DNA of 64,000 nt from Planctomycetia bacterium (lineage in GTDB: Bacteria; Planctomycetota; Planctomycetia; Gemmatales; HRBIN36), in contig JAEUIE010000012.1 of NCBI GenBank assembly GCA_016795155.1, positions 1 through 64,000 of the forward strand, read 5' to 3'. Shown in pieces: positions 1 through 64,000 of this stretch. The position numbers and the translations under genes were made by a program. The notes below the pieces were generated by a model. It had not been told where the DNA came from, searched no databases, and saw only the letters and a program-made list of their open reading frames with translations. How positions within the stretch are numbered: position 1 is the first letter of the stretch; each line of letters opens with the position of its first letter.

Positions 1-2
1 GC

Positions 3-128
3 AAACGCAAGCCACGCACCAAGGAAGCATGTGATCAACTCTGCGGCCAGTGCCTCGACTGGTTCTCGCCTAATGAATGCGCCAACTACCTCCGACATGC
101 AGGATATGCGCCGCAAGAATGGAACTGA
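3..128 (+). CDS. IS630-type transposase, C-terminal fragment (partial)
   Basis: This open frame enters from the left edge and ends at TGA 126-128, giving 41 residues. The end reads FSPNECANYLRHAGYAP. That resembles the terminal segment of IS630/DDE_3-type transposases, which typically finish with an F-S-P-x-E-C-x-N-Y-x-x-x-x-G-Y motif. Everything upstream, including the catalytic DDE residues, is outside the window, so it cannot be judged whether the element is intact. The 75 bases after the stop show no inverted repeat that can be recognised without the other end of the element. The family call rests on the tail motif alone. Confidence 0.6.
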   Translation, partial: KRKPRTKEACDQLCGQCLDWFSPNECANYLRHAGYAPQEWN

Positions 129-205
129 AAATGCTCTAGATTACGTGATTCAGCATTCTGTCAAGGGGTTATGAATAACAGCTTTGAAGATCAATTCGAA
201 AAAAG

Positions 206-229
206 AACCCACGACATATGTCGTGGGTT
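206..229. terminator. Bidirectional intrinsic terminator
   Basis: A perfect palindrome of 24 bases (AACCCACGACAT and its complement) has A-rich sequence on its left and TTTTTCTT on its right. It can therefore act as a U-tailed hairpin on both strands. It lies 20 bases past the stop of the minus-strand DUF3467 gene and could also stop transcription coming from the transposase side. Confidence 0.85.
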
Positions 230-249
230 TTTCTTATGCGAAAGATAGC

Positions 250-600
250 TTAACTCGTCGCGCCGCCAGCAGCCGGGCGGGGTCGAACGCGTTTGTTCAC
301 ATCGATCTCCAGCACGCCGTAGGTGGTTTCATACTGCTGGATGGTAGCGCCCAGAAGCTGGAACAGACGTTTGGCAGTGAAGTAGTTCACCACGATGCGG
401 TGGGTCAGCTTGACCGGTTCACTGGGATTGGGAGCCATCTGGGTGTTAAGGCCGAAGTCAAGAATGAGTTCTTCGGGCATGAAAGTTACGCGAGCAAAGT
501 TCGCGTAAGTTGCAGAAAGGTGGCTGGTATCAGTCGGGTATTCCATGCGAGCTGGTTGCTGACCCTGCGGGTTTCCAGTAGCGGGTGCTTCGGCGCCCAT
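250..600 (-). CDS. DUF3467 family protein
   Basis: The gene encodes a 116-residue soluble protein without signal peptide or membrane segment. The centre, from YANFARVTFMPEELILDFGL (about residues 32-51) to VVNYFTAKRLFQLLGATIQQYE (about 70-91), matches the DUF3467 family. This is a small bacterial family of unknown function, usually 90-120 residues long, so the gene looks complete. The start is supported by AGGAG about 7 bases upstream of the ATG. The ends are low-complexity, rich in Gly, Ala, Gln and Pro. It is monocistronic, ending at the palindromic terminator at 206-229 and divergent from nadE. Confidence 0.8.
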   Translation of the reverse strand: MGAEAPATGNPQGQQPARMEYPTDTSHLSATYANFARVTFMPEELILDFGLNTQMAPNPSEPVKLTHRIVVNYFTAKRLFQLLGATIQQYETTYGVLEIDVNKRVRPRPAAGGATS

Positions 601-816
601 CGAGTATCTCCTGTGTGAGTGTTAGCCTTGAAAATCCTAGCCAGTCGCTTCTCAGAGTGTTCCCTTCCGACGAAGTTCAGCTAGACCGTGTGAGTATAAG
701 TAGCATATTCACAACTGACAACCCTAACCTATCGCGGTTCAGGCGAATTCTAAGGTGTGACAAAAGAGGCGGTGTCGTAAGATACATTTAGCCACACGGT
801 CATTGACCGGGGCAAA

Positions 817-2853
817 ATGAAACCATTGGCTTCTCAACACATGCCCTTTTATCACCATGGTCTGTTACGAGTTGCAGTTGCTACGCCCAGGGTAGCAGTG
901 GCTGATCCCAACGCCAACATGGCTCAGATCATCGAGCTGCTCCGCGAGGCCCAGACTGCATCGGTGGCAGTGACTGTCTTCCCCGAACTGTGTATCACCG
1001 GTTATACCTGTGGCGACCTGTTTGGGAATGCAACATTACTCAATGCTGCACAAGATGCTTTGAATGAATTGCTTGCCTTCACAGGAACTCAATATCAGGG
1101 CGTTGCCATCGTTGGCTTGCCCTGGGCAGTTGATGGCGCACTCTACAACGTGGCGGCGGTGTTGCATCGAGGCAAGCTGCTGGGCGTGGTGCCTAAATCG
1201 TACCTGCCCAACTACAAGGAGTTTTACGAACACCGCTGGTTTGGCACGGCATCCAAGGCGCACACGCTGGAGATACCTTTTAAGAACGAAGGGAGCATTC
1301 CCTTCGGCCCCGATCTGCTTTTCCGCATTGCCGATGTGCCGGGCTGTGTGCTGGGCGTTGAAATCTGCGAAGACCTCTGGATGCCTGTGCCTCCCAGTTC
1401 GCTGCAGGCTGTTCATGGCGCAACGGTATTGTGCAATCTCTCAGCCAGTACGGAAATTGTTGGCAAGATGACCTACCGTAAAAACCTGGTAACACAGCAA
1501 TCAGGGCGATGCCTGGCGGCTTACCTTTATGCTGCCAGCGGCGTGACGGAATCAACGACCGATGTCATCTTCAGCGGTCATGGCCTGGTTGCTGAAAATG
1601 GTTCTCTATTGACTGAATCTACTCGCTTTGAACGGAACAACACGCTCACTATTACCGAGATTGATCTCGACCGCATCAATGGAGACAGGCAACGTCAGCC
1701 TAGCTTTTCCGATGCAGCCCACTATGGCTTCACTTCGCCACATCAGTACCGCATAGTTGAACTGCAATTGAAACAGAGCCAGCAGGCTGCATCGGCTAAG
1801 CTGTATCGACGCATTGATCCGCATCCCTTTGTGCCTGGCAGCGGGCCAGATCGTGATGAACGTTGTGCGGAGGTGTTTCATCTGCAGACAGCCGGGCTGG
1901 CCAAGCGGCTTGAAACCGTGGGAAATGTTCCATTAACTCTCGGTGTTTCCGGCGGGCTAGACTCCACCTTAGCTTTGCTGGTGGCCTGTCAGACGCTCGA
2001 TCTGCTTCAGCGCGATCGTACACAACTGACCGGCTTCATCATGCCTGGGTTTGGTTCCACTGACAAAACGAAAACGTTGGCGCATCAACTGATTGAACAG
2101 ATGGGTGTGAAGGTGCGGGAAACCGATATCCGTAGTCTGTGCCTGGAACAGATGAAACAACTGGGGCATGCGCCGTTCGGCATCCAACTTGATGGTTTGG
2201 ATGTGGCGGCCCTAACCGAGAAATTGAAAGCGGTGCCTCGCGAGAAACGGCACGACCTGGTGTTTGAGAACGTGCAGGCCCGAATGCGTACCAGCATGCT
2301 GATGAATGCCGGGTTTGTCATCGGCACAGGCGACTTGTCGGAACTGGCCCTGGGCTGGTGTACTTACAATGGCGACCAGATCAGCATGTATAACCCCAAT
2401 GTGGGTGTGCCGAAGACACTGGTGCGATATCTCATTCGCTGGGTGGCGGGGCATCATTATGCAGGTAAACCGCTCGAGAAGCTGCTGCACGAGATTGCTG
2501 ACCAGGTGATTTCGCCGGAACTGTTGCCTACCAGCGGGAAAGCCGACGAGGTGCAATCGACCGAAGCGAGCGTGGGGCCTTACGAATTGCAGGATTTCTA
2601 CCTGTATCATTTCCTGCGGTTTGGTTTCACTCCGGCGAAGTTGCTCTATCTGAGCAGCCAGGCTGTGTTTGATATGAACTACAGCGAAGCGGAAAGACAA
2701 CAGTGGCTACGCGTCTTTTTGAAACGGTTCTTCGCCAACCAGTTCAAACGAAGCTGCTTACCTGACGGGCCCAAGATAGGTTCGGTGAGTTTATCGCCAA
2801 GAGGCGATTGGCGGATGCCGAGCGATGCGAGTGCGGTGGCGTGGTTGGAGTGA
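817..2853 (+). CDS. nadE: Glutamine-dependent NAD+ synthetase
   Basis: The last step of NAD biosynthesis: deamido-NAD+ plus glutamine and ATP gives NAD+. The 678 residues match the long two-domain class (about 680 aa) rather than the short ammonia-only NadE. The N-terminal nitrilase-type glutaminase shows the Glu-Lys-Cys triad: E57 in FPELCITGY, K127 in VPKSYLPNY and C184 in GVEICEDLW. The C-terminal synthetase has the PP-loop SGGLDS at 378-383. A second ATG lies 24 bases downstream (841), so the exact N terminus is uncertain by 8 residues. The gene is followed by larE after 54 bases containing a perfect palindrome. Both neighbours are PP-loop enzymes, but that may be chance. Confidence 0.95.
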   Translation: MKPLASQHMPFYHHGLLRVAVATPRVAVADPNANMAQIIELLREAQTASVAVTVFPELCITGYTCGDLFGNATLLNAAQDALNELLAFTGTQYQGVAIVGLPWAVDGALYNVAAVLHRGKLLGVVPKSYLPNYKEFYEHRWFGTASKAHTLEIPFKNEGSIPFGPDLLFRIADVPGCVLGVEICEDLWMPVPPSSLQAVHGATVLCNLSASTEIVGKMTYRKNLVTQQSGRCLAAYLYAASGVTESTTDVIFSGHGLVAENGSLLTESTRFERNNTLTITEIDLDRINGDRQRQPSFSDAAHYGFTSPHQYRIVELQLKQSQQAASAKLYRRIDPHPFVPGSGPDRDERCAEVFHLQTAGLAKRLETVGNVPLTLGVSGGLDSTLALLVACQTLDLLQRDRTQLTGFIMPGFGSTDKTKTLAHQLIEQMGVKVRETDIRSLCLEQMKQLGHAPFGIQLDGLDVAALTEKLKAVPREKRHDLVFENVQARMRTSMLMNAGFVIGTGDLSELALGWCTYNGDQISMYNPNVGVPKTLVRYLIRWVAGHHYAGKPLEKLLHEIADQVISPELLPTSGKADEVQSTEASVGPYELQDFYLYHFLRFGFTPAKLLYLSSQAVFDMNYSEAERQQWLRVFLKRFFANQFKRSCLPDGPKIGSVSLSPRGDWRMPSDASAVAWLE

Positions 2854-2862
2854 GATTCTATC

Positions 2863-2890
2863 AAGCCCATGGACTGCAGTCCATGGGCTT
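2863..2890. repeat. Perfect 28-base palindrome, GGACTGCAGTCC family, copy 1
   Basis: Each half begins AAGCCCATGGACTG and the repeat is perfectly self-complementary, centred on CTGCAG. It lies between the nadE stop (2853) and the larE ATG (2908), so it would form a very stable hairpin in a nadE-larE transcript. There is no U-tract, so it is not a standard terminator. Related copies occur at 10496-10522 and 46299-46326. Confidence 0.9.
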
Positions 2891-2907
2891 GTGCATACAA
2901 TACCCCC

Positions 2908-3747
2908 ATGACCATCGAAGAGAAACAAGACAAACTGATCAGCATCCTCCGCGAGATGTCGAGCGTGGCGGTGGCGTTCAGTGGCGGCGTGGACAGCGCT
3001 GTGGTAGCCCAGGCAGCTAAGCTGGCGCTGGGCGTTAACGCAGTAGCCATCACTGCACATAGCCCCAGTGTGGCTCAGCGTGAGCGTGAGGATGCTGAGC
3101 GGATTGCTCAACAGATTGGCATTCGCCATGTCGTTATCGAAACGCAGGAGTTCAGCATCCCGGCTTATCTCGTTAATGATGGCAGCCGATGTTATCACTG
3201 CAAGACCGAACTGTATGAACAGGTGTTGAAGCAGGCCCCAGTTCTGAACATTCAACAGGTGGTCAGCGGGGCCAACCTCGATGACCTGGGCGATTATCGC
3301 CCGGGTTTGCAGGCTGCCCAGGAACATGGAGTACGCCATCCGTTGCAGGAAGCGGGATGCACCAAGGCCGATGTGCGTGAAATGGCGAAGCACTGGAAGT
3401 TGCCCATCTGGGATAAACCTGCTTCGCCTTGCCTGTCGAGCCGACTGGTGCCTGGCCTGCCTGTGACGACGGAACGGTTGCAGCGCATCGAGGCAGCAGA
3501 AAGCTATCTACGTTCACTGGGACTGGTTGAATTCCGAGTCAGACTGCATGAAGGGGAACTGGCCCGCATCGAAGTCTCTGCCGAGGATATCGCAACTCTG
3601 AGTGAGCCGGCGCATCGGCAAGCTTTGACTGATCACTTGCTGCAACTTGGCTTTCGATTTGTTACACTCGATCTGCAGGGCTTTCGCACCGGCAGCATGA
3701 ATCAATTGATCACGCTGGAAACCAAACAACGCTTTCAAAGAACCTGA
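2908..3747 (+). CDS. larE: ATP-dependent sacrificial sulfur transferase LarE
   Basis: LarE-type PP-loop sulfurtransferase of 279 residues. In the characterised pathway LarE thiolates the nickel-pincer nucleotide precursor used by lactate racemase-type enzymes. The adenylation loop SGGVDS is at 25-30. Three cysteines stand out: C95 and C98 in SRCYHCKTELY, and C175 in the family motif PASPCLSSR, equivalent to the sacrificial Cys of Lactobacillus LarE. Three-Cys LarE proteins have been described as [4Fe-4S]-dependent and non-sacrificial, so this one probably belongs to that type (inference). The chosen ATG starts the conserved domain; an in-frame ATG at 2869 lies inside the palindromic repeat and is rejected. 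No larB, larC or lactate racemase gene is nearby. Two bases separate it from the next gene. Confidence 0.88.
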   Translation: MTIEEKQDKLISILREMSSVAVAFSGGVDSAVVAQAAKLALGVNAVAITAHSPSVAQREREDAERIAQQIGIRHVVIETQEFSIPAYLVNDGSRCYHCKTELYEQVLKQAPVLNIQQVVSGANLDDLGDYRPGLQAAQEHGVRHPLQEAGCTKADVREMAKHWKLPIWDKPASPCLSSRLVPGLPVTTERLQRIEAAESYLRSLGLVEFRVRLHEGELARIEVSAEDIATLSEPAHRQALTDHLLQLGFRFVTLDLQGFRTGSMNQLITLETKQRFQRT

Positions 3748-3749
3748 CC

Positions 3750-4028
3750 ATGCCAACGCTTACCCCACTCACCAGCAGCGAAGTCCTGAACCAGTTTTAT
3801 CTCGAAGCCCGTGCTCGGCTGCTGGAAGTAGCAGCCACGTTTGATCGCATCAACCGTGGTGATGGCTTCGATACCAATGATCCACGTTTGGGACTCCTTC
3901 GTCAGGCGCTGCATGTGCTGAATCAATCCACGGAACAGACGACGCCAAACCGGGCGGAACAGTTGCAATTGCTCTTCTCGCGGAAGTATGATCCCAACTG
4001 GCTGAAAGAGTTTACGCCGACACGGTGA
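3750..4028 (+). CDS. Small hypothetical protein, third gene of nadE-larE cluster
   Basis: A 92-residue soluble protein, not recognised. It is predicted to be mostly helical (for example SSEVLNQFYLEARARLLEVA at about 8-27), with no cysteine, signal peptide or membrane segment. It starts 2 bases after the larE stop, so it is probably co-transcribed and translationally coupled. That spacing is the main support for it being real. The ending YDPNWLKEFTPTR is Trp/Pro-rich. No function is proposed. Confidence 0.7.
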   Translation: MPTLTPLTSSEVLNQFYLEARARLLEVAATFDRINRGDGFDTNDPRLGLLRQALHVLNQSTEQTTPNRAEQLQLLFSRKYDPNWLKEFTPTR

Positions 4029-4077
4029 AATCTTCTGCCTACATGAGGAGCGAACAAGACCATTTTTTGAATGAACA

Positions 4078-7000
4078 TTAATTCTTGATCTTGAGGCTAT
4101 CTTTTTCTGTCTGCCATTTCTTGAGTTCTTCCGGTTTTTTCCATTGCTCATACAAGTAGGTCAGACGGCTGCAAAATGTGGTACGCCATTCTTTGGGTGC
4201 TGTACTTGATCTGGTTAAATTCTGATAGCTGTTCAATAAGTGTTTTTCAGCTTCAGAGAACTTGCCATCCTTCGCCATAGTCCAGCCCAACAGGTTTTCA
4301 GCAAGGATGATTTGATCATGATTCTCGGGTAGAGATCGTTTGCGGGCTTCCCATAGTGTTTGATATAGCTCGATGGCTTTCGTGAATTGCCTGGTTTCAC
4401 GTAAGGCTTGTGCCAGGGATTGCATGGTGGAGAGAGTATTAGGGTGATTTGTTCGCAAGTTCTTTTGCCGATATTTCAGGATTTCCTCGAAGTGTGGCAG
4501 CGCGCGGGCGTATTGCTTGTTTTTCTGTAATGATCTAGCCAGGTTCTCCAAGAGAGTCATCGTGTCCGTGTGCTCGTTGCCGAACCTCTTCCGGGCCAGT
4601 TGCAGTGTTTCTTCATAGAGAACAATTGCCTGGTCGAGTCGACCGGATTTTTCGTAGACTTTTGCTTTGAGATTCATGCAAGCTAGGGTTTCAAGGTGAT
4701 CGACTCCAAACATGGCTTGCGTGGGTGTTAAAGCATTATCCAAGAGTGTCAATGCCTGATCATATTTTCCTATATCCAGAGAACACTCGGCCAGTTCTTT
4801 CATGACAACCAGCGTATTGGCATGATGCGGGCCAAATGTAGCACAGTAATCGGCAAAGAGTTTCTTGGCATGCTGGTAGATGAAATCCGGCTTTCGTTCC
4901 TGGACACGATATGCTTTGAGCAGCAACTGGCGAACACCCAGGATGAGTTTAGTATCCCTTTCCTTTTTTGCCTCTGCCGTTTGCAATAGCTGTTCGTAGA
5001 TGTCAATGGCTTGGGTTATCTGGTTGCGTGCATGATATACAATACCCTGCATCAACCGAATAAACATCGTGCGGCGGTGTTCGGCGCCGAATTGCCTCAC
5101 AGCAAGCGCGCTGATCTGATCCACATTGTCTTTAATCGTAAGCAGGGTGATGCCTGCCTGGAATAGGGAAAGCGGTTCTACTTTCAGGCTGCCACTGAAT
5201 GCGGGAAGAGGCTGTTGTCTGCCATCGAGCCTCTGGTCAAACAGCTTGATGGTACGGTCGAGACATTTACCTGGTTGATCCTCCATGGTGTGTGAACTTT
5301 GATCCAGCATCATTCTCAGCAGTTGGGCAACCATTTTTCCCACGATACTGATGGAATTGATGTGCTTCCCAGCCTCCGTTTCAAACAGCGCCAGATGTGC
5401 CATGAGTTCGAATGTGTCGGGGTGCCCAAACCCCAGACTTTTCTCACTGATTTCAATGGCGGCTTTCAGGTATTCGATGCCTTTGCGATTGTTACCCGTA
5501 TCGTTGAGCGCAATGGCTATGGTTTGGAGTAATTCTCTCTGAACTTCAGGCTGATGAGGAAACTTCTCATTGATTTTCTGCGGTGAAAATTCCAGTGCTG
5601 CTTTTTCCAGCAATTCACGAACGGTAATGTCGTGGCGTACACTCCCTGGCTGCTGGGATGCCAGGGCAGATTGATCCCAGACGCTGGCTTTGCTGATGAG
5701 CTGATGGCGGAGAAAATCTCGCACGGCCAAAGCGATGTCGCGCTGTTCTTCCGCCTGCTTTTTGTTTTTTTCAGCAATTATGCGTTGTTCTTCGGTCAGA
5801 TCTTTGGCAATCATTGCCTGTCGTTCGCGTGTTTTGGCTATCGATTCTGCATCAATAGCACGGTTCATCTGCCAGATGCTGGCTACGAGACCGGTGATCA
5901 GCGAAGCCAATACCAGACCAGCAGCAGCAACCTGCACTTTATGGCGTTTGACGAACTTTTTCGCCAGATAACTCTTACTGGGAGGATGAGCCAGTACCGG
6001 TTCGCTCTTCAGATATCGCTGGATATCGGCAGCCAGGCTATTGGCAGTATCGTAGCGGCGAGTGCGATCTTTTTCCAGCGCCTTCAAAACAATCCATTCA
6101 AGGTCGCCACGAAGTGTTTTTTCCAATTGTGAGGGTTCAGTGTCACGAGTTGCTGCCAGACTGGTCAGATTGTTTGACTGGCTGATCTTGGTAGCCAACC
6201 TGGGAGGGTCAACGTCACGCACCTGTCTGTACATATCGTACATCAACATTTGATGTAGTTGATCGCTGCTGAACGGAGTGGATCCAGCCAGCAATTCATA
6301 AAGGATAACACCCAGGGAATAAATATCAGTGCGGGTGTCGATGTTGGAATCACCAGCTTCAGCCTGTTCGGGACTCATGTATGCCAGCGTTCCAACGATA
6401 CCATTGTCGATCAGGGTTCCCTCGGTCAGTTGCTGATCGGTAGCTTTGGCAACGCCGAAGTCGATCACTTTCGCAAGCGGGACGCCATCGATATTGGCGA
6501 CCAGAATATTGCCGGGCTTAAGGTCGCGGTGAATAATTCCTTTCTGATGTGCATGTTGCACGGCCTGACAGATGGTGATGAATAGTTCTAGTCGACCTTT
6601 AACATTCAGCCTTTGCTTATCGCAGAATTGGGTGAGAGGCATGCCCTGCACGAGTTCCATTACGAAATAGGGTTCACCCCACTCGGTGATGCCGCCATCA
6701 TAGATGCGGGCAATGTTGGGATGATCCATGAGCGCCAGAGCTTGGCGCTCGGCTTCAAAACGGCGGATAACTTGTTGTGGTATATAGCTGGAAGATCGGA
6801 TGAGTTTGAGTGCCACTTGTCGTTTGACTGGTTCAGTTTGCTCAGCACACCAAACGCTACCCATTCCCCCTTCGCCGATAAGCGCAAGAAGTGTGTAACG
6901 GCCAGCCACTACGGAACCAGAGTTGAGCTTCTTTATTTCCCGGTGCTGTACATGGGTGTCCGAGGCGTTCTGCTCGGTTGATCCCGTGTCAATCAGTTGG

Positions 7001-7161
7001 CTTGGAAAGTCCTGGAGAAGTTTCAATTGCGATTTCACTTGATCAAGCAGTTCAGGCGATGTCCTGCACAATTCTTCGGGAGTGAGCAGATTCCCTGCCA
7101 CCTTCTGTTCTTCCCAATAGGCAAGAAGCGAAATCACATGCGAAGTTTTCGTGTTAGACAA
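4078..7161 (-). CDS. Membrane serine/threonine protein kinase with C-terminal TPR repeats
   Basis: PknB-type Hanks kinase of 1027 residues. The kinase domain covers about 87-390: glycine loop GEGGMGSV 96-103, ATP-anchoring K119, catalytic HRDLKPGN 211-218, and DFG 234-236 followed by GTLAYMSPEQ. One transmembrane helix spans about 410-430 (VAAAGLVLASLITGLVASIW). A charged coiled-coil stretch rich in Glu, Lys and Gln follows (about 436-480). The remaining half is built of tetratricopeptide repeats ending in patterns such as YDQALTLLDNAL and YARALPHFEEILKYR. This kinase-TM-TPR layout is common in planctomycetes. The topology puts the TPR part on the opposite side of the membrane from the kinase, as a likely sensing or scaffolding region. 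The substrate is unknown; the gene stands alone, downstream of the mla operon. Confidence 0.92.
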   Translation of the reverse strand: MSNTKTSHVISLLAYWEEQKVAGNLLTPEELCRTSPELLDQVKSQLKLLQDFPSQLIDTGSTEQNASDTHVQHREIKKLNSGSVVAGRYTLLALIGEGGMGSVWCAEQTEPVKRQVALKLIRSSSYIPQQVIRRFEAERQALALMDHPNIARIYDGGITEWGEPYFVMELVQGMPLTQFCDKQRLNVKGRLELFITICQAVQHAHQKGIIHRDLKPGNILVANIDGVPLAKVIDFGVAKATDQQLTEGTLIDNGIVGTLAYMSPEQAEAGDSNIDTRTDIYSLGVILYELLAGSTPFSSDQLHQMLMYDMYRQVRDVDPPRLATKISQSNNLTSLAATRDTEPSQLEKTLRGDLEWIVLKALEKDRTRRYDTANSLAADIQRYLKSEPVLAHPPSKSYLAKKFVKRHKVQVAAAGLVLASLITGLVASIWQMNRAIDAESIAKTRERQAMIAKDLTEEQRIIAEKNKKQAEEQRDIALAVRDFLRHQLISKASVWDQSALASQQPGSVRHDITVRELLEKAALEFSPQKINEKFPHQPEVQRELLQTIAIALNDTGNNRKGIEYLKAAIEISEKSLGFGHPDTFELMAHLALFETEAGKHINSISIVGKMVAQLLRMMLDQSSHTMEDQPGKCLDRTIKLFDQRLDGRQQPLPAFSGSLKVEPLSLFQAGITLLTIKDNVDQISALAVRQFGAEHRRTMFIRLMQGIVYHARNQITQAIDIYEQLLQTAEAKKERDTKLILGVRQLLLKAYRVQERKPDFIYQHAKKLFADYCATFGPHHANTLVVMKELAECSLDIGKYDQALTLLDNALTPTQAMFGVDHLETLACMNLKAKVYEKSGRLDQAIVLYEETLQLARKRFGNEHTDTMTLLENLARSLQKNKQYARALPHFEEILKYRQKNLRTNHPNTLSTMQSLAQALRETRQFTKAIELYQTLWEARKRSLPENHDQIILAENLLGWTMAKDGKFSEAEKHLLNSYQNLTRSSTAPKEWRTTFCSRLTYLYEQWKKPEELKKWQTEKDSLKIKN

Positions 7162-7288
7162 GGCAACAGTCTCATGGTATAAAATCAGACATGTTGATAA
7201 GTTTAATATAATACAGTGAAAAAGTCGCCAGGAATATCAAGGTCGAGAAGTGATACTCCTCGACTCTCAGATTTGAACCTACATAAGC

Positions 7289-8734
7289 TTACCGCTTGAT
7301 CCCTGAACTGGGTGCTACAGCGCCGCTGACACCGAGTAGTTCCGGATGCCTGGCGAGTTTGTCTGCGAAGATGGCAAAATCATAGAGGATGCGATCAAGT
7401 CGAGATACACTCTTGGTGGCGACGGCTGCAGCTTCGTTTAGAGAATTGTAAAGCTGTGGATCCATCACCAGTCGGCGAATGGTCCCATTGCCCTCAGCAA
7501 GCGATCGACTAAAGGTTCCTATGTCAATCACGACCTGGCTGATTCTGCCTGAGGCATCTTCCAAGTTCTTGAGCAGTGCCGGGCCGCGGGCACCCAGATC
7601 TTTGGTAAATGCCTGCACATCAGTCAGAACCTGATCCACCTTGTCAGCAGAGGAGGTCAGCCTCTTCATGGCAGAGCTGGCATCTTTTGCCGCAGTTTCC
7701 AGGTGTGGGCCGAGTGTATCCACTCGGCTGTTCACATTCTTTACGAGAGTACGGGTTTCCGTGACACCCTCATTCAGGTTGGTCAGCAACTTCTCTGCTT
7801 TGTCCATACTGCGATCCATAGTCTTGAGTGTGTTGGATGCATTGGTGGAGATATCCTGCAAGCTCTTGAGCGTGGCATTGATGTTCTTCACGTTCTCATC
7901 GTTCATCACGAGGGCAAACCGATCCATTGCTGAGCGAGCTGATTTTAGTGCTTCAGTAGCAGTTCGGCGATTTTCGTCATTCAGCAGTGCAGCCATCTCG
8001 GCGCTCACCGTTTCCGTGTTCAGCAAGATGGTTTCGATACGGCGGGTCATATTGGGCGTTACCATGTTTCCGATGCGTTCTGAAACGAGGCTGATATTGT
8101 CGAGTGTTTTGGTAATACGTTCCTGATTGGATCGCATCAGATTGTCTGCACTTTCTGCAGCATTGCCTACTTTATTCATGGCAAGCTGTGCTTCCTGCAT
8201 GGTGCGTTTGGCCTCAGGAAGTAATTCACTGATCTTCTTGGATACTTCGCGGAGTTCATCCAGCGTTGCTTGCGAGGCAGGAACCAGATCTTGTGCCACG
8301 GCGCCAATGCGGGTGAGAATATCGCCCGATTTACCATCGTAGGTAAAGCCTGGTGGTGCCACTTCCTTGTCACTCACCAACTTGATTTCGGTTGCGGGTA
8401 CAAAGTTGATATTGGAATCGCCCAGAATGCCTCGGCCCAGCATCGGAACATCGCCTTTACGAAGCTGGTATTTGCGTTCGACAATAATCTGAACAGTAAC
8501 CGCACCCGTTTCGGGGTCGAGATTGAAATCGGTGACTTCACCGATGCGGATGCCTGACTTACGGACCGGTGTGCCTGTCTCGATGCCTGGTGCCTGGGCA
8601 AAACGCACCGTATACGTCTGCTGAGTGCGGAACACATTTGGTAGATCGCCAAAGAGAACGATGAGCACAGCCAGCAGAATACCCGCACCTAGCACAAAAA
8701 TGCCTAGACGGAATTTCATGGATTGGTCGTTCAT
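7289..8734 (-). CDS. mlaD: MCE/MlaD-family lipid transport protein
   Basis: Substrate-binding component of an Mla-type phospholipid ABC transporter, 481 residues. An N-terminal membrane anchor (about 9-28) is followed by one MCE domain (about 37-115, with the conserved GIRIGEVTDFNLDPETG). The long rest of the protein is predicted helical and coiled-coil, with heptad-like stretches around 160-400. It is much longer than E. coli MlaD (183 aa) and closer to elongated MCE proteins. The start ATG has GAGGAAAAGG just upstream. It is the last gene of the mlaE-mlaF-mlaD operon. No mlaB or mlaC gene is present here. Confidence 0.88.
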   Translation of the reverse strand: MNDQSMKFRLGIFVLGAGILLAVLIVLFGDLPNVFRTQQTYTVRFAQAPGIETGTPVRKSGIRIGEVTDFNLDPETGAVTVQIIVERKYQLRKGDVPMLGRGILGDSNINFVPATEIKLVSDKEVAPPGFTYDGKSGDILTRIGAVAQDLVPASQATLDELREVSKKISELLPEAKRTMQEAQLAMNKVGNAAESADNLMRSNQERITKTLDNISLVSERIGNMVTPNMTRRIETILLNTETVSAEMAALLNDENRRTATEALKSARSAMDRFALVMNDENVKNINATLKSLQDISTNASNTLKTMDRSMDKAEKLLTNLNEGVTETRTLVKNVNSRVDTLGPHLETAAKDASSAMKRLTSSADKVDQVLTDVQAFTKDLGARGPALLKNLEDASGRISQVVIDIGTFSRSLAEGNGTIRRLVMDPQLYNSLNEAAAVATKSVSRLDRILYDFAIFADKLARHPELLGVSGAVAPSSGIKR

Positions 8735-8774
8735 GCCTTTTCCTCATCAAGCCCACCAATTGCGGTCCGTAGGC

Positions 8775-9647
8775 TTAGATCACATTATCCGCTCCGTGTA
8801 TGTCTTCTGCAGCCAGGTCGATCCGGTTGCTTCCAATGAACGCTTCACCCCTGATAAACTGCTGCACACGTCGATCAGAACAGATCGCCAGATCATTTGG
8901 TCCCTGGTTGAAGATGATTTGTCCTTCACCCTCTTCGAGTTTGCTGACCGGATAAAGCATGAGCACTCGATCCGCCACCTTGCGAACGGTTTTCATATCA
9001 TGTGTTACCACAATGCTGGTGACGTGGCGGCTTTGATGCGTCTGCTGAATAAGGTTATTGATGACATCCGTCATGATGGGATCGAGCCCGGTGGTCGGCT
9101 CATCATAGAGCATGATTTCGGGATCGAGCATTAATGCACGGGCTACACCCACCCGCTTCTTCATGCCTCCGGAAAGTTCTGCCGGACGCTTGCGTTCCAC
9201 CCCGCGTGGTAACCCCACTTCTTGTAAACGGCTTTTCACTGCCTGATCAATTTCATGGGGCTTCATCGTCGTATGTTCACGCAAGGCAAAGGCAACATTG
9301 TCGAATACTGTCATGCTGTCGAAAAGAGCAGCACCTTGAAAGACATAGCCGATTTTCAGCCGTTCTTTCACTTGTTCCTTTTCATGTAGACCGGCAATCT
9401 GCTTACCATCCACCAGTACACTGCCGATCGTAGGCTTGAGCAGGCCGATGATCAGCTTGAGCAATACCGTTTTGCCGCAGCCACTTTCACCCACGATGAC
9501 ATGCGTGCGCCCCTTTTCAAAGAACAGATTTAATTCGCGCAACACCACCTGCTCGCCAAACTGCAAGGAAACGTTTTCGAACTGGATGATCGGTTGCGGC
9601 AGGGCAGGGAGCCTGAACGATGAGGAAGCAGGCTTGTTGGGGTGCAT
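8775..9647 (-). CDS. mlaF: Mla-type ABC transporter ATP-binding protein
   Basis: ATPase of the lipid transporter, 290 residues. Walker A is GESGCGKT (53-60), the Q-loop follows as YVFQGAALFDSMTVFDNVAF, the signature is LSGG (158-161), and Walker B with the following D-loop is IMLYDEPTTGLDP (178-190). The phrase FQGAALFDSMTVFDNVAF is typical of MlaF/Ttg2A rather than other ABC families. A perfect AGGAGG ribosome-binding site precedes the ATG, 9 bases after the mlaE stop. The N-terminal extension of about 18 residues, rich in Pro and Ser, is longer than usual. Confidence 0.93.
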   Translation of the reverse strand: MHPNKPASSSFRLPALPQPIIQFENVSLQFGEQVVLRELNLFFEKGRTHVIVGESGCGKTVLLKLIIGLLKPTIGSVLVDGKQIAGLHEKEQVKERLKIGYVFQGAALFDSMTVFDNVAFALREHTTMKPHEIDQAVKSRLQEVGLPRGVERKRPAELSGGMKKRVGVARALMLDPEIMLYDEPTTGLDPIMTDVINNLIQQTHQSRHVTSIVVTHDMKTVRKVADRVLMLYPVSKLEEGEGQIIFNQGPNDLAICSDRRVQQFIRGEAFIGSNRIDLAAEDIHGADNVI

Positions 9648-9656
9648 GCTTCCTCC

Positions 9657-10481
9657 TTATCGAATGGGCCAGATCTGGCGGTATAGCGTGTTGAAGAACA
9701 TGGCCAGGAAGAAATCAAGTATCAAAATGGCAACAAACGAACGCACAAATGCTGTCGTGGCGGCTTTGCCTACGCCTTCCGCTCCGCCGGTACTGTGAAA
9801 TCCCTTATGACAGCTGATGATAGCAATGGCAGCGCCGAACACACATGATTTAAACAAGCCTACGAATATATCCCACATGTCAATTTTCTGTTTGGACATG
9901 GACCAGTACTGATATGGCTCAATTCCAAAATGTTGCGTGCTGATAAACGCTCCACCTATTACACCCATGAAATCGGCAAGGATGGTGAGCATCGGGATAA
10001 GCAGCACGCAAGCCAACAGACGAGGCACCACCAGGTGATGAATCGGGTTCACACCCAGGCATACTAGAGCGTCAATTTGTTCTGTTACCCGCATCGTACC
10101 CAGTTCAGCCGCAATGGCCGAGCCAACACGCCCAGCCAGCATGGTAGCTGCCAGCACCGGGCCTAGTTCGCAAATGACGCTGCGGTTGATGACAGCTCCC
10201 ATCCATCCCTTCATGTTCGGAAAGAGGATGAATTCGCCATAACTCTGTACAGCCAGCACCATCCCAATGAACAATCCAGTAATGCCAACGACGGGCACGC
10301 TGCGTACGCCGATCTGGAAAAAGATAAGGACGAGATTGCTGGATGAGGAACGCTTGCGTAACATCCAGCCGAGGGATCTCAGGCCAAAGTCGGTGACATC
10401 GCCCCAGGCAACAACGAGTTGATAGATCGCATTGCCCAGCCCGGCAAGCAACCCGTACCGTGGTGGCGCCACACTCGACAT
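9657..10481 (-). CDS. mlaE: Mla-type ABC transporter permease
   Basis: Integral membrane permease of the MlaE (DUF140) family, 274 residues with about five to six hydrophobic segments. Family marks include GMVLAVQSYGEF, the stretch GPVLAATMLAGRVGSAIAAELG, and GTMRVTEQIDAL. The ATG at 10481 is chosen because GGGGGAA precedes it. An in-frame GTG at 10502 lies inside an intergenic palindrome and is unlikely. It is the first gene of the mlaEFD operon, whose products are expected to move phospholipid between inner and outer membranes. Confidence 0.92.
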   Translation of the reverse strand: MSSVAPPRYGLLAGLGNAIYQLVVAWGDVTDFGLRSLGWMLRKRSSSSNLVLIFFQIGVRSVPVVGITGLFIGMVLAVQSYGEFILFPNMKGWMGAVINRSVICELGPVLAATMLAGRVGSAIAAELGTMRVTEQIDALVCLGVNPIHHLVVPRLLACVLLIPMLTILADFMGVIGGAFISTQHFGIEPYQYWSMSKQKIDMWDIFVGLFKSCVFGAAIAIISCHKGFHSTGGAEGVGKAATTAFVRSFVAILILDFFLAMFFNTLYRQIWPIR

Positions 10482-10495
10482 GCAGATTTCCCCCA

Positions 10496-10522
10496 AAGCC
10501 ACGGATTGCAGTCCGTGGTCTT
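10496..10522. repeat. Imperfect palindrome, GGAYTGCAGTCC family, copy 2
   Basis: The arms CCACGGAT and GTCCGTGG surround TGCA, with flanking AAG and CTT. The core reads GGATTGCAGTCC, one base different from copies 1 and 3. It lies 15 bases upstream of the mlaE ATG, so it would fall in the mla 5' leader if transcription starts beyond it. Confidence 0.8.
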
Positions 10523-10613
10523 GACATAAAGTCCCCTATCATTCTTCGGCAATCCCACCGTAGGGGGTATAATCGTTATGGAAAGAAGCTACAGAATTGT
10601 TTAACTATTTTGC

Positions 10614-11333
10614 CTATTTGCCCATCGCTGCCCATTGTTCCTCAGCCGAACTGGCACGCAGATAAAGGGGTTCCAGCGAGAAAGTGTCTTCAAACTGTTT
10701 CGCTTGCCAACGAATCAGTCCCATATGCTGTAAGCCAGGTACTGTAGGGTGCCAGTAGGATTCGTCCAGTATTTCAACAGTTGCAGGCAAGAGTTGTCGC
10801 TGCTGTACCAATCCCGGACCTGTGATGACTGTCCCCGCGGTCAAACTGCTTCGCCAAGCTTCACCCGGCACAATGGCGAGAGGTGATGTAGTCTGAAACA
10901 GTTCAGGCACATCGCCCGACTGATGCTCAATCGATTGCACATAAACCTTATCCTGCTGACCATCTGCTATGACGGTCAAGGAAGTGAGCGAGGGGTTTGC
11001 TTGAAATGTAGTCCACGCCAGACTCTCAAACGTAGGAACACCAATCAACGGAATGTTCAGTGCATAGGCCAGCGTCTTAGCAGTCATGATGCCGACACGT
11101 AAGCCGGTATAGCTGCCAGGGCCAGCACTCACCACAATGGCTTGCAGGTCTGCAGGCTTCCAACCCTGTTGTTGACACAGTTGCTGACACTGAGGCATGA
11201 GATCACGGATATGCTGCCTGCCGGTGGCGAGCGTTGCCTGCTGTGCGAGTTGATTGCCCACAGCCAGGCCGACGTAGCCCGTGTTGCCACTGGTTTCAAT
11301 CAGAAGTGTGCGAAGATCAGAAACGCTGGTCAT
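10614..11333 (-). CDS. tsaB: tRNA threonylcarbamoyladenosine biosynthesis protein TsaB
   Basis: Partner of TsaD in making the t6A modification of ANN-decoding tRNAs; it has the ASKHA fold. The conserved N terminus LLIETSGNTGYVGLAV and the signature VVSAGPGSYTGLRVG (about residues 72-86) are clear. The 239-residue length is normal. The ATG at 11333 is chosen because it begins the fold; this start lies 17 bases inside the preceding gene, so translation is probably coupled. No tsaC, tsaD or tsaE is in the window. Confidence 0.88.
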   Translation of the reverse strand: MTSVSDLRTLLIETSGNTGYVGLAVGNQLAQQATLATGRQHIRDLMPQCQQLCQQQGWKPADLQAIVVSAGPGSYTGLRVGIMTAKTLAYALNIPLIGVPTFESLAWTTFQANPSLTSLTVIADGQQDKVYVQSIEHQSGDVPELFQTTSPLAIVPGEAWRSSLTAGTVITGPGLVQQRQLLPATVEILDESYWHPTVPGLQHMGLIRWQAKQFEDTFSLEPLYLRASSAEEQWAAMGK

Positions 11334-11556
11334 CAGGTTGGGTATGTTGTTGAATACGTGCCTGGGCTTTTCGTAGGCGGACAATACGCATGACATTGAA
11401 CAGGGCCATCAGCGTGCAGATGCCGATAGCAAGGTATCGCCGCCAGTTTTCTGCTTCGCCACCTACAAACTGATTAAGCCAGCCTAGCGGGATGGCAACG
11501 GCCAGTCCCAGCCAGATCAATGCGAGTATCGTATAGAGCATGATGCGGGAATTCAT
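11317..11556 (-). CDS. Small two-helix membrane protein
   Basis: A 79-residue protein with two hydrophobic helices (about 5-26 and 39-57), a short loop GGEAENWRR between them and a charged C-terminal tail. It is not recognised. Its start codon overlaps the deoC stop as ATGA and its 3' end overlaps the start of tsaB by 17 bases. It is therefore the middle gene of a tightly packed deoC-tsaB operon, which supports it being real. Confidence 0.7.
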   Translation of the reverse strand: MNSRIMLYTILALIWLGLAVAIPLGWLNQFVGGEAENWRRYLAIGICTLMALFNVMRIVRLRKAQARIQQHTQPDDQRF

Positions 11557-12269
11557 GCTGAGGCCTCCACCAGAATCGCAGGCAGGCCCAGCGTCTGTCG
11601 ACACTCATCGAGAATAGCTGGGCTTACGGTGGCTCCCACGCGCGAGACACCAAGTTGTCGCACCAGTAATACTCGCTCGAACGTGCGAACACCCCCCGCT
11701 GCTTTCACCTGTACCGATGCAGGCGAATGCTTTCGCATCAGCTTCAGGTCTTCAATAGTCGCTCCACTTTCGCCGTAGCCGGTGGAAGTCTTGACCCAGT
11801 CGGCACTGACTTCGCCGCAAATTTCACAGAGCTTGATTTTCTCTTCGTTGAAAAGCAGGCTGTTCTCGAAAATGACTTTGACCTTAGCTTTGCCCCGATG
11901 TGCTGCATCAACCACATCGCTGATGTCCTTGGTGACATATTTCCAGTCGCCCGATTTCACCTTGCCGATGTTGACGACCATGTCGAGTTCGGTGGCCCCA
12001 TCAGCCATTGCCGCCTGGGCTTCCAGCACCTTGATGCTGGTAAGATGAGAGCCATGTGGAAACCCGATCACGGTACACACGCCAACATCGCTGCCTTGCA
12101 GAATATCCTTAGCCAGGGTAACAGCATAGGGTTTGATGCAGACCGAAGCGACATCATAAGCCTTGGCAATCTTACAGCCCTTTGCCAACTCTGCATCCGT
12201 CAACTGAGGCTGCAACAACGAATGATCCAGCATCTTGGCAATGTCACGATAAGAATAGTCAGGCACCAC
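11553..12269 (-). CDS. deoC: Deoxyribose-phosphate aldolase
   Basis: Class I aldolase splitting 2-deoxyribose-5-phosphate into glyceraldehyde-3-phosphate and acetaldehyde. The 238 residues cover the TIM barrel: LDHSLLQPQLTDAE near the start, VCTVIGFPHGSHLTSIKVLEA, the lysine region KVKVIFENSLL, and the Schiff-base motif VKAAGGVRT. The start appears to be a GTG (12269), with another GTG as codon 2. It is first in an operon with the small membrane protein and tsaB, and its promoter region is shared divergently with recQ. Confidence 0.93.
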   Translation of the reverse strand: MVPDYSYRDIAKMLDHSLLQPQLTDAELAKGCKIAKAYDVASVCIKPYAVTLAKDILQGSDVGVCTVIGFPHGSHLTSIKVLEAQAAMADGATELDMVVNIGKVKSGDWKYVTKDISDVVDAAHRGKAKVKVIFENSLLFNEEKIKLCEICGEVSADWVKTSTGYGESGATIEDLKLMRKHSPASVQVKAAGGVRTFERVLLVRQLGVSRVGATVSPAILDECRQTLGLPAILVEASA

Positions 12270-12426
12270 TTAGCTCCCGAGCAGGTAGGTAGTGGTATGA
12301 TATGCGGGGTGCGGGATGAAGCGAGCAATTGGCGGCCCCTCTAATTATAAAAAGTGATTTCGTTTCCCTCTCTCGCGGCACATAAACTATTATTTCATGA
12401 CTCACGATTTTCGGCCGGGAGCCAGT

Positions 12427-14637
12427 ATGTCCGTGGTGACCTATGCCCAGGTGCAGGATACTATTGCCAGGCACTGGGGCTTTACTGCACTGCGTCCGAT
12501 GCAGCAGGAAGCTATTCAGGCTAACCTGAAAGGTCGCAACCTGCTTCTGGTATTGCCTACCGGCGGCGGGAAATCGCTCTGTTACCAGGCGCCTGCTGCT
12601 TGTCGATCTGATCAACTCACGCTGGTGGTTTCTCCGCTTATCGCCCTGATGAAAGACCAGGTGGACAGTCTGAATGCCAATGGCGTGCCTGCAGTTTACA
12701 TCAATTCGTCCCTGAGCATGGAAGAGAGGGAGGAAAACCTGTTTGCCATGAAGCAGGGGCGAGTTCGACTAGCCTATGTTGCACCGGAACGACTGGTGAT
12801 GGAAGAATTCATCAGTTTTCTGCAGACGCTTCCACTCGCCAGCATCGCTATTGATGAAGCGCACTGCATCAGTCACTGGGGGCACGATTTTCGTCCAGAG
12901 TACCGACAGCTATCATTCCTTGCTGAGCGTTTTCCGCAGGTTCCGGTGCATGCCTTTACTGCGACTGCCACGGAAAAAGTGCGTGCTGATATTGTTGCTC
13001 AACTCAAACTTGCCGATCCGTGCGTTATGGTTGGCGATTTCCACCGTGCCAATCTGCACTACCGTGTGGTGCCTCGCGAAAGCGAATGGTCGCAGGCCAA
13101 ACAGTTTCTGGAAGATCATCGAGGCCAGGCGGGCATCATTTACTGCATGCGGCGGCGGGATGTGGATGATCTGGTTTCTCTTATCAATTCATGGGGTTTT
13201 TCGGCACGAGGATATCATGCCGGAATGGATCAATCCTTGCGTAAGAAAGCACAGGATGCCTTTCGGCAGGAGGAGTGCAATCTTGTCGTAGCAACGGTAG
13301 CCTTCGGCATGGGCATTGATCGTCCCGATGTCCGCTTCGTGCTGCACATGGCCATGCCCAAGTCGCTGGAGCATTATCAGCAGGAATCTGGTCGTGCCGG
13401 TCGCGATGGCCTGGAGGCTGAATGTGTTCTGCTCCACCATCGGCAGGATCTGGTGGCCTGGAGCAAGCTGATGCAGAAATCAGCGGAGGAAAGCGAAGGC
13501 GATTCGAGTTGGCTGCCTGTTGCTTTGTCGCATCTCAACGAGATGGATCGCTACTGCAGAGTCACCATTTGCAGGCATCGGCAACTGGTTAATCACTTTG
13601 GTCAGCAGTTCAGCATAGCCAACTGTCGAGCTTGCGATGTCTGTCTCGGCGATGCAGAACCGGTACCCGACAGTTTGCTCACTGCACAAAAATTGCTTTC
13701 AGCCATCGCCCGTTGTGAAGAACGATTTGGTGCCACACATCTGATTTCGGTTCTACGTGGTGAACGGACTGAGAATGTTATCAAGCATGGCCACGATCAG
13801 CTTTCCGTATTTGGTTTGATGGCAGATAACACGAAGGATCAGTTACGCGACTGGTACGATCAACTGGCCAGCCAGGGATTGTTGGAAAAAGAAGAGTTTA
13901 CGGGAGCCAAGGGCGTTGGCTTCATTTTGAAACTCAATGCGGAATCGTGGAAAGTATTTCGCAAGGAGCGAACAGCGGTTCAACTCTGGAAACAGAAGAG
14001 AGTCGAGAAACTGCGAAAGGCAAGGACACGAAACAAGTTGCCTGCGCTGCCTGTTGAGGAAGGACTGTTCACGGAATTGCAATCACTCCGCCGAAAACTT
14101 GCTGGCCAGAATGGGGTTGCCCCCTATGTCATCTGTCATGACACAACCTTGAACGCACTAGCCTCGCATCGACCTTCAACACGTGAAGGATTATTTCTCA
14201 TCCCTGGATTGGGTCAGGCCAAGATTAATAAGTTTGGCAACAATATGCTGAGAATTATCAAACAGTACAGTCACATACGGGGATTGAGCATGGATGTGGG
14301 CTTGATTGAAAACGCCCCGACTAAAGTAGTCAGTCAATCAAGCAGACCCACTACCCATCATGAATCATGGAAAATGTTTGAGCAGGGGCATTCGGTAGAT
14401 CTGACTGCCAGTCTTCTGAAACGAGCTCCTTCGACAGTGATGAAATACCTGGAAGAGTATTTACTGGCAAATCCGAGGCCATCACCTGAGCCATGGATGA
14501 ATCAAACAGATGCTCATCGGATTAAGGAATATGCAGCGACGCTTACCGATGGCAGATTGAAACCCATCCATGAACATTTTGCTGGCGAATTTACCTTCGA
14601 CCAGATACGGATTGCGTTGTCATGGATACCTGTTTGA
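12427..14637 (+). CDS. recQ: ATP-dependent DNA helicase RecQ
   Basis: 3'-5' DNA helicase of recombination and repair, 736 residues. Motif I is LPTGGGKS (43-50), the DEAH box is at 143-146 followed by CISHWGHDFRPEYRQL, and motif VI is ESGRAGRDG. Next comes the RecQ zinc-binding part with cysteines in ICRHRQL and NCRACDVC, then an HRDC domain (about 535-615, with IPGLGQAKINKFG). A final helix-turn-helix-like tail is rich in basic residues. The ATG at 12427 is preferred over the one at 12397 because GGGAG lies 6 bases upstream. It converges on the response regulator gene with only 15 bases between stops. Confidence 0.94.
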   Translation: MSVVTYAQVQDTIARHWGFTALRPMQQEAIQANLKGRNLLLVLPTGGGKSLCYQAPAACRSDQLTLVVSPLIALMKDQVDSLNANGVPAVYINSSLSMEEREENLFAMKQGRVRLAYVAPERLVMEEFISFLQTLPLASIAIDEAHCISHWGHDFRPEYRQLSFLAERFPQVPVHAFTATATEKVRADIVAQLKLADPCVMVGDFHRANLHYRVVPRESEWSQAKQFLEDHRGQAGIIYCMRRRDVDDLVSLINSWGFSARGYHAGMDQSLRKKAQDAFRQEECNLVVATVAFGMGIDRPDVRFVLHMAMPKSLEHYQQESGRAGRDGLEAECVLLHHRQDLVAWSKLMQKSAEESEGDSSWLPVALSHLNEMDRYCRVTICRHRQLVNHFGQQFSIANCRACDVCLGDAEPVPDSLLTAQKLLSAIARCEERFGATHLISVLRGERTENVIKHGHDQLSVFGLMADNTKDQLRDWYDQLASQGLLEKEEFTGAKGVGFILKLNAESWKVFRKERTAVQLWKQKRVEKLRKARTRNKLPALPVEEGLFTELQSLRRKLAGQNGVAPYVICHDTTLNALASHRPSTREGLFLIPGLGQAKINKFGNNMLRIIKQYSHIRGLSMDVGLIENAPTKVVSQSSRPTTHHESWKMFEQGHSVDLTASLLKRAPSTVMKYLEEYLLANPRPSPEPWMNQTDAHRIKEYAATLTDGRLKPIHEHFAGEFTFDQIRIALSWIPV

Positions 14638-14652
14638 AAGACTGATCGGTAC

Positions 14653-16041
14653 TTACGAACTCACAATTCCCAACTCTTCAATCTTGCGATAAAGCGAACT
14701 GAGTGCCAGGCCCATGCGTCGGGCTGCTTCGCGCTTGTCGGGATATTGTTTAAGTAGCTTTTCAATATGCAGTTTCTCGTAATGTGCCACGGCCATGCGT
14801 AGGTCTTCATCCAGACAGACTTCGGGATCGGTCATCAGGTCGGCAGGTAGATCGTGAACGGTAATCAACGGTCCTTCACTGAGGATGACTGCACGCTGGA
14901 GCACATTTTCGAGCTCGCGTACGTTTCCTTTCCAGATGGCGCTTTGCAGCAGTCGCATGGCAGCATGATCGACTCCAGCTACCTGTTTGCCCAGCAGTTT
15001 CACCTGCTTTGCCAGCAGGTAATCCACGAGTTCGGGGATGTCCTCCCGACGTTCACGTAAAGCAGGCAGCTTCACTGAGACGACGTTGAGCCGGTAAAAC
15101 AAGTCCTCACGAAATTTCCCTTCCTCCACACTTTTTGCTAGGTCTTTATTGGTGGCAGCCAGGATGCGCGTGGTGACCGTGATTGGTTCTGAAGCACCGA
15201 CAGGCAGAATTTCTTTCTGTTCAATAGCTCGAAGAATCTTGGCTTGAGTATGCAGGCTCATCTCGCCAATTTCGTCGAGAAAGAGTGTGCCGTTGCCAGC
15301 CCGTTGAAACAACCCTTCACTTTCCTTGTCTGCCCCGGTGAAAGCGCCTTTGCGGTGGCCAAAAAGCTGACTTTCGAGCAGTTCATTGGGAATGGCAGCA
15401 CAGTTGATCGCCAGAAAACGCTCGTCACGATCCGGTCCCTGGCGATGCAACTCTCGCGCTATCAGTTCCTTGCCGGTGCCACTCTCGCCGAGGATGAGCA
15501 CGGTCGCTCGTGTGGTCGCCACTTTGGCAACCGTAGAGAAAACAGCCTGCATGGCTGGGCACCTGCCGATTATCTTGTCCGATTCAACAGGTCGATTGAT
15601 TTCTTTGAGAAGCCACTGGTTTTCAAGTTTGTACTTGCGGAATTGAAGCAGATGTCTGATCCGGGCTGCAACCTCAGCAAAACGGAGTGGCTTGAGAAGA
15701 TAATCCTGAGCACCCCGCTTGAAGGCTTCCACTGCGGTTTCCACGGTGCCATAAGCTGTAATGAGAATGACAAACGTTTCGGGGTTGAGTTGTAACAGTC
15801 TTTCAGCAACTTCAATGCCATCCATACCGGGCATTTGAATATCCGTGAAAGCGATATCGAAGGGCGTGGTCTCAGCGAGTTTCAATCCTTCCAGCCCGTT
15901 GGCAGCAGTGCGAACTTCGTACCCTTCCTGTTCAAGAAACTCAGCGAGCGAAGCTCGGATGAGCGGCTCGTCTTCAATAATGAGCAGCCTGGCTGCCGGC
16001 TGGTTATCGCTGTTGTTGATGCTCTTGGGCGTGATCGCCAT
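14653..16041 (-). CDS. NtrC-family sigma-54-dependent response regulator
   Basis: 462 residues in three parts. The receiver domain has phosphoacceptor D67 in FTDIQMPGMDG. The AAA+ sigma-54 activation domain has Walker A GESGTGKE at 185-192, the GAFTGA sigma-54 contact loop at 232-237, and Walker B FLDEIGEM. The Fis-type HTH is at about 425-458 (KREAARRMGLALSSLYRKI). It activates sigma-54 promoters when phosphorylated. The gene start overlaps the 3' end of the sensor kinase by 38 bases, so the two form a two-component pair. Target genes are not evident in the window. Confidence 0.93.
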   Translation of the reverse strand: MAITPKSINNSDNQPAARLLIIEDEPLIRASLAEFLEQEGYEVRTAANGLEGLKLAETTPFDIAFTDIQMPGMDGIEVAERLLQLNPETFVILITAYGTVETAVEAFKRGAQDYLLKPLRFAEVAARIRHLLQFRKYKLENQWLLKEINRPVESDKIIGRCPAMQAVFSTVAKVATTRATVLILGESGTGKELIARELHRQGPDRDERFLAINCAAIPNELLESQLFGHRKGAFTGADKESEGLFQRAGNGTLFLDEIGEMSLHTQAKILRAIEQKEILPVGASEPITVTTRILAATNKDLAKSVEEGKFREDLFYRLNVVSVKLPALRERREDIPELVDYLLAKQVKLLGKQVAGVDHAAMRLLQSAIWKGNVRELENVLQRAVILSEGPLITVHDLPADLMTDPEVCLDEDLRMAVAHYEKLHIEKLLKQYPDKREAARRMGLALSSLYRKIEELGIVSS

Positions 16042-17371
16042 GACGATCGGCTTTCAGGGGAAAGTGAAGTCGGAAGGTGGAGCCTTGGCCTGGCTGGGAT
16101 TCCACGCTGACGGTACCACCCTGTTGTTCTACAAGGCGGCGCGTCATGAACAGCCCCAAACCGGTGCCATGAGGCTTGGTAGTAAAATAAGGCTGAAAGA
16201 GCTTGTCGTTGATTTCCTGCGGAATGCCACATCCATCGTCGTGCACTTCAACACAAACTTCGGAAGGAGTAACCAGGCCTTTGATTTGCACCGTACCTCC
16301 TTTTTCGGTGGCATCGATCGCATTCAGAATCAAGTTGAGCAAGGCCTGGGTAAGCAGGTCACGGGCGACATTTAACCTTGGCATTTCTGCCGGCATCTGG
16401 CTGACGACCGTTTTGCCTCGATTGGATTGATAATACTTGGCGATGCTGAGAGCTTCCTGGACGACACTGGCCAGGTCAGTCATCACTTTCTCTGCGGTAG
16501 CGGGTCGGCTGAAATTCATCAGTTCCCGCAATGTTCCTGAGATGCGATCAAGTTGCCCACCAACAAGCTTGAGTCTTTCCTGTACATACGGATCATCAAC
16601 TCGGCGTTGCACCAGTTGCACCAGGGAACTGATGGAGGTGAGCGGATTGCCGACTTCGTGGGCGATGCCGGCAGCCAGCAGACCGAAAGCAGCCATCTTT
16701 TCCTGATGCATCAACAAAGCCTGGGCTTCCTGCAGTTCCTTGGTACGCTGTGTAATGCGGTTTTCCAGTTGGCCCTGGTAATCATGCAGTTGCTTGTTTA
16801 CTTCAATGAATCGATCACTGGTACGGTGCAGATACCAGGCCAGGGTAGAGGCAGCCCAGGTAACCCAGCACATTACCACAATGTTAAGCATGACGCTGGG
16901 CACATCCTGCTGATCGCTGGGCACCATGAAAAAGAGCAGAGTGAAACTGACACAGTGCATGAAACAACTGATATAAGGAACGATTCGAGGATACCGGATG
17001 GCAACCACCAGCAGCGAAAGGAGGTAAAAGAAACGGTACGGACTGTCCAGGCCATGATCGTATCGGCAAAGCAGGGTGATGAAAATGGTTTCCAGAAACG
17101 AGACGATCAACGGAAATCGGGCAAGCAGAAAAACCTCGCCTCGAAAATAGTACCAGGTAACAATGGAAGTATAAACCAGGCCAACCGAGAGCAGGATGTT
17201 CAACAGCAACGGTGAATCGGGCTGTCGGCCTGGCACGTTAGCCAGGAAAAAGCCGACCAGCAGGCCGAACCATTGAATTTTAACGAGCAGGCCGGCGGCA
17301 TCGCGATCCCACTCGCTGGCCGGACGGGATGTCCATTCCCGCATCGGGGTGATGAAATGTTGCCAGGGCAT
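16004..17371 (-). CDS. Membrane sensor histidine kinase (NtrB-like)
   Basis: 455 residues. The N-terminal half holds about six hydrophobic segments between 25 and 180 with no large periplasmic domain, so the signal may be intramembrane or cytoplasmic. A coiled-coil linker (about 185-225) follows. The H-box is [19 protein letters not shown], with H238 as the phosphorylated His. The ATPase has [21 protein letters not shown] and [18 protein letters not shown]. The ATG at 17371 is preferred over an upstream start at 17452; no strong ribosome-binding site separates them. It is the partner of the overlapping NtrC-type regulator. Confidence 0.9.
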
Positions 17372-17470
17372 AGAGGTATGATAGGTGCTGGCGGGTATAT
17401 TGTGGCAAGTAGTCAACCTAGAAGAGTGCGGCATAAGATGCCAAAGAAGCAAGTAAGCACATCAAGGAAA

Positions 17471-17496
17471 TAAGGCCGAGAATAATCCCGGCCTTA
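17471..17496 (-). terminator. Intrinsic terminator of the calpain-like gene
   Basis: Perfect 8-base arms TAAGGCCG and CGGCCTTA around a 10-base loop, followed on the minus strand by TTTCCTTG. It lies 14 bases past the stop of the RTX-calpain gene and before the histidine kinase gene. Confidence 0.7.
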
Positions 17497-17509
17497 CATT
17501 GCATGGAAG

Positions 17510-18703
17510 TTAAGCTATCGATAGGTAACGCATGGATGATTGAAATTCCTTCCAGGTCAGCGTGATGTAGCCATCGTTGACATTTCCGGAACCTGAGCCG
17601 CCATCGACACCCCAGGGATTACGAACCACTACAAATCGAGAATCGATGAACGGAGTTTCGAACCCGAATGCTGCAATCACGGTATAGGAGTGATTCGTTA
17701 CCAGTTTTGTCGTGGAGGTTTTTTTGACGTTCGTTGCAGACACGACGAGTTGATTTCCAGCAAGTGCATTCTGGATCGCATAGAAGTCTTTGTTGGCCAC
17801 GGAATACTGGCTCTTGGCCGTTTTCCCGGTTAGTGCCAGGATAGCTTCGTGTGGGAAGCAACTGCCAGTGCCCCCTTTTTGCTGTATCCAGGCTCGTTGC
17901 AGGAGGATGACCCAGGATTCACCTTCCGAAGAAACTCCCGGATCATTGGATGTAACCGTGCCATCGAAATTGACAGTTCTCCATTGCCATGCATTGTTCT
18001 GCCAGAGCTTAACCTGGTAGGTTGGTGTGCCATCAGCACGATAACCGTTGTAGCGAATCTGTTGGGAGAAGTTGTAGCCATCGCCAGCTAACCCTGCAAT
18101 CGAAGCAAGCAGGCTACAAGTGGGCGATGCCTGTTGATCAATGTCTTCCATAGACATTCCTGAAACGAACATTACATCAGCGTTCCAATCTTTGCCTGAT
18201 CCTCCATCAGCTATTTCCTGGAACAGGCGGTTACCATCATCCAGAAAGTCGTTGTCTGATTCGCCAAACAGAAAGTCGAGATCACCATCGCCAAAGAGCA
18301 GGTCATTTCCGCTGCCCCCGTAAATAATGTCGCTTCCACCCTTCCCAAAAATGCGGTCGTTCCCCTCCTCACCAAAGAGCGTGTCGGTAACGGATGAACC
18401 CACGATCCTGTCGTTGTTAAGTCCGCCATGAATTTCACAGTGTTTCGATACCGCACTGGCATCAATCGTATCGTTGCCTGCCAACCCATTGATGCGAATG
18501 GCCTGAACTTTGTTAACATCAAACGTGGCTTTTACCCCTGAGACAGAAATTTTCGTAGCTGTCTGTTTGAGAATGATATTATCAGCAGCCTTGGTACCGA
18601 TTACTTCCAGTATGCCGTTGTTCAATATGGCTGTCGTGGGAACAGTTCGGTCTTCCAATGCGTCGAAAGAAGGGCGAAACAGGTTTTTGTTGACGTGTGA
18701 CAT
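17510..18703 (-). CDS. Secreted RTX-repeat protein with calpain (C2) cysteine protease domain
   Basis: 397 residues. Residues 1-22 contain PSFDALEDRTVPT, the LEDR-type N-terminal motif shared with the protein at the right edge of the window. About 94-172 are glycine- and aspartate-rich nonapeptides of the RTX calcium-binding type (GEEGNDRIFGKGGSDIIYGG). The C-terminal half is a calpain-type papain-fold protease with C196 in SPTCSLLASIAG, a Gln six residues before it (oxyanion hole position), H338 in TNHSYTV and N362 in VVRNPWG, so the Cys-His-Asn triad is complete. The start at 18703 has AAAGGA 7 bases upstream. An extracellular, calcium-dependent protease is the reasonable inference. The gene is monocistronic with a terminator. 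Confidence 0.85.
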   Translation of the reverse strand: MSHVNKNLFRPSFDALEDRTVPTTAILNNGILEVIGTKAADNIILKQTATKISVSGVKATFDVNKVQAIRINGLAGNDTIDASAVSKHCEIHGGLNNDRIVGSSVTDTLFGEEGNDRIFGKGGSDIIYGGSGNDLLFGDGDLDFLFGESDNDFLDDGNRLFQEIADGGSGKDWNADVMFVSGMSMEDIDQQASPTCSLLASIAGLAGDGYNFSQQIRYNGYRADGTPTYQVKLWQNNAWQWRTVNFDGTVTSNDPGVSSEGESWVILLQRAWIQQKGGTGSCFPHEAILALTGKTAKSQYSVANKDFYAIQNALAGNQLVVSATNVKKTSTTKLVTNHSYTVIAAFGFETPFIDSRFVVVRNPWGVDGGSGSGNVNDGYITLTWKEFQSSMRYLSIA

Positions 18704-19236
18704 GGCAGTTCCTTTGAGTTTGAGAAGTAAGTTGCGTCTCATCCTTCTCTGCGGAAGTACCAAGCCATTCTGCTACGATATTTTTTCAGTTTGTTTCAAA
18801 ATTCGAGCAAGCGTCGTAGGCAGGTGAGCAGCCTGAATCCAAAAACTAGAGAAAACCGCAGCAGAAATGGTTCCTGTTGCCGGTGAATCAGTAACGATAA
18901 CGACACCAAGTCGGAAATCATTTCATCCACGCTTTCTGTGTAGTACAAGGAGATTGTTGTGGTTTCAGCTCAGCAGATTCTTGAATGAAAATCTTCAGTT
19001 TTTCTAACTTGCTGACAGGTAGTATCGAATACAAACTCCCCTGCTACAACCCATCCAGTCGCTACGTGTAGATTCCCAGGCACGATGCGTCATGATGCGG
19101 AAATATCTGGGATTTCATGCAGTAAGTTCGCTGGCTTTTTTCTGCTCATTCAGACGAAAGTAGACTTGAACACAGACCATCGGCACATGGATCGTGCCAG
19201 GTCGCCCAGCGACCCGTTGCCAGGAGGGCATTCGAC
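18704..19236. other. Intergenic region, 533 bases, no gene seen
   Basis: This spacer separates the divergent calpain-like and TolC-like genes and presumably holds both promoters. No frame with a plausible protein and no strong hairpin was found. The part at about 18960-19060 is AT-rich relative to its surroundings. Confidence 0.5.
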
Positions 19237-20562
19237 ATGGCTCGCAGTATTTTGACATCCCGAATCTTCCACAGCCTATTACTCGGTACTGCCACGGTCG
19301 GCCTGTGCCTGGTAAGTGTAGCGCCTGGCGCTGCCCAGGATAAAGGCAAAGCACCAGCTGTGCTGCAGCAGGCACCAGCGGCCAGCAATCTGGTGATCAC
19401 ACTGGATGATGCCATCAATCAGGCACTGGACAAGCAGCCTGCCATCCGTGCAGCACGTCATTCGTATGAATCGAGTGTCGTTGCCAAAAGCGTGACCGAC
19501 AGTCCATTCATCAATTTCGTTCCTGAAGGCCCCGTCCGTAAACAACAGGCCAATCGTGGTCTCAATGCTGCTGCCGCCAATGTGCAGCAGGTGGAAATGG
19601 AAACCAAGAATGCTGTGAACCGCACATACCTGAGTGTGATTTACGCTCGCGAACAGCTCAAACTCGCCAAGGATGCTGTGGAAACTCTCAAAGCAACTTA
19701 CAAAGTTGCTGAACAGTTGCTCGCTTCTGGCGATTCCAAGAACGTCACCAAGGACGATCTGGATAAGCTCGATATCTACGTAAAACTGGCTGAATCCAAG
19801 GTTGGTGAAGCCGAAGTGGGTATGGCACGAGCCAAGGCTGCTTTGCGTGAAGCCATCGGACTGGAGTACAACACTCAATTTGAAGTGGATGATGGCAAGC
19901 TGACACGGTTCTACGATACCGCTCAGGAATACACCAAGTCGAATAAGGTTCGCCTCTGCTGCGTAACCGCTACCGACATGGCTGTGAAATATCGCCCAGA
20001 ACTGGCCCAGGCATCCATCCTGGCTGATGTCAGTTGTCTGGAAGCTCAGGCCCAGAGCCGCATTCTGTGCCATTTCTATTCACGCACCTTTGCAGCTTCC
20101 TCAGATATTCATGCCAAAATACTGCCTTCCCAGGTAATCAATGGTGAATATAAGCCTGGTCCTGTTGGCCCAGAAATGCCTACATACCTGGTAGGCAACC
20201 GCAATCAGCGTGTGGAACGCGCCAATGCACTCTACTACCGGGCTTTGGCAGTGAGCGACAAGGCACGTGGTTTGGTTGCCTTGGAAGCTGAAGAGGGTTG
20301 TGCCCGGCTCAACCGCGCTTCTGAGCTGATTGAACTTCAGAAGATTGCTGTCGGCAAATCAGCCACTCTTTATAAGAATGCTGAGAAATTCTTCCGCCAG
20401 GATCAGCTCAAAACCGATGCCTTGCTTACCGCCTATGGGCTGGATGTGAAAAACAAATCTGACCTGAATGAGGCTTATTATCAGTTCGGCATGACACTGG
20501 CTTACCTGCAGCGGGCTACCGCGGGCCATCTCTGGGAATGCTTCATTTCAGAGAACAAGTAA
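19237..20562 (+). CDS. TolC-like outer membrane efflux protein
   Basis: 441 residues. A signal peptide (about 1-33, ending VAPGAAQ) is followed by ITLDDAINQALDKQPAIRAARHSYESS, the usual opening of the outer membrane efflux protein (OEP) family. Two long helical halves follow with Ala, Lys and Glu heptads (VETLKATYKVAEQLL; LIELQKIAVGKSATLYKNAEKFF). No RND or ABC exporter partner is adjacent. The cysteines, including VRLCCVTATD and SRILCHFYSR, are unusual for a secreted TolC relative. The downstream gene on the same strand encodes a PhnD-like binding protein after a structured 156-base spacer. The family is reasonably sure, the substrate unknown. Confidence 0.72.
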   Translation: MARSILTSRIFHSLLLGTATVGLCLVSVAPGAAQDKGKAPAVLQQAPAASNLVITLDDAINQALDKQPAIRAARHSYESSVVAKSVTDSPFINFVPEGPVRKQQANRGLNAAAANVQQVEMETKNAVNRTYLSVIYAREQLKLAKDAVETLKATYKVAEQLLASGDSKNVTKDDLDKLDIYVKLAESKVGEAEVGMARAKAALREAIGLEYNTQFEVDDGKLTRFYDTAQEYTKSNKVRLCCVTATDMAVKYRPELAQASILADVSCLEAQAQSRILCHFYSRTFAASSDIHAKILPSQVINGEYKPGPVGPEMPTYLVGNRNQRVERANALYYRALAVSDKARGLVALEAEEGCARLNRASELIELQKIAVGKSATLYKNAEKFFRQDQLKTDALLTAYGLDVKNKSDLNEAYYQFGMTLAYLQRATAGHLWECFISENK

Positions 20563-20576
20563 CGAGTATGACGCTT

Positions 20577-20680
20577 GTGAGTTGAGCGAGACCTTAATTC
20601 TGCCTCAGATTCCTCTTGCCACCCAGACTGCCAGAACTTACAGGTGGTAAGTTTAAGAAGTAGCCTTTCGCTCAACTCAC
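20577..20680. repeat. Long-range inverted repeat enclosing a hairpin
   Basis: Perfect 13-base arms, GTGAGTTGAGCGA at 20577-20589 and its complement at 20668-20680, lie 78 bases apart. Between them sits a second perfect hairpin with arms AACTTAC (20635-20641) and GTAAGTT (20647-20653). The whole unit fills the gap between the TolC-like and PhnD-like genes. It has no U-tract. It could be an RNA structure in a bicistronic transcript or a degenerate mobile repeat. Confidence 0.65.
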
Positions 20681-20718
20681 TGACTCACTCCCCTACCACC
20701 CTTGGACCCGCGAGCACC

Positions 20719-21630
20719 ATGATGCATCATAGGCGTAGCTTCCTTTTTTTAGTTGCAGCACTTCCGCTTGCTGCAACTGTTCTGCTGGCTGGTGATAACA
20801 CTGCCCCTGCAAAAACCTTCAAAATCACCATTTCCGATTCAGTCATACGAGGGCAGACCACACCGGCAGCAGCCATGATTCAGGTGCAGCCTTTGTCGGA
20901 ATTGTTTGCCATGGTTGGTGGTGTTCGTCCGCAGTTCAGTTTTGAAAGTCCGGAACAACTCGCACAGAACATTCAGGAAGGCAAAGCTCAATTAGGTGTT
21001 GTAGCGGGCATTGAACTTGGCTGGCTGGGTGACAAGGCCAAGGGTCTTACCCCATTAGCTATTGCATATACCTCCGACATCAAAATGAAGGCATATGTAC
21101 TGATGCGTAAAGATACGCATCATCGTTCCATGCGGGAATTACAAGGCAAGAAACTGGCTTTGCCTCGCCGCACCCAGCATCATGCCCAGGTTTTCCTGCA
21201 CGACAGCATTAACCGGTTAGGCTGTCAACCCAATGGCTTCTTTGCCAATTGCCAAACTCCGCCTGATACGGACGCAGCAATCGAAGCAGTGTTGGATCGC
21301 GATATGGATGCCGTGGTGGTAGATGGAAGTGCCTGGGATGTTTTCCAGGAACGTAAACCAGGGCGAGCCAAGCGACTGATGGTGGTAGCTGAATCCCCCA
21401 ACTTCCCGACTGCAGCATTGATCTACAAGCCAGGTAACATTCCCGAATCTGATCTGAAGAAACTGCGTGATGGGTTGTTCACTGCTCATCAGCAACCATT
21501 CTGCCGACAGATTCTGAACTTCTGGCGTATCAGCCAGTTTATTCCCTCGACTCCTGAGTACGATCAGTTAGTGAAGAACATCGTGAAGGACTTCCCTGAA
21601 CCAATCATCCCTGCGACCTTCACGAAGTAA
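20719..21630 (+). CDS. PhnD-like periplasmic phosphate/phosphonate-type binding protein
   Basis: 303 residues starting at tandem ATGs with a clear signal peptide (RRSFLFLVAALPLAATVLLAG). The body matches the PhnD/phosphonate-binding fold of type II periplasmic binding proteins: SPEQLAQNIQEGKAQLGVVAGIE, a Leu-rich hinge MRELQGKKLALPRR, and DRDMDAVVVDGSAWDVF. No ATPase or permease of a Phn transporter lies nearby, so it may be an orphan sensor or scavenger. It follows the TolC-like gene. A long hairpin after the stop probably ends the transcript. An upstream in-frame start at 20644 is rejected because the signal peptide begins at 20719. Confidence 0.8.
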   Translation: MMHHRRSFLFLVAALPLAATVLLAGDNTAPAKTFKITISDSVIRGQTTPAAAMIQVQPLSELFAMVGGVRPQFSFESPEQLAQNIQEGKAQLGVVAGIELGWLGDKAKGLTPLAIAYTSDIKMKAYVLMRKDTHHRSMRELQGKKLALPRRTQHHAQVFLHDSINRLGCQPNGFFANCQTPPDTDAAIEAVLDRDMDAVVVDGSAWDVFQERKPGRAKRLMVVAESPNFPTAALIYKPGNIPESDLKKLRDGLFTAHQQPFCRQILNFWRISQFIPSTPEYDQLVKNIVKDFPEPIIPATFTK

Positions 21631-21652
21631 CACCGTGGTTTGACATCACAAG

Positions 21653-21685
21653 CAGGGTCGGTCGAATGGATTTCGACCGGCCCTG
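21653..21685 (+). terminator. Hairpin terminator after PhnD-like gene
   Basis: 14-base arms CAGGGTCGGTCGAA and TTCGACCGGCCCTG have one G-T pair and a loop of about 5 bases. They are followed by a weak T-rich stretch (TTGAGTTATTATTG). It sits 22 bases after the stop. The stem is strong but the U-tract is poor. Confidence 0.65.
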
Positions 21686-21792
21686 TTGAGTTATTATTGT
21701 TGCGACTATCTGCAATTGCATTGAAATTCCTTTCCTGCTAAAATAATTACTATTAGCCGCTGCGCTTGTATCAGACGACATGGAGGTCGTGC

Positions 21793-22464
21793 ATGAGACT
21801 GTCAAAGAATTTATCCCTATTTATTTACTGCCTGTTTGTCAGTCAACTCTGTGCTCAGGTCGTGCCCTACACAGCGAAGCCATCCAGTAGTAGTTCGAGT
21901 AGTAGCATGAGCAGTGCGAATCCATCCCAGTCGTTGATCAATTTTTCGATGTTGAGTTGGCGTATCGGTCAATTGTCGCCCGCGAACGCTTCCATAACCA
22001 CATCTAGCACTTCGTCATTGCCACAAGCGCCACTGGCTGTTACCGCCCCTCAAGACCCCTTTGTTGCACCAGCCATCAGCTTGCAGGGTGGGCTTTCCAA
22101 TTCGTCTATCATTACGACAACAGATACTCCGTCGACCATTCAAACTACACCTATGGGTCGTTGGTCCTTCGCTCCCTATTTCCTCCGCTTCAACTCCCTG
22201 GCGCCTGATCATGGGATCAGTACTACGGTGAACACGCCGAATGTACAGGAAAGCAGCAGCGTGGGGTTATTTGATGTCAACAAATACGATACCAGCGTAC
22301 AGCCTTTAGCCATGTCGGTTCCCGAACCGGGCACTCTTGTGTTGTGTGGCAGCATGGCACTAGCTGCAGGTTACTTCTGGTTACGCCGGAAGCCGACCTC
22401 GCCTGCTGGATGTTCAGAGCAGGAGCCAACGAAGGATAATGCGGAGTTGTGTTTGTCGAAGTAG
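21793..22464 (+). CDS. PEP-CTERM sorting domain protein (Ser/Thr-rich)
   Basis: 223 residues. A signal peptide (about 1-21, ending QLCAQ) leads into a low-complexity region with serine runs and many Ser, Thr and Pro. The end is a canonical PEP-CTERM tail: VPEPGTLVLCGSMALAAGYF followed by WLRRK. Such tails are processed by exosortase; no exosortase gene is in the window. GGAGG lies 8 bases before the chosen ATG at 21793. The middle shows no recognised domain. Monocistronic, with a terminator just after the stop. Confidence 0.85.
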   Translation: MRLSKNLSLFIYCLFVSQLCAQVVPYTAKPSSSSSSSSMSSANPSQSLINFSMLSWRIGQLSPANASITTSSTSSLPQAPLAVTAPQDPFVAPAISLQGGLSNSSIITTTDTPSTIQTTPMGRWSFAPYFLRFNSLAPDHGISTTVNTPNVQESSSVGLFDVNKYDTSVQPLAMSVPEPGTLVLCGSMALAAGYFWLRRKPTSPAGCSEQEPTKDNAELCLSK

Positions 22465-22476
22465 TTGTAACACACT

Positions 22477-22499
22477 ACCCCTGGCCGAAAGTCAGGGGT
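22477..22499 (+). terminator. Intrinsic terminator
   Basis: Arms ACCCCTG and CAGGGGT enclose a 9-base loop and are followed by TTTTTCG. It lies 12 bases past the stop of the PEP-CTERM gene. Confidence 0.85.
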
Positions 22500-22575
22500 T
22501 TTTCGTTTTCAGTATTCCAATATGTTGTTCTGCTTCTGACGGTATCACCGAACTCGGTGAACATTGGCCGCTGAC

Positions 22576-22704
22576 TCAGGTTCCTCCGTTGCGAGGCGAT
22601 ATGGTACGCAGACCGCCTACCACCACGATGCTTAGCAGAAAAATCCAGAACACCCACGGAGAGCGGGATTGTTCGGTTGCTTCATTAGGTGCGTTCATAT
22701 GCAT
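22576..22704 (-). CDS. Small single-pass membrane protein (42 residues)
   Basis: A short frame of 42 residues in an otherwise empty 312-base gap between the PEP-CTERM and PIG-L genes. A polar N terminus (NAPNEATEQSRSP) is followed by one strong hydrophobic helix (WVFWIFLLSIVVVGGL) and a basic, Gly-rich end. AGGA lies 6 bases before the first ATG; a second ATG two codons on would give 40 residues. The hydrophobic profile and the ribosome-binding site make it more likely than chance, but it is unrecognised. Confidence 0.45.
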   Translation of the reverse strand: MHMNAPNEATEQSRSPWVFWIFLLSIVVVGGLRTISPRNGGT

Positions 22705-22776
22705 ACTATTCCTGCTGGCATCATCGTGTCGGCAATTCTATCATATCCCAAGCCCACGTGTTGAACGAGAAATCTC

Positions 22777-23532
22777 ATGCGACGAGTCGCCCTCTGCCTG
22801 ATGGCACACCCTGATGATTGTGAATTTCTGGCAGCAGGAACGCTAGCCTTGCTGGCAGAACGGGGCTGGGAAATTCACATTGCCAGCAGCACTCCGGGCG
22901 ATGGGGGCAGCGCGACGCTGAATCCAATTGAGATTACACGCATCCGTAGGGAAGAAAATGTGCGGTCTGCAGCGATGATCGGGGCACAATATCATTGTTT
23001 GGAGTTGCGGGATATTCATGTGACTTTTGATGCAGATTCCATCAGGCGGGCGGTAAGTCTGGTCCGGGCGATTGCACCCACCCTGATGTTCACCCATGCC
23101 CAACAGGATTACATGCTCGACCATGAAGTAACTGCACAGTTGGCCCGGGCAGCTAGTAATGGCTGCATCGTACCTAACTGTGGCAACGGCCCAATACTCT
23201 CAGGCTCGACCATTCCTCATCTTTATTATGCAGACCCGGTGGGCATCGTGGATCACGATGGCAAACTGGCTCAATGCAGTGTAGGCATCAATATCACATC
23301 AGTGTATGCGAAGAAGATGGATATGATCTGTGCTCATGCTTCGCAGCGAGATTGGCTTAAGGCCCATTACGGCGTGGATGAATATACGCGCATGTTAGAT
23401 GAATGGTCAAACCGTCGAGGCAAGGCAATTGGTGTTGAACGTGCTGAAGGTTTTCGCCAGCACAGGGGATATGGTTATCCTACGAATTGTTTGTTGAAGG
23501 AAGTGCTCGGAGAATTTACAAAGAGCGAATAA
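22777..23532 (+). CDS. PIG-L family (LmbE-like) zinc deacetylase
   Basis: 251 residues. The zinc-binding motif AHPDDCEF is at about 10-17, followed by STPGDGGSATLNPIEITRIRREE and the distal ligand region LDHEVTAQLARAA. The family removes N-acetyl groups from N-acetylglucosaminyl compounds. The gene directly precedes a NagB-like isomerase/deaminase homologue on the same strand (23 bases apart). Together they suggest catabolism or remodelling of an amino sugar: deacetylation followed by deamination or isomerisation. That link is inference from adjacency. The natural substrate cannot be read from the sequence. Confidence 0.87.
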   Translation: MRRVALCLMAHPDDCEFLAAGTLALLAERGWEIHIASSTPGDGGSATLNPIEITRIRREENVRSAAMIGAQYHCLELRDIHVTFDADSIRRAVSLVRAIAPTLMFTHAQQDYMLDHEVTAQLARAASNGCIVPNCGNGPILSGSTIPHLYYADPVGIVDHDGKLAQCSVGINITSVYAKKMDMICAHASQRDWLKAHYGVDEYTRMLDEWSNRRGKAIGVERAEGFRQHRGYGYPTNCLLKEVLGEFTKSE

Positions 23533-23555
23533 CGATAAGCAAACGTGGAGCTAAC

Positions 23556-24515
23556 ATGAATTTTCTATCTACAGTTGCCGATTCTTATGCCGGAACGTTT
23601 TATCCATCTGGTTGGGACTATCCAAAAATTGACAGATTAACTGCGATGTCACTGGAACAGATGCAGAAACGTCAGCCTTACTGGCATCGTGATTTCCAGT
23701 GGGATATATGTCGTGATAGTTCTGGCGGTGTGGAAGCCATGAATGCGAAAATGGGTTATGAGATTTTTTGTCAGATACAGGAAACAGCTCAGGCGAAGCG
23801 GGAGCTTGCACTAATTCTGCCTGTCGGTCCAATGGGCATGTATGACTGGGTGGTTTACTTTTGCCAGAAGCACAACATTTCCTGCAGGCACGTGCATGGC
23901 TTCAATATGGATGAGTGGTCCGATGAACTGGGGAACAGCGCGCCGAGCAATGCACCGGGCAGTTTTCAGGGTGCAATGGAAGCGGCCTTCTATGGGCCAT
24001 TAGGAAAACTGACGTTTCCGAAATCGCAGCGGTTCTTTGCGACACGGAAACTGTTGCCCACTTATCCAGACCGTATCAGCAGGCTTCGTAAAGATGGAGC
24101 AAAACTGGTGGTGGTCTATGGCATAGGCCGTGCCTGCCACATTGCTTTCTGGGAGCCTCACTTTGCCACTGAGTTTACAAGTGTGGAAGCATGGCGGAAA
24201 GAACCCTATCGACTGGGTGCCCAGTTGCATCCGCTGACGATTGAACAAAACTCATTGCACAGCTTTGCGAGTAGGCTTACCCTGATTCCACTCCGAGCCA
24301 ATACCATTGGCCCGGGGCTGTTCACACAAGCTGATTACGGAATTGGCGGAGCTGATGGCTGCCAAGGCAACTTCAACTGGCAAGGCCAATCGGTACGCAT
24401 GACGCTGCACTATGGTCCTGATCCTTGGGTACCGAGTTCATGGATGCCCACCATGCCTGGCCGGTTGTTTGTGATACAGTCGGTCGCAGGTCCATTGACG
24501 GCGGAAGCGCATTGA
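23556..24515 (+). CDS. NagB-like glucosamine-6-phosphate deaminase/isomerase homologue, catalytic Asp missing
   Basis: 319 residues, start supported by GTGGAG 8-10 bases upstream. The NagB fold is recognisable: LPVGPMGMYDWVVYF (sugar-phosphate loop region), VHGFNMDEWSD (118-122 holds the MDE of NagB), and VVYGIGRACHIAFWEP. In NagB the last segment normally reads GIGxDGHIAFNEP. Here the Asp of the ring-opening triad is Ala193, while H195 and E200 remain. The protein is also longer than classical NagB (about 266 aa). It probably performs a related but altered reaction, or binds sugar without the normal deamination. Coupled with the preceding PIG-L gene. Confidence 0.75.
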   Translation: MNFLSTVADSYAGTFYPSGWDYPKIDRLTAMSLEQMQKRQPYWHRDFQWDICRDSSGGVEAMNAKMGYEIFCQIQETAQAKRELALILPVGPMGMYDWVVYFCQKHNISCRHVHGFNMDEWSDELGNSAPSNAPGSFQGAMEAAFYGPLGKLTFPKSQRFFATRKLLPTYPDRISRLRKDGAKLVVVYGIGRACHIAFWEPHFATEFTSVEAWRKEPYRLGAQLHPLTIEQNSLHSFASRLTLIPLRANTIGPGLFTQADYGIGGADGCQGNFNWQGQSVRMTLHYGPDPWVPSSWMPTMPGRLFVIQSVAGPLTAEAH

Positions 24516-24553
24516 TTGAACTTTTTATCAGAGCAAACCATATCATCTTGACA

Positions 24554-24961
24554 TCACGATTTCGGACACGTGTAATTCAAAGTTGCAAGAAGCCCTCTCA
24601 CCTTTTCAGCGATCAAGTCACGTACCTTCCGGAATTCATCATCAGACAGATGCTTGGGATCAGGAATGCCCCAATCCTCGCGAAGTTTCGCCTTCACCCA
24701 GGGACATGAATCGCCACAACCCATAGTTATTACCGCATCAAACTCAACCTCTGGTAAATGGTTTAATGGTTTAGAATGATGTGTGGACAAGTCATATCCC
24801 AATTCCTTCATGAATTCAATGGCCCGTGGGTTGACCTGGCCTGAAGGCTTTGAGCCAGAGCTATATGCTTCAAAGTGATCCTTCCCATACATGCGAGCGA
24901 AGGCTTCAGCCATCTGACTACGATTGCTGTTCTCGATGCAGACAAACAGAATTCGTTTCAT
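24554..24961 (-). CDS. arsC: Arsenate reductase, thioredoxin-coupled type
   Basis: 135 residues with the low-molecular-weight phosphatase fold: nucleophile loop CIENSNRS (C8 to R14), the redox pair in GCGDSCPW (C82, C86) and the general-acid loop WGIPDP. It reduces As(V) to As(III), using thioredoxin to reset the Cys relay. The ATG at 24961 has GGAGCG just upstream. It is the last gene of arsR-arsM-arsC. Its product As(III) is the substrate of ArsM and the inducer of ArsR, so the operon forms a complete sense-reduce-methylate unit without an arsenite efflux pump. Confidence 0.92.
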   Translation of the reverse strand: MKRILFVCIENSNRSQMAEAFARMYGKDHFEAYSSGSKPSGQVNPRAIEFMKELGYDLSTHHSKPLNHLPEVEFDAVITMGCGDSCPWVKAKLREDWGIPDPKHLSDDEFRKVRDLIAEKVRGLLATLNYTCPKS

Positions 24962-24995
24962 ATTCGCTCCAGATGGCTGTTCGCCTTGCAACGAT

Positions 24996-25859
24996 TTACT
25001 TGACCGCGTAAACCTGCACGCTGGCAGCATAGTCGTTCACGTTATATCGTTGCAGCAACTCTGCGAGGCTACTGTGTACTTCGCTGGTTGATCCGCAACA
25101 CCCTTCATCAATTATCGCAAGCGGATTATTGGGGCTGGTAGAAGGGGAACAGCACGCCGACTGACCTTCAACCTGCGAGTAGGCATTTAAATCCTTCCCG
25201 GTATCAACAACCTCAACTGCCTTGAATCCTGCAGCGTTCAATCCCTGGCGATACTCATCGAAGGAAATAGCTCCGGCTATGCAGCCGACATAGGCGAGCA
25301 GATCTTTTCCGATCTCTGCAGGTAGTGCATTCTTCAACGCAATATCAGAAACGGCCAGCCGACCGCCAGGCTTCAGAACTCGATGGATTTCACGGAATAC
25401 ATCCTGTTTGTCAGGGGCCAGGTTGATAACGCAATTACTGATGACACAATCCACGCTGTTATCGGGCAGTGGAATTCGATCAATCGTGGACTGATAAAAC
25501 TCAACATTGGTGAAGCCTTGCCTGGCAGCGTTGGTTCTCGCACGATCAAGCATCTCTGGAGTCATATCGATACCGATAGCTTTCCCCGTGGGTCCAACTT
25601 TGTTGGCGGCTAGAAAAACATCAAGTCCGCCTCCGGAACCAAGGTCAACTACCACCTCGCCTGGCTTGAGATGTGCTGTTGCAGTCGGGTTGCCACACGA
25701 GAGTCCCATATTGGCTTCTGCCGGTATGCTGGCGAGTTCTTCAGCAGAATAGCCGAAAGCCTTGGCAACCGCATGAACACCGGCATGTTCACTGGAAAGA
25801 GAACTGCTGGCTACGGAACCGTATTTTTCCTTGATGGCTTTTTCGATGGTCGTACTCAT
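24996..25859 (-). CDS. arsM: Arsenite S-adenosylmethionine methyltransferase
   Basis: 287 residues. The class I SAM-binding fold has [11 protein letters not shown] (70-80). The three cysteines that bind As(III) in ArsM proteins are present: C55 (GLSCGNPTA), C143 (SNCVINL) and C193 (VGCIAGA). Two extra adjacent pairs, C236-C237 and C254-C255, lie in the C-terminal part, as in many bacterial ArsM. It methylates As(III) to volatile or less toxic species. The start overlaps the arsR stop as ATGA, indicating translational coupling. Confidence 0.92.
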
Positions 25860-26275
25860 GACAACGCCTGCTTTCGTAATGGAGATGGTGAAGAATTTTG
25901 CGATACATCGGACATCAGGCAGAGCGCCAGGTCGAGTAGCGGAGCAACGCATGCATTCATCACCCGATACAAAATGTGGTTCCCGACACGACGTGATGTG
26001 ACCATCCGGGTGTCGTGCAGTTTCTGTAGCTGATTGGAAACCGCCTGTGGTTTCATGCCCAGCGTTCTGGCAATATCGGAAACTGATGCTTCACCAGACC
26101 TTATGAGATGATGCAACAGCCGGATGCGTGTATCATTGGCCAGCACTTTGAAGAGTGCCATGATTTTTACAGCATCCAGGAAGCTCAAAAGGGGTTTGGT
26201 CTGGAGTGCAGCAATAATTGGACAGCACTCAGTAGAGTTACTGAAACAGCGATCAGTTTTGGATTTCGAAGCCAT
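25856..26275 (-). CDS. arsR: ArsR/SmtB-family arsenic-responsive repressor
   Basis: 139 residues, with a winged helix-turn-helix at about 40-105 ([33 protein letters not shown]). Candidate As(III) ligands are the N-terminal pair C17-C18 in TECCPII and others at C10, C109 and C119. The canonical ELCVCDL site in the DNA-binding helix is absent, since that region reads [11 protein letters not shown]. It therefore belongs to a type with relocated inducer sites. First gene of arsR-arsM-arsC; a perfect inverted repeat lies 20 bases upstream of its ATG, consistent with autoregulation. Confidence 0.9.
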
Positions 26276-26294
26276 AGGACAACCTTCAATCTAC

Positions 26295-26320
26295 TATTAC
26301 ATGATATAGTGTAATAGTTT
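26295..26320. promoter_or_regulatory. Probable ArsR operator
   Basis: Perfect 9-base inverted repeat, ACTATTACA and TGTAATAGT, with an 8-base AT-rich spacer, 20-45 bases upstream of the arsR ATG. The size and position fit an ArsR/SmtB dimer site overlapping the promoter of the operon. Confidence 0.75.
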
Positions 26321-26397
26321 CATGTCAAGGTGCTCCCTTGAATTCGTATGGATGCAGAAAGCGAGCATTTTGTGGCCCAGCAGGTGTATAATGCGGC

Positions 26398-26802
26398 ATG
26401 CTGCGATTTTTTCTTGCACTTGCTGGTTATCTCTGGGCGTTACCTTTAACACTGCTCGGCCTGTTCTTGGGGATTTTGACACTACTGACTGGTGGGCGTG
26501 TGCAAATCGTTCGTGGTGTGATCGAATTCTGGGGCGGGGTGATGAAATGGTTCCTGAAACACCATCTGCTGGCAAAGGGCGCTGCAGCGATGACGCTCGG
26601 CCATGTCATCTTCGGCCAGGCTAGAGACGATCTTGATTTTGCCCGCGAGCACGAACATGTACATGTCAGGCAATTCAGTCGCTGGGGCATCTTCATGGCA
26701 CCGGCTTACCTGGGATGCAGTCTGTATCTCTGGCTGGTAGGCAAGAATCCCTATCTTGATAATCCATTCGAGAAGGAAGCGTATCGGGTCAGTGGAAGTT
26801 AG
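26398..26802 (+). CDS. Small membrane protein with HExxH motif
   Basis: 134 residues. Two hydrophobic N-terminal helices (about 3-32) are followed by an amphipathic stretch, then FAREHEHVHVRQ, which contains HEHVH (the HExxH zinc-protease pattern), a third hydrophobic segment (about 100-113) and the end NPFEKEAYR. An acidic residue in NPFEKEAY at suitable distance could be the third zinc ligand. No larger protease domain is present. A metal-binding membrane protein or minimal protease is possible; function unknown. Confidence 0.65.
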   Translation: MLRFFLALAGYLWALPLTLLGLFLGILTLLTGGRVQIVRGVIEFWGGVMKWFLKHHLLAKGAAAMTLGHVIFGQARDDLDFAREHEHVHVRQFSRWGIFMAPAYLGCSLYLWLVGKNPYLDNPFEKEAYRVSGS

Positions 26803-26817
26803 ATGACAGATGTAGAT

Positions 26818-26834
26818 TGAGCTATCACAGCTCA
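26818..26834 (+). terminator. Weak hairpin, possible terminator
   Basis: Arms TGAGCT and AGCTCA around a 5-base loop, followed by TTCCTTCAT. It lies 16 bases past the stop of the HExxH membrane protein. Short stem and interrupted U-tract. Confidence 0.35.
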
Positions 26835-26907
26835 TTCCTTCATATCGCAAGTCTCCTTTCAGTATCATCCGTAAGATGATGGTGTCTCGCCACTATATTG
26901 CGAAGAT

Positions 26908-28218
26908 ATGGAAATCATAATTATCCTTACCTTGATTGTGCTCAACGGCGTTCTGTCGATGACGGAACTGGCCATGGTGTCAGCACGGAAATCGAGACTG
27001 CGAAAAGATGCTGATGAAGGGCATCGGTCAGCTCAACTGGCACTGCAACTCGCGGAGAAGCCAGGCAGTTTTCTGGCAACAGTGCAGGTCGGTATTACCC
27101 TGATAGGCATCATAGCAGGCGTGTTTGGAGGAGCAACCTTGGCTGGCTCGCTGGCAACAGTGTTGTCCAAAGTAAGCTGGCTTGCTCCTTATGCTCAGAC
27201 GATCAGCCTCGTCCTCGTTATTCTGCTCATTACCTACCTGTCTCTGGTGATTGGGGAACTGTTGCCCAAACGATTGGCGCTCAGTTACCCGGAAGCCATT
27301 GCCCGCGGAAGTGCACGTTTTCTGCAGATTTTCTCAACATTATGCAGGCCCATTGTCTGGTTCCTCGATCGCTCGACTGATGCCCTGGTCTTTCTATTTG
27401 GCATTAAAGAACGCCATGAGCCGGATGTCTCGCAGGAAGACATTGCTTCCATGGTAGTAGAAGGTACGAGAACAGGTGCTATCGATCCGGAAGAGAAGGA
27501 GATTATCGAACGACTCTTTCAGATGGGTGACAGAACCCTGTCTTCCATCATGACGCCTCGCAACGAGATCATTCACTTGAAAAAGGGAATGACCACACCC
27601 GATGCCTGGGAACTCGTGATGTCGGAGCCGCACCAGCATTTCCCGGTGTTCGAAGAATTCAAGGATGAGCCGGTAGGTATCATCTCTGCCAAGGAACTCG
27701 CCGCATATCAATTGGAAGGTCTGGGTGGTAACTGGGAATCGATTATTCAGCCGCCTTTGATTGTTCCTGTTTCTGCCTCGCCCTTCAGAACGCTTGATCA
27801 GTTCAAGCAACACAAAGTGGCGATGGCACTAGTTGTGGATGAGTTCGGCAGCTTTGTCGGTATCGTAACCCTGCATGACATTATCGAAGCATTGGTAGGT
27901 GATATCGACGATGTGGATGAAGAGCCTGCAGGTGTCACACAAAGAGAGGATGGCAGCTATCTAGTTGATGCATCATTAGCTGTAGAAGATGCATTCAGAC
28001 ACATTGGCTTGGATGCTGAAATTGAGGAAGAGAAAGGGCAGTATCATTCTGTGGGTGGTTTCGTTTTCAAGCGTCTTGGACACATGCCAAGACTGGGAGA
28101 GCACTTCGACTGGAGAGCTTGGCGGTTTGAAGTGATCGACCTCGATCGCACGAGGTTGGATAAGATTTTGGTGAGTAAACTTTCAGGCAATCCTGTCGAT
28201 TCTCCACAGAATGAATGA
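26908..28218 (+). CDS. Hemolysin-family CNNM/CBS domain transporter (CorC/TlyC-like)
   Basis: 436 residues. A CNNM (DUF21) transmembrane domain covers about 1-190, with QVGITLIGIIAGVFGGATLAG and VIGELLPKRLALSYPEA. A CBS pair covers about 205-330 (SIMTPRNEIIHLKKG; ALVVDEFGSFVGIVTLHDIIEALVGDI), then a CorC_HlyC transporter-associated domain at the C terminus. These proteins are linked to magnesium or cobalt export rather than haemolysis. The stop overlaps an ATG of the downstream cupin reading frame, suggesting an operon. Confidence 0.92.
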   Translation: MEIIIILTLIVLNGVLSMTELAMVSARKSRLRKDADEGHRSAQLALQLAEKPGSFLATVQVGITLIGIIAGVFGGATLAGSLATVLSKVSWLAPYAQTISLVLVILLITYLSLVIGELLPKRLALSYPEAIARGSARFLQIFSTLCRPIVWFLDRSTDALVFLFGIKERHEPDVSQEDIASMVVEGTRTGAIDPEEKEIIERLFQMGDRTLSSIMTPRNEIIHLKKGMTTPDAWELVMSEPHQHFPVFEEFKDEPVGIISAKELAAYQLEGLGGNWESIIQPPLIVPVSASPFRTLDQFKQHKVAMALVVDEFGSFVGIVTLHDIIEALVGDIDDVDEEPAGVTQREDGSYLVDASLAVEDAFRHIGLDAEIEEEKGQYHSVGGFVFKRLGHMPRLGEHFDWRAWRFEVIDLDRTRLDKILVSKLSGNPVDSPQNE

Positions 28219-28247
28219 TAACTGAATCGTTAGCAGTGAGATGTATC

Positions 28248-28613
28248 ATGCATTCAGCCTTCGCTATCACACTGGAACAAGCACTCAAACTGGGGCCACC
28301 TCCTGCAGGAAACCTGGCGGTGCCGGTGTTCGAACACGGCACTCTCAATGCCGAGTTATATTCTCCCAGAGGGCATGATCCGCAACAACCTCATACCCGT
28401 GATGAAATCTACGTGGTTGCTCGAGGGAAGGGATTGTTCTTTAATGGCGGTGAGCGCGTTCTGGTGCAGCCAGGCTCATTTCTTTTTGTTGCAGCAGGGC
28501 AGGAACATCGCTTTGAACAGTTCAGCGACGACTTTGCAGTCTGGGTATTTTTCTATGGGCCCGAAGGCGGCGAACAGAGCGCTACTCTGGAAGCAGGACA
28601 AACTTGCCGGTAA
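28248..28613 (+). CDS. Small cupin-domain protein
   Basis: 121 residues forming a single cupin barrel. Motif 1 resembles PHTRDEIYVVARGKGLFFNGGE with metal-ligand candidates H, E and an upstream Asp. Motif 2 is PGSFLFVAAGQEHRFEQF with a His. Co-directional with the CNNM gene. An alternative start at 28215 overlaps the CNNM stop (ATGA) and would add 11 residues. The last 32 bases overlap the 3' end of the opposite-strand thioesterase gene. The substrate cannot be inferred. Confidence 0.78.
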   Translation: MHSAFAITLEQALKLGPPPAGNLAVPVFEHGTLNAELYSPRGHDPQQPHTRDEIYVVARGKGLFFNGGERVLVQPGSFLFVAAGQEHRFEQFSDDFAVWVFFYGPEGGEQSATLEAGQTCR

Positions 28614-29055
28614 AGCCAACACAGGGTTGTGATCGTTCGTAAATCTCGCTCTGCATTTCAATACGGCCTCGGCCCATATTGTCGTACATCTGTAAGAGAC
28701 GATCAAGGGCGGCTTCACTCGGGTAATAGCATTGAGCGATGAAGTCGCGAGTGACAGGACGCACAAACGAAATATTGCTTTCCTGCACCATGATGCAGGC
28801 GGAACGGTCTCGCTGTTTGAGCATCAGCCAGAGCATTCCCCAACAGGCCAGGGTAGCGGCTGAACTCAGGCTGCCTCCAAAGGCGGTGGCGGCATGGTTG
28901 ATATTGGGTTCCAGGGGCGCGCTCAACAGCAGCCCTTTACCATTGCATTCCATCACCTTCAGACCCATGCAACGGGTCAGCGGGATGTTCTCATGCAAAA
29001 TGGATTGAAGCTCGGCAAGCAGGGTATCGCTGATAGTCTGCACCATATCGGTCAT
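28582..29055 (-). CDS. YiiD_C-type hotdog thioesterase
   Basis: 157 residues with a hotdog fold similar to the C-terminal thioesterase domain of YiiD: LMGLKV-type strand, NHAATAFGGSLSSAATLACWGMLW (central helix) and SNISFVRPVTRDFIAQC. A probable acyl-CoA or acyl-carrier thioesterase of unknown substrate. Starts at 29055 or 29046 are equally possible; longer forms upstream lack family similarity. Convergent with the cupin gene, with a 32-base overlap of the coding ends. Confidence 0.75.
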   Translation of the reverse strand: MTDMVQTISDTLLAELQSILHENIPLTRCMGLKVMECNGKGLLLSAPLEPNINHAATAFGGSLSSAATLACWGMLWLMLKQRDRSACIMVQESNISFVRPVTRDFIAQCYYPSEAALDRLLQMYDNMGRGRIEMQSEIYERSQPCVGFTGKFVLLPE

Positions 29056-29208
29056 TAATCGAATGTTCTGGATGATAAACTTTACTGATTTTAGTTTCTT
29101 TAATGTCATCAAGGCGAGAGCATTTGACAGGAGAAAACAAAAGAACCGCGCCTGCCAGATGTTATAAACGGACAACAGGCGGAAAGTTGCATTTAGCTTC
29201 CTGAATGA

Positions 29209-30279
29209 TTAATTCCTGCTCGTTAATTCACTCAGCTTCTGCCTTAAATAAGTCGCCCGCTCAACGTTATGTTCTTCGTTAGTCAGATCTTTACCAGTCA
29301 GCTTGATGAGGTGTGAAGGCTGGGTTTGCAGGAAGAGCATATTTAGATGAGGAATCGTCAAATCCTCAACCATTTCAAGCGTGATGCCCAATCGGACGGT
29401 GGAAAGCAGGTCCATCATTTCATCGGCGGACATCATGGTGGCAGCTTTCAAGGTGCCATAAGCACGGGAAACCTTGTCCTGTACCAGAGGCTGGTACTGC
29501 TGCATCAGTGCTTTGCGTGCTTCTCGTTCGTAGGTGATGATCTGAGGAATCACTTCGCGGATTTCTTTCAGAATGGTGCCTTCATCCTTGCCCAAAGTGA
29601 CCTGGTTGCTGATCTGATAGAAATCGCCTGAGGCGCGAGTGCCTTCGCCATAGAGTCCACGAACTGCGAGGTTAATCTTTTGCAATGCCCGGAAGACTTT
29701 CTCCAGTTGCTTGGTGAACTGCAGAGCAGGCAGGTGCAGCATCACGCTGGCCCGCATGCCCGTGCCGACATTGGTGGGACAGGCAGTCAGATACCCAAAC
29801 TCTTCACTGAATGCATAGGAAATGCGTTCTTCCACTTTGTCGTCGAGTTGATCGATATCCTGCCAAGCTTCATCGAGTTGAAAACCGCTGCGTAATACTT
29901 GCAGACGCAGATGATCTTCTTCATTGACCATGACTGAACGCGTTTCGTGTGCTTCAAAAGCAACTCCACGTGGCCCTTCAGTTCCTGCCAGTTCCCGGCT
30001 CAGGAGCTGTCTTTCGCGAAGAAATTCTCGGTCCACCGGAGAAAGTGTATGTACGGTCAGGTACTTGAACTCAAATCCCCAGTCTTTGGAGGAAAACCGG
30101 TCGCGAATAAGTGATTCAAGTTCGCCACGCTGCATTGCCGAGGCACGGTTGGTGAAAGGAAAGTTGACAATGTTACGGGCCAGACGGATGCGTGATGAAA
30201 CGACGACATCCGATTCGGGACCTGTACCACGCAGCCATTCACCTGAGGTGCGAGCCAGTTCTTCAAAATCAAAAGTCAT
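29209..30279 (-). CDS. mcsB: Protein arginine kinase McsB
   Basis: 356 residues of the ATP:guanido phosphotransferase superfamily, the length of bacterial McsB. ATP-binding arginines lie in SSRIRLARN (28-36), the NEEDH motif of the catalytic site is at 119-123, and the signature CPTNVGTGMR is at 167-176. McsB phosphorylates arginines on proteins, in Bacillus marking them for ClpCP. Residues 337-342, which read RDxxRA in characterised McsB and form the phospho-arginine allosteric pocket, are HNVERA here, so activation may differ. The start overlaps the mcsA stop (ATGA). No clpC or ctsR is in the window. Confidence 0.93.
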   Translation of the reverse strand: MTFDFEELARTSGEWLRGTGPESDVVVSSRIRLARNIVNFPFTNRASAMQRGELESLIRDRFSSKDWGFEFKYLTVHTLSPVDREFLRERQLLSRELAGTEGPRGVAFEAHETRSVMVNEEDHLRLQVLRSGFQLDEAWQDIDQLDDKVEERISYAFSEEFGYLTACPTNVGTGMRASVMLHLPALQFTKQLEKVFRALQKINLAVRGLYGEGTRASGDFYQISNQVTLGKDEGTILKEIREVIPQIITYEREARKALMQQYQPLVQDKVSRAYGTLKAATMMSADEMMDLLSTVRLGITLEMVEDLTIPHLNMLFLQTQPSHLIKLTGKDLTNEEHNVERATYLRQKLSELTSRN

Positions 30280-30773
30280 CCGTGGTGTTCCTTATGTCGA
30301 ATCAGGTCGCGTAGCTCGGCGGCCCGCTCATAGGCTTCCAATTTGACTGCTTCGCTCAATTGCAGGCGAAGTTCCTGCAACTCAACGGGTGATATTTGTG
30401 ATCGTTGCCTGGGGCGCTTTCCAGTGTGCACCGTTTTGCGATGAATCCGTTCAAGTAAAGGCAACAGGCCTGGGCGAAAGGCCTCATAATCATGTGCACA
30501 ACCCAGTCTACCTTGAGAACGGAATTCAGTGTAGTGCATTCCGCAGGAAGGACAGATTAATTGACCAGGTTTATCAATACCTTCTGTGCCATACTTGGTG
30601 ATGATTTTTTGGACAATGGCGGAAATCTGCAGTTCCTTGCCTACCAGCAGGTTTTCCTTTTCCGCACAACTGATGCATAAATGAATTTCAACTGGCTCCT
30701 GACCTGCCACGGGATGACCGAGATGAACCGATGCAGGCTCACCACATTTTTCACAAGGCTTCATGGGTTCCAT
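30276..30773 (-). CDS. mcsA: McsA-type zinc protein, UVR motif (copy adjacent to mcsB)
   Basis: 165 residues. Two treble-clef-like zinc sites: CEKCGEPASVHL with CISCAEKEN, and CPSCGMHYTEFRSQGRLGCAHDYEAF. The C-terminal UvrB/UvrC-like helix pair is LRLQLSEAVKLEAYERAAELRDLIR. McsA is the activator and adaptor of McsB. It overlaps mcsB by 4 bases (ATGA). The ATG at 30773 is taken; an ATG 9 bases downstream (30764) is equally possible. A second McsA-like gene lies 175 bases upstream on the same strand. Confidence 0.88.
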   Translation of the reverse strand: MEPMKPCEKCGEPASVHLGHPVAGQEPVEIHLCISCAEKENLLVGKELQISAIVQKIITKYGTEGIDKPGQLICPSCGMHYTEFRSQGRLGCAHDYEAFRPGLLPLLERIHRKTVHTGKRPRQRSQISPVELQELRLQLSEAVKLEAYERAAELRDLIRHKEHHG

Positions 30774-30948
30774 CCGAATACGATATCGTTTCGAGCATCC
30801 CTGCATAGGTAGCGATCATGAATCAACAACAGGAGTTCTCGTATTTTCCACCCACTTTTCCATAGAGGAAAATGCATGAACTATCATTCTGGTGTTTACT
30901 TACGCTCTTTCAATAGGCTTGTTGGGAAGCCGGTTGCATGCGAGTTCA

Positions 30949-31449
30949 TCATCGAAACTCCTCTGTTTCCAAATTTCTAATCTGGTCGCGGATCTGAGCA
31001 GCCTGCTCATAATCTTCCCTGCCAATGGCACCTTGCAACTGTTTTCGTAGAGCACTGAGTTGTGTGCTAGCTGCGCTCTGGGGGTATTTACGCCGGGGTG
31101 ATTTACCCAAGTGCCTGATTTCTCCATGTATGTTTTCCAGCAGAGGAAGAAGTTCCTTCTTGAAGACTTCGTAATCGTGCGGACAACCAAGCCTGCCCGT
31201 AGAACGAAAATCTTTGAAGGTGATGCCACACTGAGTACATTCGAGCCGGTTGAGTGCTTCGAATTCATCAGTGTCTGCAACTTTTTCCACTGGCTTGGGT
31301 TCAGGCAGCTTTTCACCTGATACCAACGCTGGTTCGTACAGATGCTTCTGTGCACATTCTTCGCAGAAATGCAACTCTTCAATCATTTTCGGACCGACAA
31401 TTTCTGTCAGATGCAGGGTCGCAGGTTTGGGGCACCGTTGGCAGCGCAC
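30949..31449 (-). CDS. Second McsA-like zinc protein, UVR motif
   Basis: 166 residues with the same plan as the neighbouring McsA: CQRCPKPATLHL and CEECAQKHLYEP, then CTQCGITFKDFRSTGRLGCPHDYEVF, and the UVR pair LRKQLQGAIGREDYEQAAQIRDQIR. The start is a GTG at 31449 with GGAGG 9 bases upstream; a TTG 30 bases earlier has no such site. The paralogue carries an insertion (EPALVSGEKLPEPKPVEK, about 47-64) between the zinc sites. Tandem McsA genes before one mcsB suggest two adaptors for one arginine kinase. Confidence 0.85.
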   Translation of the reverse strand: MRCQRCPKPATLHLTEIVGPKMIEELHFCEECAQKHLYEPALVSGEKLPEPKPVEKVADTDEFEALNRLECTQCGITFKDFRSTGRLGCPHDYEVFKKELLPLLENIHGEIRHLGKSPRRKYPQSAASTQLSALRKQLQGAIGREDYEQAAQIRDQIRNLETEEFR

Positions 31450-31621
31450 GCTGAATGATCCTCCATAATGACAAATCAATTCTAACCGGCGGAGGGATTA
31501 GTAGCAATGGCGAGGTTGTGGAGAAAGAACATTCGGTTGGCCGTGCTGGATGATCCCGGAAAATGTATCAATAAAAAGAGCGAACGACTTTTCATCTAAC
31601 TGTTCAGACCATGTGCATTTC

Positions 31622-33160
31622 ATGATGAACCAATTAATCTGCATCCTGATGTTCATGGCTAACACAACACATGATACTGTGGTTGGTTTCAAATCCTACT
31701 GGCTGAGTGACCCGGCTCGGACGTATCGCACTGCTTTTGATGACGGCAAAACCTATGGCCACCAAAAAAGTGCCAGGCCAGTTTTGGTCAATCTGTGGTA
31801 TCCGGCCAAGCCAGGCGGTACAGCGATGACGCATCGTCAATACCTGGAAATCACTCCAGACGATGCTTTGCTGAAACCACTCGCAAAAGCCTTGGTGGAA
31901 TACAATCGCAATGTAATCTGCCAGGAATTATTGGGGGTTGAGATAAAGCAAGCCAGTGAAGCTCAAAAGCAATCCTTGGACAAGGTATTGCAACGACAGA
32001 CAGGTTGCTTTCGGCATGCACCACTTGCTACAGGAAAATTTCCACTGTTGATCTATCACAGCGGGGCAGGGTCGTCGTTCGAAGATAATGCAAAGCACTG
32101 CGAAGAACTGGCCAGGCATGGTTATGTGGTGATGGGCAGCGCCTTTCAACATGCGGATGGTTCGTCGTTTAATGTCGATCCGGAAAATGCAGGGCGCGAT
32201 TTTGAGTTTTTGCTTCGCCATGCCGCCAGTCTGGACATGGTTGATATGAAGCACGTCGGGTTGATAGGCCACAGTGCTGGTGCCCATGCATCCTTGATCT
32301 ATGCGGCACATGCTGGCGTGGCGGTTGACGCAATTGTCTCCCTGGACACGACACAGGACTATGTCACACTGGCAGATCCTCGTTGGCATCTGCTGGTTGA
32401 TGAACTGACCAAAGGTCAAAAGCAACTCAAGACGCCGGTTCTGTTTGCTGCTGGTCCAACGGCGCTGTTTGAATTAGCTGATACTCTCGATCAGAGTGAG
32501 CGTGTCTATTTCACTATCCCGGGACTTGATCATAACGATTACATTTCGCAGGGCGTTTGGGCTGCAACTATTGTCAGTGAACAGGATACAGGAAATGCCA
32601 GCAAACGCGAGAAAGCCGCTGAGGTTCGAAAACAGAATCGAGAACTGCAGCGCGTCGTGGAACTATACTTGGCTGCCAAATTGAAAGGCGATGAAGGGGC
32701 ATGGAAGCAGTTGCAGGCATTGCAACAGAATTTGCCTGGCAAACAACCCTATGTGGAACTGATGCCTGCAGGCAGCAAAACAGGCTGGGCTGCAATAACT
32801 ACACTGACTCCGCGAAAGCTATTACTGGTTTTGAAAGAGCAGGGTGTAGCAAAAGCCGTTGAACACTTGAAACAGGCAGACAAAAAGGAAGTCATGCTGA
32901 ACAATCCTTACATGGCATTCAATCTGCTTTACTATCTCTCCTTTCATCAGCAGCCTGAAGCAACGAAACAACTCTTCGAAGCGTTTCTGGCACGAGGTGT
33001 CGATTGCAGATCAACATTGGTGGCACAGGCAGAGATGTTTGCGAGCATGAAAAGACATCCGAGTTTCCTTGAAAACTGCGTTTGTTTGGGGCAGATGATT
33101 GGTGGCAAAGATAAGAAAGTCGCTGAAATGGTGCGAAAGCTATCCAGCAAAAATAAATAG
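31622..33160 (+). CDS. Alpha/beta hydrolase, dienelactone-hydrolase/PAF-acetylhydrolase-like
   Basis: 512 residues. The N terminus MMNQLICILMFMA looks like a short export signal or anchor. The hydrolase fold runs about 25-330: VLVNLWYPA, an oxyanion strand PLLIYHSGAG, the nucleophile elbow GHSAG at 216-220 (Ser218), and a late His in IPGLDHNDYISQG. The C-terminal 180 residues are helical without a recognised domain (for example LKEQGVAKAVEHLKQADKKE). Substrate unknown. Monocistronic, divergent from the mcsA pair. Confidence 0.75.
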   Translation: MMNQLICILMFMANTTHDTVVGFKSYWLSDPARTYRTAFDDGKTYGHQKSARPVLVNLWYPAKPGGTAMTHRQYLEITPDDALLKPLAKALVEYNRNVICQELLGVEIKQASEAQKQSLDKVLQRQTGCFRHAPLATGKFPLLIYHSGAGSSFEDNAKHCEELARHGYVVMGSAFQHADGSSFNVDPENAGRDFEFLLRHAASLDMVDMKHVGLIGHSAGAHASLIYAAHAGVAVDAIVSLDTTQDYVTLADPRWHLLVDELTKGQKQLKTPVLFAAGPTALFELADTLDQSERVYFTIPGLDHNDYISQGVWAATIVSEQDTGNASKREKAAEVRKQNRELQRVVELYLAAKLKGDEGAWKQLQALQQNLPGKQPYVELMPAGSKTGWAAITTLTPRKLLLVLKEQGVAKAVEHLKQADKKEVMLNNPYMAFNLLYYLSFHQQPEATKQLFEAFLARGVDCRSTLVAQAEMFASMKRHPSFLENCVCLGQMIGGKDKKVAEMVRKLSSKNK

Positions 33161-33241
33161 TTATCGGGTAAATAATTGGTATAGCTTCGAGAAACGGTGA
33201 TTATACTGCACAGATACCCGGTGCCTTTTGAGGTATCGATT

Positions 33242-35308
33242 GTGCCTGCCGTCCCGTGTAAGAAGTGTGGTCAACCATTTGAACCCCTTTCATCAGAAGG
33301 GCTATGTTCCGGTTGTTGTGCAAAGCACTCTAACCGCACACTTAACGCTACCCTTGCTTATCAGGGAATATCAGACACCACGGTGCATGATACCCCATCG
33401 TTTTCGCAGGGAGTGGTTGGCGATTACGAACTGATCTCTCAGATTGCCCAAGGCGGTATGGGGATCGTTTACAAAGCCAGGCAGATCAGCCTTAATCGCG
33501 AAGTAGCTTTGAAGATGGTGCCTGCCAGCAATTATGCCAATGAAGTTGCGATAGATAGATTCCGTGTCGAAGCAGAGGCGGTGGCTGCTCTCGATCATTC
33601 GAACATCATACCCATTTATGAAGTTGGTGAATTCCAGGGCCAGCCTTTCTACAGCATGAAGCTGGTAGGCAAAGGCAACCTGGCTGATCGGCTGAAGTCT
33701 CATGATCCTCGAGAGGGTGTGGAATCGTTAATCCAGATACTGGAAAAAGTGTGCAGAGCCGTTCAGCATGCACACGAACGGGGAGTGATTCATCGTGATT
33801 TGAAGCCATCGAACATCCTGTTGGAAAAACCGGATCAGCCGATGCTGGCGGACTTCGGGCTGGCAAAACGTTCCGGGCAGGATGCTACCTTGACAGGGAT
33901 GATTCTCGGCACACCGCGTTACATGGCGCCAGAGCAGGCAGCCGGCCAAGCGAAATCAGCCACCACACGCACCGATGTCTACAGCCTGGGTGTGATTCTT
34001 TACGAGATACTGACAGGTCGCCCGCCTTACCTGGGCGATGATCCAATAGCGGTTGCCATGCAGGTTGTGGAAGCCAAGCCTGAACCACCCAGTCAGCTGC
34101 AACCTGGTACTGACCGCGGGCTGGAAGCAATCTGCCTGAAGTGTCTGGCGAAAGACCCGGATGATCGTTACACCAGTGCCGCTGTCCTTGCGGATGACCT
34201 TGCGCATTGGCTGGCTGGCGAACCGATTTCAGTGCGTCCACCGAATACCAGCCGACAGGTACTGGAGTGGTTACGAAAGCACAGCAGCGGTGCGATTCGG
34301 CTGATCACCATAGGAATGATTTCCGGGTTAATCATGTCGATCGCCATGATGATCGTCTTTATTCCGCAGGTAATGACCAGTAGTGAGCAATCATTGGAAA
34401 AATTTCCCTCCGTTGCGAAACCCTTGTTCTTACGTTGGCTGGATTGGAAATCGCTACGAGAAATCCCGGAATACGTCGTATGGTTGATGCCCATTATTGC
34501 CTTGTTTTCCTGGATAATGCAAGGACCTCTGATTATGCTGCTGCTCCGTCCTCGTGCTAGCAATGGTGCATTGGCATTGGGCCTGGGATGTGGCACAATT
34601 TCTGGTATTACTGCCTGCTTTAGTGGTGTGGCACAGACGATAGTTCTTGCAAACGCTATTGTTCCACAGATCGAAAATATGCGTTGTATTTCATTGATGG
34701 GGTTTGACAATTCGGAAATCCGGGCCAATGCTCGGAAAGAACTGTTGGAACGATTACCCGATTTGCAGAAGATTCCAGACATGGAACAGAGTGGAGCTTT
34801 TTTGGGATATCTGGTTTCCATGCAGGTGCTGGGTATTTTTGAAGGTGTAATGCTGGCGCTGCTTTTTGTATTCGTACTTGGCATGACATCGGTGGTATGT
34901 CAAACGCTGGTTGCCTACTACCTGAGCAGGAGAGAGAAATCCTCTTGGTACGCGCTCATGTATTATGTTGAATTCGTCACGGCATTTTTGTTTTTGATTG
35001 CCTATCCCATCCATTTCGAGACCAACCTGTTGAACAATATAAGTTGGTTGTGGTGTATTCTGGCTTGTGCAGTGGCTATTGTGGGTGCCATCCACCGATG
35101 GGGATTGATCTTGCGGCTGGGTCTTTATGTTCTCTGTTTACTGGGACTCATACTTTTCCCAGTTGGAGAAGCAGTTAACACAAAACCCGCATGGACTGTA
35201 TATCTACTGTTCATGCTGTATTTCGCATGGCAGGTGATTCGCTCCTGGAGGCAGTTTCGGAAAACTGAAAAGAGTACTTTCAATGACAAGGCACTTACCC
35301 TCGCTTGA
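33242..35308 (+). CDS. Serine/threonine protein kinase with N-terminal zinc ribbon and C-terminal polytopic membrane domain
   Basis: 688 residues. It starts with a zinc ribbon, PCKKCGQPF at 5-13 and LCSGCC at 21-26. The Hanks kinase follows: glycine loop AQGGMGIVYKA (69-79), K91, HRDLKPSN 184-191 and DFG 204-206 with GTPRYMAPEQ. The C-terminal third (about 350-690) has seven or more hydrophobic helices, an unusual multi-pass region that may sense a membrane signal. The GTG at 33242 is preferred because GAGG is 8 bases upstream and the ribbon begins there. An in-frame GTG at 33197 would add 15 residues. A Leu tRNA gene follows on the other strand. Confidence 0.88.
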   Translation: MPAVPCKKCGQPFEPLSSEGLCSGCCAKHSNRTLNATLAYQGISDTTVHDTPSFSQGVVGDYELISQIAQGGMGIVYKARQISLNREVALKMVPASNYANEVAIDRFRVEAEAVAALDHSNIIPIYEVGEFQGQPFYSMKLVGKGNLADRLKSHDPREGVESLIQILEKVCRAVQHAHERGVIHRDLKPSNILLEKPDQPMLADFGLAKRSGQDATLTGMILGTPRYMAPEQAAGQAKSATTRTDVYSLGVILYEILTGRPPYLGDDPIAVAMQVVEAKPEPPSQLQPGTDRGLEAICLKCLAKDPDDRYTSAAVLADDLAHWLAGEPISVRPPNTSRQVLEWLRKHSSGAIRLITIGMISGLIMSIAMMIVFIPQVMTSSEQSLEKFPSVAKPLFLRWLDWKSLREIPEYVVWLMPIIALFSWIMQGPLIMLLLRPRASNGALALGLGCGTISGITACFSGVAQTIVLANAIVPQIENMRCISLMGFDNSEIRANARKELLERLPDLQKIPDMEQSGAFLGYLVSMQVLGIFEGVMLALLFVFVLGMTSVVCQTLVAYYLSRREKSSWYALMYYVEFVTAFLFLIAYPIHFETNLLNNISWLWCILACAVAIVGAIHRWGLILRLGLYVLCLLGLILFPVGEAVNTKPAWTVYLLFMLYFAWQVIRSWRQFRKTEKSTFNDKALTLA

Positions 35309-35326
35309 AGTAAATGCTGAAATGAG

Positions 35327-35410
35327 TGCCGAAGACAGGAGTTGAACCTGCACCTGGTTTCCCAGACTAGAACCTGAATCTAGCGCGTCTGCCAATTCCG
35401 CCACTTCGGC
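35327..35410 (-). tRNA. tRNA-Leu (anticodon CAG)
   Basis: On the minus strand an 84-base class II tRNA folds with acceptor arms GCCGAAG and CTTCGGC plus discriminator A. The D-arm is GCGGAATTGGCAGACGC. The anticodon stem CTAGA/TCTAG has loop TTCAGGT, anticodon CAG. The extra arm is long (CTGGGAAACCAG) and the T-arm is CAGGTTCAACTCCTG. The long variable arm fits leucine. CCA is not encoded directly after the discriminator base. Confidence 0.96.
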
Positions 35411-35466
35411 TCGGATTGCTGATTTATTCAAGCGGATAAGAATGTCAACTGCTCCGCGATGAGTTC

Positions 35467-36657
35467 TTATTTAGCAGGAGCTTTTGGTGCCGCAGGGGCC
35501 GCATCAATTGGAGTAATCAACTGCATTCCGGACTCGCTGGAAAGGCGTTTCATGCCCAGGAAACGGATATCATTCATGATCCATTTGTTGCTGTTGATGT
35601 CATCTGTGGTGCAGATTACCGAGAAATCCACCCCTCGTGAATTTTCAACTACTGTTGTACAGTCAAAATTCAAAGTCCACCGTTTTCCATCCAGTTTGTC
35701 AGAACGTAAGCGCATGGGTTTCTGCAGACTCAAAAAAACAGGGCCTGTCTTATCTTGTGGACGGATATATCCCAGAACAGTCGAAAAATCACCGCGGTTA
35801 TTTGTCGACAGCATCGGTTCATAAATTTCTTTTTCATCGTTTGCAATGGCGAACACAAATCGTTCTAATATCAGTTGCGCTCGATTGGATGCTGTCATCA
35901 GTTGTTCGCCATAGGAAGTATGCTGGAATTGTGTTGCATTGTTATCGATGCTCATAAACCAGTCACGTCGTACTCCTGCATCCGTCAGATAGTCTTCAGA
36001 AACTGCTGAAATTACACAACTACCATTGCCAATAGGTGAATTCAACAGATATCGAAACTTGTAACTGGTCGAGTTGTTCAGCGTTTTTGTTTCAAGAAGC
36101 ATGTCGTAAGTCAAGGATGCCTGGTCGCGATATCGCATCAGGATTCCACAGATCGGATCAATCAGAAAGTTGTCAAATTGGCTTACATGCTTGGATGTTG
36201 GAAACTGTCTACGCAATCTTCCGTAATCTTCTGGATTGTAAGTGATCTCTCGTTTGCGAGGCGACATCATCAGTAGGAACGCAGCACCTGGTTCATTATG
36301 TTGCATTTTGTAAATCCATTGATCAACCGCAGACTTGGCTTCATTCTCCGTGATGTACTTAGTTACCGTCACCATGGTAATCCAGCCCAGGCCGCATCCC
36401 ACGCTGATCACGATTGCCAGCATTGCAACGGCTTCGCCTGCAAGGTTGCCCTCCGATTGCCTGATCTGTCTGAGTGCCATGATGCTGATAATTGCAGCGG
36501 GCAAACAGACCAGAATCAGCAGCCACCAGAGACTGCTCATGGCGAAAATCAACATCGATGGTATTGCCAGGATAAGCCCGGCTACTGCCATGCGGCTGAT
36601 CGGGCGATATTCAGTATCGGTTTGAACGGGAAGAGGCGTAATGATCGGCGAAGCCAT
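35467..36657 (-). CDS. DUF4190-like membrane protein with extracytoplasmic domain
   Basis: 396 residues. The start at 36657 gives MASPIITPLPVQ followed by three hydrophobic segments (about 22-105). These include the pattern LILAIPSMLIFAMSSLWWLL and IISIMALRQIRQSEG that is typical of DUF4190-type membrane modules. The remaining 290 residues have no recognised domain, and the end is Ala/Pro/Lys-rich (APAAPKAPAK). Function unknown; monocistronic. Confidence 0.7.
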   Translation of the reverse strand: MASPIITPLPVQTDTEYRPISRMAVAGLILAIPSMLIFAMSSLWWLLILVCLPAAIISIMALRQIRQSEGNLAGEAVAMLAIVISVGCGLGWITMVTVTKYITENEAKSAVDQWIYKMQHNEPGAAFLLMMSPRKREITYNPEDYGRLRRQFPTSKHVSQFDNFLIDPICGILMRYRDQASLTYDMLLETKTLNNSTSYKFRYLLNSPIGNGSCVISAVSEDYLTDAGVRRDWFMSIDNNATQFQHTSYGEQLMTASNRAQLILERFVFAIANDEKEIYEPMLSTNNRGDFSTVLGYIRPQDKTGPVFLSLQKPMRLRSDKLDGKRWTLNFDCTTVVENSRGVDFSVICTTDDINSNKWIMNDIRFLGMKRLSSESGMQLITPIDAAPAAPKAPAK

Positions 36658-37037
36658 AGCTATTCTCAATTGCAGCGAAACAACCAACTAACGATTGATA
36701 TTGTGCAAACCTAGAGGGTTATACGCCAGTGGTGCCAGGGTAGTTCAGCTGTAAATCACTGCTAAGTTGCATGGAAATTACGAATTAAGATCTTGCTTTT
36801 GTTGTCGATCTTTCGGCCAGTTGCTGATTCATGATCGAAGAAGTATGTGGGACTCGCTGATATTAATGAAAGCTAGTCATCAGCTTTGAAGTAGGTATGT
36901 ACCCTAGGGGTAAATGTTCTACTCACTGAATTTTACCCCAACAATATGCTACAGTACCTATAGCTGGGCAGGGTAGCCTTCTTGTTTCATGGATGAGATA
37001 GATAACTAGTCCTGATCTGTACATCGCCCGAGGTACC
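36658..37037. other. Intergenic region, 380 bases, with an inverted repeat at 36907-36939
   Basis: This gap between divergent genes contains GGGGTAAA at 36907-36914 and its complement TTTACCCC at 36932-36939, 17 bases apart, about 100 bases before the start of the GAP1-like gene. It could be an operator or a loose hairpin. No coding frame of interest was found. Confidence 0.4.
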
Positions 37038-39545
37038 ATGAAGCAAGCATATTTTGCCTCGCTGGATCGCTCGTCTGTTATGGTCAATGGTTCGACCTCC
37101 AGGCATGACAGCACGACGCATTCCATTTCACATGAATTCCGACCTTGTGCCGCCTCCAGTGGTGTGACGAATGAACAGCTATCCGCCTTGACGCCGCTGG
37201 TGCGCTACCAACCTCCCAGCCATGCCAATGGCAGTGCTCCAGTAAGTCTGGCCCTGCTGCATACGCCTGGAGTTGGTCGCGTACTGAGTCATGGTACCCT
37301 GGCACCTGCAGTTGATGGACTTCCCAGCCATAGTTTTACGCATGTTCTACTCGATGTACCTCCCACTCTTGATGCTCATCAGGCCATTCAGACATGGGGT
37401 AGTGACCAGTGGCAGAAGTCGGCCGCGGATGGTCTCGGTGAACTCAGCGATGCTCTCATTCCACCTGTATCGGTGGAACTCGATGATGCCAGTCTGACCA
37501 GTTTCCTCGGTGATGAAAAACATCGGGAATGTTTTCAGTTTATGCTCGCGGCGATTCTCAGCACTTCACATGAAAGCCATATCTTTGTGGCGGCACCTTC
37601 AAAACTGGTGGCCTTGTGTGTTTATGGTCTGACGAGGACATTGCCTGCCAGCATGCTCGAAACACTCACGTTCTCTACGTATGAACATGCACCACTGGAA
37701 TCGCCCGCCCGCATTGTGGGAACGGTGCCTGATACGGAAGACCACGAACTGCCACCCACCTGTTACGATGGTGCAGGTGTAGGCATCAACTATTACACGG
37801 GAACCAAGACCAGTCTCGATCAGAATATCCCCTTCGTCGATTTTGCCATGCAGGTTCTTTCATCAGGCAACTTCGGTCCGCTCGATGATTTCCGCGCCAC
37901 ATGGCAACGGCTGGGTCTGCGTGACAATTCACTGATTGATGTCGTCTATCGGCTTGGCCGCGGGCCAGATGCTATCACCAAGGATGAAGCCATCAAGGCT
38001 TTGCAGGACAGTGCCCTCGCCTCCTGGGTATGTACGCGAACAGAATATCAACAGTTATTTCTCAACTGGGCGCTCGAGGATGTGGAATTTGCAACAGGCA
38101 CCTTCCCCCGCGTTGTCAATGCCCTCAGGCAGAAGCCAGATCATCTCAACCAGATCGCCAAAACCATTCATGAAGCTGGATTAAAGGCACTACAAGAAGG
38201 CGACATTACTAGAACCCGCTGTGCGCTGGAAGTGATGTTGCCGGTCGCATCACCAGCGAGTGGACAGGGTATCTGGAATGAATTGCTGAACCGGAAGCTT
38301 GACCCTGAATCATTGACCTGGGACATGCGCTCGTACCTCATTCCCAAGTTCACCCGCTTGCGTCCGCTAAGCAATGGACAATCGCTCGATACGGAGATGA
38401 GCCGCTGGCTGAAGATACCAGCAGAAAAGCTGCGGATGCTGCTCGGCATGAGCCTGTCGCAGGGTTATCAGGTGGCAACCTGCATGGAACTGCTCAAGAG
38501 TACCGAGAATCTTGGTGCAGTAGCCCAGGCACTGTCGGCTAACAGGCCGTTGGCAATGGTTGTATTGCAGCAGTTGATTACGACACCTGAAGGCAAAACC
38601 GTTGCACCAGAGTTGTTTGCACAGATACTGAAAGAAGAGCCACAGCCGGGCTGGCTGCATGAGTTGTTCAATCTCGATCCACCAGTTCCTGCCAGCATTC
38701 TCAACCGCTGCATTGGCGCAGCACTCGATGTAGGTCCTTCGACACTTGATCCTGTACCCTTTGTCAAGGAACATGGTGCCGCCATTCTGGAAAGGCTCGA
38801 TGGCCAGAGCAATCTGGATCGACTGGCTGGGCATCTGCTCAACGGCCAGGCGGGCGACTTGCTGGAAAACCCAGCTATTTATTCCTTCTTCCTTGGACTG
38901 GAAAGCCGATCCGGCATCAGCGGTCCGGTAGAAGAGCGTTTGAAGGCGATGCTCCTGGTAAATCGGTACTTCGAAATGCCTACGGTACGGCCCGATCAAC
39001 TCAACATGATTTCGCTTGCCATGCAATTAGAGCCTAAATTGTTTGGCCCTGCAACCAACGCCCGGTTGTTACAAGCAGCTTTGTCGAGCATGGGAACTAT
39101 TACTTTCCAAGATGAACTGGTCGCGTTGCTTTTGAGTTGGGGGCCGTTGTTTAATGGCCCATCGGCACTCTATCGAGAGTGTTTGAAGCAATGTCAGGAA
39201 AGTAAATATTTCTGGAAGCAGCCGGACCAGATACAGGCATTTCTGGCTGTAGCACTGGATGGAACCACCTCGGAAGCGTTGAATGCACAGACGGAAGGTC
39301 TGGAAGCCGAGGCCTACTCACTCGTCGAAAACATGGTACGGCGTGGAGGCCGTAAGGCGTGGGATGATATGAATGCCCGTCTGGCTGACTGGCCCCGAGC
39401 TGCCCGAAGGCAATGGCAGTTTCTCAGCCAGGCAGTATTGCCTGCCAATGGTCGGGGAGTCTCTCGCGATATAATTGCAGGTCTGGTTGGTGGAGGGGTC
39501 GTGGCTGTGATTGCAATCGTACTGAAAGTACTGGGGGTAATTTGA
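37038..39545 (+). CDS. Large GAP1-like (GTPase-associated protein 1) tail-anchored protein
   Basis: 835 residues with CGAGG 5 bases before the ATG. The N-terminal 250 residues have the layout of GAP1-N2: KQAYFASL at the start, a low-complexity loop, then FTHVLLDVPPTLDAHQAIQTWGS. The middle (about 160-290) resembles GAP1-M, and the long helical C-terminal half fits GAP1-C. A single hydrophobic helix (about 812-834) ends the protein. In published comparative work GAP1 proteins accompany predicted GTPases in conflict systems, but no GTPase or effector is adjacent here. The call rests on remembered family features; the function is unproven. Confidence 0.45.
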   Translation: MKQAYFASLDRSSVMVNGSTSRHDSTTHSISHEFRPCAASSGVTNEQLSALTPLVRYQPPSHANGSAPVSLALLHTPGVGRVLSHGTLAPAVDGLPSHSFTHVLLDVPPTLDAHQAIQTWGSDQWQKSAADGLGELSDALIPPVSVELDDASLTSFLGDEKHRECFQFMLAAILSTSHESHIFVAAPSKLVALCVYGLTRTLPASMLETLTFSTYEHAPLESPARIVGTVPDTEDHELPPTCYDGAGVGINYYTGTKTSLDQNIPFVDFAMQVLSSGNFGPLDDFRATWQRLGLRDNSLIDVVYRLGRGPDAITKDEAIKALQDSALASWVCTRTEYQQLFLNWALEDVEFATGTFPRVVNALRQKPDHLNQIAKTIHEAGLKALQEGDITRTRCALEVMLPVASPASGQGIWNELLNRKLDPESLTWDMRSYLIPKFTRLRPLSNGQSLDTEMSRWLKIPAEKLRMLLGMSLSQGYQVATCMELLKSTENLGAVAQALSANRPLAMVVLQQLITTPEGKTVAPELFAQILKEEPQPGWLHELFNLDPPVPASILNRCIGAALDVGPSTLDPVPFVKEHGAAILERLDGQSNLDRLAGHLLNGQAGDLLENPAIYSFFLGLESRSGISGPVEERLKAMLLVNRYFEMPTVRPDQLNMISLAMQLEPKLFGPATNARLLQAALSSMGTITFQDELVALLLSWGPLFNGPSALYRECLKQCQESKYFWKQPDQIQAFLAVALDGTTSEALNAQTEGLEAEAYSLVENMVRRGGRKAWDDMNARLADWPRAARRQWQFLSQAVLPANGRGVSRDIIAGLVGGGVVAVIAIVLKVLGVI

Positions 39546-39557
39546 TCGAGAATTAAC

Positions 39558-39995
39558 CTAAACATGGGTGAGAGGTTTATTCTTCTCTTCTGCCAATTTC
39601 ACAATGGTTCCCTGGGCGGTGGCGCACAGTTTTTCGATGCCATCGTTTACCACATAGATGTCGCAACGACAGACAGATTGTGTTCGGCCAGTGTAGATAG
39701 ATTCTGCACGAGCCAGAAGATAGTCTCCCAATGCAGGTCGCACGAAGTTGATCTTGTATTCAGACGACACGCAAGGCACGCCGAGAGATGAGGCACCAGC
39801 AAAAGTCAAGGCATTGTCAGCAGCGTAACCAAGTACCCCGCCGTGTACAAATCCGTATTGCTGTTTCACTTCATCCGTGATAGGCGTTTTCAATTCGACC
39901 TTGCCCGGTTCAATGCTGATGAGTTCCGATTTCATCAGGATACTGAAAGGCTGGGCAGCCAGAATTTTCTTGCCGATGGACAGGTTATCGCTCAT
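39558..39995 (-). CDS. PaaI-family hotdog thioesterase
   Basis: 145 residues with the PaaI hotdog signature YGFVHGGVLGYAADNALTFAGASSLG (about 46-71) and SEYKINFVRPALGDYLLARAE. It hydrolyses small acyl-CoA thioesters in related proteins; the substrate here is unknown. Convergent with the GAP1-like gene, with 12 bases between the stops. Confidence 0.85.
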   Translation of the reverse strand: MSDNLSIGKKILAAQPFSILMKSELISIEPGKVELKTPITDEVKQQYGFVHGGVLGYAADNALTFAGASSLGVPCVSSEYKINFVRPALGDYLLARAESIYTGRTQSVCRCDIYVVNDGIEKLCATAQGTIVKLAEEKNKPLTHV

Positions 39996-40076
39996 GTGCG
40001 GTCTTCTACGTAGTGAGAGTTGTATTATTCTACGGGAAGTTGCACTCTTGAATGACGATGCCCTTCGTTACATTCT

Positions 40077-40565
40077 CTACTTACTCTGATCCAGGTGATC
40101 GTACCACACATCTGCACCCTGTTCATTGTTTTCAATACCCGAAAAGAACGCAGCGACGATCGCATCAAAATCTGGATTTTCCGGCCCCTGGTAATCCATG
40201 ATCTTGATTCGATATACCTTGAATTTCGAAGGGTCTTTGGCTCGTTTAAAAGGGGTGGCAATTTTGAATCTGATCAGTTCTGGATCAAATTGAACCGACT
40301 GGCAGATAATCGCATCCACATCTTTATCGTCTATAACTACTGATCCCTGAAAAACCACGACAGCATGAGATGCCTTCTCTGGATTTTCCCGTAACCATTC
40401 ACTGGCTTGCGACAATCCTACATGAAGCGGTTCGGGGAGTTTCAGAATGTCGTGCGAACCATCTGCCTTTTCGTAAGCAAGGATGGGAACAATGTCTTCG
40501 CCCTGAAACACGCGATCAATATTATGAGCAGCTAGAAATCCGGAATACTGCGAGACGGCTTCCAT
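40077..40565 (-). CDS. Hypothetical protein, 162 residues
   Basis: A soluble acidic protein without signal peptide or membrane segment, not recognised. It has a mixed alpha/beta composition with aromatic and acidic clusters (for example YKFVYRIKIM-like strands and the acidic C terminus NNEQGADVWYDHLDQSK). Monocistronic, upstream of a small repeat at 40591-40606. No function is proposed. Confidence 0.6.
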   Translation of the reverse strand: MEAVSQYSGFLAAHNIDRVFQGEDIVPILAYEKADGSHDILKLPEPLHVGLSQASEWLRENPEKASHAVVVFQGSVVIDDKDVDAIICQSVQFDPELIRFKIATPFKRAKDPSKFKVYRIKIMDYQGPENPDFDAIVAAFFSGIENNEQGADVWYDHLDQSK

Positions 40566-40590
40566 ATCAACGCTCCTTCGGAAGGATGCT

Positions 40591-40606
40591 TCAGGCTAAA
40601 GCCTGA
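40591..40606. repeat. Small palindrome TCAGGCT-AA-AGCCTGA
   Basis: Perfect 7-base arms with a 2-base centre, preceded by the short palindrome TCCTTCGGAAGGA. It lies in the gap upstream of the 162-residue gene. No second copy was noticed in the window. Confidence 0.55.
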
Positions 40607-40834
40607 TTTGATCCAGTGCAAGAAAGAACTCGCAACAAAACTGACTACGTTCGATTTAATCCAGATTGATTGGTGGCAATTAGTGAGCTGGGAAGAATAG
40701 GAGCTTCGCGTAAATTTTGAAAGGTTTTTGTCTATTTTTATTGACGACTGATAAATCCCGGCTTAAGGTACGCTATCGGAATGGTTTTACTAAGTGACAT
40801 GGATTAGTCTCGAAATCATGGAAAGGTGTTCTTC

Positions 40835-41653
40835 ATGAGAAATTATTTGAGGCTGATGTCATGCTTTGCATGTATGTTCATCGTTTCGCCAGTCATGGCT
40901 CAGACCTTAATTCTTGCAGATGGCGATTCACTAAGCTTACAGTCATACAATTTGCAAACGGGAGCACAAAACTGGTCAGTCACGAGCTTTAGTTTAGGAT
41001 ATCCACTTTCGGTTCGGGATACCATCTGGTTGGGGCATCGGGATAATCTTGACTCAGCCATCGAATATAGTGTTGCTACTGGTGCGCCAACAGGGAACTC
41101 AGCAGCATTGAGTGGTGACAACCAGAGTCAACTCCTTGATGGCACTACTGACGGAACTTTCAATTACTCTGTTCGATTCCCAAACAGTGCCGTTTTCCGA
41201 GCAAATGGAGACTGGACCAACTCCACGTTTCTCTTTAATGCACCGGTGGGTGGTAACACTGCATTTGGAATCACTTACGATACAAGTTCAAGTCGATTGT
41301 GGCTGAATGCCGGCGGGAACTTGTATCGATATTCTCTGGCTGGTGTGGAGGAGTTTTCCTTTCCGCATACAGGTGGTAACGGTGGTATTGCGTTCGATAA
41401 CTCCAATAACACATTGTGGATTGTCCCCAATGATCCGAGCGCTGATTTGCTCCAGTATGATACCAACGGTAATTTCCTCAGTTCTTTGACGGCACTTGGC
41501 CGTTCAAGCAATGTCTGGGGTGCAGAAATTCAGTTTGCAGCGATACCCGAACCCGGCACAATCGCACTGATTGCTGGTTTGGCAGTTACAGGTGGTGTTG
41601 GTGCCTGGTGGCGAAAACGCAAAAATAACAAATACTCAGCAAGCAAACGATAA
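40835..41653 (+). CDS. PEP-CTERM protein with beta-propeller-like repeats
   Basis: 272 residues. AAGGTG lies 9 bases before the ATG. The signal peptide (about 1-22) ends with MAQ. The body is rich in Asn, Ser, Gly and aromatic residues with short recurring strands (LWLNAGGNLYRYSL; TLWIVPNDPSADLLQYD) suggestive of a small propeller or beta-solenoid. The tail IPEPGTIALIAGLAVTGGVG with WWRKRK is a PEP-CTERM signal. A strong terminator follows. Extracellular, role unknown. Confidence 0.85.
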   Translation: MRNYLRLMSCFACMFIVSPVMAQTLILADGDSLSLQSYNLQTGAQNWSVTSFSLGYPLSVRDTIWLGHRDNLDSAIEYSVATGAPTGNSAALSGDNQSQLLDGTTDGTFNYSVRFPNSAVFRANGDWTNSTFLFNAPVGGNTAFGITYDTSSSRLWLNAGGNLYRYSLAGVEEFSFPHTGGNGGIAFDNSNNTLWIVPNDPSADLLQYDTNGNFLSSLTALGRSSNVWGAEIQFAAIPEPGTIALIAGLAVTGGVGAWWRKRKNNKYSASKR

Positions 41654-41677
41654 TCTGTGATCAACCCATGCTCAGAG

Positions 41678-41711
41678 CCACTGTAAGTTGCAAAGCTTAC
41701 AGTGGTTTTTT
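41678..41711 (+). terminator. Intrinsic terminator
   Basis: Perfect 10-base arms CCACTGTAAG and CTTACAGTGG with an 8-base loop, then TTTTTT. It lies 24 bases after the stop of the PEP-CTERM gene and, on the other strand, just downstream of the priA stop. Confidence 0.88.
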
Positions 41712-41729
41712 CTTGGCATATTCAGATTT

Positions 41730-44084
41730 CTACATCATCCCTACCGGGTCAATATCAATGGTAACTTCAACTCCATCAATAGGCTGATACGCTGATTGAA
41801 CAGTCTTGAGTGCAGCATGCAGCGTATGCGAGGTGCCGGTAAGAACTAGTAAATGATGACGATACCAGCCTTCCAGTTTCTTGAGGGGAGCAGCAGCGGG
41901 GCCGAGCACTTTCAACCCCTTACCAACATGAGGCTCCAATAGTTTGGTCCATTGTTCTGATTCTCGTTCCACCTGTATGGCATCACGGCTGCGGAAGATA
42001 ATGCGTGCCAGGCGTGTGCTGGGTGGAAAGTGATGCAAGGTGCGTGCAGCTAATTCAGCTTCGGCAAAGGTAACGTAGTCATGTCTTGTTGCCAGCCGGA
42101 TGCTGGGATGATCCGGGTGAAAGGTCTGAACGAGCACTTTACCACCATGATCGCCGCGGCCGGCACGTCCAGCCACCTGGGCCAGCAATTGAAAAGTGCG
42201 TTCACTCGCACGGAAGTCTGGTAGATGCAGAGCCTGGTCGGCATACACTACACCAACCAATGTCACAGAGGGTACATCCAGTCCCTTGGCAATCATCTGG
42301 GTGCCGAACAGAATACGAATCTCCCCGCTTTGAAAGGCTTTGAAGATCTTGGCATGGCTGCCTGTCTTCTTTGTGGCGTCAGCATCCATGCGTGCTGCGG
42401 CAACACCAGGGAATTTGACCCCCAGTTCTTCTTCCAGTTTTTCAGTACCAAATCCGTAATAACGTAAACTGCCCACGCCACAGGTAGTGCACCTTCGGGG
42501 TGGGGCCATCTCGAAGCCGCAATAGTGACACAAGGCGGTACCTGCCATATCCCTCTGCTCGCCACGATACCCCTGTACCCCATGTGCAACCTCGTTGCTA
42601 ACTTTGTTTTTGCCATAGCGGTGGTAGGTCATGGCAACATCGCAGAATTTGCACTTGACCGTCTGACCGCAGTCAGGGCAAAACAGGCAGGTATCAAAGC
42701 CACGACGGTTGAGAAGGAGAATGACCTGTCCGCCTTCTTTCAATGCCTGCTGAATGGCAGACTCCAAGCTGGGGCCAATGGCCTTATAGGGGCCAGGTGG
42801 GATCTTCTCATGTCGCATGTCAATGACGCCAACTGGTGGCAACGGTCTGCCGCTGACTCGCACTGGAAGATCAAGTTGAGTATAGATTCCCTTTTTGGCA
42901 TTGTTCCATGATTCCAGTGAAGGGGTAGCTGAGCCAAGAATGATGGGTATGCCTTCACGATGAGCTCTAACGATAGCGAGGTCACGACCATGATAACGAG
43001 GCGTTGCTTCCTGCTTGAAACTCTGTTCATGCTCTTCGTCAACAATGATGAGTCCAAGGTTGGCTGTGGGGGCAAAGACGGCACTGCGGGCGCCGACAAT
43101 CACCGGCACTTTGCCTAGGGCGATGCGTCGCCAATGGCTGCCTCGATCGGCATCGGTCAAATGACTATGAAGGACTGCTACTGAACCGAACCGTGCTTCG
43201 AATCGCTGTACCGCCTGGGGCGTCAGACTGATTTCTGGGACCATCACCAGCGCCTGCTTGCCTGCCCGCACTACCTTGTCGATAGCCTGCAGATACACTT
43301 CGGTTTTACCTGAACCAGTAACGCCATAGAGCAGGAAAGCATGATACCCGCCTGCGTCAAGTTGTTTTTCGATGACGTTAAGAGCCTTTTGCTGATCGGC
43401 ATTCAGTACCAGATGTTCCTGAGTTGGAAGTGGTGTGGCAGGCAGCAGGTGCGTCTCAACACGTCGCTTCTCTCGTGTAATGTAGCCACGTTCTACCAGT
43501 GCCCAAAGTATGGGGAGCGAGCAGCCGGTCTCATCGATCACTGTTTTGGTATCGTGTGCACCAGGATGAGCACGGAGGTATTCCAGTGCGATTGCCTGCT
43601 TCTTACTGAGTCGTGGAGGTGCGATTGGCAGCAGGGGTTCCGGAATAGCTGCAACAAAATCACGTTCACGAGAACCTGCCTGAGCCTTGGCAGCAGCGGG
43701 AATCACAGCATCCAGCGCCTGGCCCCATCCGCAAAAATAATAATCTGAGAGCCAATGTGTCAGCTTGAGTAACTGTGGTGTAAAGAGTGGATCGCTGTCG
43801 ATAACGCGCGTTATCAGTTTGACTGCTCTTTCAGGTTTCGTCTGGTTCACATCGACGCAGTAACAGATCGCTTGAGCATTGCCCCGGCCAAAGGGGACAA
43901 TAAGCCGTTTGCCTGGGTCTACCTGCCCTTGCAGTTCATCAGGTATGCCGTAGGTAAAAACTGTGGTGATAGGTCTGTTGAAAATAACCTGAGCATACCC
44001 CACCGGCTCTGGTTGTTCAGGAGGCAGATGGGCATCGGGAAATAGCATCTCGCTAGGCATGGGGGACATTGTAGCATCTGACAA
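41730..44084 (-). CDS. priA: Primosomal protein N' (replication restart helicase PriA)
   Basis: 784 residues. The N-terminal 3'-DNA-binding region (VIFNRPITTVFTYGIPDEL) is followed by the helicase core: Walker A YGVTGSGKT, the DEEH box in IIVDEEHEQSFKQEATPRYHGRD, and the late motif QVAGRAGRG. Between the helicase lobes is the zinc-binding cluster: CLFCPDCGQTVKCKFC and CHYCGFEMAPPRRCTTCG, eight cysteines. PriA reloads the replisome at stalled forks. The length is near the usual 730-800. Confidence 0.93.
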   Translation of the reverse strand: MSDATMSPMPSEMLFPDAHLPPEQPEPVGYAQVIFNRPITTVFTYGIPDELQGQVDPGKRLIVPFGRGNAQAICYCVDVNQTKPERAVKLITRVIDSDPLFTPQLLKLTHWLSDYYFCGWGQALDAVIPAAAKAQAGSRERDFVAAIPEPLLPIAPPRLSKKQAIALEYLRAHPGAHDTKTVIDETGCSLPILWALVERGYITREKRRVETHLLPATPLPTQEHLVLNADQQKALNVIEKQLDAGGYHAFLLYGVTGSGKTEVYLQAIDKVVRAGKQALVMVPEISLTPQAVQRFEARFGSVAVLHSHLTDADRGSHWRRIALGKVPVIVGARSAVFAPTANLGLIIVDEEHEQSFKQEATPRYHGRDLAIVRAHREGIPIILGSATPSLESWNNAKKGIYTQLDLPVRVSGRPLPPVGVIDMRHEKIPPGPYKAIGPSLESAIQQALKEGGQVILLLNRRGFDTCLFCPDCGQTVKCKFCDVAMTYHRYGKNKVSNEVAHGVQGYRGEQRDMAGTALCHYCGFEMAPPRRCTTCGVGSLRYYGFGTEKLEEELGVKFPGVAAARMDADATKKTGSHAKIFKAFQSGEIRILFGTQMIAKGLDVPSVTLVGVVYADQALHLPDFRASERTFQLLAQVAGRAGRGDHGGKVLVQTFHPDHPSIRLATRHDYVTFAEAELAARTLHHFPPSTRLARIIFRSRDAIQVERESEQWTKLLEPHVGKGLKVLGPAAAPLKKLEGWYRHHLLVLTGTSHTLHAALKTVQSAYQPIDGVEVTIDIDPVGMM

Positions 44085-44129
44085 CCTGCAGCAAGGAAGG
44101 AGCAGTTGTTTCCATGCAACTGAATCAAA

Positions 44130-44624
44130 TCAGTTCATATCCCAGATGGTATAGTTCAGGTAGCCTGCAAATGTCACCCATAGAATGTAGGGAACAAGCA
44201 GCAGCGCACCGATGCGCGAGATCGGCCAGAAAAAGTAAATGGTGATGGCGATGGACAGCCAGAGTGCGCAGAGTTCATAGTAAGCAAATTCTGGGCATTG
44301 CATGACAAAGAAAGCATAGGACCAGCCCAGATTGAGCACTAATTGCAGAATAAAGCATGCAATGGCAAGGTGAAAGACTCCCACTTTCCGCCAGACCAGC
44401 CATGCTGCAATCGCCATGAGGGTATAGAGTACCTGCCAGATGGTACCAATGACGTAACCTGGTGGCGTCCAGGAAGGCTTCCGCAACGATGGATAGTACA
44501 ACGACAATCCCTGGCTGGTGGCGTATCCACCCAGTGCAGCTACACCAAAGCAGATGCCAAGCCAGATCAGCAAGGCACCAAAGGTTTTCCATTTACTTTC
44601 AGCAAATAAAATTGTTTGATCCAT
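44130..44624 (-). CDS. tspO: TspO/MBR family protein
   Basis: 164 residues with five hydrophobic helices, including WLGICFGVAALGGYATSQG, the loop YPSLRKPSWTPPGYVIGTIWQVLYTLMAIAAWLVW and LQLVLNLGWSYAFF. These are the TspO fold, which binds porphyrins and in bacteria affects tetrapyrrole and stress physiology. Expected ligand-pocket residues W (in SWTPPG) and the conserved Asn/Trp in LNLGWSYAFF are present. Monocistronic. Confidence 0.9.
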   Translation of the reverse strand: MDQTILFAESKWKTFGALLIWLGICFGVAALGGYATSQGLSLYYPSLRKPSWTPPGYVIGTIWQVLYTLMAIAAWLVWRKVGVFHLAIACFILQLVLNLGWSYAFFVMQCPEFAYYELCALWLSIAITIYFFWPISRIGALLLVPYILWVTFAGYLNYTIWDMN

Positions 44625-44830
44625 ACTGTCATCTTTCGCAATAGTGCTGATTGACGATTCAGGTTAATGCTGGTTGGTTGTCAGTTGGCGATTATGCATC
44701 ATTTGAAAAATATGAGATTATTTCAAAATATGCTTGCATACCGTGAATATTGTGTTTACAACGTAACGTATGGGCGTCTCCTGCCCATTTGCCCGTTTCC
44801 AACCCCACACTTAGTTTTGGAGTAGATGTC

Positions 44831-44995
44831 ATGTTTGCAGCCATCAAGAGATTCATCAACAATGAAGACGGCCCAACAGCAGTGGAATACGCTGTGATGC
44901 TGGCACTGATCATCGTGCTGTGCATTGTGGTTATCCGCCAGGTCGGTACCAGTTCTTCCCGAACTTTCAGCACCGCCGATTCCGCTATTTCCTAG
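44831..44995 (+). CDS. Flp-family type IVb pilin
   Basis: 54 residues. The short leader MFAAIKRFINNEDGPTAVEYAV has the G-P-T-A-V-E-Y signature of Flp pilins: cleavage after Gly, and E5/Y6 of the mature pilin. It continues into one hydrophobic helix (MLALIIVLCIVVI). GGAG lies 8 bases before the ATG. No tad/cpa assembly genes (secretin, ATPase, prepilin peptidase) are in the window, so the pilin is separated from its machinery. A terminator directly follows. Confidence 0.88.
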   Translation: MFAAIKRFINNEDGPTAVEYAVMLALIIVLCIVVIRQVGTSSSRTFSTADSAIS

Positions 44996-45014
44996 TGATA
45001 CACACACTTGGGGA

Positions 45015-45046
45015 AGGTCTGGCTCTTCATCGGGCCAGACCTTTTT
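45015..45046 (+). terminator. Intrinsic terminator of the Flp pilin gene
   Basis: Perfect arms AGGTCTGGC and GCCAGACCT around a 10-base loop, followed by TTTTC. It starts 20 bases after the pilin stop. The minus-strand lipoprotein gene ends right at its far edge, so it may serve both. Confidence 0.82.
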
Positions 45047-45712
45047 CTATTCCAGTTTTGCCAATTCCTGTTCGAAGAAATCACGAGCAGTTAACGTACT
45101 CCCATCAGACAGTCGAATCAGATAGACTTCCCCGCTCAATGAAGATTTGGAAGCCACGTGTTCGATAAACTGCGAAGCAGTTTGGATGCTGTCTCCTGCG
45201 TTCTTAAGTTTCAATCGTAAATGCTCTGCAGCTTCCTGCGCTGAATACTCCGTGCCGTTACGAATAAACCGGGCATCCTTGAGGCTTTCTACACTCGAAA
45301 TGAGTTTGTCAATCTTCTGGGATTCTGAAAGTCCTCCAATTTCAAATGTTGCAAAGTCTTCGCCAACCAGGGCATTGCTCAACTCAGTCAAGCGGATGGT
45401 ATAGCTGGCCTTGTAGATTTTCAGTTCCGTGGCTTCTCCTGGTTTCAGTGAAACCAACCCTGTGGTAGCACGCTCCATGTCATCAGAAAAATGTGTGCTG
45501 ACCATGACCTGACCGCGTGTAATATCCCCTACCGTCAGGCTGCAATCTTTCTCAAGTCCTGGTATGCGTGTCGTTGAGCGCTGCTTTACCGTCATCGTGA
45601 TGGGGAACGGAGATTTGACGCTGGTTGATTCTAACTTGGAAGCGGTAGCAGGTGCATCGCTGCAACCTGCAAGACCGATCAGCATGATCATGGAGAAACG
45701 AGTGATGTGCAT
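45047..45712 (-). CDS. DUF5329-family lipoprotein
   Basis: 221 residues. The lipobox LAGC at about 14-17 predicts a lipid-anchored protein. The C-terminal half matches DUF5329: IDKLISSVESLKDARFIRNG, SAQEAAEHLRLKLKNAG, IEHVASKSSLSGEVYLIR. The N-terminal half (about 20-110) is a separate domain of unknown nature. The order pyrE then this gene on the same strand, 17 bases apart, suggests co-transcription with pyrE upstream. Confidence 0.8.
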   Translation of the reverse strand: MHITRFSMIMLIGLAGCSDAPATASKLESTSVKSPFPITMTVKQRSTTRIPGLEKDCSLTVGDITRGQVMVSTHFSDDMERATTGLVSLKPGEATELKIYKASYTIRLTELSNALVGEDFATFEIGGLSESQKIDKLISSVESLKDARFIRNGTEYSAQEAAEHLRLKLKNAGDSIQTASQFIEHVASKSSLSGEVYLIRLSDGSTLTARDFFEQELAKLE

Positions 45713-45729
45713 GGAAACTCCCTCTGCTG

Positions 45730-46275
45730 CTACACCCCCAGGTCGCGGATGGTGCAGATGGTACGAAACTGAATACCCAGCGCTTCAAACCGTTCACGTG
45801 CTCCCTGCAGACGGTCCACGATACCTACCACAGCGATCACCTTCGCGCCGGCTTCCTGCACTGCTTCGATAGCAGTCATCACCGAACCACCTGTCGTGAA
45901 CACATCTTCCACAATAACCACTTTGCCGCCAACAGGCAAAACCCCTTCCACGGTTTTTTGCAAGCCATGCGTTTTGGCTTCTTTGCGGATGAAGAAGCCT
46001 TCCATTTCTTTGCCCATTTTGTCGTAATGCATGGTGACTGCAACAGTAAGTGGCAATGCACCAACCGCAGGTCCACCAATAGCCTGCATCGGCAGGTCTT
46101 TGGTGAGTTCATACAGGGCTTCACCAATCAGTGTTGCCGAGGGCCCATGCAGAAACAAAGACCGGGCATCGATGTAATAACTCGATTTCTGTCCCGAAGC
46201 CAGTGTAACTTCTTGGTGTATCACTGCCCGTTGTTTGATGAGTTCCAGCAATCTTTCACGTGATGTCATTTTCAT
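45730..46275 (-). CDS. pyrE: Orotate phosphoribosyltransferase
   Basis: 181 residues. PyrE adds ribose-5-phosphate from PRPP to orotate to make OMP in pyrimidine biosynthesis. Visible are SGQKSSYYIDARSL (orotate region), FFIRKEAKTHG (flexible catalytic loop) and VVIVEDVFTTGGSVMTAIEA (PRPP-binding signature). Starts at 46275 or 46269 are both ATG. A palindromic repeat of the GGACTGCAGTCC family lies about 25 bases upstream. No other pyr genes are in the window. Confidence 0.94.
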   Translation of the reverse strand: MKMTSRERLLELIKQRAVIHQEVTLASGQKSSYYIDARSLFLHGPSATLIGEALYELTKDLPMQAIGGPAVGALPLTVAVTMHYDKMGKEMEGFFIRKEAKTHGLQKTVEGVLPVGGKVVIVEDVFTTGGSVMTAIEAVQEAGAKVIAVVGIVDRLQGARERFEALGIQFRTICTIRDLGV

Positions 46276-46298
46276 TGTCTCTTGATCTCGTTTGCCTC

Positions 46299-46326
46299 AA
46301 GCCCAAGGACTGCAGTCCGCGGGTTT
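46299..46326. repeat. Imperfect palindrome, GGAYTGCAGTCC family, copy 3
   Basis: Outer arms AAGCCC and GGGTTT with a two-base mismatch on each side of the core GGACTGCAGTCC. It lies between pyrE and the CPBP protease gene, and its right edge includes two bases of that gene's stop codon (46325-46327). It is closely similar to copy 1 at 2863. Confidence 0.8.
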
Positions 46327-47080
46327 ACATTCCCAGGCTGGCTTTACACAAATCATACCCACAGATCATGATACCCAGATCAGCACATAAGTGGGCCACC
46401 CAGGCGCCCCACAATGAACCGGTGTATTGGTAAATACAGCACCAGACAAACCCGCCAAAACCAATGCAGAAGCTGAAGGCAATCACCAATATCAGACCCA
46501 GATCGCCCGGCAGATACGCGTACAGCACCAGAATATGATGCAGCATGAAACCAATGGAACTGATGATGGCAGCTTTCAACCAGGGCATGGTGAACCGAAG
46601 ATGCCCGAAAATAAACCATCGCCAGTAATACTCTTCATAGGCTGAGTGCACTATCGTCAGGAAAATGGCCAGAAACAGGAATGTGGTAGCTGAATCAACC
46701 CCAGCATCATCCAGTTTCTTCTGTACAAGCATTGCAGTTTCCGACATGATCGGCATATGCTTGAGCCAGAGAAAATAGAGCAGCAGCATGGCGGTTAGTG
46801 TCAATAAGCCGAAATCCAGCCCGAGTTTCCAGGAAAGTTGCCGCCTTGGTTTAGGCAAGCCGTTAACTTCATAAGTATTGGCCCGCATGGCTCGATGCCG
46901 TCGGTACAAATACCAGACAACAGGCAGCAGGCCGAGCACGACTTTGGAACTGCCATAAAGTACGCGTGTGAACATTCCCTGCCCGGCCAACACATAAAAG
47001 TAAAGCCAGGTCATCAGCGTTGGTGCCAAAAGGGCAACGCCAATCACCAAGCCATCAGATTTCCAGGAAAAGGAACGCAT
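46325..47080 (-). CDS. CPBP-family intramembrane metalloprotease
   Basis: 251 residues with eight or so hydrophobic helices. The CPBP (Rce1/Abi-like) motifs are present: EExxxR as YEEYYWRW (E149, E150, R154), the paired histidine region FMLHHILVLYAYL (H181-H182), and the third motif GAWVAHLCADL. These enzymes cleave prenylated or hydrophobic peptides; the substrate is unknown. The stop codon overlaps the palindrome at 46299-46326. It lies upstream of pyrE on the same strand. Confidence 0.83.
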   Translation of the reverse strand: MRSFSWKSDGLVIGVALLAPTLMTWLYFYVLAGQGMFTRVLYGSSKVVLGLLPVVWYLYRRHRAMRANTYEVNGLPKPRRQLSWKLGLDFGLLTLTAMLLLYFLWLKHMPIMSETAMLVQKKLDDAGVDSATTFLFLAIFLTIVHSAYEEYYWRWFIFGHLRFTMPWLKAAIISSIGFMLHHILVLYAYLPGDLGLILVIAFSFCIGFGGFVWCCIYQYTGSLWGAWVAHLCADLGIMICGYDLCKASLGM

Positions 47081-47282
47081 ACGGTATCTGCAATCAATTG
47101 ATACTCTTTCACAATACAGAAATGTCAGGGCAGGGCATGTAACACTCGATCAACAATGCAAAGCTAATGTAGTAATGTTAATTGAGGTAAGGTCCACGTT
47201 TTGTGATTTGACATCATGACGGAGTGACCTATGTTCCATTAGCTTGTATTTTTTGATTTGCACCACACTCGGCAGATTGATA

Positions 47283-48128
47283 ATGAAGTTTTTACTTTGT
47301 GGTCTGTTGTTACTGACAGCAGGTATTTCGTACAGTTTTGCTCAAGCCATCGTGGTTTTTTCCTTTGCCGGCCGAAACTGGGCACCCAATGGTACGCTCA
47401 GTGAGTCATTTAACAATGTTGGTGGAGGGACCATCAACTTTAATGTGACTGGATCTACAGGCAGCATGATTGATTTTAGTGGTGGCCCAACGCCCGACAT
47501 ATTCACTGATACATTTGGTGGCTTAGGTGTGAACAACAGCGCGCTGGTACTTGCAATGAACCAGGGCAGTAGTGCCAACACGGTTACTACAAGTATTACT
47601 TTCAGCCATTCCAATGGTGTTCGAAATGTGAATTTTTCTGTCTTCGATATTGATCGGGGCAATACCACGGGCTCAAACTACCAGGATCAAATCACGGTTC
47701 GTGCATACCGGTTTGGTAATCTCATCAATTCCAGCCTGGTTACCGTACCCTCACACGGCTCATCCAACTCGGTTGCAGGTAACGTGGTAACTGGCAACCT
47801 CTCGGTAAACGATACCGGCACAGGCAGCGGTCTCGGCAACGCAACTTTCCAGATTGAATCTTCCACTGTAATTGATCGTATCGACATCATTTATGGCAAC
47901 GGCCCACTGGCTCCCAGCAATCCGACCCAGCAGTGGATCATGCTCAGTGACATCACGTTTACGGTTGCCATCCCTGAACCTTCTACCTGGTTCCTTCTGA
48001 TCGGCACGCCATTGTGTTTGGGATCGATATGGTTTCTACGCTATCGAAATAAGCTTGAAGCAGATAACCAACAAGCTGCTGAAGCGAAACCAGAAGATGC
48101 AATGCCAGTTTCCAGTTGCAAGATCTAA
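47283..48128 (+). CDS. PEP-CTERM protein with Asn/Thr-rich beta domain
   Basis: 281 residues starting at the ATG 47283; a TTG at 47244 is rejected. A signal peptide (about 1-21, ending FAQA) is followed by a beta-rich domain with many Asn, Thr, Ser and Gly (NVNFSVFDIDRGNTTGSNYQ), resembling the lectin-like or anchor domains of PEP-CTERM proteins. The tail IPEPSTWFLLIGTPLCLGSIW and the basic RYRNK form the sorting signal, then about 28 further residues, longer than normal, after the basic stretch. No terminator was seen. Confidence 0.8.
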   Translation: MKFLLCGLLLLTAGISYSFAQAIVVFSFAGRNWAPNGTLSESFNNVGGGTINFNVTGSTGSMIDFSGGPTPDIFTDTFGGLGVNNSALVLAMNQGSSANTVTTSITFSHSNGVRNVNFSVFDIDRGNTTGSNYQDQITVRAYRFGNLINSSLVTVPSHGSSNSVAGNVVTGNLSVNDTGTGSGLGNATFQIESSTVIDRIDIIYGNGPLAPSNPTQQWIMLSDITFTVAIPEPSTWFLLIGTPLCLGSIWFLRYRNKLEADNQQAAEAKPEDAMPVSSCKI

Positions 48129-48392
48129 GAGTTTGTTTCGTTCTGAAGACTTGAACTAAATTTGAATAATCCCAAACTCATTGCAACGATTGATTCGCAT
48201 TTTTGTCATCATCTGAAGTGATGTTATGTGTGGAATCCTAAGAACCAACAAGACAAATACATCCACTTCTCGGTTATAAATTACATTTTTTACGCTGTTT
48301 TCCTGCCGAAGTGATATGCATGCTGTAAAGCCACTGAGTATTCAGTTTTTCCACAGCAAACAGAAACACGGAAGTTTACTGGAGTCACCGCG

Positions 48393-49352
48393 ATGAATCT
48401 CCTGGTTTTGGGACTATTAGTCTGCGTCGGTTATGGGGAATCTGAATCTCTGTTACCGACAGATTCTATACCGCAGGCAAGCAACGGCAATATCACCTTT
48501 GCGCCCGATGCAAATCAACGCTTGTTTGATGGAGGGACTAACAGGCTGCCTTTCCAGAGTGATGGAGAATTTGAATCATTCATCGGACCTATCACTAACC
48601 CAATCCTGAGTAAGGATCCCCGTTCCAACACTTATCTGCGTGGCTTGTTTATCAACAATCAATTCCCGGGTGACCATGCTCTGGGTGGTGGTAGTGCCCA
48701 GATTTATGCGATTCAGGCCAATGTAGCCTTGACCGAGAGACTGAGCATTATCGCTGATAAGGATGGATTGGCACGCGTTGATACCAGTGGTGGTATTCAT
48801 GAAACAGGTTGGCTCAACCTGGCTGCTGGTTTGAAATACACCTTCTGGCGCGATGTGGAGAATCAGACCCTGGGTGCCATCGGCTTCATGTACGAAATTC
48901 CCACAGGAGGCGCTAACGTTTTCCAGAATCACGGTTCTGGCGTGTTCACGGCCTTCTTGACTGGTGGTCAGCGCATTGGCGATTCGATCCATGTCCTCAA
49001 TACGGTCGGCTGGCAGTTCCCTGTTGATAGCTTCTACAACAGTGGTTTCATCTACAACAGCTTCCATATCGACAAAGCCATTAACGAATGGCTCTATCCG
49101 CTGATGGAAGTCAACTTGTACCACTACACCGGCAGTGGCCAATACCTCCCCGGCGTAGTGGGCGAAGGTGACGGTCTTCTCAATCTCGGCACTGCTGATG
49201 TCACCGGCAACACCATTGTCACGATGGCATTTGGCATGAAAGCCAAGATCAACTGCAACCTGGAATGCGGTGCTGCTTATGAGTTCCCGATCAGTGACCG
49301 CAAAGACCTGCTCGAAAACCGCATCGTAACGGAACTCATCCTGCGCTACTAA
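48393..49352 (+). CDS. Outer-membrane beta-barrel, transporter-like (COG4313-type)
   Basis: 319 residues. A short hydrophobic leader (MNLLVLGLLVCVGYG) precedes a barrel-like pattern of alternating strands ending in an aromatic residue (ELILRY, a good BAM signal). Recurring turns such as NGSGVFTAFLTGGQRIG and LNAAGLKYTFWRDVENQT-type segments fit the family of phenol/meta-pathway-type outer membrane proteins (COG4313), which are of uncertain substrate. Monocistronic, with a perfect hairpin following. Confidence 0.65.
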   Translation: MNLLVLGLLVCVGYGESESLLPTDSIPQASNGNITFAPDANQRLFDGGTNRLPFQSDGEFESFIGPITNPILSKDPRSNTYLRGLFINNQFPGDHALGGGSAQIYAIQANVALTERLSIIADKDGLARVDTSGGIHETGWLNLAAGLKYTFWRDVENQTLGAIGFMYEIPTGGANVFQNHGSGVFTAFLTGGQRIGDSIHVLNTVGWQFPVDSFYNSGFIYNSFHIDKAINEWLYPLMEVNLYHYTGSGQYLPGVVGEGDGLLNLGTADVTGNTIVTMAFGMKAKINCNLECGAAYEFPISDRKDLLENRIVTELILRY

Positions 49353-49382
49353 TACGCACCATGTATCAGGATGAGGCATGCA

Positions 49383-49416
49383 TCAGGGTATGATCCTTCA
49401 GCGGCTCATACCCTGA
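49383..49416. terminator. Bidirectional terminator between convergent genes
   Basis: Perfect 11-base arms TCAGGGTATGA and TCATACCCTGA around a 12-base loop, followed by TTGTCTTT. It lies between the stops of the outer-membrane barrel gene and the PARG-like gene. Confidence 0.8.
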
Positions 49417-49422
49417 TTGTCT

Positions 49423-50421
49423 TTAATTTCCATCGCTTTCGCCCCATTCAAACTTCTGTGTGTAGATGATGTCGAATATTTCTTGAAGAGGTGCGTTGCT
49501 TCTTTCAGACAGCCCAATTTCATGAAGCAGCATCTGAGCTGTATGGCATGCCGATTGGCCTGATGCATCACCGATGTGATAGACAAGTCGATGAATTCCT
49601 GACAAATGAGCAGCCAGCCATTGCAGGATGGTCATTACTGTGCGGTTACCTCCATAAGCACCGCAACCCCAGAATCCGGTATGTATAACAATTTCATCTG
49701 GATTGTTTTTCCAGAACGATGCAGTTTTTGCAGCAGTGAATCCTGAGTAAGCGGTTTGCAGAATGAAACGAAGGTCCTGCATGGTGTAGCGTCCATAGCC
49801 GTGGCTGGGCGCTTCGATAGCCAGGATGTTAGTGATCGTAGGCGGATGAAGTACGTGGGTGGCTAATCGAATCGCTTCATCGCTGGCCTGGGAAAATCGG
49901 TTGCCATACAAGCCTTCAGGTCGATACTGATCCTGGTTACGATCAATGGCGATCCCGCATCGCCTTTCCACATTCTGTACCAGGATGGGTGTAGGCTGGT
50001 TGTTTTCTACCGTGGCGGTTTCCAGGTTCAACGTAACCAGTGCTTCGCGTAGCGACGCCAGAGCAGGATGCTCTGCCACCTGCATTTCATCCTGTGCCAT
50101 CAGCCTGCTGCCATAAAAAGCAAAGACATCGGAATGAGCAAAGTTCAGATACCAGTCAACTATTCGATGGGCTGATGGTTCGTAGCCGAAGTAGTCCTCC
50201 CGTATTTCGATTAAGCAAAGTTGCCTGCCATCGAAATGCTCTGGCAGTGTGCATGCAGGCCAGCGTGAAAAGACGAGCTCACCCTGATGCATGGAACCAG
50301 GCGGGCAGGCAATATCATACACCAGTTGCTTGCAGGGATGTTCAAACCGGGGAGGATGTTTATTTACCAGTTGCTGCGTGTTGAAAGTTTGTCGTTCGAG
50401 GGGCTGCAATTCGACTGCCAT
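49423..50421 (-). CDS. Divergent poly(ADP-ribose) glycohydrolase-like (PARG-type macrodomain) protein
   Basis: 332 residues, soluble, without signal peptide. Two segments recall bacterial and eukaryotic PARG. The first is YGSRLMAQDEMQVAEHPAL (103-121), in the position of the GGG-x6-8-QEE signature, reading QDE at 110-112. The second is IVIHTGFWGCGAYGGNR (244-260), closely like the PARG phosphate-loop segment TGNWGCGAFGGD. The spacing between them (about 140 residues) is longer than expected by eye but plausible. The second acidic residue of QEE, the catalytic Glu, is kept. If the fold holds, it would bind or hydrolyse ADP-ribose polymers or conjugates. No PARP-like gene is nearby. Confidence 0.55.
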   Translation of the reverse strand: MAVELQPLERQTFNTQQLVNKHPPRFEHPCKQLVYDIACPPGSMHQGELVFSRWPACTLPEHFDGRQLCLIEIREDYFGYEPSAHRIVDWYLNFAHSDVFAFYGSRLMAQDEMQVAEHPALASLREALVTLNLETATVENNQPTPILVQNVERRCGIAIDRNQDQYRPEGLYGNRFSQASDEAIRLATHVLHPPTITNILAIEAPSHGYGRYTMQDLRFILQTAYSGFTAAKTASFWKNNPDEIVIHTGFWGCGAYGGNRTVMTILQWLAAHLSGIHRLVYHIGDASGQSACHTAQMLLHEIGLSERSNAPLQEIFDIIYTQKFEWGESDGN

Positions 50422-50556
50422 TGCGAAGCTCCAGACAGAATATTGGTTCTGCTTACTGTGATCGATGCGTAGTCACCTGTCAACTGTCGGCAAAACATGG
50501 TGGAGATTGGTCTCCCTTCCGGTTAGGATGATGCGACATCAATGCAGGAACTTACC

Positions 50557-52488
50557 ATGCTTTATCAGATCTTTATCTTGATCGGTCTGATCATTGTTAC
50601 GGGGTTAACCGGGAACAAAGTGAAGGAATCGCCGCCGACCATTCATCTGTACCGTCATGCACGAACGGAGTATCAACTCCAAGGCCCGGTAGGCACGTAT
50701 CTCACACGGATCAGCGAGAACTGGCTCAAGCTGGTGCCTGCCGCCAACCCTGCTATTCTTGAAATGTTTCGCGACCGCGATCGTAAACCCCTGCGCCGAA
50801 TGGAACCCTGGGCCGGAGAGTTTGCCGGGAAATACCTCACCGGAGCAGTGGAGGTCTATCGACTCACCCGTGATGAAGAATTGAAAAAAGTGCTGAGCAA
50901 ATTCGTGGCTGAGTTAATCTCACTGCAGGGGCCAGATGGGTATCTCGGTCCCTGGCCCAAAGGTTCACATCTCACCGGTCATGCTCCCAACATGACCGAC
51001 AAAGGCGGTCCGACCTGGGATGCTTGGGGACATTACCACATCATGCAGGGGTTGCTGCACTGGTATCTTGAAACGAATGATACCGCCGCGCTGCAGGCAG
51101 CCAGAAAAATCGGCATGCTATTTTGCGATAAATTCCTCGGCGAGAAGATGCCTCGCCTGGTGGATACAGGCAGCACCGAAATGAATCTCGCTCCGGTGGA
51201 TGTCTTGTGTCAACTCTCTGTCTACTGCAAGGAAAAACGATTTCTAGATCTCGCAGAGCAGATCGTAAAGGAGTACGCTGCTCTCGATGGCGCCGGCAAA
51301 CCGTTGGCAGGAGATTATCTGCAGTCAGCCCTCAACGGAAAAGAATTCTTTCAATCCCCCAAGCCTCGTTGGGAAAGCCTGCATCCAATCATGGGCCTGG
51401 CACGGATGTACTACCTCACCAGTGACAACCAATATTACCGAGCTTATCAACACTGGTGGTGGAGTATCGTGAAACTCGACCGTCATAACAATGGCGGGTT
51501 CTCTTCAGGTGAACAGGCCCAGGGTAATCCGTACCACCGCGGTGCTATCGAAACCTGTTGTACCATTGCCTGGCTGGCCATGAGTGTCGAAATGCTCAAG
51601 CTCACAGGCAATTCCATTGTGGCTGACGAACTGGAACTCTCGACACTCAATTCGGGCCTGGGAATGCATTCTCCCAGTGGCAGATGGTGTACCTACAACA
51701 CACCGATGGATGGCGTGCGCAAAGCCAGCGCGCATGATATTGTCTTCCAGTCGCGGGAAGGTGCGCCAGAACTGAACTGCTGTAGTGTAAATAGCGCCCG
51801 CAGTTTGGGGCTGATCAGTGAGTGGGCGCTGCTTCACGGAGAGAATGGGGTGTATCTGAACTGGTATGGACCATGCATCCTCAGTACGCCACTGTTACAG
51901 GATAACAAGCTGACGCTGACGCAAGAGACCGACTATCCTCGTGAAGGCAACGTGAACATCAAAGTGCAACTGAGCAAACCCGCAACATTTGAACTGTGGC
52001 TGCGTATTCCCCATTGGTCAAAAAACACCGTGGTCAAGGTGAATGGCGAAGCGGTCAAAAATGTTCGCCCCGGGGCCTACGCGAGCGTGGATCGTCTCTG
52101 GCAGACCGGCGATACCATCCAGATCGAGTTCGATTTCTCCCTGCACTACTGGGTGGGTGAAAAGGAATGCAAGGATACCGTCTCTATCTATCGCGGCCCC
52201 ATCCTGCTCACGTATGATCGACGATTCAACGAGAGCATCGATCCACCCGATCTGCCCACACTGGACGCCGTCGGCCTGCAAGGCAAAATGGTTGATTGGA
52301 AAGGTCGAAGCCAACCGATTATGCTGCTCGAATTTCCCACGACTGATGGCAAAAAACTCAGGCTGTGCGACTTCGCCAGTGCCGGCAACGCTGGTTCGCC
52401 CTATCTGTCGTGGCTCAAAGTGAAGGGCGTCCAACCAGTTGAATTCTCTACACAGAATCCACTACGTTCAGGAGCGGAGCGACGTTAG
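50557..52488 (+). CDS. GH127-like glycoside hydrolase (beta-L-arabinofuranosidase type, DUF1680)
   Basis: 643 residues. An N-terminal hydrophobic helix (about 3-20) suggests export. The GH127 core contains MEPWAGEFAGKYLTGAVE, LISLQGPDGYLG, GHYHIMQGLLHWYLET and SLHPIMGLARMYYL. The metal/nucleophile cysteines fit characterised GH127 exactly in spacing: E332-x-C334 in IETCC, and C408-C409 in LNCCSVNSARS. In HypBA1 these positions are E338, C340, C417 and C418. The ATG at 50557 is chosen because AGGA lies 8 bases upstream. The last eight residues LRSGAERR are encoded within a palindromic repeat. Confidence 0.88.
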   Translation: MLYQIFILIGLIIVTGLTGNKVKESPPTIHLYRHARTEYQLQGPVGTYLTRISENWLKLVPAANPAILEMFRDRDRKPLRRMEPWAGEFAGKYLTGAVEVYRLTRDEELKKVLSKFVAELISLQGPDGYLGPWPKGSHLTGHAPNMTDKGGPTWDAWGHYHIMQGLLHWYLETNDTAALQAARKIGMLFCDKFLGEKMPRLVDTGSTEMNLAPVDVLCQLSVYCKEKRFLDLAEQIVKEYAALDGAGKPLAGDYLQSALNGKEFFQSPKPRWESLHPIMGLARMYYLTSDNQYYRAYQHWWWSIVKLDRHNNGGFSSGEQAQGNPYHRGAIETCCTIAWLAMSVEMLKLTGNSIVADELELSTLNSGLGMHSPSGRWCTYNTPMDGVRKASAHDIVFQSREGAPELNCCSVNSARSLGLISEWALLHGENGVYLNWYGPCILSTPLLQDNKLTLTQETDYPREGNVNIKVQLSKPATFELWLRIPHWSKNTVVKVNGEAVKNVRPGAYASVDRLWQTGDTIQIEFDFSLHYWVGEKECKDTVSIYRGPILLTYDRRFNESIDPPDLPTLDAVGLQGKMVDWKGRSQPIMLLEFPTTDGKKLRLCDFASAGNAGSPYLSWLKVKGVQPVEFSTQNPLRSGAERR

Positions 52489-52497
52489 TCCGCCGGT
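52471..52497. repeat. Imperfect palindrome GGAGCGGAGCGACGTTAGTC family, overlaps GH127 stop
   Basis: The unit contains CGGA-gcg-ACGT-tag-TCCG, centred on ACGT. It supplies the final codons and the TAG stop of the GH127 gene. I believe the same motif recurs between genes of other planctomycetes, but no second copy was found in this window. Confidence 0.45.
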
Positions 52498-52582
52498 ACA
52501 CCATGCGACAACCGATAACACACCGGCTTGTGCATAACTTTCCACACGCTACACTGGTGGAACGCGTCTCACACAGTCCATT

Positions 52583-54292
52583 ATGAATACCAAACCACCA
52601 CCTTTGAAAAAACCTCGCCTGCGCTGGTGGCGTTTGTTGGGTTGCCTGTTTCTCTCCCTGTTCCTTTGGTGGGGTGTCGGCCAATTGTTGGAACCCAGGC
52701 CGGTATGGTCGATTGATTCCAGAGAAGGAAAAAGTCTGCTACCACTTGTTGAACAGGAGAATGGACATTACCTGCTTGCTGTCGAGGTATTTCACAAGGC
52801 AGGAACCTACAGCAGGAACCCGCTGGCACTGGTGGTTATTGATAAAAACTCAGGTAAAGTGTTGCATCGTCTGGATACAGGTGATTCAAGCTTACTGAAA
52901 TACGATCAAATAAACTGCATTCCACGAATTCATGGTGATGTGATTTGGTGGCTTGCCATCACAGAGATTTTAAGTGGATTTGAGTATCGATTATGTGCCT
53001 GGAGGTACAAGAAAGAAAACATGGTGAGAACCGTGCATATCTGGCAGGATTCCATTCTCCAGCAAATGCGGTTGCAATGGCCTGCCATGAGTAAGGTCAT
53101 TGCGATTCACCATAAGCAAAATAGTCTGGAATCGAAAGTATGGAACCGCTTGATGAATTCTTTACTCTCACTTTCCCTGGGCATGGAATGCAACGTCCTT
53201 TTTCCTGAAATACCACCGTTGTTTGAAACCTGGCAACTTCCTGAAACACCTGATCACAAACTGCAGAGAATATGCCAATGGCCGGTGCCAGCTGATCGCA
53301 TCGATGCAGCTTGGGAAATGTCAGAGGATGGCAATCGCCTGGTCGTGTTGGAGCCTCCAGGCAACTCAAGTTTGGCTCGGCAACGTGCCTTGGCTTCTGG
53401 AAAGGAGAAATTTCAAGGTAAGGAACTGTATGATTTGTATCGTTCTGAAGCCCGGGGAATGCAGGTTTATGATACCTCGTCGGGTCGATGCCTGCACCAT
53501 TATCAGGATGAATATGTGCCCTACGTGTCGTGGGGCTGGCGTGGTTCCTATCTCATTACTGGTGTTGTGAATACAAATCATATCACAGAAGAACTTACAC
53601 TGACCGATCTGCTTCGCCGCGACATCGAGTGGATACCAACTCGAGTGGATTTACTCAAACCGTTTCAGCGCTATGTGTATCGGATTAATGAGCAGTGCAT
53701 TCAACCGGTGAAAATGACTACCGCCTTCCGGGATACGGGAGTGCAATTCGCTTTTGTTGGGAAGATTTTTCATGGATCGATAAGAACATGGAATTCAGGC
53801 ATCTCCTATCTTTTAGGAATCGACGAGGATCATTTAAATCTGCTGCAACAACTACATTTTTCTGAAAGCAACTCTTCGATTCGTTACACTTCATTTGCAT
53901 GGTTGCCGGGTTGGCATGGACAATACATCACGAGCAGCACAAATTCCTGGCTGAAATATATCAGTTCTTGGAAATACAAATGGAAATGGTTCGAGCGATT
54001 GTATGATAAACTCGAAGAACAATCTTGGATCAAGCACTCTGTCACAACAGTTTGCGATGCTACTCGACAACAACCGTTCAGTTATGCTGTAGTAGCTACT
54101 GCGCCTCAATGTTTCTCGATGCTGTTCTTACACAAGTTTCGCATGCAGGATGTCAAGACTGTTCTCGGTAGTACACTTCATTCCTATGAATTGCCCATGC
54201 ATATACATTCCCCCTGGTGGGCACGAGTTGCAGCACTGATCCCCTGGCTGTGGCTGATCTGGATACGCTTTCGGTCATCTCATCAAAAGTGA
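52583..54292 (+). CDS. Hypothetical protein anchored at both ends
   Basis: 569 residues with a basic N-terminal tail (NTKPPPLKKPRLRWWR), a helix at about 17-35 (LLGCLFLSLFLWWGVGQLL) and a second at about 543-561 near the C terminus (ARVAALIPWLWLIWI). The large region between them has WD-like or propeller-like features (ENGHYLLAVEVF; NPLALVVIDKNSGKVLHRLD), suggesting a periplasmic beta-propeller. No enzyme motif is recognised. It precedes the secreted WD40 gene on the same strand by 89 bases, and the two may cooperate. Confidence 0.6.
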   Translation: MNTKPPPLKKPRLRWWRLLGCLFLSLFLWWGVGQLLEPRPVWSIDSREGKSLLPLVEQENGHYLLAVEVFHKAGTYSRNPLALVVIDKNSGKVLHRLDTGDSSLLKYDQINCIPRIHGDVIWWLAITEILSGFEYRLCAWRYKKENMVRTVHIWQDSILQQMRLQWPAMSKVIAIHHKQNSLESKVWNRLMNSLLSLSLGMECNVLFPEIPPLFETWQLPETPDHKLQRICQWPVPADRIDAAWEMSEDGNRLVVLEPPGNSSLARQRALASGKEKFQGKELYDLYRSEARGMQVYDTSSGRCLHHYQDEYVPYVSWGWRGSYLITGVVNTNHITEELTLTDLLRRDIEWIPTRVDLLKPFQRYVYRINEQCIQPVKMTTAFRDTGVQFAFVGKIFHGSIRTWNSGISYLLGIDEDHLNLLQQLHFSESNSSIRYTSFAWLPGWHGQYITSSTNSWLKYISSWKYKWKWFERLYDKLEEQSWIKHSVTTVCDATRQQPFSYAVVATAPQCFSMLFLHKFRMQDVKTVLGSTLHSYELPMHIHSPWWARVAALIPWLWLIWIRFRSSHQK

Positions 54293-54381
54293 ACAAGTCA
54301 ATTGCGTATATCATTTGACTTCTCGCTGACTACCTGACAAACTGATACGCTGCCTGTTTCCCAACTACGGAGCGTCGGGTA

Positions 54382-57165
54382 ATGATTGCGCCACGAAAGC
54401 TGACATTTGCGTTTGTTCTTTGTCTTTTCAGTGTCATGTTGATCGGCACACTTCCAGGGCAGACACCTGCGCCAGCCCTCGCTGTGCTGCATACTCTCGA
54501 AGGCCACAAGGAACTGGTCTACACGGTTGCATTCTCCCCCGATGGGAAGCATCTCGTCAGCGGGGCGTTCGACAAGGAACTGAAATTGTGGGATCTGGCG
54601 ACAGGCAAAGTAGTTAAAACCTACGCTGGCCCTAGTGGCCACACTGATCTGGTGTTGACGACAGCCATCAGTCCCGATGGCCGCATCATTGCCAGCGGAG
54701 CGAAGGACAACAGCATCAAACTCTGGGATATGCCCATCAGTGGCGAACTCAAGAATTACCCTGGCTCGACGGCTGGGCTGATATCCCAAGCGATCACACC
54801 CGATGGCAGCAAGCTGGCCACTGGTCAGGTTGATGGCATCATTCGTGTCTGGAACACCAGCGATGGCAAACAAGTGGGGCAACTTGCTGATGCCAAAGCG
54901 CCCGTCATGTCGCTGGCGATCTCCGCTGATGCCAAGTGGCTGGCTGCGGGCACTGAGCAGGGCAAGGTGTTTCTTTACGATCTGACAACGTTAAAACTCA
55001 GCAGCCAATGGCAGAGTCACAGCAAGGAAGTACGCAGCCTGGCATTTCATCCCAATAACCAACTGCTCTTCACCACCGGGCTCGATGGATTGCTGAAAAG
55101 CTGGACAGTACCACCGGCAGTTGCCACTTCCACCAACGGAGTGGATAAGACGACGGTGGCTTGTGCAACACAAGCTCAAGATGGCCGCTGGGCGGTTGGC
55201 TGTGCCGACAAAACCATTCACATCCTGAAAGCCGATGGCACACTTGAGAAAGCACTACCTGCAGCGGAAGCAGACATCAAGTGCGTTGCCTTGCAGGGTA
55301 ACGTGGTGATTGCCGGCCTGGTAAACAACAAGGTAGCCTGGTGGGATATCACCGCTGGCACTTTGACCCATCAGGTTGATTTAGGCAAATCGGCACGCAG
55401 TATCAGTCTGCGGAATGATGCTGCCGAGTTTGCAGCAGCCCTGGAAGATGGCTCGATCAAGATTGGAGAGGTAACCAAGGATAAAGCCAAGGGAGCGGAC
55501 AAAGTTATTACCAAAACTATCCCTGATGCTGGGAAAGCTGTGGCCTATCACCCTTCCAATCCCAATCAGCTTGCCATCGCTGATGACAAGAAGGTCCTCA
55601 AAACCTGGCTCGTTAAGGAAGGCAAAGCCGAACAAACGATTACTCTCGATTCACCCGCAACACATATTGTCTGGAACAAGGATGCCAGCCGAGTCCTTGC
55701 AACAGAAGGTAACCAGGCCATTCTGATCAACCCCAAAGATGGCAAGATCATCAACAAGCTGACACACAGCGGGCCAGTAGTGCACGCCAGTTTCACGACT
55801 GATACGAGCCGGGTCATTACTGTGACACAGGATGGCCACACCCACCTCATGGATGTGGGGAATAGTAAAGAAGTACAGGCTTTCACCGGAAAGGGTGCAG
55901 TGGCAGCGGGTGCACACAGTGATGCGAAGAAGATCATCGTCTGCGGCAAAGACGCCGTGGTAGTTGAGACGATTGCTATGAATCGAGCGATTGCTGCCAG
56001 CGCTACTCCGGTGCGGGGCATCTCGATGATGGATGGAGGTAACCGGGCTGTGGCCGCCGCTGAGGATGGCATCGCGAAAATTTTCAACCTGACCAACGGT
56101 AACATGGACAAGGAACTGAAAGGCCACCAGGGCGTCATCGAAGTGGTGGCTGCCACACCGAACAGTCAGTTGATATTCACCAGTGGCGCGGATCAGTCAC
56201 TGCGTTGTTTCCAGGCAAGTGATGGCAAGGAGCTCAAGTCCATCAAGCAGAATAGCCGGGTGTTGTCGCTGGCAGTGCAGGGTAACCTGCTCGTTGTCAG
56301 CATGGCTGATGGCACACTGCAGTTTCTTGATGTGACGTTTACACCAGGTCAGCCAGCACCGGCAACATTCTGCAAAGTGCTGCACAGCTTCAAGCAACCC
56401 AACATGATCACGAGTGTCGTCATGCCTGCTGCGGGAGTGATCGCCTACACCGCCAGTCCCGATAAATCTGTACGGTCTTGGAAAATCGCAGGCGACTTGC
56501 CTACCCGCAACCTGGCGGGGCATGGCAACCTGGTAGATGCTGTGGTTTTCAGTCCTGATGGATTATCGCTTGCTTCATGCAGCCATGATGGCACTACCCG
56601 GTTCTGGAATCTGGGTGATGGTAAACAGACAGGTGAGGTGAAACTGAGTCCACAACCTTTGTACTGCCTGGCCTGGCGTGGCGACGGCAAGCAGCTTGCT
56701 ATGGGCAGCTTTGATCGTTCGATTCGTCTGATTGATGTCGCAGGCAAAAAAGTGGAACGGGAGATCAAAGGTTTTGATGAAAAGTCGTCTCCCAACGGCC
56801 ACAGCGATGCGGTCTATACGGTAGCTTATGCCGGCAACGATCAACTCTACTCGGCTGGGGCCGATGGAAAGATCAAGCTGTGGAATCTGAAGGATGGTAT
56901 GCAGGTGAAAACCTTCATCGACCCGGTACTGAAGGACAAAGCCCAGTGCGATTTTATCAACAACATCCGTTTGACGAAAGAAAATCAGAGACTGGTCGCG
57001 GTAGGCAACGGCGGTTGGATTACCATCTGGAACTCTGCTGATGGCAAGATGCTTCACAGCCAGCGTATGCCGGTTGGATTGTACGGTTTGGCGATCTCGC
57101 CCGATGATAAACTCATTGCGACAGGCAATATGAATGGAACGGTATCGGTGTTGAAGATGCCGTGA
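54382..57165 (+). CDS. Secreted WD40-repeat protein
   Basis: 927 residues. A signal peptide (about 1-29, ending LPGQTPAPA) is followed by many WD40 repeats, starting LEGHKELVYTVAFSPDGKHLVSGAFDKELKLWD. The repeats are clearest at the start and at about 710-830 (LAGHGNLVDAVVFSPDGLSLASCSHDGTTRFWN), with diverged repeats between. Two or more seven-blade propellers are likely. Secreted WD40 proteins are typical of planctomycetes, where they scaffold complexes. Partner unknown. Confidence 0.9.
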   Translation: MIAPRKLTFAFVLCLFSVMLIGTLPGQTPAPALAVLHTLEGHKELVYTVAFSPDGKHLVSGAFDKELKLWDLATGKVVKTYAGPSGHTDLVLTTAISPDGRIIASGAKDNSIKLWDMPISGELKNYPGSTAGLISQAITPDGSKLATGQVDGIIRVWNTSDGKQVGQLADAKAPVMSLAISADAKWLAAGTEQGKVFLYDLTTLKLSSQWQSHSKEVRSLAFHPNNQLLFTTGLDGLLKSWTVPPAVATSTNGVDKTTVACATQAQDGRWAVGCADKTIHILKADGTLEKALPAAEADIKCVALQGNVVIAGLVNNKVAWWDITAGTLTHQVDLGKSARSISLRNDAAEFAAALEDGSIKIGEVTKDKAKGADKVITKTIPDAGKAVAYHPSNPNQLAIADDKKVLKTWLVKEGKAEQTITLDSPATHIVWNKDASRVLATEGNQAILINPKDGKIINKLTHSGPVVHASFTTDTSRVITVTQDGHTHLMDVGNSKEVQAFTGKGAVAAGAHSDAKKIIVCGKDAVVVETIAMNRAIAASATPVRGISMMDGGNRAVAAAEDGIAKIFNLTNGNMDKELKGHQGVIEVVAATPNSQLIFTSGADQSLRCFQASDGKELKSIKQNSRVLSLAVQGNLLVVSMADGTLQFLDVTFTPGQPAPATFCKVLHSFKQPNMITSVVMPAAGVIAYTASPDKSVRSWKIAGDLPTRNLAGHGNLVDAVVFSPDGLSLASCSHDGTTRFWNLGDGKQTGEVKLSPQPLYCLAWRGDGKQLAMGSFDRSIRLIDVAGKKVEREIKGFDEKSSPNGHSDAVYTVAYAGNDQLYSAGADGKIKLWNLKDGMQVKTFIDPVLKDKAQCDFINNIRLTKENQRLVAVGNGGWITIWNSADGKMLHSQRMPVGLYGLAISPDDKLIATGNMNGTVSVLKMP

Positions 57166-57167
57166 TT

Positions 57168-57457
57168 TCAATTCCTGGATTGCCAGCGATCCGGATTTCG
57201 TGAGGCATGGAACACAGCTAACACGCGAATATGATCGATTTTATTGCGGTAAAACACTACATAAGGAAATCGCTTGAGCAGTCCTGCGTGTATGTCATGG
57301 AACTCTTTTGCATATCGATCTGGATTGGAGGCAATCTCTGTAAAAACATCTTCCAGTTCATTGAGGAACTCGCCACCCAGACCAGGAGACTTTTTTCATA
57401 CCAGTCGTGTGCTTGCTTGATTTCTTTTTTTACAGAACGGTGAAATGTCAATTTCAC
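57168..57457 (-). pseudogene. ParE/RelE-family toxin, frameshifted at an A6 run
   Basis: The first part, from GTG 57457, reads MKLTFHRSVKKEIKQAHDWYEK and then loses similarity. Moving one base back at the A6 run (57391-57396) restores the family sequence, K-S-P-G-L-G-G-E-F-L-N-E-L-E-D and on to AVFHASRNPDRW, ending with TGA at 57168-57170. The joined product would be about 96 residues, a normal ParE/RelE toxin. Causes: a lost A (pseudogene or sequencing error) or -1 slippage on AAAAAAG. The GTG overlaps the antitoxin stop (GTGA). Confidence 0.78.
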
Positions 57458-57678
57458 AGTGGTTTCTCAACAAAGTCGCGAATTTCCTGCCAGGAACAAG
57501 AACTGGATACATCATTCTCCATTTCAGCGTCTCGTTGAATCAGTTCCGCCTGTTGTTCAGCCGACAGCATAGGTTTCCAGGTTGCATCACCCAGACTTTC
57601 CCATATTTCAAGAGCCAGGTGTATACGCTGTTCCGTAGTTAATTTGTCTAATCCAAGTTCTTTCATGTTTTGAATCAT
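57454..57678 (-). CDS. Addiction-module antitoxin (ParD-like, Unstab_antitox family)
   Basis: 74 residues, with AGAGG upstream of the ATG at 57678. The sequence TTEQRIHLALEIWESLG, followed by a Leu/Gln-rich helix and the terminal SWQEIRDFVEKPL, matches the addiction-module antitoxins (PF09720 type) that pair with RelE/ParE toxins. Antitoxin precedes toxin and the stop overlaps the toxin start, as in working modules. Confidence 0.82.
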   Translation of the reverse strand: MIQNMKELGLDKLTTEQRIHLALEIWESLGDATWKPMLSAEQQAELIQRDAEMENDVSSSCSWQEIRDFVEKPL

Positions 57679-57773
57679 GAACCCAACCTCTTTGCATAAA
57701 TCTAATGCATCATAGCAACAGCTTGCAGTGTGGGTCAAGAAGATCAGCGTCGAGATTTACTGAGTCTAGACGC

Positions 57774-59099
57774 CTACAGAATAAACTTGCTCACATCTTC
57801 CTTCTTGAATAGATGCCCCAGCTGTTTCACAACATAGGCCTTGTCAATCGAGAATTTCTTCGGCTTCCAGTCGGGACCAGCAAAGCTGATGTCTTCAACC
57901 AGCCTTTCGATGATGGTATGCAGTCGGCGGGCTCCGATGTTCTGGGTTGCACGATTGGCTTCATAGGCGAGTTCCGCCATCTCAGACAATGCATCGTCAG
58001 TAAAGCTGAGCTTAATGCCTTCAGTCGCCAGCAGTTCACTGTACTGTTTGGTCAGGGCATGCTGCGGTTCGGTAAGGATGCGGAGGAAGTCTGCCTTGTC
58101 CAGATCTTCCAGTTCTACTCGAATCGGGAACCGGCCCTGTAGTTCAGGCATCAGGTCGGACGGTTTGGATACATGAAATGCACCTGCCGCAATGAAGAGA
58201 ATATGATCGGTGCTCACCGGGCCATAACGCGTACTGACCGTGGTACCTTCTACAATAGGCAGCAGATCACGCTGTACTCCCTGGCGGGATACATCGGGCC
58301 CACTGGAAGACTGCGGCCCGCACACCTTGTCAATCTCATCGATAAAGAGAATCCCCTGGTTCTCTGCCAGCTTGATAGCCTTTTCAATCACCACCTGCTT
58401 GTCGATCAAGGCTTCCGATTCCTGTTCCAACAGCGCCTTGCGGGCTTCCTTCACTGGCAGCTTGCGCGTGGTGGAATTCTTAGGCATCATCTTTTCGATG
58501 ACGGTCTGCAAATCCGATTCCATCTGCCCCAGCCCGAGCATGGTGACTTGCGGCTGTTTCTGTTCGACTTGTATTTCGACTTCACTTTCTTCGAGATCAC
58601 CAGCCAGCAAGCGGGTATTGATTTTTTCACGGGTGCGGGCGTTGCGTTCAGCTTGTTCCGGCGTAATGTCAGAATCCCAGCCTGTTGATGGTACAAGCAG
58701 ATCGAGCAACTTTTCATTGACTCGAGCAAGAGCCTGGAATTCTACCAGCTTGCGTTGCTCGGTGCGAACCATACCGATAGCTACCTCGGTGAGATCACGC
58801 ACCATGCTGTCGACATCGCGGCCATGGTAGCCCACTTCGGTGTATTTGCTCGCTTCCACTTTGATGAAGGGAGCACCTGTGAGTTGAGCCAGGCGGCGGG
58901 CGATTTCGGTTTTACCCACGCCGGTCGGCCCGATCATCAGGATGTTTTTGGGAGTGACATCGTTCTGCAATTCTTCGGGCAGTTGCTGCCGGCGCCAGCG
59001 ATTACGTAGAGCGATGGCAACTGCCTTCTTGGCAGCTGCCTGGCCAACAATGTGTTTATCAAGAGCAGCGACGATTTCTTTGGGTGTCAGAGGCTTCAT
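57774..59099 (-). CDS. hslU: ATP-dependent protease ATPase subunit HslU
   Basis: 441 residues, the usual length. AAA+ unfoldase partner of HslV. N terminus KPLTPKEIVAALDKHIVGQ, Walker A GPTGVGKT (57-64), Walker B and sensor region GILFIDEIDKVCG, arginine finger region in GARRLHTIIERL. The C terminus ends EDVSKFIL, the HslV-activating tail. Pore-loop motif GYVG of E. coli reads GYHG at 90-93, with a His instead of Val; this may alter substrate gripping. The insertion domain (about 105-240) is present. hslV lies upstream in the same direction. Confidence 0.95.
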   Translation of the reverse strand: MKPLTPKEIVAALDKHIVGQAAAKKAVAIALRNRWRRQQLPEELQNDVTPKNILMIGPTGVGKTEIARRLAQLTGAPFIKVEASKYTEVGYHGRDVDSMVRDLTEVAIGMVRTEQRKLVEFQALARVNEKLLDLLVPSTGWDSDITPEQAERNARTREKINTRLLAGDLEESEVEIQVEQKQPQVTMLGLGQMESDLQTVIEKMMPKNSTTRKLPVKEARKALLEQESEALIDKQVVIEKAIKLAENQGILFIDEIDKVCGPQSSSGPDVSRQGVQRDLLPIVEGTTVSTRYGPVSTDHILFIAAGAFHVSKPSDLMPELQGRFPIRVELEDLDKADFLRILTEPQHALTKQYSELLATEGIKLSFTDDALSEMAELAYEANRATQNIGARRLHTIIERLVEDISFAGPDWKPKKFSIDKAYVVKQLGHLFKKEDVSKFIL

Positions 59100-59195
59100 G
59101 GGTTCTCGGAGGAATAGCTATCAGCTTCAGAATATGTTGTATGAATCTACTCGATTTTCACAAAAGCTATATGCCGACTGGCTGAAAGCTAACTG

Positions 59196-59729
59196 CTAAA
59201 CCACTTCTTCCACCACAATATTCCGATTCGTGTAAATGCACATTTCGCCGGCGATTTCGAGCGACGCTTTGACGATATCCTTAGCGCTCAGCTTGGAATG
59301 ACTGACAAGGGCACGGGCTGCAGCCAAGGCAAAGGAACCACCCGATCCTATTCCCAGGATGCCATCAGTAGGCTGAATGACATCGCCGGTGCCCGAAACC
59401 AGCAGCAGGTTCTCTTTATCAGCAGCAATCATCATGGCTTCGAGCCGTCGCATGGAGCGGTCGGTGCGCCAGTCTTTGGCGAGTTCCACCGCAGCGCGGG
59501 GAACGTTGCCTGCAAAATCTTTGAGTTTGGCTTCAAATCGTTCCATCAGGGCAAAGGCATCAGCAGCGCCGCCGGCAAAGCCTACTACCACGCGGCCACC
59601 ATCGAGCTTACGGATTTTCTGGGCATCCTGCTTCATCACGGTGTTGCCGAGTGTCACCTGGCCATCGCCGCCAATGGCAGTCTTTCCATGATGTCGAACT
59701 GCAAGGATAGTTGTGGCGTGAATCTGCAT
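59196..59729 (-). CDS. hslV: ATP-dependent protease peptidase subunit HslV
   Basis: 177 residues. N-terminal nucleophile peptidase: after the short leader MQIHA comes [20 protein letters not shown], where the first Thr becomes the catalytic residue after processing. Further motifs are [20 protein letters not shown] and [19 protein letters not shown]. An upstream start at 59843 is rejected: it would add 38 unrelated residues that include a repeat hairpin. Upstream of hslU with a 96-base gap. Confidence 0.95.
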
Positions 59730-59798
59730 GCGATATCCCCAGCTATGCTCAACGATGTTTCCGAAGAAGCACTTTGAAGTAACTATGCGGTGACTTGG

Positions 59799-59828
59799 CA
59801 CGGTTAGCGTGAGTACACGCAAACCGTG
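59799..59828. repeat. Strong interrupted hairpin upstream of hslV
   Basis: Stem CACGGTT (59799-59805) pairs with AACCGTG (59822-59828); after one A-A mismatch, GCGTG (59807-59811) pairs with CACGC (59816-59820), with a 4-base AGTA loop. The outer stem sits about 70 bases before the hslV start. No U-tract, so it is not a terminator. It could be an RNA structure in the hslV leader or a repetitive palindrome. Confidence 0.6.
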
Positions 59829-59951
59829 GCACCCGACCCGCATGACTTCATAAGCGGAAATGACAACCCAAGTTCTTATGCTTCATTGTCAATACTTCAT
59901 GTTATACAGTGTTTGCAGAACGAAACATTCCTGATGTGAAATACCAACGAC

Positions 59952-60704
59952 TCAAACATCTTTCCGCATGAAATAGATCATGCCGGTAAATGCAGCAATA
60001 CAGCCTGTTAATGCTACGTAACCGGAGAACTTTAAGTAAGGTACCATAGGTAGCGTGGTGTCAGTGCGAATTAGCATGGGAAACACATCGAGAAAGCGTA
60101 CCAGGGTAAAGTTGCCCATAGGTACTTTCCACAATAATGCCATCAATCCGTAGAGGACTGCCAGCACAATCCCCAGGCTGAGCATGGTATTGTTCACCGT
60201 GGCACTGACAGCCATGGTGATGGAAACCATCAGCCAGAGCACCGAGCCGACCAGGATAATTGCGACGAGGCAGTGATCAAAATCAAGATCGCTCTTGAGA
60301 ACGAATACAGATGCGACCATAAAGATAAGGCCGACGAAGAGGAACCCACCGAGCACTGCAACGGAACGAGCGGCCCATTTGCCGACGAAGAAGTGCCAGC
60401 GGCCTACGCCACGGCACAAGGTGCTGTCAATCAGATTGCCTCGTTCCCCAGCAATGGCGTTGGCGGTGAACAGGGCACTGAGTGCAGCCCCGAAGATGAT
60501 GGTGTAATGCAGAAAATCGCCTACATGCACCGAGGCATATTGGGTAAAGCCTGTCTCGCGATGAACGGAAGCACGATTGAGCAGAACGCCCACACTGACG
60601 ATGAGCGCCAACAGTAATCCCAGGCGATAAAGCCAGCCTTTGACCGTCTGCTTCAAATCCATTTCCAGAATGGACCAGAGTGGCAACCAGCGGCTAGGCG
60701 GCAT
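59952..60704 (-). CDS. ABC-2 type transporter permease
   Basis: 250 residues with about six hydrophobic helices. The ATG at 60704 overlaps the 3' end of the ATPase gene by 11 bases. Layout and sequence (LYRLGLLLALIVSVGVLL; FGAALSALFTANAIAGERGNLIDSTLCRG; ITMAVSATVNNTMLSLG) fit ABC-2 permeases that span the inner membrane as exporters. It pairs with the ATPase gene upstream. Substrate unknown; such pairs often export lipids, drugs or polysaccharides. Confidence 0.8.
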   Translation of the reverse strand: MPPSRWLPLWSILEMDLKQTVKGWLYRLGLLLALIVSVGVLLNRASVHRETGFTQYASVHVGDFLHYTIIFGAALSALFTANAIAGERGNLIDSTLCRGVGRWHFFVGKWAARSVAVLGGFLFVGLIFMVASVFVLKSDLDFDHCLVAIILVGSVLWLMVSITMAVSATVNNTMLSLGIVLAVLYGLMALLWKVPMGNFTLVRFLDVFPMLIRTDTTLPMVPYLKFSGYVALTGCIAAFTGMIYFMRKDV

Positions 60705-61689
60705 GACGGTAGACGCGGACGAGGGCATTCGATTCCTCCTTCTCGACCAGATCGAGGAAGGCTGCTTCTGTTCCCTGGCCCAGCCCCCGCACATCCACCA
60801 CGTTCACTTTCAGATCCGACAGGGATTGGAACACCTGAGCCAGCACCAGTGTATTAGGTTGATCTTCAGGCAAGTGCACCGTCAGGCGGCGCTGTTGCGA
60901 TTCAATCGATTCACAGATTTTCTGATCGCGCAATGCCTGTGCAGTTCGCGAAGTAGTCTTGGCATCGCAATCAAGTTCGAGTTCGAACGCAAAGCAACCT
61001 CCGCCATTGCCCTTCATGTCAGCAAGGTCGCCATAAAAGAGTAGCTGTCCGCGACTGAGTACGGCAGCATGGCTGCAAACCTCATCGATATCAGAGAGAT
61101 TGTGACTGGATACGATAAGTGTTTTCTCACTGGATAGCTGCTTGATAAGTTCCAGCATGCTCCGCCGTGCTTCAGGATCGAGACCATGCGTTGGTTCGTC
61201 CCAGATCAGCAGTTCGGGCTCGTTGATCAGACTTGCCGCCACGCTGAGCCGAGCGGTCATCCCGCTGGAAAAGCCGGTGATGACCATACCGGCAACGTCC
61301 TGCAGGCCCACAGCCCGCAGCATCTGCGCACAGCGAGGCTTGCGGACCGGGGCGCGTAAACCAAAGAGTTTGCCACAGTAATCGAGATATTCCAGAGGGG
61401 TGAGCCCTGGTGGAAATTCGGAATGCGTTGGGATGTAGCCGATCCGCCGTCGCACGCTGGATGCATTAGGCCCCATGCGACTACCAAAGACCTTGATGAC
61501 GCCGGAAGAAGGACGTTGCAAGCCGAGAACGATGCGGAGAAACGTGGTTTTTCCCGCGCCGTTGGGGCCCAGCAAGCCGAGCACACAGCCTCGCGGCACG
61601 GTCATTGTCACATTGTTGAGGGCGATCTGCCTGCGCTGATAGACTTTCGTCAGCGCCTGGGCTTCAACCACCGGCTCGACATACTCCAC
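60694..61689 (-). CDS. ABC-2 type transporter ATP-binding protein
   Basis: 331 residues. Walker A is GPNGAGKT, followed by the Q-loop around IGYIPTHSEFPPGLTPLEYLDY, a poor signature FSSGMTARLSVAASL, and Walker B ELLIWDEPTHGLDPEA with the H-loop VSSHNLSDIDEV. The signature departs from the usual LSGGQ and reads FSSGM, seen in some ABC-2 relatives. The C-terminal 80 residues form an extra domain of unknown function. Transcribed with the permease downstream. Confidence 0.9.
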   Translation of the reverse strand: MEYVEPVVEAQALTKVYQRRQIALNNVTMTVPRGCVLGLLGPNGAGKTTFLRIVLGLQRPSSGVIKVFGSRMGPNASSVRRRIGYIPTHSEFPPGLTPLEYLDYCGKLFGLRAPVRKPRCAQMLRAVGLQDVAGMVITGFSSGMTARLSVAASLINEPELLIWDEPTHGLDPEARRSMLELIKQLSSEKTLIVSSHNLSDIDEVCSHAAVLSRGQLLFYGDLADMKGNGGGCFAFELELDCDAKTTSRTAQALRDQKICESIESQQRRLTVHLPEDQPNTLVLAQVFQSLSDLKVNVVDVRGLGQGTEAAFLDLVEKEESNALVRVYRHAA

Positions 61690-61801
61690 GGACGGTCCCC
61701 CACCGGGATAGATGGTGTCCTACCATCATGCGAGGCGGGAGATACCCGCAAGTATGAAAAGGGTCAAGGGGAGTTTTCAAACTCTTCTAATTAACCATCT
61801 A

Positions 61802-61852
61802 TTTCATGCAATTGCGTGAAAAGGTCCAATTGACAGCATTCTGTCAATTTTT
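61802..61852 (+). promoter_or_regulatory. Tandem hairpins and U-tract in the leader of the M23/CARDB gene
   Basis: First hairpin at 61802-61821 (TTTCATGCAATTGCGTGAAA, a near-perfect palindrome). Second at 61828-61849 with perfect 9-base arms AATTGACAG and CTGTCAATT, followed by TTTTT. The second is terminator-shaped on the plus strand but there is no plus-strand gene upstream that it could end. It lies about 60 bases before the GTG start of the surface protein, so it could be an attenuator or an RNA leader. Confidence 0.5.
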
Positions 61853-61909
61853 CGTTTGCATCTGTAATTAGCTTGTGGTCTATTTTCGGTTATCGCAGAG
61901 GAGCCAGTT

Positions 61910-64000
61910 GTGAAACAAGATATTCCTGCAACTAAGGGCACCAGGTCTATTTGGTATCGAGCCAGGACAAACGACAAATCTGTTAAAAGAAACTTCGTGC
62001 GGTTAAGACTCGAACTGGAAGTTCTTGAGGATCGCTGTACCCCCGATGTGTCGCTGCTCAACTCAGGCTTCGATACAGGCTTTGGCACATTTCCTGGCCA
62101 GACTTCATCGCAGGCCGGGATCTACGACTTACTGTTGCGTGGTGGTAAACCCCAACCCGATGCGATAGTCAACCTGCAAATCACCTCTGCCTTCATCTGC
62201 GATGCATTTGGCATTGCACAGACTGCGCCGGTGATGGGCCAGATGCTCTTTCTTCGGTCACACTGGCAGGTGACTGGCAGTGCCTTTGAACAATATATCG
62301 TGCGCTACACCGTGGATGGTGTTGCCCTGGATTCCAGCTTGATTACCAACAATGGAGATGGTGGCTATTCGTGGTATCGTGGAGGCTGGTATGCCTCTCC
62401 GGGCACCCATTCGGTGGTTGTCACAATTGATGGGTTGAACCAGGTGGCGGAATCGAATGAGTTTGACAACCAGATGAGTTTTAACTTTACCACGGTATTC
62501 CCCACCGATCTTCCCTCGCTGTCCACGCTGTATACCAGCGATGACTTGAATCAGGAATGGTTCATCAACAACTATGCGGATGTGAATCCATTCTCGGGAG
62601 TAGCGGCTGACTACCTGGGAGGAATTTTTCAATACGATGGTCACGATGCTCATGATTCAGGACCGCAGGCACAGTTCTTCCACAAACAGGATCTGGGCAT
62701 ACCGCTGATTGCCACCAACGATGGTACAGTAACCCAGGTGGCTGATGGTCAGTTTGATCGTGAAAATTCTTCCAACAATAACTCCGGCAATTACATCCTC
62801 GTGAATCATGGCAACAACTGGGAGACGCTCTACTACCATGCTGCTGCCAATACGATTACGGTCAAAGTGGGAGATCAGGTAAAACGCGGGCAACTGCTGG
62901 GGTTCATGGGCAGTTCCGGTAACAGCACCGGTACGCATATACACTTCAATCATCGCTACCGCGGCGCTGTCGTGGAGACTGGTTATGCTCCTTCCTCGTA
63001 CTGGCAAACGCCTCCACCATACAGTGGCAGTGTACCCACCACACTCTTCGATGCTGGAATTACCAATTTTACTCCTTCTTACAACGAGTTAACAGAACGA
63101 CTTTCACCTATCTCCAGTTTTTCCACGACGGAATCTGGAACGCTCTTTGCCTGGACCTCGTTGTGGAACTTCAAGACCACTGATCAGTTGACTTGGCGCT
63201 GGACGCGACCGAACGGCACATTCTTCGATTCAAATTTCACACCCACTCAGAATTACCTGCGCATGTCGTGGTGGTACTGGAGTTTGCCACTAAGCAACTT
63301 CCAGTCAAGTCCCGGCACCTGGCAGGTGGTGATGCGACTTAACGGCACCCCCATCAAGAGCACCAGTTTCAACATCGGTGGAGGCAGTGTACCATCCATC
63401 AAGATGCTCAGGGGCACCACTCCCTTAATCGATGAACGGTCAACACCTATTGAGTTCGGATCAGTTTCACTCGGTGGATCACCAGTTCAGCAAACGTTTA
63501 GCATTCAGAACCATGGTAACGGCGTACTGAATCTTTCCAACTTGTCTCTGCCTGCTGGCTTTTCAGTAGTTGGAAGCTTGCCATCCTCGGTGGCTGCGAA
63601 CGGTTCAGCATCGCTGGTCCTTCGACTGGATACCACGCGTGCCGGCAGCAAATTTGGCACAGTGAAATTCGACACGAATGATCCTGATACTCCCGTCTAC
63701 GATTTCAATATCAGCGGTACTGTAACCGGTGCAGCGCCAGTTGGAGCGCCGGTAGTGACTTTGCCTGGTTCAGCAGTTGCCTATAACTTGCAATCCCTGC
63801 CACGGTTCCTGTTCCCGTTGGGCACCATCACTGACAGTAATTCCGCCAACTTCAACGGCGGTTCACTGACCGTTACCCCAGGTATGGGGGCTCACGTTGA
63901 TGATCGATTGACGATCAACTCGCAGGGAACTGGTGCAGGTCAGATTTCCGTAACTGGCAGCACGGTCTCTTATGAAGGCACCCCAATTGGAACTTTCAGT
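61910..64000 (+). CDS. Large surface protein: LEDR motif, CARDB, peptidase M23, ASPM/Hydin-like domain (incomplete at right edge)
   Basis: 697 residues are visible from GTG 61910 (GAGGAG 7-8 bases upstream) and the frame is open at the window edge. Near the N terminus ELEVLEDRCTPD occupies about 37-48, the same motif type as in the calpain protein. A CARDB-like domain is at about 120-190. The M23 (LytM) peptidase follows with DGHDAHDSG and HIHF, zinc-ligand patterns, and GQLLGFMGSSGNSTGTH. Next comes an unrecognised beta domain, then a choice-of-anchor/ASPM-Hydin-type domain (about 515-605), then a repeat-like segment. A wall- or surface-acting protein is likely. Confidence 0.82.
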   Translation, partial: MKQDIPATKGTRSIWYRARTNDKSVKRNFVRLRLELEVLEDRCTPDVSLLNSGFDTGFGTFPGQTSSQAGIYDLLLRGGKPQPDAIVNLQITSAFICDAFGIAQTAPVMGQMLFLRSHWQVTGSAFEQYIVRYTVDGVALDSSLITNNGDGGYSWYRGGWYASPGTHSVVVTIDGLNQVAESNEFDNQMSFNFTTVFPTDLPSLSTLYTSDDLNQEWFINNYADVNPFSGVAADYLGGIFQYDGHDAHDSGPQAQFFHKQDLGIPLIATNDGTVTQVADGQFDRENSSNNNSGNYILVNHGNNWETLYYHAAANTITVKVGDQVKRGQLLGFMGSSGNSTGTHIHFNHRYRGAVVETGYAPSSYWQTPPPYSGSVPTTLFDAGITNFTPSYNELTERLSPISSFSTTESGTLFAWTSLWNFKTTDQLTWRWTRPNGTFFDSNFTPTQNYLRMSWWYWSLPLSNFQSSPGTWQVVMRLNGTPIKSTSFNIGGGSVPSIKMLRGTTPLIDERSTPIEFGSVSLGGSPVQQTFSIQNHGNGVLNLSNLSLPAGFSVVGSLPSSVAANGSASLVLRLDTTRAGSKFGTVKFDTNDPDTPVYDFNISGTVTGAAPVGAPVVTLPGSAVAYNLQSLPRFLFPLGTITDSNSANFNGGSLTVTPGMGAHVDDRLTINSQGTGAGQISVTGSTVSYEGTPIGTFS

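Follow-up and report, generated by a model that had tools for sequence, protein, structure and literature searches.

A toxin-antitoxin unit beside hslU

Within the window, by which we mean the whole 64,000-nucleotide stretch of DNA that was analysed, a two-gene unit lies between hslU and a long plus-strand gene that ends at 57165 and appears WD40-like by eye. The unit is read antitoxin first and toxin second, and the stop codon of the antitoxin (TGA, 57454-57456) overlaps the start codon of the toxin (GTG, 57455-57457) in the tetranucleotide GTGA (Table 1). The antitoxin is open throughout and matches PF09720 (Unstab_antitox; E 3.7e-8, 33.7 bits) and TIGR02574 (33.0 bits, cut-off 31.9). The unit thus resembles the type II modules that combine a PF09720/TIGR02574 antitoxin with a PF05016 toxin in its gene order, its overlapping start and its matches to both families, and it differs from them in that its toxin does not occupy a single open frame: it is one base out of frame, with two frames joined at 57391-57396.

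Table 1 Features of the toxin-antitoxin locus and its upstream neighbour in the window.
Feature	Position	Strand	Description
hslU, upstream neighbour	57774..59099	minus	TIGR00390, 609.9 bits
Antitoxin	57454..57678	minus	ATG 57678 to TGA 57454, 74 aa, intact; PF09720 and TIGR02574 matches
ParE-type toxin, frame from GTG start	57257..57457	minus	66 aa; family sequence in the first 22 codons only
A7 run, closer to the toxin start than A6	57425..57431	minus	In frame with the family sequence
A6 run where the two toxin frames join	57391..57396	minus	Codon phase AA|AAA|AGT
Remaining ParE-type toxin, −1 frame	57168..57395	minus	75 codons and stop; PF05016 match
Predicted RNA hairpin	57316..57384	minus	Begins 7 nt past A_AAA; not beyond background

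The toxin is divided between two reading frames

The frame that begins at the GTG reads VKLTFHRSVKKEIKQAHDWYEK, after which it departs from the family sequence and stops with 66 residues. At this point the plus strand carries T6 (A6 on the minus strand, 57391-57396), and a G follows the A run at 57390. In the −1 frame, 75 codons run uninterrupted from 57395 to a stop at 57168-57170 and match PF05016 (ParE_toxin) over profile positions 27-89 of 89 with a score that is above chance (E 3.1e-7, 31.3 bits, cut-off 23). When the toxin is aligned to a family HMM made from twelve homologues of relatives in the order, its first piece falls at positions 4-24 (10.1 bits) and its second begins at about 24-25 and continues through the last position (92.0 bits), from which it follows that one base is missing at the joint and that the coding frame is broken relative to intact homologues. 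As far as one sequence can decide, the missing base may be any of those between GAA and TCT, and a loss within the A run would be plausible. The sole PDB match of an intact homologue (L021) is Toxin ParE2 (8c26, E 0.0067).

The preliminary description of this DNA, made from the letters alone, had placed a toxin with one base too few at the A6 run, next to an intact antitoxin and GTGA overlap and ahead of intact downstream toxin sequence, and all of this is borne out by the frames and family matches given above. It had further stated that a −1 step would produce exactly the family sequence, K-K-S-P-G-L-G. What holds is the spacing: five residues separate W-Y from G-L-G in 66 of the 98 open homologues among the matches listed, as classed by a simple pattern that leaves the other 32 unclassed. 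The residues themselves vary, and EKKSP occurs in none of the 66.

Three other accounts of the coding potential were rejected. An internal restart of the C-terminal part would need a start codon, and none of ATG, GTG and TTG occurs close to the 5′ end of the −1 frame; the ORFs of a putative plus-strand gene across the toxin are negative for codon usage; and the score of DUF3884 (PF13024) in the 66-residue frame (16 bits, cut-off 21.7) was taken as chance.

The A6 run as a potential slippage site

Programmed −1 frameshifting is known from dnaX. With dnaX, and with the IS3-type transposases treated in PMC4066793, the locus shares an A-rich run that joins the 0 and −1 frames; it differs from them in that its heptamer is in the wrong phase, that it has no Shine-Dalgarno (SD)-like stimulator and that the site is not conserved. 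The codons at the joint are GAA|AAA|AGT, which places the AAAAAAG heptamer in codon phase 1 (AA|AAA|AGT), whereas the E. coli signal A_AAA_AAG needs the codons A|AAA|AAG, that is, phase 2, for tandem −1 slippage according to the motif rules in the available part of PMC4066793. In the zero frame, AAAAAAG is therefore one position off an X_XXZ_ZZN heptamer, and only a Z_ZZN tetramer, A_AAA with its AAA codon, remains. In the same part of that source, which reports a systematic study in E. coli, tetramers without a stimulator gave 0.147% frameshifting against a background of 0.112%, barely above it, and A_AA.A was the weakest of six standout tetramers when a strong pseudoknot was present.

None of the SD-like stimulators used in the available part of PMC4066793 is found in the 30 nt upstream of the motif. 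A predicted 69-nt hairpin begins 7 nt after the tetramer, which fits the 4-10 nt range of hairpin distances in that part of the study; its z-score is −1.62, and values as low as −1.6 are also seen in 14 of 156 random stretches taken from 13 window genes and in 5 of the 98 homologues at the corresponding site. The 47 other window genes contain AAAAAAG four times on their sense strand, and these occurrences cover all three phases. A −1 step at the A7 run nearer the toxin start was also considered and rejected, as the −1 frame meets a TGA just ahead of the joint.

The run is not conserved either. An A6 run is present in none of the 98 open full-length homologues of the order among the matches listed, where A runs at the joint reach five at most, at one locus, and the frame break of the window is common to none of the 112 other homologues among these matches. 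Under the criteria set out for the GeneTack survey (PMC3711429, in part), programmed frameshifts are expected to be found repeatedly and at conserved sites; the frame break of the window is a singleton. In the literature consulted on slippage-gated toxins, toxin decay, frameshift motifs, planctomycetes and ccdO157, we found no ParE toxin gated by frameshifting; PMC8749433 proposes, without experimental proof, that the frame shifts by −1 where the mazEF genes overlap. The suggestion of a frameshift-gated toxin is thus not supported: the heptamer is out of phase, there is no SD-like stimulator upstream, the hairpin does not exceed background and the site is unconserved in 98 homologues. Of the earlier pair of options, indel or −1 slippage, it is the indel that is supported.

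Toxins of this family are broken repeatedly in the order

We scanned 113 loci: besides that of the window, these are 112 homologues from the order to which it belongs, two of them from the same genome. The 112 comprise the listed matches in rank order together with L002, L003 and L008, and further matches exist beyond those listed; matches touching or near contig ends (G046:C36, G038:C99, G095:C164, G026:C890) were passed over, as were nearly all of those ranked below G061:C505. As the query was the C-terminal part of the toxin, the survey covers toxins that retain this part and misses those that have lost it.

Among the 112 homologues from the matches listed, 98 are open and full-length, 13 are broken and one is unclear (L131). 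Ten are interrupted by an in-frame stop codon (L002, L024, L064, L080, L096, L102, L104, L114, L118 and L136) and three by a frameshift (L027, L033 and L078). A frameshift site shared by the family was rejected, as these three are interrupted elsewhere and carry an additional base, a shift in the opposite direction, where the window has one fewer. One of the nonsense cases (L002:455-745, contig C67) belongs to the same genome as the window: it is a ParE-type toxin with a TAA at codon 10, and the antitoxin beside it is open. In four of the ten nonsense cases (L024, L102, L114, L136), the stop takes the place of the W or the Y in W-Y-E, near the position of the break in the window; the codons of both residues are one change away from a stop. 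Eleven loci from other phyla (L009-L019) were kept outside the count of 112, and ten of them (L009-L017 and L019; L018 was left out) are in frame across the joint as read by eye.

A family antitoxin adjoins 12 of the 13 broken toxins among the matches listed. Among the 107 other paired loci, in turn, the antitoxin is damaged in one or two cases, fully in L102 and partly in L104, and in each of these the toxin alongside is broken as well. When breaks are apportioned by gene length, the chance of at most 2 of 15 falling on the antitoxin is p = 0.017, and that of 1 of 14 is p = 0.005; toxins are therefore lost preferentially, which is what decay predicts and unlike random error. The preliminary description had named premature stops in other strains as evidence against slippage and for simple decay. 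The survey provides broken genes in 13 of the 112 homologues among the matches listed, and these come from other species and one paralogue, not from strains of this species. It also gauges toxin-first decay in the order, in which 13 of 112 sampled ParE-type toxins of the family are broken while the adjacent antitoxin is mostly open.

History of the module in the family

A toxin search in six other genomes of the family gave no match in five of them and one match of 32% identity in the sixth. Neither a toxin nor an antitoxin lies beside hslU in seven loci (L050-L056) of six family relatives, each reaching up to 1.5 kb to either side of hslU, which in one genome is split over two contigs. The pair beside hslU therefore looks recently gained in this lineage, as judged from these comparisons. 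The closest toxin homologues among the matches listed, of 54-55% identity, are in the other family of the order. Between the C-terminal part and the two nearest homologues of these matches, pN is 0.31-0.33 and pS is 0.77-0.94, as estimated from 74-75 codons with pS near saturation. As pN is lower than pS, either the loss of the toxin was recent or the gene still matters, and a toxin with a single lesion cannot be called long dead. The distribution of toxin matches in relatives, the hslU loci, the identities and the pN and pS values all fit a module that was gained and then broken.

Decay of the toxin and alternative explanations

Taking these findings together, the frame break is most likely due to ordinary toxin-first decay of a type II pair, and not to a toxin switched by slippage; we assign a probability of roughly 0.8 to a decayed type II toxin-antitoxin module in which the toxin was lost by a one-base indel and the antitoxin was retained. 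In this model, a PF09720/TIGR02574 antitoxin and a PF05016 ParE-type toxin would have been gained beside hslU in this lineage, and the loss of a single base at or adjoining the A6 run, presumably in the cell rather than in the assembly, would then have thrown the toxin out of frame while the antitoxin was retained. The ribosome would yield a 66-residue product in which the last 44 residues bear no relation to the family; it is not expected to work as a toxin and, judged by its sequence, is probably inactive. Inertia may explain why the antitoxin persists; alternatively, the protein may repress its own operon or act as a shield against a related incoming module. What the sequences show are the frames, the family matches, the lack of the module next to hslU in relatives, and homologues that are often broken where the neighbouring antitoxin is open. 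Against decay, some of the 13 broken homologues come from assemblies that are fragmented, so that these breaks may likewise be errors.

Such decay has precedents. Decay of chromosomal toxin-antitoxin systems has been described in E. coli, where toxins are inactive and nonsense mutations occur (PMC7167474 and PMC2654758, both in part), and orphan antitoxins are abundant in that species (PMC10790755, in part). The decaying ccdO157 of E. coli, as described in the available parts of the first two sources, resembles the present locus in that the module looks recently gained, its toxin is inactivated and its antitoxin is kept; it differs in toxin family and organism, and the locus of the window is known from one genome instead of a strain series. 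As it stands, the locus is one more decaying toxin-antitoxin pair.

The missing base might instead be an error of the assembly or consensus, in which case the toxin gene of the cell would be in frame and the pair would be an ordinary working ParE-type module. The sole lesion is indeed a single base in or next to a homopolymer, a classic site of error, both toxin pieces look conserved, and the assembly (G000) consists of 68 contigs. We regard this explanation as unlikely, and keep it at that level because a singleton frameshift confirmed by BLASTP is expected to reflect a sequencing error more often than an indel (PMC3711429, in part). The indirect evidence favours a real loss of the base: across 47 open genes of the window, 55,500 bases in all, the reading frame stays unbroken at each of the 22 homopolymers that are six or seven bases long, inspection of the gaps in the window revealed no second split gene, the other broken copy in the same genome (L002) has a stop codon, which a homopolymer error does not make, and breaks in the order hit toxins more than antitoxins, which random assembly error would not spare. 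The same frequency of long runs in intact genes argues against phase variation, in which slipped-strand changes of A6 would turn the toxin on and off between cells. This explanation has in its favour a homopolymer exactly at the joint and the second run, A7, upstream of it. Six bases are short for a contingency tract, and an A run longer than five is found at the joint in none of the 98 open homologues among the matches listed, so that we give phase variation almost no weight.

A further alternative is programmed or tolerated −1 slippage, in which a small fraction of ribosomes or transcripts would shift at A6 and full-length toxin would be held very low. Shifting by −1 at A_AAA brings back the spacing of the family, the hairpin lies at a distance within the range in the available part of PMC4066793, the C-terminal part still looks constrained, and 'savior' indels offset by low-level frameshifting have been described (PMC5009743, in part). 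These points are outweighed by the phase of the heptamer and the weakness of A_AAA alone in the same part of PMC4066793, by the absence of an SD-like sequence in the 30 nt ahead of the motif, by a hairpin matched among random stretches and homologue sites, and by a slippage site that is seen in no homologue listed, where the three other frameshifts lie elsewhere and run in the opposite direction; slippage is accordingly very improbable. Its more elaborate version, a toxin throttled to a trace by a frame break that is rarely overcome at A_AAA with the help of the hairpin, so that the pair would be addictive and nearly harmless, we likewise consider highly doubtful. Were it true, it would represent a new way of keeping a toxin at trace level.

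Other features of the window

Two further regions were noted away from the toxin-antitoxin unit. The interval 21630-22777 is a 1.1 kb intergenic region in which no ORF has coding character; it may be what is left of a pseudogene, or a regulatory region. At 30276-30815 and 30949-31497 on the minus strand, two tandem genes of about 180 codons each have similar translations with CxxC motifs followed by a C-terminal stretch, and by eye they are McsA-like.
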